Origin: a virus
Reading direction: 5' to 3' (one strand)
Length of the DNA: 24,364 nucleotides
Virus record (IMG/VR): IMGVR_UViG_3300009008_000245
Coordinates: 1 to 24,364 of that record
Numbering within the stretch: position 1 is the stretch's first letter; every line of letters starts with the position of its first letter. The notes under the pieces were generated by a model. That model did no database searches. It was not told the DNA's origin and saw only the letters and a program-made list of their open reading frames with translations. Position numbers and translations under genes: made by a program. Shown in pieces: positions 1 to 24,364 of the stretch.

Positions 1-203
1 AGCCTAAAGTCGCTACTGTACCAACACTTAAATCTACAACAATTCTTGTTAAGCCTAAAGTCGCTACTGTACCAACACTTAAATCTACAACAATTCTTGT
101 TAAGCCTAAAGTCGCTACTGTACCAACACTTAAAACTACAACAATTCTTGTTAAGCCTAAAGTTGCCACTGTACCTAAATTTAAACCCACAACAATTACT
201 GTT
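1..203 (+). repeat. 51-bp in-frame tandem repeat (17-residue unit), about four copies
   Basis: Four consecutive 51-bp units are visible: 1-50 (missing its first base at the window edge), 51-101, 102-152 and 153-203. Units 1 and 2 are identical over the visible bases. Unit 3 differs by one base (Ser to Thr). Unit 4 is diverged, with several silent changes plus changes in its middle. The encoded unit is KPKVATVPTLKSTTILV, rich in Lys, Pro, Thr and Val. The array runs off the left edge, so the true copy number is unknown. Confidence 0.96.
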
Positions 204-1406
204 AGCCCCATAGTTGAAAAAGGTAATAAATCTAGGGATTCCATGACTAAGGCTATAAGCCATCAAGAAGGTATAATGGATCGCCTTTCTAAGAACATAG
301 TTGATCTTTCTTTAAAATATGGAACAACTACTGACTCTATGGTTAAGGCAATTACTCAGTTGTCTGATAATTTTGAACTACTTTCTATTATGGGGGGTCT
401 TGAGACTACTACTGGTGTTACAGCAGAATTAACAGCAAGGCTTGGGCAAGAGAACTCTAAACTGGTAGGAAGCCTAATGAAGGAGCTTACTAGTACTAAT
501 GCAGACCTTAATATGCAAGCCATCCTAGGGGTTGAAAAACTTGGAGATCTGCTGGCTATGGGAAATATAAGCACAGAAGAAGCCATCCAAGGTATTATTA
601 AGGGATCAGAAAGAGCAGCAAATCTACAAAGGGCTGCGTCTAATACTAGTAGACGAGTTTTAGCGGCTACCTTTGGGGGAACTAATAAGTTTCTTATAAG
701 ATTAAGACTTGTAGGAGAAAAATTAGCAGATGCACAGAAACCAATTATTGGCATTTTTGATGCTCTTAAAAGAACTTTAACAGTTATTAAGGAGACTGTT
801 TTCGATCCTTTTAAAAGTGTTGCCGTTGGATTACTTAAACCTTTTACAATGTTAATTAAAGGAATATCTCTTTTGGTAGCAAGTATACTTAATTTGGTTC
901 TTAGAGTTTTCAGCCCCGCAATAGCAGCAGTAATGGAGATAGTAGGGGTTGTGGCTGGTGCTATAGGTTTCGTTGTAATGGGAATTGCTGGTGTAGTTGA
1001 AAAACTTTATGATGTGCTTTCCTTAGTCCCAGGACTAGGGTACTTGTTTGCTGACTCTGATGCAGAGCAAAACTCTTCACTTAACAGTATTAAAAAATTA
1101 TTAGAAACCATGGTAGGAACTGATAAAGACTTACTAGGTATTGCTACTAGTGAGGCAAGGACTAATGAAAAAAATAGGTTGGACACGATCACCGCTGCTG
1201 GTCTTACGGGCATACATATAGAAGCTGCTTTAAGAGATATTGATTTTAGATCTAGGAGGATGGATAACAATAAATCAACTAGTATAGAAAATGCACTTAA
1301 TAAATTAGCAGACTCTACAGATAAAAAAGTTTTGGTTAATGCAATAAGAGAAGTAACACAAGCAATATTTAGTACACAAGAAAGCCCCTATCCAACTGGG
1401 ATTTAG
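1..1406 (+). CDS. Probable tape measure protein, C-terminal part (5' end outside window)
   Basis: This is the C-terminal part of a larger virion protein, most likely the tape measure that sets tail length and fills the tail tube. The frame is open from the first base (first whole codon at 3), so the first ATG, at 243, is probably not the start. Substitutions between the repeat copies at 1-203 are mostly silent in this frame, which supports translation through them. After the repeats comes a mainly helical region with many Ala, Leu and Ser. A long hydrophobic stretch follows at about 849-1058, rich in Val, Ile, Ala and Gly (LLVASILNLVL, VVAGAIGFVVMGIAGVV), then a polar helical tail. Tape measure proteins commonly carry such segments, thought to insert into the host membrane at DNA delivery. 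The gene sits directly upstream of initiator, hub and spike genes, as expected. No peptidase or lytic motif was recognised. It could instead be another long virion protein; the assignment rests on composition and position. Confidence 0.6.
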   Translation, partial: PKVATVPTLKSTTILVKPKVATVPTLKSTTILVKPKVATVPTLKTTTILVKPKVATVPKFKPTTITVSPIVEKGNKSRDSMTKAISHQEGIMDRLSKNIVDLSLKYGTTTDSMVKAITQLSDNFELLSIMGGLETTTGVTAELTARLGQENSKLVGSLMKELTSTNADLNMQAILGVEKLGDLLAMGNISTEEAIQGIIKGSERAANLQRAASNTSRRVLAATFGGTNKFLIRLRLVGEKLADAQKPIIGIFDALKRTLTVIKETVFDPFKSVAVGLLKPFTMLIKGISLLVASILNLVLRVFSPAIAAVMEIVGVVAGAIGFVVMGIAGVVEKLYDVLSLVPGLGYLFADSDAEQNSSLNSIKKLLETMVGTDKDLLGIATSEARTNEKNRLDTITAAGLTGIHIEAALRDIDFRSRRMDNNKSTSIENALNKLADSTDKKVLVNAIREVTQAIFSTQESPYPTGI

Positions 1407-1409
1407 GAG
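1405..1409 (+). promoter_or_regulatory. Shine-Dalgarno AGGAG for the tube-initiator-like gene
   Basis: AGGAG overlaps the TAG stop of the upstream gene and lies 7 bases before the ATG at 1417. This selects 1417 over the out-of-frame ATG at 1410 and suggests coupled translation of the two genes. Confidence 0.8.
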
Positions 1410-1416
1410 ATGAATT

Positions 1417-2334
1417 ATGGCATTTAGCATAGATCCACATTTAGAAGAAAAATCATTACTCGTTTTTGAGTTTAAGAAGAGAAATGGGGATATTTTTACA
1501 AGGCATCTTAATTTTCTTGAGAACATTGTTGTTGCGGAATCTACAGAAACAAACTACAGCGAGTATACTCCTATAGGCTCTAATGGTTCCATTTTTGCTT
1601 ACTTAGGTGCCAAATCTCGTAAGTTGGAATTAAGTTTTAATTTAACTTTACCTAATATCCAAGAGCATACTCTAGTTAAACCAACAGCATCTGTAGTAAA
1701 AGACAGGGAGGGAATAAAGAGTTCCTATTTTGTGACAGAAAACTTTGGAGACTTTTACAAGAAAGACTCTTATGCTAATCTAACTGGTAACTTTGATACT
1801 GCTTTTCATGATAATCTGACTGATAATGAAAAGAAATTATTTAAGGAGATACATCCTTCATTAGCAAAGGAGGCGTTTCCTGAGGTAATTACCACCCCTT
1901 TCACACCAATTGTAGGAAAAACAAGTAACCCAGATGACTCTAGTAGAATTAAAAGTATTTATCAAGTAATGTATTGGGTAAACTTAATAAGGTCTTGTGT
2001 ACTAACAAATTCAAAAAGACCTTATTTAGGTCCACCTATAGTTACTTTAACTCACGGTATAATGTTTATGAGTGTACCATGTATATGTCAATCTTATAGT
2101 ATAGATAATGATGAGGAAGCAGGCTATGATCCTATAACTTTACTCCCAAGAAGACTAAAGATTACTATGTCTCTTAAAGAAGTAAGGCTAAGGGGTGGTG
2201 ATTTCGCCCCGTCTGAAGGAAGTTCCAGGCTTATGCCAGGGTGGGAGTCCTTGTATGATGAAGATAAGGAAAACGGACAAGGCTATCCTACTATGGATCC
2301 TTTTGATCAAATAGGGGGTATAATATCATTATGA
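1417..2334 (+). CDS. Baseplate tube-initiator / hub-associated protein (gp48/gp54 or XkdP-like role)
   Basis: A 305-residue protein that I assign to the junction between baseplate hub and tail tube, with moderate confidence. The N-terminal part (residues about 10-80) is strand-rich and includes SRKLELSFNLTLP. The C-terminal part (about 205-260) has the pattern GPPIVTLTHG, then a CQSYSID strand, an acidic turn, LLPRRLKITMSLKEV. This order (P-x-V-x-(F/L)-x-x-G, strand, short loop, P-R-x-x-x-(I/V)-x-(M/L)-x-L-x-E) is typical of tail-tube-like folds in initiator and hub proteins of contractile tails. A less conserved, charged middle (about 90-175) separates the halves. The gene follows the probable tape measure gene and overlaps the gp53-like gene by ATGA. 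It could also be a hub component equivalent to a gpD-type protein; no enzyme motif is seen. Confidence 0.55.
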   Translation: MAFSIDPHLEEKSLLVFEFKKRNGDIFTRHLNFLENIVVAESTETNYSEYTPIGSNGSIFAYLGAKSRKLELSFNLTLPNIQEHTLVKPTASVVKDREGIKSSYFVTENFGDFYKKDSYANLTGNFDTAFHDNLTDNEKKLFKEIHPSLAKEAFPEVITTPFTPIVGKTSNPDDSSRIKSIYQVMYWVNLIRSCVLTNSKRPYLGPPIVTLTHGIMFMSVPCICQSYSIDNDEEAGYDPITLLPRRLKITMSLKEVRLRGGDFAPSEGSSRLMPGWESLYDEDKENGQGYPTMDPFDQIGGIISL

Positions 2335-2630
2335 TAGATTCTGGCAGTTTAAGTAGGTATTCTAATGGGGTTATTGGAGTAAAGCATAGAGGGGTTGTAG
2401 TAACCACTTCTGTAGGAACTTTAATGGATGATGTTATTTCTAATATGGAAATATCCTATGAGTATGAGAAGGGTAGAATCCCTATTATGCATTCCAATAG
2501 ACCAGACCTTATATCTGATATATTTTATAATTCTCCTTCCCAATGGTGGTTTTTAATGCACTTCAATGGAGTGACAGATCCTTTTGAAGGGTTTAATTCT
2601 GGTGATCCCATTCTTATTCCAAAGTTATAA
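2331..2630 (+). CDS. Baseplate wedge protein, gp53-like (LysM-like fold)
   Basis: A 99-residue protein. Its C-terminal half carries the signature of the T4 gp53 baseplate wedge family: a site for the structure to 'sit' (DIFYNSPSQWWFLMHFNG), then an N/G-x-x-DP motif (VTDPFEGFNSGDPILIPKL). The pattern W-x-x-x-x-x-x-N-x-x-x-DP...G..I.IP is the LysM-like core of that family. In T4, gp53 clamps wedge to hub at the baseplate centre. T4 gp53 is about twice as long, so this is a minimal version holding little beyond the LysM-like domain. The start ATG overlaps the upstream stop (ATGA), with a G-rich stretch (AGGGGG near 2313-2318) as possible ribosome site. It lies beside the hub gene, which fits its role. 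Confidence 0.78.
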   Translation: MIDSGSLSRYSNGVIGVKHRGVVVTTSVGTLMDDVISNMEISYEYEKGRIPIMHSNRPDLISDIFYNSPSQWWFLMHFNGVTDPFEGFNSGDPILIPKL

Positions 2631-2632
2631 AA

Positions 2633-5158
2633 ATGTCTAAAGTTGATGAAAAATTTAATGTAGGATCCCCGTATGTGTTACTAACAACAGACGAAAAGGT
2701 TACTACTAATTCAGACGCTCAAGAAGACCCTAATTCTGTTCTTCTTACCTTACAAGAAGGGAATTTGATATCTTTCTCTGAGAGAAGGGTATCAGGAGAG
2801 GAAGGTGATTCCTCTACAAAACCCTCTATCTTTATGAAATTTCTAGATCCTGAAATGATATTTATACCTAGGTTTTTTGATCAAAGTTTTGTTAATTTAT
2901 ATAGAAATTATTTTAATCAAATTCGTGAAGCGGTAGGGGGTTATATTACTTATGAGGAACTTGATAAAATAAAGGAAGTAAAAAATGAAACAGAGGTTGA
3001 AAAATCTATGCGCCAGTTAAGAGAGTATAGAGACTCAAGATTAGAAGGCCAAGAGTTTATGGTGGACTTCGTGCCTCAGGGCCAGCTTGTCCGCGCTGTC
3101 GGGGGTGAGTACGATCATGAGGAATCAACAAATAAGCTCTATAAGAAGAGAAAAGACACCAATAGAAAACAAAAATTATTGCTTGACGAAATAACAAAAG
3201 AGTGGAATAATAGAATTGGTGAGAGTTTAACAAGTTTTTGGTTAACATACGGTGACGGTAACGGTACACAAGCTGCCTGGAGAAGATTTGTATTATCTTC
3301 ATTTTTTATATCACAAGATTCTTCAAATAATATGATAATCAATATGACTGCTTCGGAATATCCACTAGATAATGCCGAATTTGGGGTTATGAGCAACTCA
3401 TATACTCTAAAGAATTTTGAAGGGGGTCTTAATAATATTGATAATATTAATCCAAATAATGATGTTATAGTTCCTATATTAGAAATTAGTGAAATGTCAT
3501 CAAACAAGCCTAGGATTAATCACAACACTGGGGTCGGGGCCAGCGTGATAAGAAATTGGTTTAGAACCTCTCTGCATTGGATTTCTGAGATTGTTAGTTA
3601 CGAAGAAGACTTAGTATTAAGTTTATTAGAAAATCTATATCAAAAATTCTTAAAGACTTATTCTGGAAAAGGTGTATTGCCTTTTGTTTTCTTATCACCT
3701 AAAATACCATCTTTACTTAAAACAAAAATAGATGAAATTTTGGAAAATACTTTAAAAGAGATAGGCCAAGTAGGAACTCATCTTGAAACAGTAATGAGAT
3801 TTCAAATTTTACAATCCATCCTAAATTCATGTGATATAACTACCCGTAGGTCTATACCTGCGGTATCCCCTACTCCTGATGTAGCTGACTCGGTAATTTA
3901 TTATTTAACAATCCTAAAAGAATCTACTGTAACTGCCGAAGATACAGTATTGAATTCTATTAGAAACTTGTATACCTATTTAGGTATATCTGAGGGTGGT
4001 TATCCTATGGATAATGTAGACTATAGATCCCTTGTAATATCTAACGAAAAGCACAAAAGACTTTTCTTAAAGCAGTTTTGCGTATTTGATAAAGGAGAGT
4101 ACAAAAATACTTATATAATAAGGAAAGATGTTCAGGAAAAACTAGGAGTTAAAGTAAAGGATAGTGAAATAAATAAATACATTATAATAGTTTATACTGA
4201 TTATGTGCTAGGTAATGGGTTAATAATCCCTTTCTCCCCTGGCTATTCAAATGAAATATTAAAAATATATACTGAACGGTTAAAAATCCCTTTTAAAGAT
4301 TCCCCAGTCGGAGTTATGAACTCTAACGCATATAAATTTTTATATGGAAATGAGGATATAACGAAGTATATTAGGGAGGTTTCTGAAATTTATGATATCA
4401 ATAGTCATACAAAAACCACTTTCGATTATTCAAACGAAGTTAATGAATTAAAAAAACTAGAATCACTTCCAATATTTATAGCTAATAGAAAAAACTCTAA
4501 TGTTTTTGATGTTGTGAGTACAGAAAAGACAACTGGTTTTGGTAATTTGTTGTCACAGTTTGAACTTATGCAAAAAGGGGCAGAAATAACCCTAAGTAGC
4601 ATACTTTCTAACCCTCTTGAGGAGCAGGTTCTTGATTTTTCACCAGAGAAGTTCGATAGATCTATAGAGTCTTTTTTAGAAAAAGCTTATAAAAATAACG
4701 CAGCATCACATACTTTGTTACTTGCATTAGGAGAGTTTACAGATAATGATAATGTTGATGAAACTGTTAAAAAACTTTTTAAATCTATAAAAACAGAAAC
4801 TAGAAGTATGATAGAAAGCTCTAATTATGTAACTGATAGAAAAATTAATTACCTTGGGTTGACAGCCCATCTTAATTATATTCAAAGCTTATCTAATACG
4901 GCCGCTACTGTATCAGTTAAAACTGTTCCTTTTTTTAATTTACACTTTCCTATTATTTTAGGTAAACCATGTTTATTTTTAAATAATACTAGTTTTCACG
5001 CCCTTACTAGAGGTATACCAATAGCAGGGTACTTAAGTGGTGTATATTTAGTATCTGGTTATGAGCATTTCATATCAGATAGTGAATGCTATTCAAAGTT
5101 TACTATACAAAGGCAAAAATTATTAACCGATACTGTTAAATCATTACATCAATCATAA
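2633..5158 (+). CDS. Large baseplate hub protein (gp27/GpD-like C-terminus)
   Basis: An 841-residue protein with a start two bases after the gp53-like stop. I assign it to the central hub mainly from its last 80 residues: a strand FPIILGKPCLFLN, a loop, GVYLVSGYEHFISDSECYS, and a final KFTIQRQ strand. The pattern 'G-x-Y-x-V-x-G-x-x-H-x-(I)...(Y/C)-x-(T)-x-(F/L)-x-(L/I)-x-R' closes many hub proteins (gp27, gpD and VgrG N-terminal relatives). Its position just before the spike gene agrees. The N-terminal half contains a charged helical region (residues about 105-185, KIKEVKNETEVEKS, NKLYKKRKDT) and many Ile/Asn-rich segments that I do not recognise. It is about twice the length of T4 gp27. Two short GC-rich islands (3062-3120 and 3529-3549) interrupt otherwise AT-rich DNA. 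No lysozyme or peptidase motif was identified. Confidence 0.6.
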   Translation: MSKVDEKFNVGSPYVLLTTDEKVTTNSDAQEDPNSVLLTLQEGNLISFSERRVSGEEGDSSTKPSIFMKFLDPEMIFIPRFFDQSFVNLYRNYFNQIREAVGGYITYEELDKIKEVKNETEVEKSMRQLREYRDSRLEGQEFMVDFVPQGQLVRAVGGEYDHEESTNKLYKKRKDTNRKQKLLLDEITKEWNNRIGESLTSFWLTYGDGNGTQAAWRRFVLSSFFISQDSSNNMIINMTASEYPLDNAEFGVMSNSYTLKNFEGGLNNIDNINPNNDVIVPILEISEMSSNKPRINHNTGVGASVIRNWFRTSLHWISEIVSYEEDLVLSLLENLYQKFLKTYSGKGVLPFVFLSPKIPSLLKTKIDEILENTLKEIGQVGTHLETVMRFQILQSILNSCDITTRRSIPAVSPTPDVADSVIYYLTILKESTVTAEDTVLNSIRNLYTYLGISEGGYPMDNVDYRSLVISNEKHKRLFLKQFCVFDKGEYKNTYIIRKDVQEKLGVKVKDSEINKYIIIVYTDYVLGNGLIIPFSPGYSNEILKIYTERLKIPFKDSPVGVMNSNAYKFLYGNEDITKYIREVSEIYDINSHTKTTFDYSNEVNELKKLESLPIFIANRKNSNVFDVVSTEKTTGFGNLLSQFELMQKGAEITLSSILSNPLEEQVLDFSPEKFDRSIESFLEKAYKNNAASHTLLLALGEFTDNDNVDETVKKLFKSIKTETRSMIESSNYVTDRKINYLGLTAHLNYIQSLSNTAATVSVKTVPFFNLHFPIILGKPCLFLNNTSFHALTRGIPIAGYLSGVYLVSGYEHFISDSECYSKFTIQRQKLLTDTVKSLHQS

Positions 5159-5159
5159 T

Positions 5160-5163
5160 AGGA
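5160..5163 (+). promoter_or_regulatory. Shine-Dalgarno AGGA for the spike gene
   Basis: AGGA sits in the 14-base spacer after the hub stop codon and 9 bases before the ATG at 5173. This is one of the few genes here with its own intergenic ribosome site. Confidence 0.65.
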
Positions 5164-5172
5164 AAATAAATA

Positions 5173-6246
5173 ATGAAATTACTAAAAGCAAAAGTTACAA
5201 GTACTTTGAATCCCTCTAATAATATGACAATACCAGCAGAGTTATTAAGAGAAAAAGAACCTATTAATGTATTTTACACATCTCCTTTTAATTCAATACT
5301 GCCTGGGCAGGGAGGGTTTACAGCTTACCCTCGTAAGGGGGATGTTATACTTGTAGCTACTACCGATGATGGAAGTGCTGTTGAATATTTCTATATATCG
5401 ACCATTATAGGTTCGGCACTTGGGCATAAAGGTGCTTTACCTAATTATCCAAAAGGGTCTACTAAGTTTCTAACAGGAAACTCGTATAAAGATACCGTTG
5501 GAATACGGGATCACCATGATGGAGGTATAGAATTTGTTTATGAGAATAGTGAAGGGGGAGACCTTGGGGTAACTAGGAGAAATTATGCTGAGTTTTACGC
5601 AGGTAGTAATAAAATAAAGTTAGGTAGAAGCTCTAGTACTGGTGGGGTACTTTTACAAACTGGTACTGAGTCTCCTAGGGTCGTTTTAAAAATGTCTGGG
5701 CAAAAGAATATTTTTGGACAAGGGCCTAATGCCTTTGTTGTTAAATCATACGGAAACATGATTTTAAAATCTACTATAGGAGAAATAACCATATCCAATT
5801 CCGTTGACGGTAATACAATAAATATACAAAATAAAGCTAAAAGGGATGTTGACGGTTCTGATATATTTAACCCTTTTAATAAAAAGAAGGGGGATATTTT
5901 ACTTGAAAGTTGGCATAACACTGTTAATATAAATGCTAATGCAGCTAACCCACTTGCACCAGAAGCAAAACCCGCCGTATTTGTAAGAACTAACCCAGCA
6001 CACGGGACAGGGGTTGTTCAGCTAAAAACAGGAGGTAGAATTGAGATTGTATCTGATGGCAGGGTAGCAAATGTAGGAGTTGACCAAAGCAGTGGTAAAA
6101 TCATGATATGGGCCTCTAATGGTATAGATATACATGCAGAGACAGGAGATATTAATATATCTGCTCCTGGAGGCAAGGTTAACTTGCAGCCAGTTACCCC
6201 TGCGGGGGCAGGCTTCATCCCAAAACAAGACAATAAAAACATATAA
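5173..6246 (+). CDS. Baseplate central spike protein (gp5/GpV-like, no lysozyme domain)
   Basis: A 357-residue protein that would form the trimeric membrane-piercing spike beneath the hub. Residues about 30-80 fit an OB-fold (INVFYTSPF, GDVILVATTDDGSAVEYFYIS), as at the N-terminus of gp5, GpV and VgrG spikes. From about residue 130 the chain becomes short repeated strands: NKIKLGRSSSTGGVLLQTG, NMILKSTIGEITISNS, then GKIMIWASNGIDIHAETGD and INISAPGGKVNLQP. This is the register of an intertwined beta-helix needle, similar to the gp5 C-terminal prism. The lysozyme domain that T4 gp5 carries between these parts is absent. The last 17 residues (Pro/Gly/Lys/Asn-rich) are presumably the tip or the binding site for a tip protein; no separate PAAR gene is seen in the window. 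The stop overlaps the next start (TAATG). Confidence 0.8.
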   Translation: MKLLKAKVTSTLNPSNNMTIPAELLREKEPINVFYTSPFNSILPGQGGFTAYPRKGDVILVATTDDGSAVEYFYISTIIGSALGHKGALPNYPKGSTKFLTGNSYKDTVGIRDHHDGGIEFVYENSEGGDLGVTRRNYAEFYAGSNKIKLGRSSSTGGVLLQTGTESPRVVLKMSGQKNIFGQGPNAFVVKSYGNMILKSTIGEITISNSVDGNTINIQNKAKRDVDGSDIFNPFNKKKGDILLESWHNTVNINANAANPLAPEAKPAVFVRTNPAHGTGVVQLKTGGRIEIVSDGRVANVGVDQSSGKIMIWASNGIDIHAETGDINISAPGGKVNLQPVTPAGAGFIPKQDNKNI

Positions 6247-8993
6247 TGCCTATTAATCCTTTAAGCACTGATTGGTTAGTTGGAGTTCCTCTTGGGGCAG
6301 GGACTCTTCCTACTTTTGGTTTACCTCCATGTATTTTCAATTTAGGAATGGAAATTTTACAATTATTGCCTGGGGATGCTCTTGCTGCTTTATCAGCAGG
6401 CATAAATAAAGGTATAATTGCAGCGCAAACTGCTGCCCAAGGTGTTAAAAATTCTATTTTTGATTTAATAGGTATGGAGGATATAGACGGGGATGGAACA
6501 TACGAGTGGGGGTTAGATTCAGGTTTAGGAGGTTTAGGCTCCTTCATGGATGGTCTTTTGGGTGCTGTAGGGGCAGGTATTGGGTTTATACAAGAAGCCC
6601 AATCAACTATAAATGCCACTATAGACGAAATTAACGACATTATAGCATGTTTAGAGTCCTTCAGGAGTCAGGTAGCAGACAGCATAACTACTGACCCTGT
6701 TTCAAATGCTCAAACAGAGGCTTATTTGTTTGAGCAAGAAGTTATTTTAGAGCAATGTTCTCAATTTATAGATAAAGCTATAAATTTATTGGAGATGATT
6801 GGTTCTGTTATAATTGATAGAAAAAATGGGGTTATATTCGACCCAGACAGCGATACTGAAGAAGAGGGGGAGTTATTTAGATTAACTTTCGGACCTCCTG
6901 AAAGCAAAAATGGTTCTTTTCTTTTATCAATAGATGGTCTTTACTACAATTCACAGACTAGGGATTATTTTGGTGGATCTGAAGTACCTACTTTAGCTGA
7001 TATTAGTGGGTTGGATTTTGTGCCTGACACTTCAAAGTGGAAATTGGATCATTCCCCTAACTTAGGGGGTAAAGGAACTAAAGTATCTTTAGGGGATATA
7101 GACAATTACATTGGTACTCTTTTCGATATTGAGATACCTGATGATAGTGAATTCCTACAAGAACATTATAACGCAGATCATACTTTAAGTGTTCTTAAAG
7201 GGAATAAGTCTAAGATTATAACTGATATGGAAAGGGATAAACAGAATTTAATAGCTTCTGGGTATGATGCCACTTCTGCCGTTATTCATAACATTCAACA
7301 AAGTATATTTGCTGAGATAGAAACCTTTGACAGAAAGATTAGAAAAAGGAAAAAGCAGATAGAAGTTGCTGTAAAAGCCTACGACCTATTTGGGTATGAT
7401 AAAACCTTCCCACCAGGAAAAATACCAGTAAATGATTTCAGTTATTTATCTAATTTAAACTTGGAGGTAGGGTTCCAGAAGCAGAAGAAATTGGTTTTGG
7501 ACCATGGAGAGGTAAGTGGGATCATCCTACCAGTTAAGCCTATATTTGTTAGGCAAGTAACAAAAGCTCACACCTTTTCTTTAACACCATTAAACATAGC
7601 TCCTATAGGGACTGGGGTGTTTGCTGATGTACCTTCCGCTAGTTCCACTATAATGCCTGCATTAACTATTTCAGATGCAATATCTAAGGATAATTTAGTG
7701 GCTGTTTATAGCTTTTTAGATGCTAAGGTAGAATCCCCAAATTCTACAGCAACTAATGTTATTAGCTGTAATAATGATTCAACTCAGGACGCACAATTAG
7801 TAGGTAGATCTCCATCAGAAGTCTTCTCTCAAGGGCTTGGTATACCTTTACTTGATGGGGTAGTATCTTTTGAAGCGTCTGGGTCTTTACTACAACCTAC
7901 CGATGTAGGAAGTTACCTTAGACTTCCCAGCAGTAAAAGAATGCAAGACTTAATGTTTAATACTAGGGGATGTTCTTTTGATTTCTGGTTGCATATGCCT
8001 AAAGGGTTTGCTCAAGGTTATAATAGGTTTGAGAAGAGAACATTACCAGCACCAACAGGAAACTCACAAATAAATGAGGATTCAAAAGGGGCTTGGCTTG
8101 ATTATAATTACTATAAACTTATATTAGCTAATGAGAATACAGGTGGGTCTTATACAGGAAACCCTGATATTATGCCTAGAAATAAGAATAGTGATACTGT
8201 AAGAGGTATGGTTATGGGCTTTACTAGGGATCCTCAAATGAAAACTATAGGGACTACCACCTCTAGGGGTAGTGATATAGACATTTCCTTGAATTACCCT
8301 GGTGTGGCAAGCGATGATACTACTTCAAGTTTCGCATTCTTTATAGCCCCTACACAATCAATACAGGATTCAAATGGTAATAATTCTGTTGAGTTTATTA
8401 GGTCAGGTTCGTGTGAGTCTACTTTAACAACTTTTGATTCCATGATTGTACCTCATACAAGGCAAACCGCTTCTGGGTATACTTTTGGGGATCTATCGTC
8501 TACTTATGTGCATATGAATGTTTCGTTTGATGTACAAAATGACCTTATTAGCGTATATCTCAATAATGAGATATTGGCAACAGAATCTTTAAGCACTACT
8601 TTTGGAACAGAATACAAAACACCTCCTAGAGTACCTTCCTTCATTAGCACAGGGGATAATTCAAGTTTTTATTATTCCGAAGTTAATGTTAATACTAGTG
8701 CTACTTCTGTATTTGATAATGGACCAAGTAATGACACCTTCTTTACTCCTTGGATTATTGGTGGTGGGTGGACTGACGGAACCCCTATAACTTACTCTAC
8801 TAGCTCAGGAGGCTTTATGGGTAGTACTTCTATTGGAGGGTCTGCCTCTGTATTAGGGTCTCACGGGTTTAGCAGTGCTTTGGGGGGTAGAGTAGGAAGC
8901 TTTAAAATTTATGATAAACCACTAGATACAAAGGAGATAACTACTAATTATAATGCTCATAAGGCATTCTTCCAAAACATTAAGATTCAATGA
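6246..8993 (+). CDS. Large baseplate-associated protein with C-terminal LamG/concanavalin-like module
   Basis: A 915-residue protein of unknown exact role. Residues 1-145 are Gly/Ala/Leu-rich and partly hydrophobic, and include DIDGDGTYEWG (79-89), which fits a DxDxDG calcium-binding loop. Residues about 120-190 and 320-380 look helical or coiled (KRKKQIEVAVKAYD). Residues about 484-912 read as a LamG-type jelly roll: AVYSFLDA, then GSYLRLP, CSFDFWLHMP, YVHMNVSFD, ISVYLNNEILA, and finally GGRVGSFKIYDKPLDTKEI. The last segment matches the 'G-x-(I/V)-x-x-F-x-I-Y-(D/N)-x-x-L-x-x-x-E-I' ending of LamG domains. Such modules bind carbohydrate in many phage and bacterial proteins. The gene lies between spike and gp25-like genes and overlaps both (TAATG at 6246, ATGA at 8990), so the product probably attaches to the baseplate. 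The N-terminus may be the docking region; that is inference. Confidence 0.6.
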   Translation: MPINPLSTDWLVGVPLGAGTLPTFGLPPCIFNLGMEILQLLPGDALAALSAGINKGIIAAQTAAQGVKNSIFDLIGMEDIDGDGTYEWGLDSGLGGLGSFMDGLLGAVGAGIGFIQEAQSTINATIDEINDIIACLESFRSQVADSITTDPVSNAQTEAYLFEQEVILEQCSQFIDKAINLLEMIGSVIIDRKNGVIFDPDSDTEEEGELFRLTFGPPESKNGSFLLSIDGLYYNSQTRDYFGGSEVPTLADISGLDFVPDTSKWKLDHSPNLGGKGTKVSLGDIDNYIGTLFDIEIPDDSEFLQEHYNADHTLSVLKGNKSKIITDMERDKQNLIASGYDATSAVIHNIQQSIFAEIETFDRKIRKRKKQIEVAVKAYDLFGYDKTFPPGKIPVNDFSYLSNLNLEVGFQKQKKLVLDHGEVSGIILPVKPIFVRQVTKAHTFSLTPLNIAPIGTGVFADVPSASSTIMPALTISDAISKDNLVAVYSFLDAKVESPNSTATNVISCNNDSTQDAQLVGRSPSEVFSQGLGIPLLDGVVSFEASGSLLQPTDVGSYLRLPSSKRMQDLMFNTRGCSFDFWLHMPKGFAQGYNRFEKRTLPAPTGNSQINEDSKGAWLDYNYYKLILANENTGGSYTGNPDIMPRNKNSDTVRGMVMGFTRDPQMKTIGTTTSRGSDIDISLNYPGVASDDTTSSFAFFIAPTQSIQDSNGNNSVEFIRSGSCESTLTTFDSMIVPHTRQTASGYTFGDLSSTYVHMNVSFDVQNDLISVYLNNEILATESLSTTFGTEYKTPPRVPSFISTGDNSSFYYSEVNVNTSATSVFDNGPSNDTFFTPWIIGGGWTDGTPITYSTSSGGFMGSTSIGGSASVLGSHGFSSALGGRVGSFKIYDKPLDTKEITTNYNAHKAFFQNIKIQ

Positions 8994-9442
8994 CATTAAC
9001 TACTTATGGAACTCTAGCACCCTCTAACACCCGTGAAATTGTCAAGGATATTCTGGGATCTAAATTTATAGGACTTAGACTTCCCATAGGATCAGGAAAT
9101 AAACTTTTTTCAAAATCAACGGACAATGAGGTTTTAGTAGGTCAAATAAGACAGTTAGTTTATACCGTTCCTGGGGAACGGGTAATGCTTCCTACTTTTG
9201 GTTTAAACTTAAATTCATATTTATTTGAGCCTCTAACTCCTCAATTAATTGATGAAATTAAAAAAAAGATACAAAATCAGTTTTCAAAATACATAGAAAA
9301 TGCTGTAATATTAAAAATTGTTGTTTTTTCTGAAGAGGTAGATGACCCTTTTGCTTCTGCAAGCTTACCTACAATAATAATTAGACTGTCTGTAAGAAAT
9401 AAGGAAAATAATCAGACGCTACCTTTGGAGTTTACAATATGA
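8990..9442 (+). CDS. Baseplate wedge protein gp25-like (GPW/gp25 family)
   Basis: A 150-residue protein with the conserved core of the gp25/GpW family: QIRQLVYTVPGERVM followed by LPTFGLNLNSYLFEP (residues 53-81) and a long amphipathic helix. The E-R-x-x-x-P-x-F-G-x-x-L...LFEP motif is diagnostic. In T4, gp25 sits at the wedge centre, contacts the first sheath ring and helps template sheath assembly; it was once thought to be a lysozyme but is structural. The length is close to that of T4 gp25. The start overlaps the upstream stop (ATGA) and the stop overlaps the gp6-like start. The order gp25, gp6, gp7 is that of T4 and of the P2 W-J-I cluster. Confidence 0.93.
   Translation: MTLTTYGTLAPSNTREIVKDILGSKFIGLRLPIGSGNKLFSKSTDNEVLVGQIRQLVYTVPGERVMLPTFGLNLNSYLFEPLTPQLIDEIKKKIQNQFSKYIENAVILKIVVFSEEVDDPFASASLPTIIIRLSVRNKENNQTLPLEFTI
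9427..9430 (+). promoter_or_regulatory. Shine-Dalgarno GGAG for the gp6-like gene
   Basis: GGAG lies inside the end of the gp25-like gene, 8 bases before the ATG at 9439. With the ATGA overlap this points to coupled translation of the two wedge genes. Confidence 0.6.
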
Positions 9443-11031
9443 CAAATATTCCCTACACAACTGTTTCCTCTGATTTCTTAAAGTTAATTTTATTCAAGGA
9501 TGATGATAAATCAAATCTTATAGATTTTGCTGCTACTGATTTTTTGTCCCTTAGGGAGTCTTTAATTAATTATATTAAGGCTGTATATCCTTTGGACTAT
9601 AACTTGTTTTCTGAATCTGATTTAGGAATGATGTTTATAGAATTGGTATCCTATATGGGAGCAGTTCTTTCTATGAAGGCTGATATGCTTGCTCATGAGT
9701 CTTTTTTAAAGACTGCTAAAAATCCAACTAATATTAGAAAGCTTCTTCAATTAATTGGGGTAAAATTTAGAGGACCTAGTTCAGCCGCAGCACAGACTTT
9801 AATTACTTTAGAAGGTGGACCCCTTTCAACAGGAGAATCTATAACTATCCCAGTAGAAAATAGGGTTTTTTCAAGAACTTCAGATGTTGATGGAGCTACG
9901 GTAAATTATGTTTTGTATAAAATACAAAATGGTAAAATACTTGATATTGATAGTAGTAATAATATTGAATTAACTTATGCTGAATCTGATGATACAAATG
10001 GGCAAACATGGACCAATGTGGTTTTGGTAGAAGGTACTTTAGTTGTTGATACTAATACATTTGCAGATGTAGATGTAATTAAATCTGTATCTTTAACTAA
10101 CTCTCCTGTAATTGATGGGAGTGTTGAAGTTTTTATTGATACAGGGGATTCAGCAACATCAAACCCTTATAAGGAAGTTCAATCTCTTTTGTCAACTTCA
10201 TCATCTGATCAATTAGCGTTTGAAGTAGTTTATAACCCAGATTTTTCAGTAAAGGTTCTTTTTGGTGATGGTATTACTGCCTCCTTACCACCTGTTGGGT
10301 CAACATATACAATAAACTATAGAGTAGGTGGTGGTATTAGGGGTAACGCTTCTACTGGGGCTATTAACGAGAATACAACAACTGCTGACACAAAAACTAT
10401 AAATGTTACAAACATTCTACCTTTTACGGGTGGTTTAGATTCTGAAAGTATTGAGCATACTAAAAAATATTCCCAATTAACTTTTAAACAACAAGATCGT
10501 CTAGTTTCATTAGATGATTATATTTCATTTTCTAATACTTTTAAATCATCTACTGGGGCTTCTGGTAAGGCTATAGCAGTTACAAGAGATGCTTATAGTT
10601 CTGCTAATATTATTGATGTTTATATTGTTGAGAAGGCTTCCAACACTCAACTACAAAAAGCGTCTATAGCATTTAAAGGTGATCTCTTAGATGAAATGGA
10701 GCCCAAAAAGATGATGACAGATGAGCTTGTAATTGTAGATGGTCTTATAAGAACTATTGATATTGTTGTTCAGCTTACTGTAGATACAAAATTTCAAAAT
10801 AAAGAGGCATCTATTAAAGCTAATGCGTCAAGAATCGTTTTAGATTATTTCAATGTATCAAATAGAGAATTCGGGGAAAGCTTCTTTCCTCAAGATATTT
10901 CAAGAGAAATTTTTACAGCTATACCAGAGGTAAGGTTAGCGGAAGTTACCAATTATGAAAAACCCATAACCTTAGAGTTTAACGAAATTCTTCAGTTAAA
11001 TAACTTTAACATAACTCTTAACTATGTCTAA
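9439..11031 (+). CDS. Baseplate wedge protein gp6-like (baseplate J-like)
   Basis: A 530-residue protein of the gp6/J family, whose dimers form the ring of wedges around the hub. Residues 60-120 hold the N-terminal signature: SDLGMMFIELVSYMGAVLSM, a helix with AHESFL and TAKNPTNIRKLLQLIGV, then Ala-rich AAAQT. The middle carries the J-like core, FGDG at 275-278 followed by PPVGSTYTINYRVGGGIRGN, which matches 'FGDG-x(n)-P-x-G-x-x-(I/V)-x-(V/I)-x-Y-R-x-G-G-G-x-x-G-N'. The C-terminal part (about 400-530) has alternating strand and helix with PQDISREIF. It is shorter than T4 gp6. It overlaps the gp7/I-like gene by 8 bases, the largest overlap in the cassette. Confidence 0.9.
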   Translation: MTNIPYTTVSSDFLKLILFKDDDKSNLIDFAATDFLSLRESLINYIKAVYPLDYNLFSESDLGMMFIELVSYMGAVLSMKADMLAHESFLKTAKNPTNIRKLLQLIGVKFRGPSSAAAQTLITLEGGPLSTGESITIPVENRVFSRTSDVDGATVNYVLYKIQNGKILDIDSSNNIELTYAESDDTNGQTWTNVVLVEGTLVVDTNTFADVDVIKSVSLTNSPVIDGSVEVFIDTGDSATSNPYKEVQSLLSTSSSDQLAFEVVYNPDFSVKVLFGDGITASLPPVGSTYTINYRVGGGIRGNASTGAINENTTTADTKTINVTNILPFTGGLDSESIEHTKKYSQLTFKQQDRLVSLDDYISFSNTFKSSTGASGKAIAVTRDAYSSANIIDVYIVEKASNTQLQKASIAFKGDLLDEMEPKKMMTDELVIVDGLIRTIDIVVQLTVDTKFQNKEASIKANASRIVLDYFNVSNREFGESFFPQDISREIFTAIPEVRLAEVTNYEKPITLEFNEILQLNNFNITLNYV

Positions 11032-14000
11032 ATCTTTTAAGAGAAATTATGTTGATGTACTCCAGGTTATAACCCCTTCTTATTACAAGGGTTTAGATAA
11101 GGAGTCTGCAACCGACTCCACAGATTTAGTAGCACAAATACTAACTACGGAGCTTAATCTTGTAAAAAATAACTTTTTTATACAACCTCTTAGCTCATTT
11201 CCTCTTAGTCTTAGTAGCCTTCTAGATTGGGATGCTGGTGAAGGATACAGTAAAAAGTTAGTAAATTATTTAATAAAGCAAAATAAATTAACTGAAATAA
11301 CTCATTCTGAATTTGATTTATCTATCTTAAAACCATTAGGCTATGAGATAGATAATTATAACACTTCAGGAGAATTTAAAACTTTTCTTACAGAAACTCT
11401 ATTACCTCAAATAGCTTTAGGTACAGACAGTTCGGTAAATGATTTATATACCGCTACAGAGGGGGCATACGGTAGTGATGATGAAGCTTCTCATAAATTT
11501 TTATTAGAATCTTTAGGCTTATTTCATATTTTAAATTATACAAGAGCAACACCTAATTTAGATTTTCAAACATTATTAGCAGATTTACTAGCTGATAAAT
11601 TATATTCTGGTTTTACTGTAGGCTTAGTTGATGCTATCAAGATATTAAAAACTGGGCTTTGGAATTGTACTGATGCCACTACTAAAGCAGTAGCTTTCCC
11701 CTCCCCTTTTGCATCAGGAACTGACCTTTGGACAAGTGGAACACAATCATTAGATAAAATAAAGACATGGGCCAATATCATGTATACAGAAGCCTATGGC
11801 TCAGAATCAGATACTTATATCAGGGATTCTGTTGCTGATTTTGTAGAGAATGGTTTTTACCCAGATGACCTCCTCCCAGGTGGACCCTTTTATAGATTAC
11901 AGAGAGCAGCAGGGTTTCTTATATCAGATATAAATGATCAAATTGTTTCTTTAGAAACTTTACATTCTATAGAGGATTGCCCTAATGATCTTTTACCATA
12001 TTTAGCAGATATAATTGGGTGGGAATTTTATACATCCAATACTGATGCTTGGAGAAGGCAATTAAGGTCAGCAATATCTTTATATAAACAAAAAGGGACA
12101 AGACAAGGGTTAGAGAATCTTATTAAAGTAGTTCTACCCAGCTTTAACTTAGATTTCTCATCTCAATATAATGAGTTTTATGAGTCTTATGTTCCAAATT
12201 TAATGTATTATCTTTTAAAAACAGATTCAACTCTGTTTAGTGGATTAGATTCATGGACACAAGATAAAGCGCAAAGTTTTTCAAATGGGGAAAGGGATAA
12301 TACTAATTTAGATAATTCTATTCGTTTTGTAATTGATAATATTCTTTTAGATTCTGTAGAAGCTTATCCTCATTTATTTAATTTGAAAGGTTACGCATTT
12401 AATCTTAATGATCCTTCTTTTTCATTTAATTTTAGAAATAGGAACTTTGGTATACCTCCTTGGGAGTATGAAAAGTTTTATAAAGACTGCTCCATTTCTG
12501 AAGACTTAGTAGAATTTCTTAAAAATAAACTTATATGTTTAGGCGTAACTATTAGTTCTGCGGAAGCATTTTATAATTATGTTTTAGATAACACTGTAAA
12601 AGGGCAACAAGACCCAAAATATTATAATAATGGGTTTTTCTTTTTGACCTCCTCTATGAATCTACCCCCTAACTATTCAACTTTAATGAATAATTACGAC
12701 AGGGATAGTTTTGATTTTATTCCTATATGGAATGGAAAATCCTCTCATTTCAATTTAAGTATATCATCAACTAATATAGATGGCGAATTTTTTAATCCTG
12801 GGGCTTTTGATAGAGAAGACTTTTTCGCATCATTAGAGTCTATACATAAGTTTGTACCTGCTAAAGCTATTCCTAGATCTCATATTGATTTACTTCTTGG
12901 AGATCCTTACATAACTTTTGTGGCGTTAGCCCCTAGAGCTACTGTATCTTTCTTAGATCAACCTAGTGCTTCTGGTACTATGGGTGGTTTTCAACTATGT
13001 TCCGTTGACATGAGGAGTGAAAAGGCTGGTTTATTAGCTAGATACATTCTTCCTGGATTTGATGATACTAAATCTAGAACAACTCATTTAAACAAATCAG
13101 TTTTTAAAAGAGATAGATTAAGATTTGGTATAATTAAAGATCAGATTTCAACTAATTATATTTTAAGTGGATACCCGTTAACCCTCAGTGGGGATTATAT
13201 ACCTTGTCTTGGAAGATCCTCAAAAAGAAGAAGGGATAATTCAAAGACCTTATGGAAAGGTGATTGGTTTACTAGAGATGGTTTTAACAACCCTATAAGG
13301 CTTAATAAAGGAACAGTAACAGGGGCTGGGATTAAACAATCTTATGATTGGGGGGTTAGTGGGTATATCCCATTGGGATTTAATTTTAGTTCTTATTCTT
13401 TTACTCCTGTAACAGATACCTTTGATTTACCTGGGGTTTATGAATCTTGTGAAACTTTAGATTCTTCAGGAGTCTTTTATGGAGTAGATACTTCTAATAC
13501 ATTTAGTATTAGAGGTTTGGATGCTATAGAGGTTTATGAAGGACATAATTATAGATATAGAGATGATATAGAAGATCTTCCTAAATTAATTTACGATTTA
13601 ATTAAAAGAAAAATACATTATAAAACTTTAAAGTTTTTAGATGTAAATAAACATTTATTCCTATTTAATAATTGGAAAGACTTCTACGGAAATGTATATA
13701 ACGCCTTATGGGATTCCTATGATTTAACACAGGACGAGTTTTATAATAAAAAGTTTGGTAAATATTACAGGAGAGGAAGTAAAAGCAGCATAAGAGGATT
13801 ACCTTATCTTTATGAGAATTTCTTTGCTAAAGATTCCTTTAATCAAACTACTTCTTATAACTTACTTACTAGTTATATTAATGGAGGTGGTAACATACTT
13901 TCTAAAATTAATGGACCCTATTTATGGAATGGTCTTTTAACTTTAGATGGGTCAGGGGTAGATACAACCAAAACTAATAAAAAGAATAGGAGTATTAATG

Positions 14001-15457
14001 ATAATAATGAATTTCTATTGTCAGCTATAGGTGATGATTCGATTTATAAATCAGAAACCTCTTCTTTATATGTAAAAAATCCTGAATATAGAAATCCTTA
14101 TTACTTCAGTGGGGTTGAAATTATTTATGATAAGGCTACCCCTAATAAAATGTCTGTATTCTCCTTGTCGGATAATGGAAATATTTTAGATGATGACTCT
14201 GCTTTATTAGAAAATAACTTGCTAGGTCTTAAAGTTACTTTACCTGGAAGTAGATTAAGATTCTCCTTTGATTATGGAGACCAAGATGTATTATTCTCCC
14301 CAGAACATGAGTTTAGCGTCACAACAAAATCTATTTTCATGAATGACCAAAACTTGCTTACTGGTGGTAGGTCCTACAGCGTATGGATTCACACAGAGGC
14401 AGAGAAGGATTTTGATGGAAATTATGTGTTCTGGAATTATTCGCCAAATGGAAAATGGGAGATGAAGCCTGTATCTACAGTAACTTCTAAAACTAAAGGG
14501 CTACAAAATCTAATAAATGATTTATCTCATAACATAGAACATCCTCAATCCTCTCTTACTGATGCAGGTAACGCTTGTTTTTCTGAAGTTACTAATTTGT
14601 CAAAACTATGGAATCTTAAAAAAGATAATTTAGTTGTAGATCGTTTAAACTTTAATACTAATAACCAACCTATAAAAGTACCTTTAAGTTACTATAGAGC
14701 TTATAACCAAGTTCATAGAGAAGATCAAAAGTATGTTATAGAATTAATTCCTAACGCCAGTATTGATAGTAGTAAGATTTGGATACTAGATGGCATATCT
14801 ACTGTAGATGAAACTTTGAAATCTTATTCTAGATTGGAAATATCCTCTGATATTGATGATTACTCTTTAGAGAATATAGTTACATACGACCCTGTAAGAT
14901 TTTTCAAAGAGGATGGTTCTTTAATACCTAGTGGAAATGATATTTCTATAGATTTAAGTGGGAATATGTTTTTTGATAATGCAAAAGTAACAGCAGCAAT
15001 AGGGTTAAGTCCTAATACTGGGGCTCCAATAGCTATTCCTAAATTATTTATAAAAATAAATGCATATACTTTACAAAAGTTCTATTCTAATGGAACTGTT
15101 AAACCACAGAAGCAATATACTGGTTTGCTAAGGCAAGTAGATTATAATAATAATTTTTCTTTATCTTCTGTTAAGGTTATTGGGACTACTAGAGGTAGTT
15201 ATATAAAATCTAATTTTACTGAGTATGAAGACTTAGAGCCTTATCAGATTTTAGAAATAATGAGTTTTTATAAAAATCAAGCAATAACAGCACAAAAAAG
15301 AGCAAATCAAGGTCCTTCAATTGAGTTTAAGGCAGGCCCTAACGGGTTTTATGGTGGTGGTAGACTAAATTATAGGGATATTGTTGTTCAAGGTAATTGG
15401 CCTGCTGGGGTATTATTACTTGCTCAGAGGTATACTAATATTAGTATAATAAATTAA
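11024..15457 (+). CDS. Giant baseplate wedge protein, gp7/gpI-like core plus long C-terminal extension
   Basis: A 1477-residue protein. Residues about 285-375 match phage tail protein I: YRLQRAAGFLISDINDQI, then LPYLADIIGWEFYTSN, DAWRRQLRSAISLYKQKGT, and GLENLIKV. The features 'LPxLAxxxGW', 'WRRxLxxAxxLxxxKGT' and a following helix are characteristic; in T4 the corresponding wedge partner of gp6 is gp7, which has the same genomic place. Residues 1-280 are helical with acidic patches. Residues from about 380 onward are strand-rich, Asn/Ser/Tyr/Phe-rich and resemble phage fibre or decoration domains. Around residue 1115 SYSVWIHTEAE followed by GKWEM looks like a beta-sandwich, but this is weak. 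The size exceeds T4 gp7 (about 1030 residues), so part of the protein may replace separate fibre-attachment proteins. The stop overlaps the next start (TAATG). Confidence 0.75.
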   Translation: MSKSFKRNYVDVLQVITPSYYKGLDKESATDSTDLVAQILTTELNLVKNNFFIQPLSSFPLSLSSLLDWDAGEGYSKKLVNYLIKQNKLTEITHSEFDLSILKPLGYEIDNYNTSGEFKTFLTETLLPQIALGTDSSVNDLYTATEGAYGSDDEASHKFLLESLGLFHILNYTRATPNLDFQTLLADLLADKLYSGFTVGLVDAIKILKTGLWNCTDATTKAVAFPSPFASGTDLWTSGTQSLDKIKTWANIMYTEAYGSESDTYIRDSVADFVENGFYPDDLLPGGPFYRLQRAAGFLISDINDQIVSLETLHSIEDCPNDLLPYLADIIGWEFYTSNTDAWRRQLRSAISLYKQKGTRQGLENLIKVVLPSFNLDFSSQYNEFYESYVPNLMYYLLKTDSTLFSGLDSWTQDKAQSFSNGERDNTNLDNSIRFVIDNILLDSVEAYPHLFNLKGYAFNLNDPSFSFNFRNRNFGIPPWEYEKFYKDCSISEDLVEFLKNKLICLGVTISSAEAFYNYVLDNTVKGQQDPKYYNNGFFFLTSSMNLPPNYSTLMNNYDRDSFDFIPIWNGKSSHFNLSISSTNIDGEFFNPGAFDREDFFASLESIHKFVPAKAIPRSHIDLLLGDPYITFVALAPRATVSFLDQPSASGTMGGFQLCSVDMRSEKAGLLARYILPGFDDTKSRTTHLNKSVFKRDRLRFGIIKDQISTNYILSGYPLTLSGDYIPCLGRSSKRRRDNSKTLWKGDWFTRDGFNNPIRLNKGTVTGAGIKQSYDWGVSGYIPLGFNFSSYSFTPVTDTFDLPGVYESCETLDSSGVFYGVDTSNTFSIRGLDAIEVYEGHNYRYRDDIEDLPKLIYDLIKRKIHYKTLKFLDVNKHLFLFNNWKDFYGNVYNALWDSYDLTQDEFYNKKFGKYYRRGSKSSIRGLPYLYENFFAKDSFNQTTSYNLLTSYINGGGNILSKINGPYLWNGLLTLDGSGVDTTKTNKKNRSINDNNEFLLSAIGDDSIYKSETSSLYVKNPEYRNPYYFSGVEIIYDKATPNKMSVFSLSDNGNILDDDSALLENNLLGLKVTLPGSRLRFSFDYGDQDVLFSPEHEFSVTTKSIFMNDQNLLTGGRSYSVWIHTEAEKDFDGNYVFWNYSPNGKWEMKPVSTVTSKTKGLQNLINDLSHNIEHPQSSLTDAGNACFSEVTNLSKLWNLKKDNLVVDRLNFNTNNQPIKVPLSYYRAYNQVHREDQKYVIELIPNASIDSSKIWILDGISTVDETLKSYSRLEISSDIDDYSLENIVTYDPVRFFKEDGSLIPSGNDISIDLSGNMFFDNAKVTAAIGLSPNTGAPIAIPKLFIKINAYTLQKFYSNGTVKPQKQYTGLLRQVDYNNNFSLSSVKVIGTTRGSYIKSNFTEYEDLEPYQILEIMSFYKNQAITAQKRANQGPSIEFKAGPNGFYGGGRLNYRDIVVQGNWPAGVLLLAQRYTNISIIN

Positions 15458-17244
15458 TGAAAGGCGTAGTAGAAATATATAGAAATCCTTCTGATGGGAA
15501 GTCGGAGTTAATACTCTCGGAAAGCAATCTAATTATGGATGGTGCTGCTGAATCCGTTGTAGACTTTCTTACTATGCCATCATCAGTATCTATAGTTGAT
15601 GGGGTAGTCCAAGAAAGGGTTCTTGATGCTTCAAATTATATCATACAAGGGTTTACTGTAGGAAAGGGCGCTGGTGGCTATCTTCAAAACCTTCATAAAT
15701 ACAAAAAACATAATTTTATTGTTAGTGCTGGTACTATTGGGGAAGCCCCTATTCCTTATTCTGATCTTAATGTTAACAATAGTCTTGATGGAGACAGGAG
15801 CCCCTTTGATTTATCAAGCCATGTTTTAAAGATAAATTCTATGCAAGGCATAACCACAAGTTCTTATATAAACTTCAGTGGATTTAACGCTCATTTATCA
15901 GGGATGGTTAATGCCCCAATGATATTTACTGTTGATTGTAAATACGATTTTGAGTATCCTCCTGAGAATATAGATAGTGGTATGGGCGTAGGAAGAAGCA
16001 TAACTAGCTTAAGACTAGACAGGCACGGTTCATCCACTAGTGGTTCCTTTTACTGGGACTCTGATGGTAAGGGCGTTTGTGATATTAAACCTGGGGGAGA
16101 CACCTTAATTAAAGATTTAGGAGGAGGTTGGTATAGATTAGGACTAGTTTCTCCTAGCGGAGTAGCAGTCACTAGCACCTCTCCTGAAGCATTTGTTTTC
16201 CCAGGGGGAACACAAGCTGATGGAACCTTTTCTTATGTCTCTACTTCCCCATCAGGAGGAGTTTTATTATCAAGACCTTCTTTAAATTTAGGTAGTGTAC
16301 CTTTAAACTACTTCCTTGGAAGCGAGTCCGAGTTTGATTCAACTAAAGATTTTCAAGAATTTCCTGTATTAGCATCATCTATTCCATGCTTATCAGGTAT
16401 TGACAGTACAAATGTTAGTTCAATAATCTTATTGAATGGTCCTGGAACTCTTAGAAATAATACTAGTGGATATGACCCTTATTTAACTTTACCTCAAAAG
16501 CAGAATCCAATTCTTAGTGGGTTAGAGCCTGGATCAATTACTGATTACGCCTCTGTTATTGATGGAACAATAAAAGCAGATCATAATTTAAATTTTGCTG
16601 GTTTTTATGGAAAATCTAAAAATATATACAATTATTTAGATAACTGGAGTGTTGATGAAACCTTAGCCACATCGGCTATGATGTCTGATTGTAGGTGGCT
16701 AGGAGGTCATGGGTTTACTGGGGCTGGTAAATCTCACTATACTTTAGTATCCTCTTTAAGTTACGAATCTTTTAATAACCCAATAACAACTCAGTCAAGA
16801 AATATAGGGGGACTTAATGTAGCCAGGAGTACGGATTTATTTGGGTATACAAGAGCAAGATACCAGACACTTGGGGAAGCTGTTACGGGGACTTTACCAG
16901 CGGCTTTCTTGGCATGTAAACATGGAGCTACCTCCCCTACTACTGGCATAGTAGAGTTTGAAGTTGAGTTATCGGATAATGATATGGCAACTAATAACGC
17001 TTTTGGGGGTATAATGACAATGGGACTTTATTCATTAGATTATAGAAAAATGGTATCTAATGGAATTCCTTTTGATAGATCAATTGATAAGGATGTAGAT
17101 ACTGGTGATGATATGGAGTTTAGGGTTTTCTCAAGGAAAGTATTTAATGAGAGTATAACAGCTACAAGTGATTTTTCCGTGACAGGGGCTGCTTTATCTG
17201 CTAACGCAGCACTTACTATAAAATGGAGGCTTGAATTCGTATGA
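15457..17244 (+). CDS. Tail appendage/adhesin paralogue 1: core domain split by a lectin-like insertion
   Basis: A 595-residue protein, first of three adjacent paralogues. The N-terminus (GVVEIYRNPSDGKSELIL, then SNLIMDG and GFTVGKGAGGYLQNL at 65-79) matches the starts of the two following proteins. The end (GLYSLDYRKM near residue 523, then a DFS strand and LTIKWRLEF) matches their core C-terminal part. Between them lie about 420 extra residues. Within these, residues about 120-285 look like a phage fibre carbohydrate-binding sandwich: FTVDCKYDF, SGSFYWDSDGKG, LGGGWYRLGLVSPSG (222-236), GGVLLSRPSLNLG. The remainder (about 290-515) is not recognised. The 'FxVGxG' and 'GLF/GLY' pair resembles N-terminal domains of tail-collar and tail-fibre proteins, so the core may be a baseplate docking domain; that is inference. 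It overlaps the next gene by ATGA. Confidence 0.6.
   Translation: MKGVVEIYRNPSDGKSELILSESNLIMDGAAESVVDFLTMPSSVSIVDGVVQERVLDASNYIIQGFTVGKGAGGYLQNLHKYKKHNFIVSAGTIGEAPIPYSDLNVNNSLDGDRSPFDLSSHVLKINSMQGITTSSYINFSGFNAHLSGMVNAPMIFTVDCKYDFEYPPENIDSGMGVGRSITSLRLDRHGSSTSGSFYWDSDGKGVCDIKPGGDTLIKDLGGGWYRLGLVSPSGVAVTSTSPEAFVFPGGTQADGTFSYVSTSPSGGVLLSRPSLNLGSVPLNYFLGSESEFDSTKDFQEFPVLASSIPCLSGIDSTNVSSIILLNGPGTLRNNTSGYDPYLTLPQKQNPILSGLEPGSITDYASVIDGTIKADHNLNFAGFYGKSKNIYNYLDNWSVDETLATSAMMSDCRWLGGHGFTGAGKSHYTLVSSLSYESFNNPITTQSRNIGGLNVARSTDLFGYTRARYQTLGEAVTGTLPAAFLACKHGATSPTTGIVEFEVELSDNDMATNNAFGGIMTMGLYSLDYRKMVSNGIPFDRSIDKDVDTGDDMEFRVFSRKVFNESITATSDFSVTGAALSANAALTIKWRLEFV
17224..17229 (+). promoter_or_regulatory. 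Shine-Dalgarno TGGAGG for paralogue 2
   Basis: TGGAGG lies within the end of paralogue 1, 11 bases before the ATG at 17241. It is the strongest such site inside an upstream coding region here. Confidence 0.6.
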
Positions 17245-19832
17245 GAGGCTTAGTAACAGTAACCAAAATCTTTAAAGATGGAAGAAAGGAGCGTATTCTA
17301 GAAGATAGTTGTAATGTTCTAACTGACGGTTTTGGGATTAGTGTAGCTTCAATGCTTTCTACTTCACCCACTGACTTAATTGATAGGTTCCATTTTAAGT
17401 ATTTTCAAGTAGGGGTTTCTGGTTATCACCAAGATTTACCACAAATTATAACTCCTCAAATAATTGACCATACTGAGTGGGCATACTCACTCCCTTTAAC
17501 AACTCACAATAACTTTTATGAATTATCTTCTGCTTTAACTTCTGTTTCTAGTTATGGTGGTGATATTGATTTAGTAGAGAAGGAAGTTTTAACTGTAACC
17601 AACCCATTCCAGCCACAGGAAAGTCTTAACTATACTACATCTTCTTTATTGCTTGCTATACTTCCTAATAACCCTACTACCAATTTAACAGATCAATCTG
17701 TTAATACTAAGATAACTATAGATAGGGAGTCTTTAAATGGTGTATCTATAAAGGAGTTTGGACTTTTCTCAGAAAACCCCGAAGGGTTATTTATACCAAG
17801 ACCCGTACTTTCAGCATATAAATCCTTACCTGAGCCTATTGTTAAAACGGAAGAGTTTAGTCTGGATGTTGAATGGATAATTCAACTTAACCCTTATCCT
17901 AAAAGAACTCATGATTATTATGATTTTTGGGATCTACTTAGGATTGGAGATGTTTTACGATTCTATCCTTCTGTGAAAGCACCCTCCGCTACTTTTTATC
18001 TACACACTATGGATAAGAATAGCTCTTATGATGTTCTTATCCAAAGTACAACTCCAACACCACATGACGGTTACTTATCCTATTCCTTACAAGGAAATGC
18101 TGTGTCTGGGGCACACTATTCAATTGATTCTGACTACGCTTCCCCATTATTCGTCCCCAGAGGAACAACTTTAATCACTATACCTGTTAGTGCGTTGGAT
18201 ACTACTTCTTACTACCCTTCTAACACTAGACTAGATTTACATATGGAGAGTTTCACTGGGGGGATGGGAATACCTAAACTACTAAGAGACGGTACTCCCC
18301 CAAATTTCATAATATATTTTAAATCCAATAATGACCCCCCTGTAGTAGAATTAGGTGTAGATAATCTTGGGACCAGTAGCATTGTTTCTGGTTTATTAGA
18401 TGTTAGTTGTTTAAGTCCTGTTAGTGTTTACTTGGATTTTTCTTCTAATGGACCAGTAGAAGTTAGAGACCCAGCATCTTTAGGAGGATCACTTTTATTA
18501 TCGTCAATATCAGCAGGGACCAGTGGGCTTATATTAACTATACCTGCTTCTTCTACATCTGGGACTGTAATAGCTTCTGGTGTGGGTGGAGATGGAGTTG
18601 TAGTATCTTCTTATAATATAGTTTCTGGGTCTGATGAAGTTAATAAATATGCGTATTCAAACGACTTTAGACCAGAGTTTGAACCATCTTGTTCTATAAG
18701 TATACAGGATATAACTGACCATGCCCAAGATCTTCTTATACCTAAAAATAGGTGGTGGAGGGAAAATGTAGGAGCAGGGAGACTTTATCTACCAGGATAC
18801 CCAACTCTTGCAACTCATTCTGGGAATGACACTTATACAGTTAATCCTCCCATGGAAATGTATATGCATAGTTATTTCTTGCCATCTATAAAAGCTCCTG
18901 ATGGTGTTCAAGATGCTACCCTTAGTTATGCTACCTCTGCAATTTATATCTGGCCTGAAAACAAATCAATAAATGCAGCTAATTATGCTAGTACAGGACA
19001 ACCAAAACCAGTAGACTCTCCTCCTAAAATTAGAAGGACTTACTCAACTTTTGAATCTGATTCTTTAAATAGAAATATTGGTAGACAATCTCAAACCATG
19101 GAATATAATTCTTCAATGTCATCAATTGTTTTTTCAATTTATGTAAAGAAGTTGTCTGAAACTATTCAAGTAGCTAATCCAAGGATTAAAGAATCTAGCA
19201 CGGTTTCTAGTAATGATCGTATTCATATAGAATTGTTTTCTAGAGGATTTAAAGAAACTGGTGACTCTGTAACCCCAGGAGCAAACTCTAAAGGATGTTG
19301 GGCTTCTTTTAAATGGAACTCTGCTGGTGGGTTAGATTTGATAGATTTGGAAGCTACAGGAGCCTTTAGTTCCACAGATATTTATGTAAGTGCGGGTTGT
19401 TTTTCTGGAACTGTGGGTGATATAGCTAAGTTTGGGTACCAGGATCCGTGGGCTGGTAGAGATGGTTGGTATAGAATTTACTTAACTACAGCAGTCCCAA
19501 CAGCGGTTACAGAGGCTGCTACAAATGCAGAGCTTAATTATGACGGTAGTGGCGCTGTATCTCAATATTTTATTTTCCCGACCTGTTCAGGAACTAAGGG
19601 CAGTGGCGGTCTTAAGTTGCCTGGGTATACTGGTACTATAAATAGCGCACCAGAGGTTCTCTCTGGGACTGTACACGCTTGGGGGCAGTACGAGGAGACT
19701 TTGCAAACAGACACTCATGATAGGAGATTTCCAAGAATATATCAACCAAGAGTTAATGATTTTTGGGAACCACTTGGAAATGTGTTCCTGTCACCAACCT
19801 TAGGAAAACAGAAAGTGACTGTTTCGTTCTAG
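17241..19832 (+). CDS. Tail appendage/adhesin paralogue 2: core domain, Calx-beta-like region, lectin-like C-terminus
   Basis: An 863-residue protein. Residues 1-216 form the shared core: GLVTVTKIFKDGRKERIL, FQVGVSGYHQDL (55-66), then IKEFGLFSENP (170-180), VLSAYKS and FSLDVEWIIQL. Residues about 262-340 read like a Calx-beta sandwich: DVLIQS, YSLQGNAVSGAHYSID, FVPRGTTLITIPVSALD, and RLDLHMESF, that is, a strand pair, 'GxAxxGxxY', 'xxxGTTxxxIxV', then a strand. A second Ser/Gly-rich sandwich of similar character may follow at about 365-460. Residues about 627-820 match a fibre carbohydrate-binding module: IVFSIYVKK, ASFKWNSAGG, GRDGWYRIYLTT, and VHAWGQYEE. This module also occurs in paralogue 1, inserted there. 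The C-terminus is aromatic and Pro-rich. It probably acts as a receptor-binding appendage; no catalytic motif is seen. Confidence 0.6.
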   Translation: MRGLVTVTKIFKDGRKERILEDSCNVLTDGFGISVASMLSTSPTDLIDRFHFKYFQVGVSGYHQDLPQIITPQIIDHTEWAYSLPLTTHNNFYELSSALTSVSSYGGDIDLVEKEVLTVTNPFQPQESLNYTTSSLLLAILPNNPTTNLTDQSVNTKITIDRESLNGVSIKEFGLFSENPEGLFIPRPVLSAYKSLPEPIVKTEEFSLDVEWIIQLNPYPKRTHDYYDFWDLLRIGDVLRFYPSVKAPSATFYLHTMDKNSSYDVLIQSTTPTPHDGYLSYSLQGNAVSGAHYSIDSDYASPLFVPRGTTLITIPVSALDTTSYYPSNTRLDLHMESFTGGMGIPKLLRDGTPPNFIIYFKSNNDPPVVELGVDNLGTSSIVSGLLDVSCLSPVSVYLDFSSNGPVEVRDPASLGGSLLLSSISAGTSGLILTIPASSTSGTVIASGVGGDGVVVSSYNIVSGSDEVNKYAYSNDFRPEFEPSCSISIQDITDHAQDLLIPKNRWWRENVGAGRLYLPGYPTLATHSGNDTYTVNPPMEMYMHSYFLPSIKAPDGVQDATLSYATSAIYIWPENKSINAANYASTGQPKPVDSPPKIRRTYSTFESDSLNRNIGRQSQTMEYNSSMSSIVFSIYVKKLSETIQVANPRIKESSTVSSNDRIHIELFSRGFKETGDSVTPGANSKGCWASFKWNSAGGLDLIDLEATGAFSSTDIYVSAGCFSGTVGDIAKFGYQDPWAGRDGWYRIYLTTAVPTAVTEAATNAELNYDGSGAVSQYFIFPTCSGTKGSGGLKLPGYTGTINSAPEVLSGTVHAWGQYEETLQTDTHDRRFPRIYQPRVNDFWEPLGNVFLSPTLGKQKVTVSF

Positions 19833-19845
19833 ATATAATAAATAA

Positions 19846-19850
19846 AGAGG
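19846..19850 (+). promoter_or_regulatory. Shine-Dalgarno AGAGG for paralogue 3
   Basis: AGAGG stands in the 27-base AT-rich spacer 19833-19859, 9 bases before the ATG at 19860. This is the longest intergenic space in the window; I see no stem-loop terminator in it. Confidence 0.65.
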
Positions 19851-19859
19851 GTATTATCA

Positions 19860-20438
19860 ATGACTAAAGATAAATTTACACCTACAGGGCACATAGAGAT
19901 ATGGAAGGTTTACCCTGATGGCTCTAAAGAGATGCATTGGACAGATAATAATGTTATTACATCTGGTATGGGTGTTGGTTTAGCTCACTTATATGCTGCC
20001 TCTGGTTCTGGTTCTATAATTGATTATCAAATACTTAATTATCAAGTAGGTACTTCTGGTGATTTAACTGATTATGGAGTATCCTCTTTTAAATTAAAAA
20101 ATCCTTTAGGTGGAGTAAAGCCTTATGGTCTCAAAAGTTTCGTACATGTAGAAGACTTACAACCAATACAAAACGGAAGCGTGGTCGCCTCTCAAGCTTT
20201 CGCAGGAATACCTTATTCAAATATTCATAGAGTATCTAAAACTGCTGTAAGATATACTTTAGTTTTGGACGATAGGACTGGTAATTCTGATGATGAATTA
20301 AATGAGGTTGGGTTGTTTATGAGAAATCCTACTGGGGCTGCTACATCTAGCCCCATCTTGGTTGCCTACAGACCCTTCATTCCTATAAAAAAGACTCGTT
20401 TCTTTACCCTAGTGTTCCTTTGGACATTGCAATTCTAA
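19860..20438 (+). CDS. Tail appendage paralogue 3: stand-alone core domain
   Basis: A 192-residue protein consisting of the core shared by the two preceding genes. The N-terminus (GHIEIWKVYPDGSKEMHW, NNVITSG) and the middle (YQVGTSGDLTDY) align with paralogues 1 and 2. The end is LNEVGLFMRNPTG, PILVAYRPFIPIKKT and FFTLVFLWTLQF, matching EFGLF, AYKS and EWIIQL of paralogue 2. It therefore shows the minimal unit; the others are elaborations. The 'VGTSG ... EVGLF ... AYRP' order is reminiscent of tail-collar or fibre N-terminal domains, suggesting a docking or bridging role at the baseplate, possibly competing with or joining the larger paralogues. The next gene starts one base after its stop. 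No enzyme or membrane motif is visible. Confidence 0.65.
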   Translation: MTKDKFTPTGHIEIWKVYPDGSKEMHWTDNNVITSGMGVGLAHLYAASGSGSIIDYQILNYQVGTSGDLTDYGVSSFKLKNPLGGVKPYGLKSFVHVEDLQPIQNGSVVASQAFAGIPYSNIHRVSKTAVRYTLVLDDRTGNSDDELNEVGLFMRNPTGAATSSPILVAYRPFIPIKKTRFFTLVFLWTLQF

Positions 20439-20439
20439 C

Positions 20440-23400
20440 ATGACATTTAACAAATTAGACCTTTATACAGTAAGTGCTGGGACAGAGATTTTTAATTTCT
20501 GGAATCCTTTCGTAACTAAATTTGACAGTTCTTCTTTTTATAGCTGGGAGCAAGATAACACCCCTTTATATGATTTAGAAGAGAGGACTGATTATTTATG
20601 GGAGAAGCTTGGATGGGCTACTTCTTCTGTCCCTGGTCTTGTGCTATCAGTATCCTCAAGCATACCAACTCATTTAGATGTATCTTCTAATGTATTTACA
20701 ACTCTTCAAGGGGCAGTAGACGCATTACCAGAGATACTTAGATTCCCCACTCTTATTGAAGTGGCAGTTAGTGGAGATATAGGAGAACTAAATTTAAATA
20801 ATGTTAAATGTGAGGGTAATGGTGCTTTAGAGATTATAAATAGGGTTTTTAGCACTCTTGAAGTTCCAACAGCAGATAATGCCTACGACATAACTGATAA
20901 AGGAGTTGTAGGCAGAATTAACTCACTAAAAGAAGATGGTGGTAGTTTGTACCGTAGTGTATTTGATACTTCTTGCTTACATACTGGTTCACAAACATCA
21001 TCTCTCTTCTTAAGTACATCGGCCATGGCATTGGTTGTTAATAAGTATTTAGACGATACTCATAAGATTGGGTATGTAAACCTTATGTTGGGTGCTGACA
21101 CTAGTAAACTTACGGCAACTGCCGACCGTGTTTATTTTAATACCCATGATGTTAAATTAGCCTTAGCACCATATCCAGACAACACTATTGACACTTCTGG
21201 TCTACTGTATAATGGTAATCCGATTGCTGATGATATTCTTTACGGAAGGCAAGACTTCACCAATGGGGCTGATCTGGTAGGAATTTATACAGGAAACTTC
21301 CTTCGCAAGATTAAAGTGTCTAATTGTGATGGTCCTATTTATATTAGAGGATTTCAAGTTAATGCGGCAAGCGGAACTGGCCCTCCTGCCCCAATACATG
21401 ATTACGGTATACATATTTCAAACACTGAGGGTTTAGTTGTCGAGGATTGTGGTGTAGCGAGGGCTGGTGTCGCTGGTCTTGTTGTTGACGATTCCTTTAT
21501 TAGTCTTAGAAGGAAATTTATATCTTGTAGAAATTATGATCACTCCTCAAGGGGTGTGGTGGAGGATTATGGTATACTTGCTAATAATTCCAAACTATCT
21601 TTTGATCAAGATTCCTACTCTACTAGTGTTAGTAGTATTCTTGTAGTAGCTCACCAAAAGACAGGTATTAAACTTGTAAATTCTCAGCTTACTGGTGGTA
21701 CAGCAGTTTCCGTTGACCAAGGAACTACTCCTGTAACTACTGTTCAGCAGAGTGAGGTTGGAATAGAACTAATATCCTCGGTTATTGACCTTAATGGTGT
21801 TTTGGATGTTTATAATAATACAACAGGTATACTTGCAAGGCAATCTAGTTTAATAACTGATTCTATAATTGGTCAATGTAGTACAAAAGGTGCTGTTGAG
21901 CTTGAGGAGTCTACCTTTCAATACAATAAAAACTTATCAAAACCTGTTTCTTGGCCTTTGGTAGATAAAGGTATAAATTATCGCATTACTAAGAATTTTT
22001 TCCATGCTAACGGACAACATATAAAAGCAACCTCTTCTAAAATAAAACCTACTTATGCTGATTCCATGCCTACTAAGCATGGTGAGTTTACTCTTCTAGC
22101 AAATGTTGGTTTTGATGGTAGTGCAGCGTTATACAATCTTCCTGGGGTAGAACTTCAAAATAGTTTTTGTGAATTGGTTCATCCTTATTTTTGGACCAAC
22201 TACCAAGAAACCAGAAAAACTAGAGGTAGGCATTTAGGTGTTTTAAATTCCTCTACAGCCCTTCTTCGTGGCTCAGTTGGTGGTTCTACCATATTTAGTA
22301 CAGCCGATCTTGGGGTTGTTGGGACAAGTATCCATGTACAAGGTAACTCTAACTTAATTGTAGCAGGCCCTACTCATATATCTCAACAAGATTCCGCTGT
22401 TTTATGTGAAGACAATTCAAATGTATCATTTGTACCCCATATGAAAGCAGATATTAAAACTCTAGCAACCAGTGAGTGGGATTTACATAATCCTGCTAAC
22501 CATACATCTGTTGAAGTATATGGAAGAGTAGGTTGTTTAATAGCAAATAATAATTCTACCATCAATATAAGAGATTTAGGGTCTTGGTATACTAATTGGG
22601 AGGCTGGTCACTCCACTGATGAAATTTATCTCAATTCAGACAGCCCAAAGCAAGATGCTCTTTATACCAGTGCTGGGTCATTTACTTTCTATCCTTATAA
22701 TACTGCTAATATAGGTAACCCACCTGAAGCAAATTTCAGAGACTCTAGCTACGGTAACGCAGATCTGTTACCAACATCTGACCCTTCTACTAGAGTGTTT
22801 ACTTCTGAAGTTGGTGGAGTTGGTTATGGTGGCTATAATTGGTTCGTAAGAAACATTTCATCCCCTGCTTTTGGGATTACACACTTCAGAAGGTTAACCA
22901 AAGGTGGGGTATGTGTAAAAGCAGTTAATAATAGTACAGTTAATGTTGAAAATGTTAACTTTATATGTGGCCCTGTAAATGCTGATGAGGTTTACCTAGA
23001 CCCTACTCAAAATATAGCAGGAGGGTGTAATGACATTAGAATATGGGCTATAGCTGGGGGATCTACCCTCAATGCTAATAATTTAAGTGTAAGTGGTAAC
23101 TACCCAGGCGATGCTGGGTATCATGGACCTAGAGGTATTTATTATACTGACACTACCTATGATTGCTCTGCTGCTGCCCTAAGTGCGTTTGTAGACTCTC
23201 CTTACTTAAGTGGACAGCAGTTTATAAAGAACCTACCTCCGTTAGTAAATCTAACAACTACGCTTGCTGGTCTAGCTGCTGATGTGTCTGCTTTAAGTGG
23301 GGCTGGTTTTTATGATGATATGCCTCTTAGTTCTTTGTCTATACTTGATTTCTTTGGATTAGGGTGTTCTGCTCTTAGCGATATTTCTGGTGTAAATTCA

Positions 23401-23964
23401 ACAGCAGAAGTAGAATACTTTAGAGCATGGTCTAAAAAGAGATTTGGTGATAGTAACCCTTATGGTTATGGTACTAGTTCTACTTACCAAAACTGGGGTC
23501 CGTTTAGGTTATTCCTGGAAATTAACCCCACAGCAAAAGCCTTGAGTTATTATAACGCAGACTTGTCTTCTTATGACAATAGACCGTTCCAAACATTGGC
23601 TCAAGGGTATTTCTTGTCTGGTGGGTGTTCCTCTACCTTGTCTTCCATGCAGGATTACTACTTTGATTTACTTGATACAGCTAGGGATGCCTCAGGAACC
23701 GCCTTGTCTGGGTTTGTAACATCAGGGTATTTCCATCCAAAAGATTTCTGTTTGCCTAATAACTATAATATTATGTTAGATGATTCAGCATCTAATACTT
23801 TTGCTAATGCAAAAAACGCCTCCCTTCCAATATTAGGAAGACCTAAGTTGGTGGAAATTTATAGAGCAACAACTGAGGAAGGGGGTACCACTTCATTTGC
23901 TACATCTGGTCATGGTCAAGGGTTTAAAACAACAAACATATTTAATCTTGATAAAGGTATTTAA
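20440..23964 (+). CDS. Tailspike-like protein with parallel beta-helix
   Basis: A 1174-residue protein. Residues 21-57 (FNFWNPFVTKFDSS, SWEQDNTPLYDLEERTDYLW) form an N-terminal adaptor shared with the next gene. Residues about 68-140 contain VFTTLQGAVDALPE and LIEVAVSGDIGELNLNN, which resembles the start of pectate-lyase-like spikes, where a 'FxTxQxAxDAxP' helix precedes the helix coils. Residues about 280-500 show short repeated strands with Asn/Ser/Gly turns (YGIHISNTEGLVVEDCGVA, GILANNSKLSFDQDS, GIELISSVIDLNGVLDVYNN), typical of right-handed parallel beta-helix. Further such coils seem to continue to about 890 (STVNVENVNFICGP). The C-terminal part (about 960-1174) is Ser/Tyr/Leu-rich and unrecognised, possibly a trimerisation or binding head. 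Such proteins bind and sometimes cleave surface polysaccharide; I cannot assign catalytic residues. The stop is followed by a clear ribosome site for the next gene. Confidence 0.7.
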   Translation: MTFNKLDLYTVSAGTEIFNFWNPFVTKFDSSSFYSWEQDNTPLYDLEERTDYLWEKLGWATSSVPGLVLSVSSSIPTHLDVSSNVFTTLQGAVDALPEILRFPTLIEVAVSGDIGELNLNNVKCEGNGALEIINRVFSTLEVPTADNAYDITDKGVVGRINSLKEDGGSLYRSVFDTSCLHTGSQTSSLFLSTSAMALVVNKYLDDTHKIGYVNLMLGADTSKLTATADRVYFNTHDVKLALAPYPDNTIDTSGLLYNGNPIADDILYGRQDFTNGADLVGIYTGNFLRKIKVSNCDGPIYIRGFQVNAASGTGPPAPIHDYGIHISNTEGLVVEDCGVARAGVAGLVVDDSFISLRRKFISCRNYDHSSRGVVEDYGILANNSKLSFDQDSYSTSVSSILVVAHQKTGIKLVNSQLTGGTAVSVDQGTTPVTTVQQSEVGIELISSVIDLNGVLDVYNNTTGILARQSSLITDSIIGQCSTKGAVELEESTFQYNKNLSKPVSWPLVDKGINYRITKNFFHANGQHIKATSSKIKPTYADSMPTKHGEFTLLANVGFDGSAALYNLPGVELQNSFCELVHPYFWTNYQETRKTRGRHLGVLNSSTALLRGSVGGSTIFSTADLGVVGTSIHVQGNSNLIVAGPTHISQQDSAVLCEDNSNVSFVPHMKADIKTLATSEWDLHNPANHTSVEVYGRVGCLIANNNSTINIRDLGSWYTNWEAGHSTDEIYLNSDSPKQDALYTSAGSFTFYPYNTANIGNPPEANFRDSSYGNADLLPTSDPSTRVFTSEVGGVGYGGYNWFVRNISSPAFGITHFRRLTKGGVCVKAVNNSTVNVENVNFICGPVNADEVYLDPTQNIAGGCNDIRIWAIAGGSTLNANNLSVSGNYPGDAGYHGPRGIYYTDTTYDCSAAALSAFVDSPYLSGQQFIKNLPPLVNLTTTLAGLAADVSALSGAGFYDDMPLSSLSILDFFGLGCSALSDISGVNSTAEVEYFRAWSKKRFGDSNPYGYGTSSTYQNWGPFRLFLEINPTAKALSYYNADLSSYDNRPFQTLAQGYFLSGGCSSTLSSMQDYYFDLLDTARDASGTALSGFVTSGYFHPKDFCLPNNYNIMLDDSASNTFANAKNASLPILGRPKLVEIYRATTEEGGTTSFATSGHGQGFKTTNIFNLDKGI

Positions 23965-23965
23965 T

Positions 23966-23970
23966 AGGAG
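23966..23970 (+). promoter_or_regulatory. Shine-Dalgarno AGGAG for the last partial gene
   Basis: AGGAG directly follows the TAA of the tailspike gene and lies 6 bases before the ATG at 23977, supporting that ATG as the real start. Confidence 0.8.
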
Positions 23971-23976
23971 TTAACA

Positions 23977-24364
23977 ATGTCAGAACTAAACGGAAATTTA
24001 TTTAATGAAGCGTCTGAGCAGTTTGTTGAGAGTTCTCACAAATTCGTTCAACCAGTAAGATATTTTAAAAGTAACGACCCTTACTATTGGGAAGTTGATA
24101 ATATCCCTATTAAACAGTTAGAGGAGAATATTCTTTTCCTTAGGGACCAAGTTGCTAATAACTTAAGTATTTCTGGAATAGGCAGAGAGGATTTAGCAGA
24201 GCTTAAACCTTTTGTTAATGGGGCTGATAGGACTGTTTTTGTAAATCCTGGTCGATATACTGCAAGAATAAATGATGCTTATAATAAAGGTATTAATTTA
24301 CTTAATGAGGTGTATGCAAACTGGAATCCTCCTGGTGGGTCAGGTCCTCCTATTGACAGCGGTT
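23977..24364 (+). CDS. Appendage/fibre protein, N-terminal part (runs off the right edge)
   Basis: The frame starting at ATG 23977 is open to the window end, giving 129 whole codons. It begins MSELNGNLFNEASEQF. Residues about 24-60 (VQPVRYFKSNDPYYWEV, DNIPIKQLEENILFLRDQVA) align with the N-terminus of the tailspike, with the common pattern Y-x-W-E-x-D-N-x-P-x-x-x-L-E-E. Residues about 72-105 (ELKPFVNGADRTVFVNPGR, YTARINDAYNKGINLLNEV) are conserved-looking but unassigned. Residues 116-129 are Pro/Gly-rich (NPPGGSGPP), probably a hinge before the next domain. The shared N-terminus suggests both proteins dock to the same baseplate receptor, with different distal parts. The function beyond this cannot be judged from the fragment. 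Confidence 0.75.
   Translation, partial: MSELNGNLFNEASEQFVESSHKFVQPVRYFKSNDPYYWEVDNIPIKQLEENILFLRDQVANNLSISGIGREDLAELKPFVNGADRTVFVNPGRYTARINDAYNKGINLLNEVYANWNPPGGSGPPIDSG

Follow-up and report, generated by a model that had tools for sequence, protein, structure and literature searches.

Tandem repeats are an established feature of some phage tape measure proteins (TMPs). Repeats of 11 or 18 residues are described for the lactococcal phages TP901-1 and p2 and for Clostridium, Bacillus and Staphylococcus phages (PMC3271669, PMC5099701, PMC8616913), and the units are marked by Trp or Phe (PMC3271669, PMC5099701). The TP901-1 study reports that tail length tracks the residue count of the TMP, that the exchange of one repeat for alanines left infectivity intact, and that some repeat deletions abolished plaques (PMC5099701). 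For Basilisk-like phages, it is reported that tail length is not always in step with the length of the TMP gene (PMC6145125).

The window analyzed here is an entire virus record of 24,364 bases, IMGVR_UViG_3300009008_000245, with a tail/baseplate module on the plus strand. It opens within a 51-bp tandem array that probably represents an in-frame spacer insertion in the TMP of an uncultured contractile-tailed phage. On our best reading, the spacer is lineage-specific, expanded by slippage and disordered, and consists of 17-residue units rich in Lys, Pro, Thr and Val.

The repeat array and the two contigs that carry it

TRF reports a 51-bp unit over window positions 1 to 204, with 4.0 copies visible, 93% match, 0% indels and a score of 338; by unit comparison, the array encodes, on the plus strand, 17-residue units of type LKSTTILVKPKVATVPT. 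Per 51 bases, copy 2 shows 0 mismatches to copy 1 (positions 1-51), copy 3 shows 1, and copy 4 shows 9. These counts bear out the original prediction of exact 51-bp in-frame units, the first two identical, the third changed at one base and the last diverged. In codon register, two identical full units (0/51 mismatches) occupy 27-77 and 78-128, and a third full unit, LKTTTILVKPKVATVPK, occupies 129-179 with 5/51 mismatches to the consensus unit. A diverged last unit (FKPTTITVSP...) and the non-repeat 3' flank of the insertion fill 180-257, just short of the conserved core; all of these lie on the plus strand. Self-identity at lag 51 is 0.93 for 1-204 and at most 0.40 for any 204-base stretch starting past base 300. 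The largest value obtained from 10,000 base shuffles was 0.42, and a chance origin of the repeat is therefore ruled out.

An open reading frame at 3-1406, 467 residues long and open at its 5' end, reads through the array in phase. The array is stop-free also in frame +1 and in two frames of the minus strand, so openness alone is no proof of coding; the array is taken as coding because its frame is continuous with the TMP core on both sides. Because the window starts within the array, total copy number is not readable from the window.

Searches with the repeat-unit and terminal-unit patterns, which are weak for diverged copies, found one other viral contig with the array, L079 (IMGVR 3300009008_000374), and the repeat pattern hit 0 stretches in the genome collection. 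The minus strand of L079 carries a 193-residue frame that runs off the contig end and contains, in order, 133 TMP core residues, a 12-residue flank, and the units FKPTTIAVTPKVATVPT, LKSTTILVKPKVATVPR and FKSTTILVKPKVAT, here called L1-L3. Units in the window are called W0 (partial), W1-W3, and W4 (partial). The two arrays have an exact stretch of 68 bp in common; a pattern for the start of the insertion in L079 gave 0 matches in the window.

Genes 5' of the TMP on L079, of 446, 237, 303 and 150 residues, stand in the same order as in the record of L007, in which an unbroken TMP frame is followed by the same 3' genes as in the window. Identity to the record of L007 is 78%, 83% and 79% for the 237-, 303- and 150-residue genes of L079, 66% for the N-terminal part of the TMP (from L079), 64% for the C-terminal part (from the window) and 75% for the 305-residue protein encoded next to it. 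G+C content is 34.9% in L079 and 35.3% in the window. Tetranucleotide correlation is 0.975 between the window and L079 and 0.982 between the window and L007; as the latter is slightly better, composition is no proof of a single virus. Probably, a single gene of one species is split between the window and L079, with the break falling in the array on both contigs, but the two may come from different strains, with no contig among those seen spanning the array.

The units begin with Phe in L1, L3 and W4, and with Leu in L2 and W1-W3. Relative to W1, L1 has 7 mismatches per 51 bases and W4 has 20, and the central units are nearly identical, so the uniform centre and diverged end noted at first in the window recur at the other end of the array. 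The motif FKPTTIxVxP is common to L1 and W4 and absent from the other units. L1 and W4 may descend from one end-type ancestor, which is a suggestion only, because over the whole unit L1 is nearer to W1 than to W4 (15 mismatches). None of L1-L3 is identical to any of W1-W3. L3 agrees with the partial W0 at all 17 shared positions (0 mismatches), and the two may be the same unit. If both contigs derive from one virus, the array has at least seven units (L1, L2, L3/W0, W1, W2, W3 and partial W4), the insert is at least about 140 residues long, and the TMP, with a core of 133 + 382 residues, is at least about 655.

Identity of the gene and its point of insertion

The gene with the array lies between a T4_baseplate/hub-like gene, seen on L079, and gp53-, gp25- and gp6-like genes, seen in the window. 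The upstream gene matches T4_baseplate PF12322 (E 1.7e-17) and the baseplate hub family phrog_150 (E 1.6e-17), a part of the context that rests on L079 being the other half. Immediately 3' of the array gene, at 1417-2334 on the plus strand, is a 305-residue tail-module protein, found also in relatives and without a Pfam or PHROG match. There follow, all on the plus strand, a gp53-like baseplate wedge protein at 2331-2630 (phrog_232, E 1.1e-4; PF11246, E 0.0054, under the Pfam cut-off), a gp25-like wedge protein at 8990-9442 (phrog_261, E 3.6e-16; PF04965, E 3.3e-9) and a gp6/baseplate-J-like wedge protein at 9439-11031 (phrog_219, E 7e-35; PF04865, E 0.011, under the cut-off).

The gp6-like protein, used for finding relatives, has 77 related loci in IMG/VR; among 50,697 named phage records it matched 144, all distant at less than 60% identity. 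A host search with the gp6 alignment against contigs of the genome collection gave 74 stretches, 0 of them confirmed. Window positions 1417-8993 encode four proteins (305, 841, 357 and 915 residues) without a Pfam or PHROG match at E <0.01, of which the 915-residue protein is matched by 69 of 79 loci compared. For the relative of the 305-residue protein in L011 (record G009:C1:27837-28208, minus strand), one TGA lies within the stretch that matched; this TGA could be a sequencing error, a match extending beyond the stop of the gene, or recoding.

The protein with the array is long, predicted to be mostly helical, and has a hydrophobic segment, as in TMPs. The hydrophobic stretch covers residues 273-342 of the 467-residue frame (819-1028, plus strand), where 19-residue Kyte-Doolittle windows exceed 1.6. 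Against Pfam and PHROG the window protein has no family match at E <0.01 and no match to a tape-measure profile; two weak hits, endolysin (phrog_971, E 0.013) and Peptidase_S66 (E 0.068), were regarded as noise. Profile matches come instead from relatives. Among the 26 members scanned (alignment A3: 25 of the 28 relatives described below plus the N-terminal part from L079), PF06791 TMP_2 matches two, with a best E of 1.5e-4 and 21.9 bits against a cut-off of 30.2, and each of eight PHROG tail length tape measure families is matched by between one and three members, with E from 4.1e-5 to 0.0082. In a Foldseek search of viral structures the four leading matches carry the name tape measure protein, with E values from 0.011 upward and low TM-scores.

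Because of its position in the module, the helical prediction, the hydrophobic stretch and the weak tape-measure matches of its relatives, the gene, originally called a probable TMP, is now very probably one. There is little chance that it encodes some other large helical tail protein or an internal virion protein. Such a reading would accord with the lack of a family match for the window protein and with weak matches of single relatives to families other than tape measures, among them internal virion protein (E 0.0073) and head scaffolding protein (E 0.0095), but the TMP_2 and tape-measure PHROG matches, the flanking baseplate genes and the leading Foldseek matches all speak against it.

The C-terminal 382 residues of the TMP, starting SHQEGIMD, are encoded at 258-1403 on the plus strand and are 64% identical to the TMP from the record of L007 over 386 aligned positions; the insertion boundary is at 257/258. 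When the window and L079 halves were aligned, each in a row of its own, with 28 related TMPs, the insertion mapped to one column, preceded by ...ATG(G) and followed by SHQE. The insert is absent at that column from 28 of the 28 relatives (4 close, 24 wider). The TMP from the record of L007 crosses the point uninterrupted, as ...IIATG/SHQED..., and the codon phase at entry into the array is identical on the two sides. A first protein alignment (A1), which set the array opposite the N-terminal core of the relatives, was taken as false and left unused.

The 28 relatives comprise 25 distinct sequences at 90% identity. Identity to the reference is only 12-25% for the 24 wider ones, most of which were called TMP from gene order. 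By tblastn at E 1e-3, the TMP core of the window matched only L007, L006, L066, L010, L040, L054 and L028; for relatives without a match, the TMP was taken as the long frame immediately upstream of the relative of the 305-residue protein. Of 28 records searched for that protein, 24 were used: those of L008 and L067 had no match, and those of L016 and L029 start too near the gene to show the TMP. TMP starts were set at the first Met of the stop-to-stop frame, and the frame of L110 is 5'-open. Three near copies (L094, L097 and L105) were omitted from alignments A2 and A3, which leaves 25 of the 28 relatives in each.

An exact-peptide-pattern search for relatives of the window TMP returned 24 stretches with 0 confirmed, and overlooked relatives at 64% and 45% identity. 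The TMP, the 305-residue protein, the N-terminal part from L079 and the TMP from the record of L007 had no match among the 50,697 phage records, which thus yielded no cultured relative. A search for other strains carrying the N-terminal part gave only the L079 contig itself and the record of L007, and a close-alignment search for further TMPs gave three matches, all known already, and overlooked the record of L010.

Structure, origin and possible effect of the probable spacer

Structure was predicted with AlphaFold2 for the window TMP and for its closest relative, the TMP from the record of L007; both models are weak overall, with pTM of 0.43 and 0.39, respectively. In the window model, residues 1-74 have pLDDT <50 and neither helix nor strand, with blocks over 1-70 at pLDDT 27-36. 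Residues 77-457 are nearly all helix with mixed confidence, including one helix of 82 residues (228-309), and 141 of the 467 residues, the array included, have pLDDT <50. The array is thus predicted, with very low confidence, to lack secondary structure, a result that fits the flexible linker proposed originally; its low pLDDT may be due in part to the lack of aligned relatives over this stretch. In the model of the relative, the insertion site (393/394) lies within a loop, 391-395, that joins helices 379-390 and 396-414, and 10-residue blocks over 381-410 have pLDDT 90, 77 and 93. By sequence, no solved structure in the PDB matched, and a PDB fold search with the model of the relative gave only generic helical proteins among the matches listed, at E 0.044 and worse.

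We propose that the insertion arose at this loop between two helices of the conserved TMP core, and that its units multiplied by slippage or unequal recombination, the centre staying uniform as the ends drift. Diverged ends around a near-identical centre are what slippage or unequal exchange should produce, and since 51 bp is a whole number of codons, units can be gained or lost with the gene unbroken. No allele with a different copy number was found, so the expansion is inferred from one array. The spacer would part the 133 core residues at the N terminus, which L079 shows, from the other 382, and would give the chain a greater contour length. Should the chain run stretched through the tail tube, additional copies might lengthen the tail, an effect raised also in the original prediction; this is a guess and a somewhat doubtful one. 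The behaviour of TP901-1 supports in-line reading of the tape in general. The Basilisk-like phages, in which tail length can be independent of TMP gene size, mean that sequence alone permits no claim about length.

The same anatomy could have a different meaning. The array may be a looped-out and nearly neutral insertion, with growth by slippage tolerated in a disordered loop and with no effect on tail length or infection; we give this a real chance, though one well short of even. An insertion inside a confidently predicted helical region may loop out and so add no tail length, and the position in a short loop, between two core helices modelled with confidence, would favour such an arrangement. 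Also in its favour, the pattern searches of viral contigs found the array in one virus lineage only, and the TMP of a close relative has an array of unrelated sequence in another place, as would be expected if several sites were tolerant. On the other side, the reading frame has been kept. Of the codon differences of L1, L2, L3 and W3 from W1 (W4 omitted), 5 are synonymous and 8 are not, counts that point clearly in neither direction.

A more ambitious version of the spacer reading, in which the array is a tunable module for length or reach, with disordered 17-residue units gained and lost at one permissive loop, we consider unlikely. Were it true, tail length or the reach of the N-terminal segment would be adjustable, and a population could carry a ladder of tape lengths. 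TMPs are regarded as helical rulers, and a disordered, readily expanded array in a core loop would offer a natural test of whether every extra residue counts, or whether only residues in line with the helical ruler add tail length.

It is quite improbable that the array is the edge of a larger mobile element, such as an intein or an intron that carries a homing endonuclease, interrupting the TMP gene. A sharp insertion point, the ending of both contigs in the array and a stretch between them that lies in no contig seen are all as such an element would have it. The shared codon phase on the two sides argues against it, however, as does the lack of any intein or endonuclease domain in the visible parts by Pfam. 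A long identical tandem array is by itself sufficient to break a short-read contig, and an expandable array is a simple reason for both contigs with the gene to break off at one position. That the array is an assembly or chimera artefact, the circumstance named at the outset as fatal to it and suggested by its location at the extreme end of both contigs, is rejected as very improbable: the two contigs, whose samples are perhaps not independent, approach one site in the gene from its opposite sides, their units differ yet are related, and the frame is continuous with the conserved core on both sides.

Comparison with other repeat-containing tape measure proteins

We ran TRF on the 28 other TMP genes with a score threshold of 40. 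Large arrays occur in one of them (L088, scores 239-560), and six others have short repeats only (scores 40-60). The gene with large arrays belongs to a close relative, in the record of L010 (L088:203-2827, minus strand; IMGVR 3300038307_000134), so tandem arrays are found elsewhere in the same clade: 63 bp x2.4, 108 bp x2.2 with identical copies, and 165 bp x2.0. They differ from the array of the window in that they are unrelated in sequence, rich in Ser, Thr and Asn, and located in the C-terminal part rather than in the core loop.

The closest relative, the TMP from the record of L007 (L086:1452-3788, minus strand; 779 residues from the first Met), has neither the 51-bp array nor the insertion. 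Like the window TMP, it has a low-confidence stretch, in this case Pro/Gly-rich and upstream of the core, at residues 114-250. That stretch contains 9-bp micro-repeats and is absent from the much shorter N-terminal part on L079. Upstream of the TMP in the same record, L086:9666-10691 (minus strand) encodes collagen-like Gly-X-Y repeats (GATGASGATGAQGIQGIQG). Pro content over 60 residues reaches 0.18 in the TMP from the record of L007 and at most 0.13 in the window TMP.

The original prediction held a Pro-rich, non-helical array to be unusual in a helical TMP. The rest of the protein is indeed predicted to be helical, but the array is less unusual within its clade than was claimed, because of the more Pro-rich stretch in the record of L007 and the Ser/Thr/Asn-rich arrays in that of L010. 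The clade tolerates disordered or repetitive TMP segments at more than one place, and the array in the window is a striking example.

In the open-licence literature searched, we found no report of a 17-residue Pro/Lys/Thr array in a TMP. The array resembles the described 11- and 18-residue repeats in being made of in-frame tandem units within the tape gene that likely change by gain and loss of whole units. It differs from those Trp/Phe-marked repeats in its period of 17, in the absence of Trp from the units seen, in a composition rich in Lys, Pro, Thr and Val, and in the predicted lack of secondary structure. It differs also in being inserted at a single core loop, with the core unbroken in the 28 relatives examined. 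Tandem repeats in TMPs are thus known, and what is new here is the 17-residue Lys/Pro/Thr unit and its place in the core loop.
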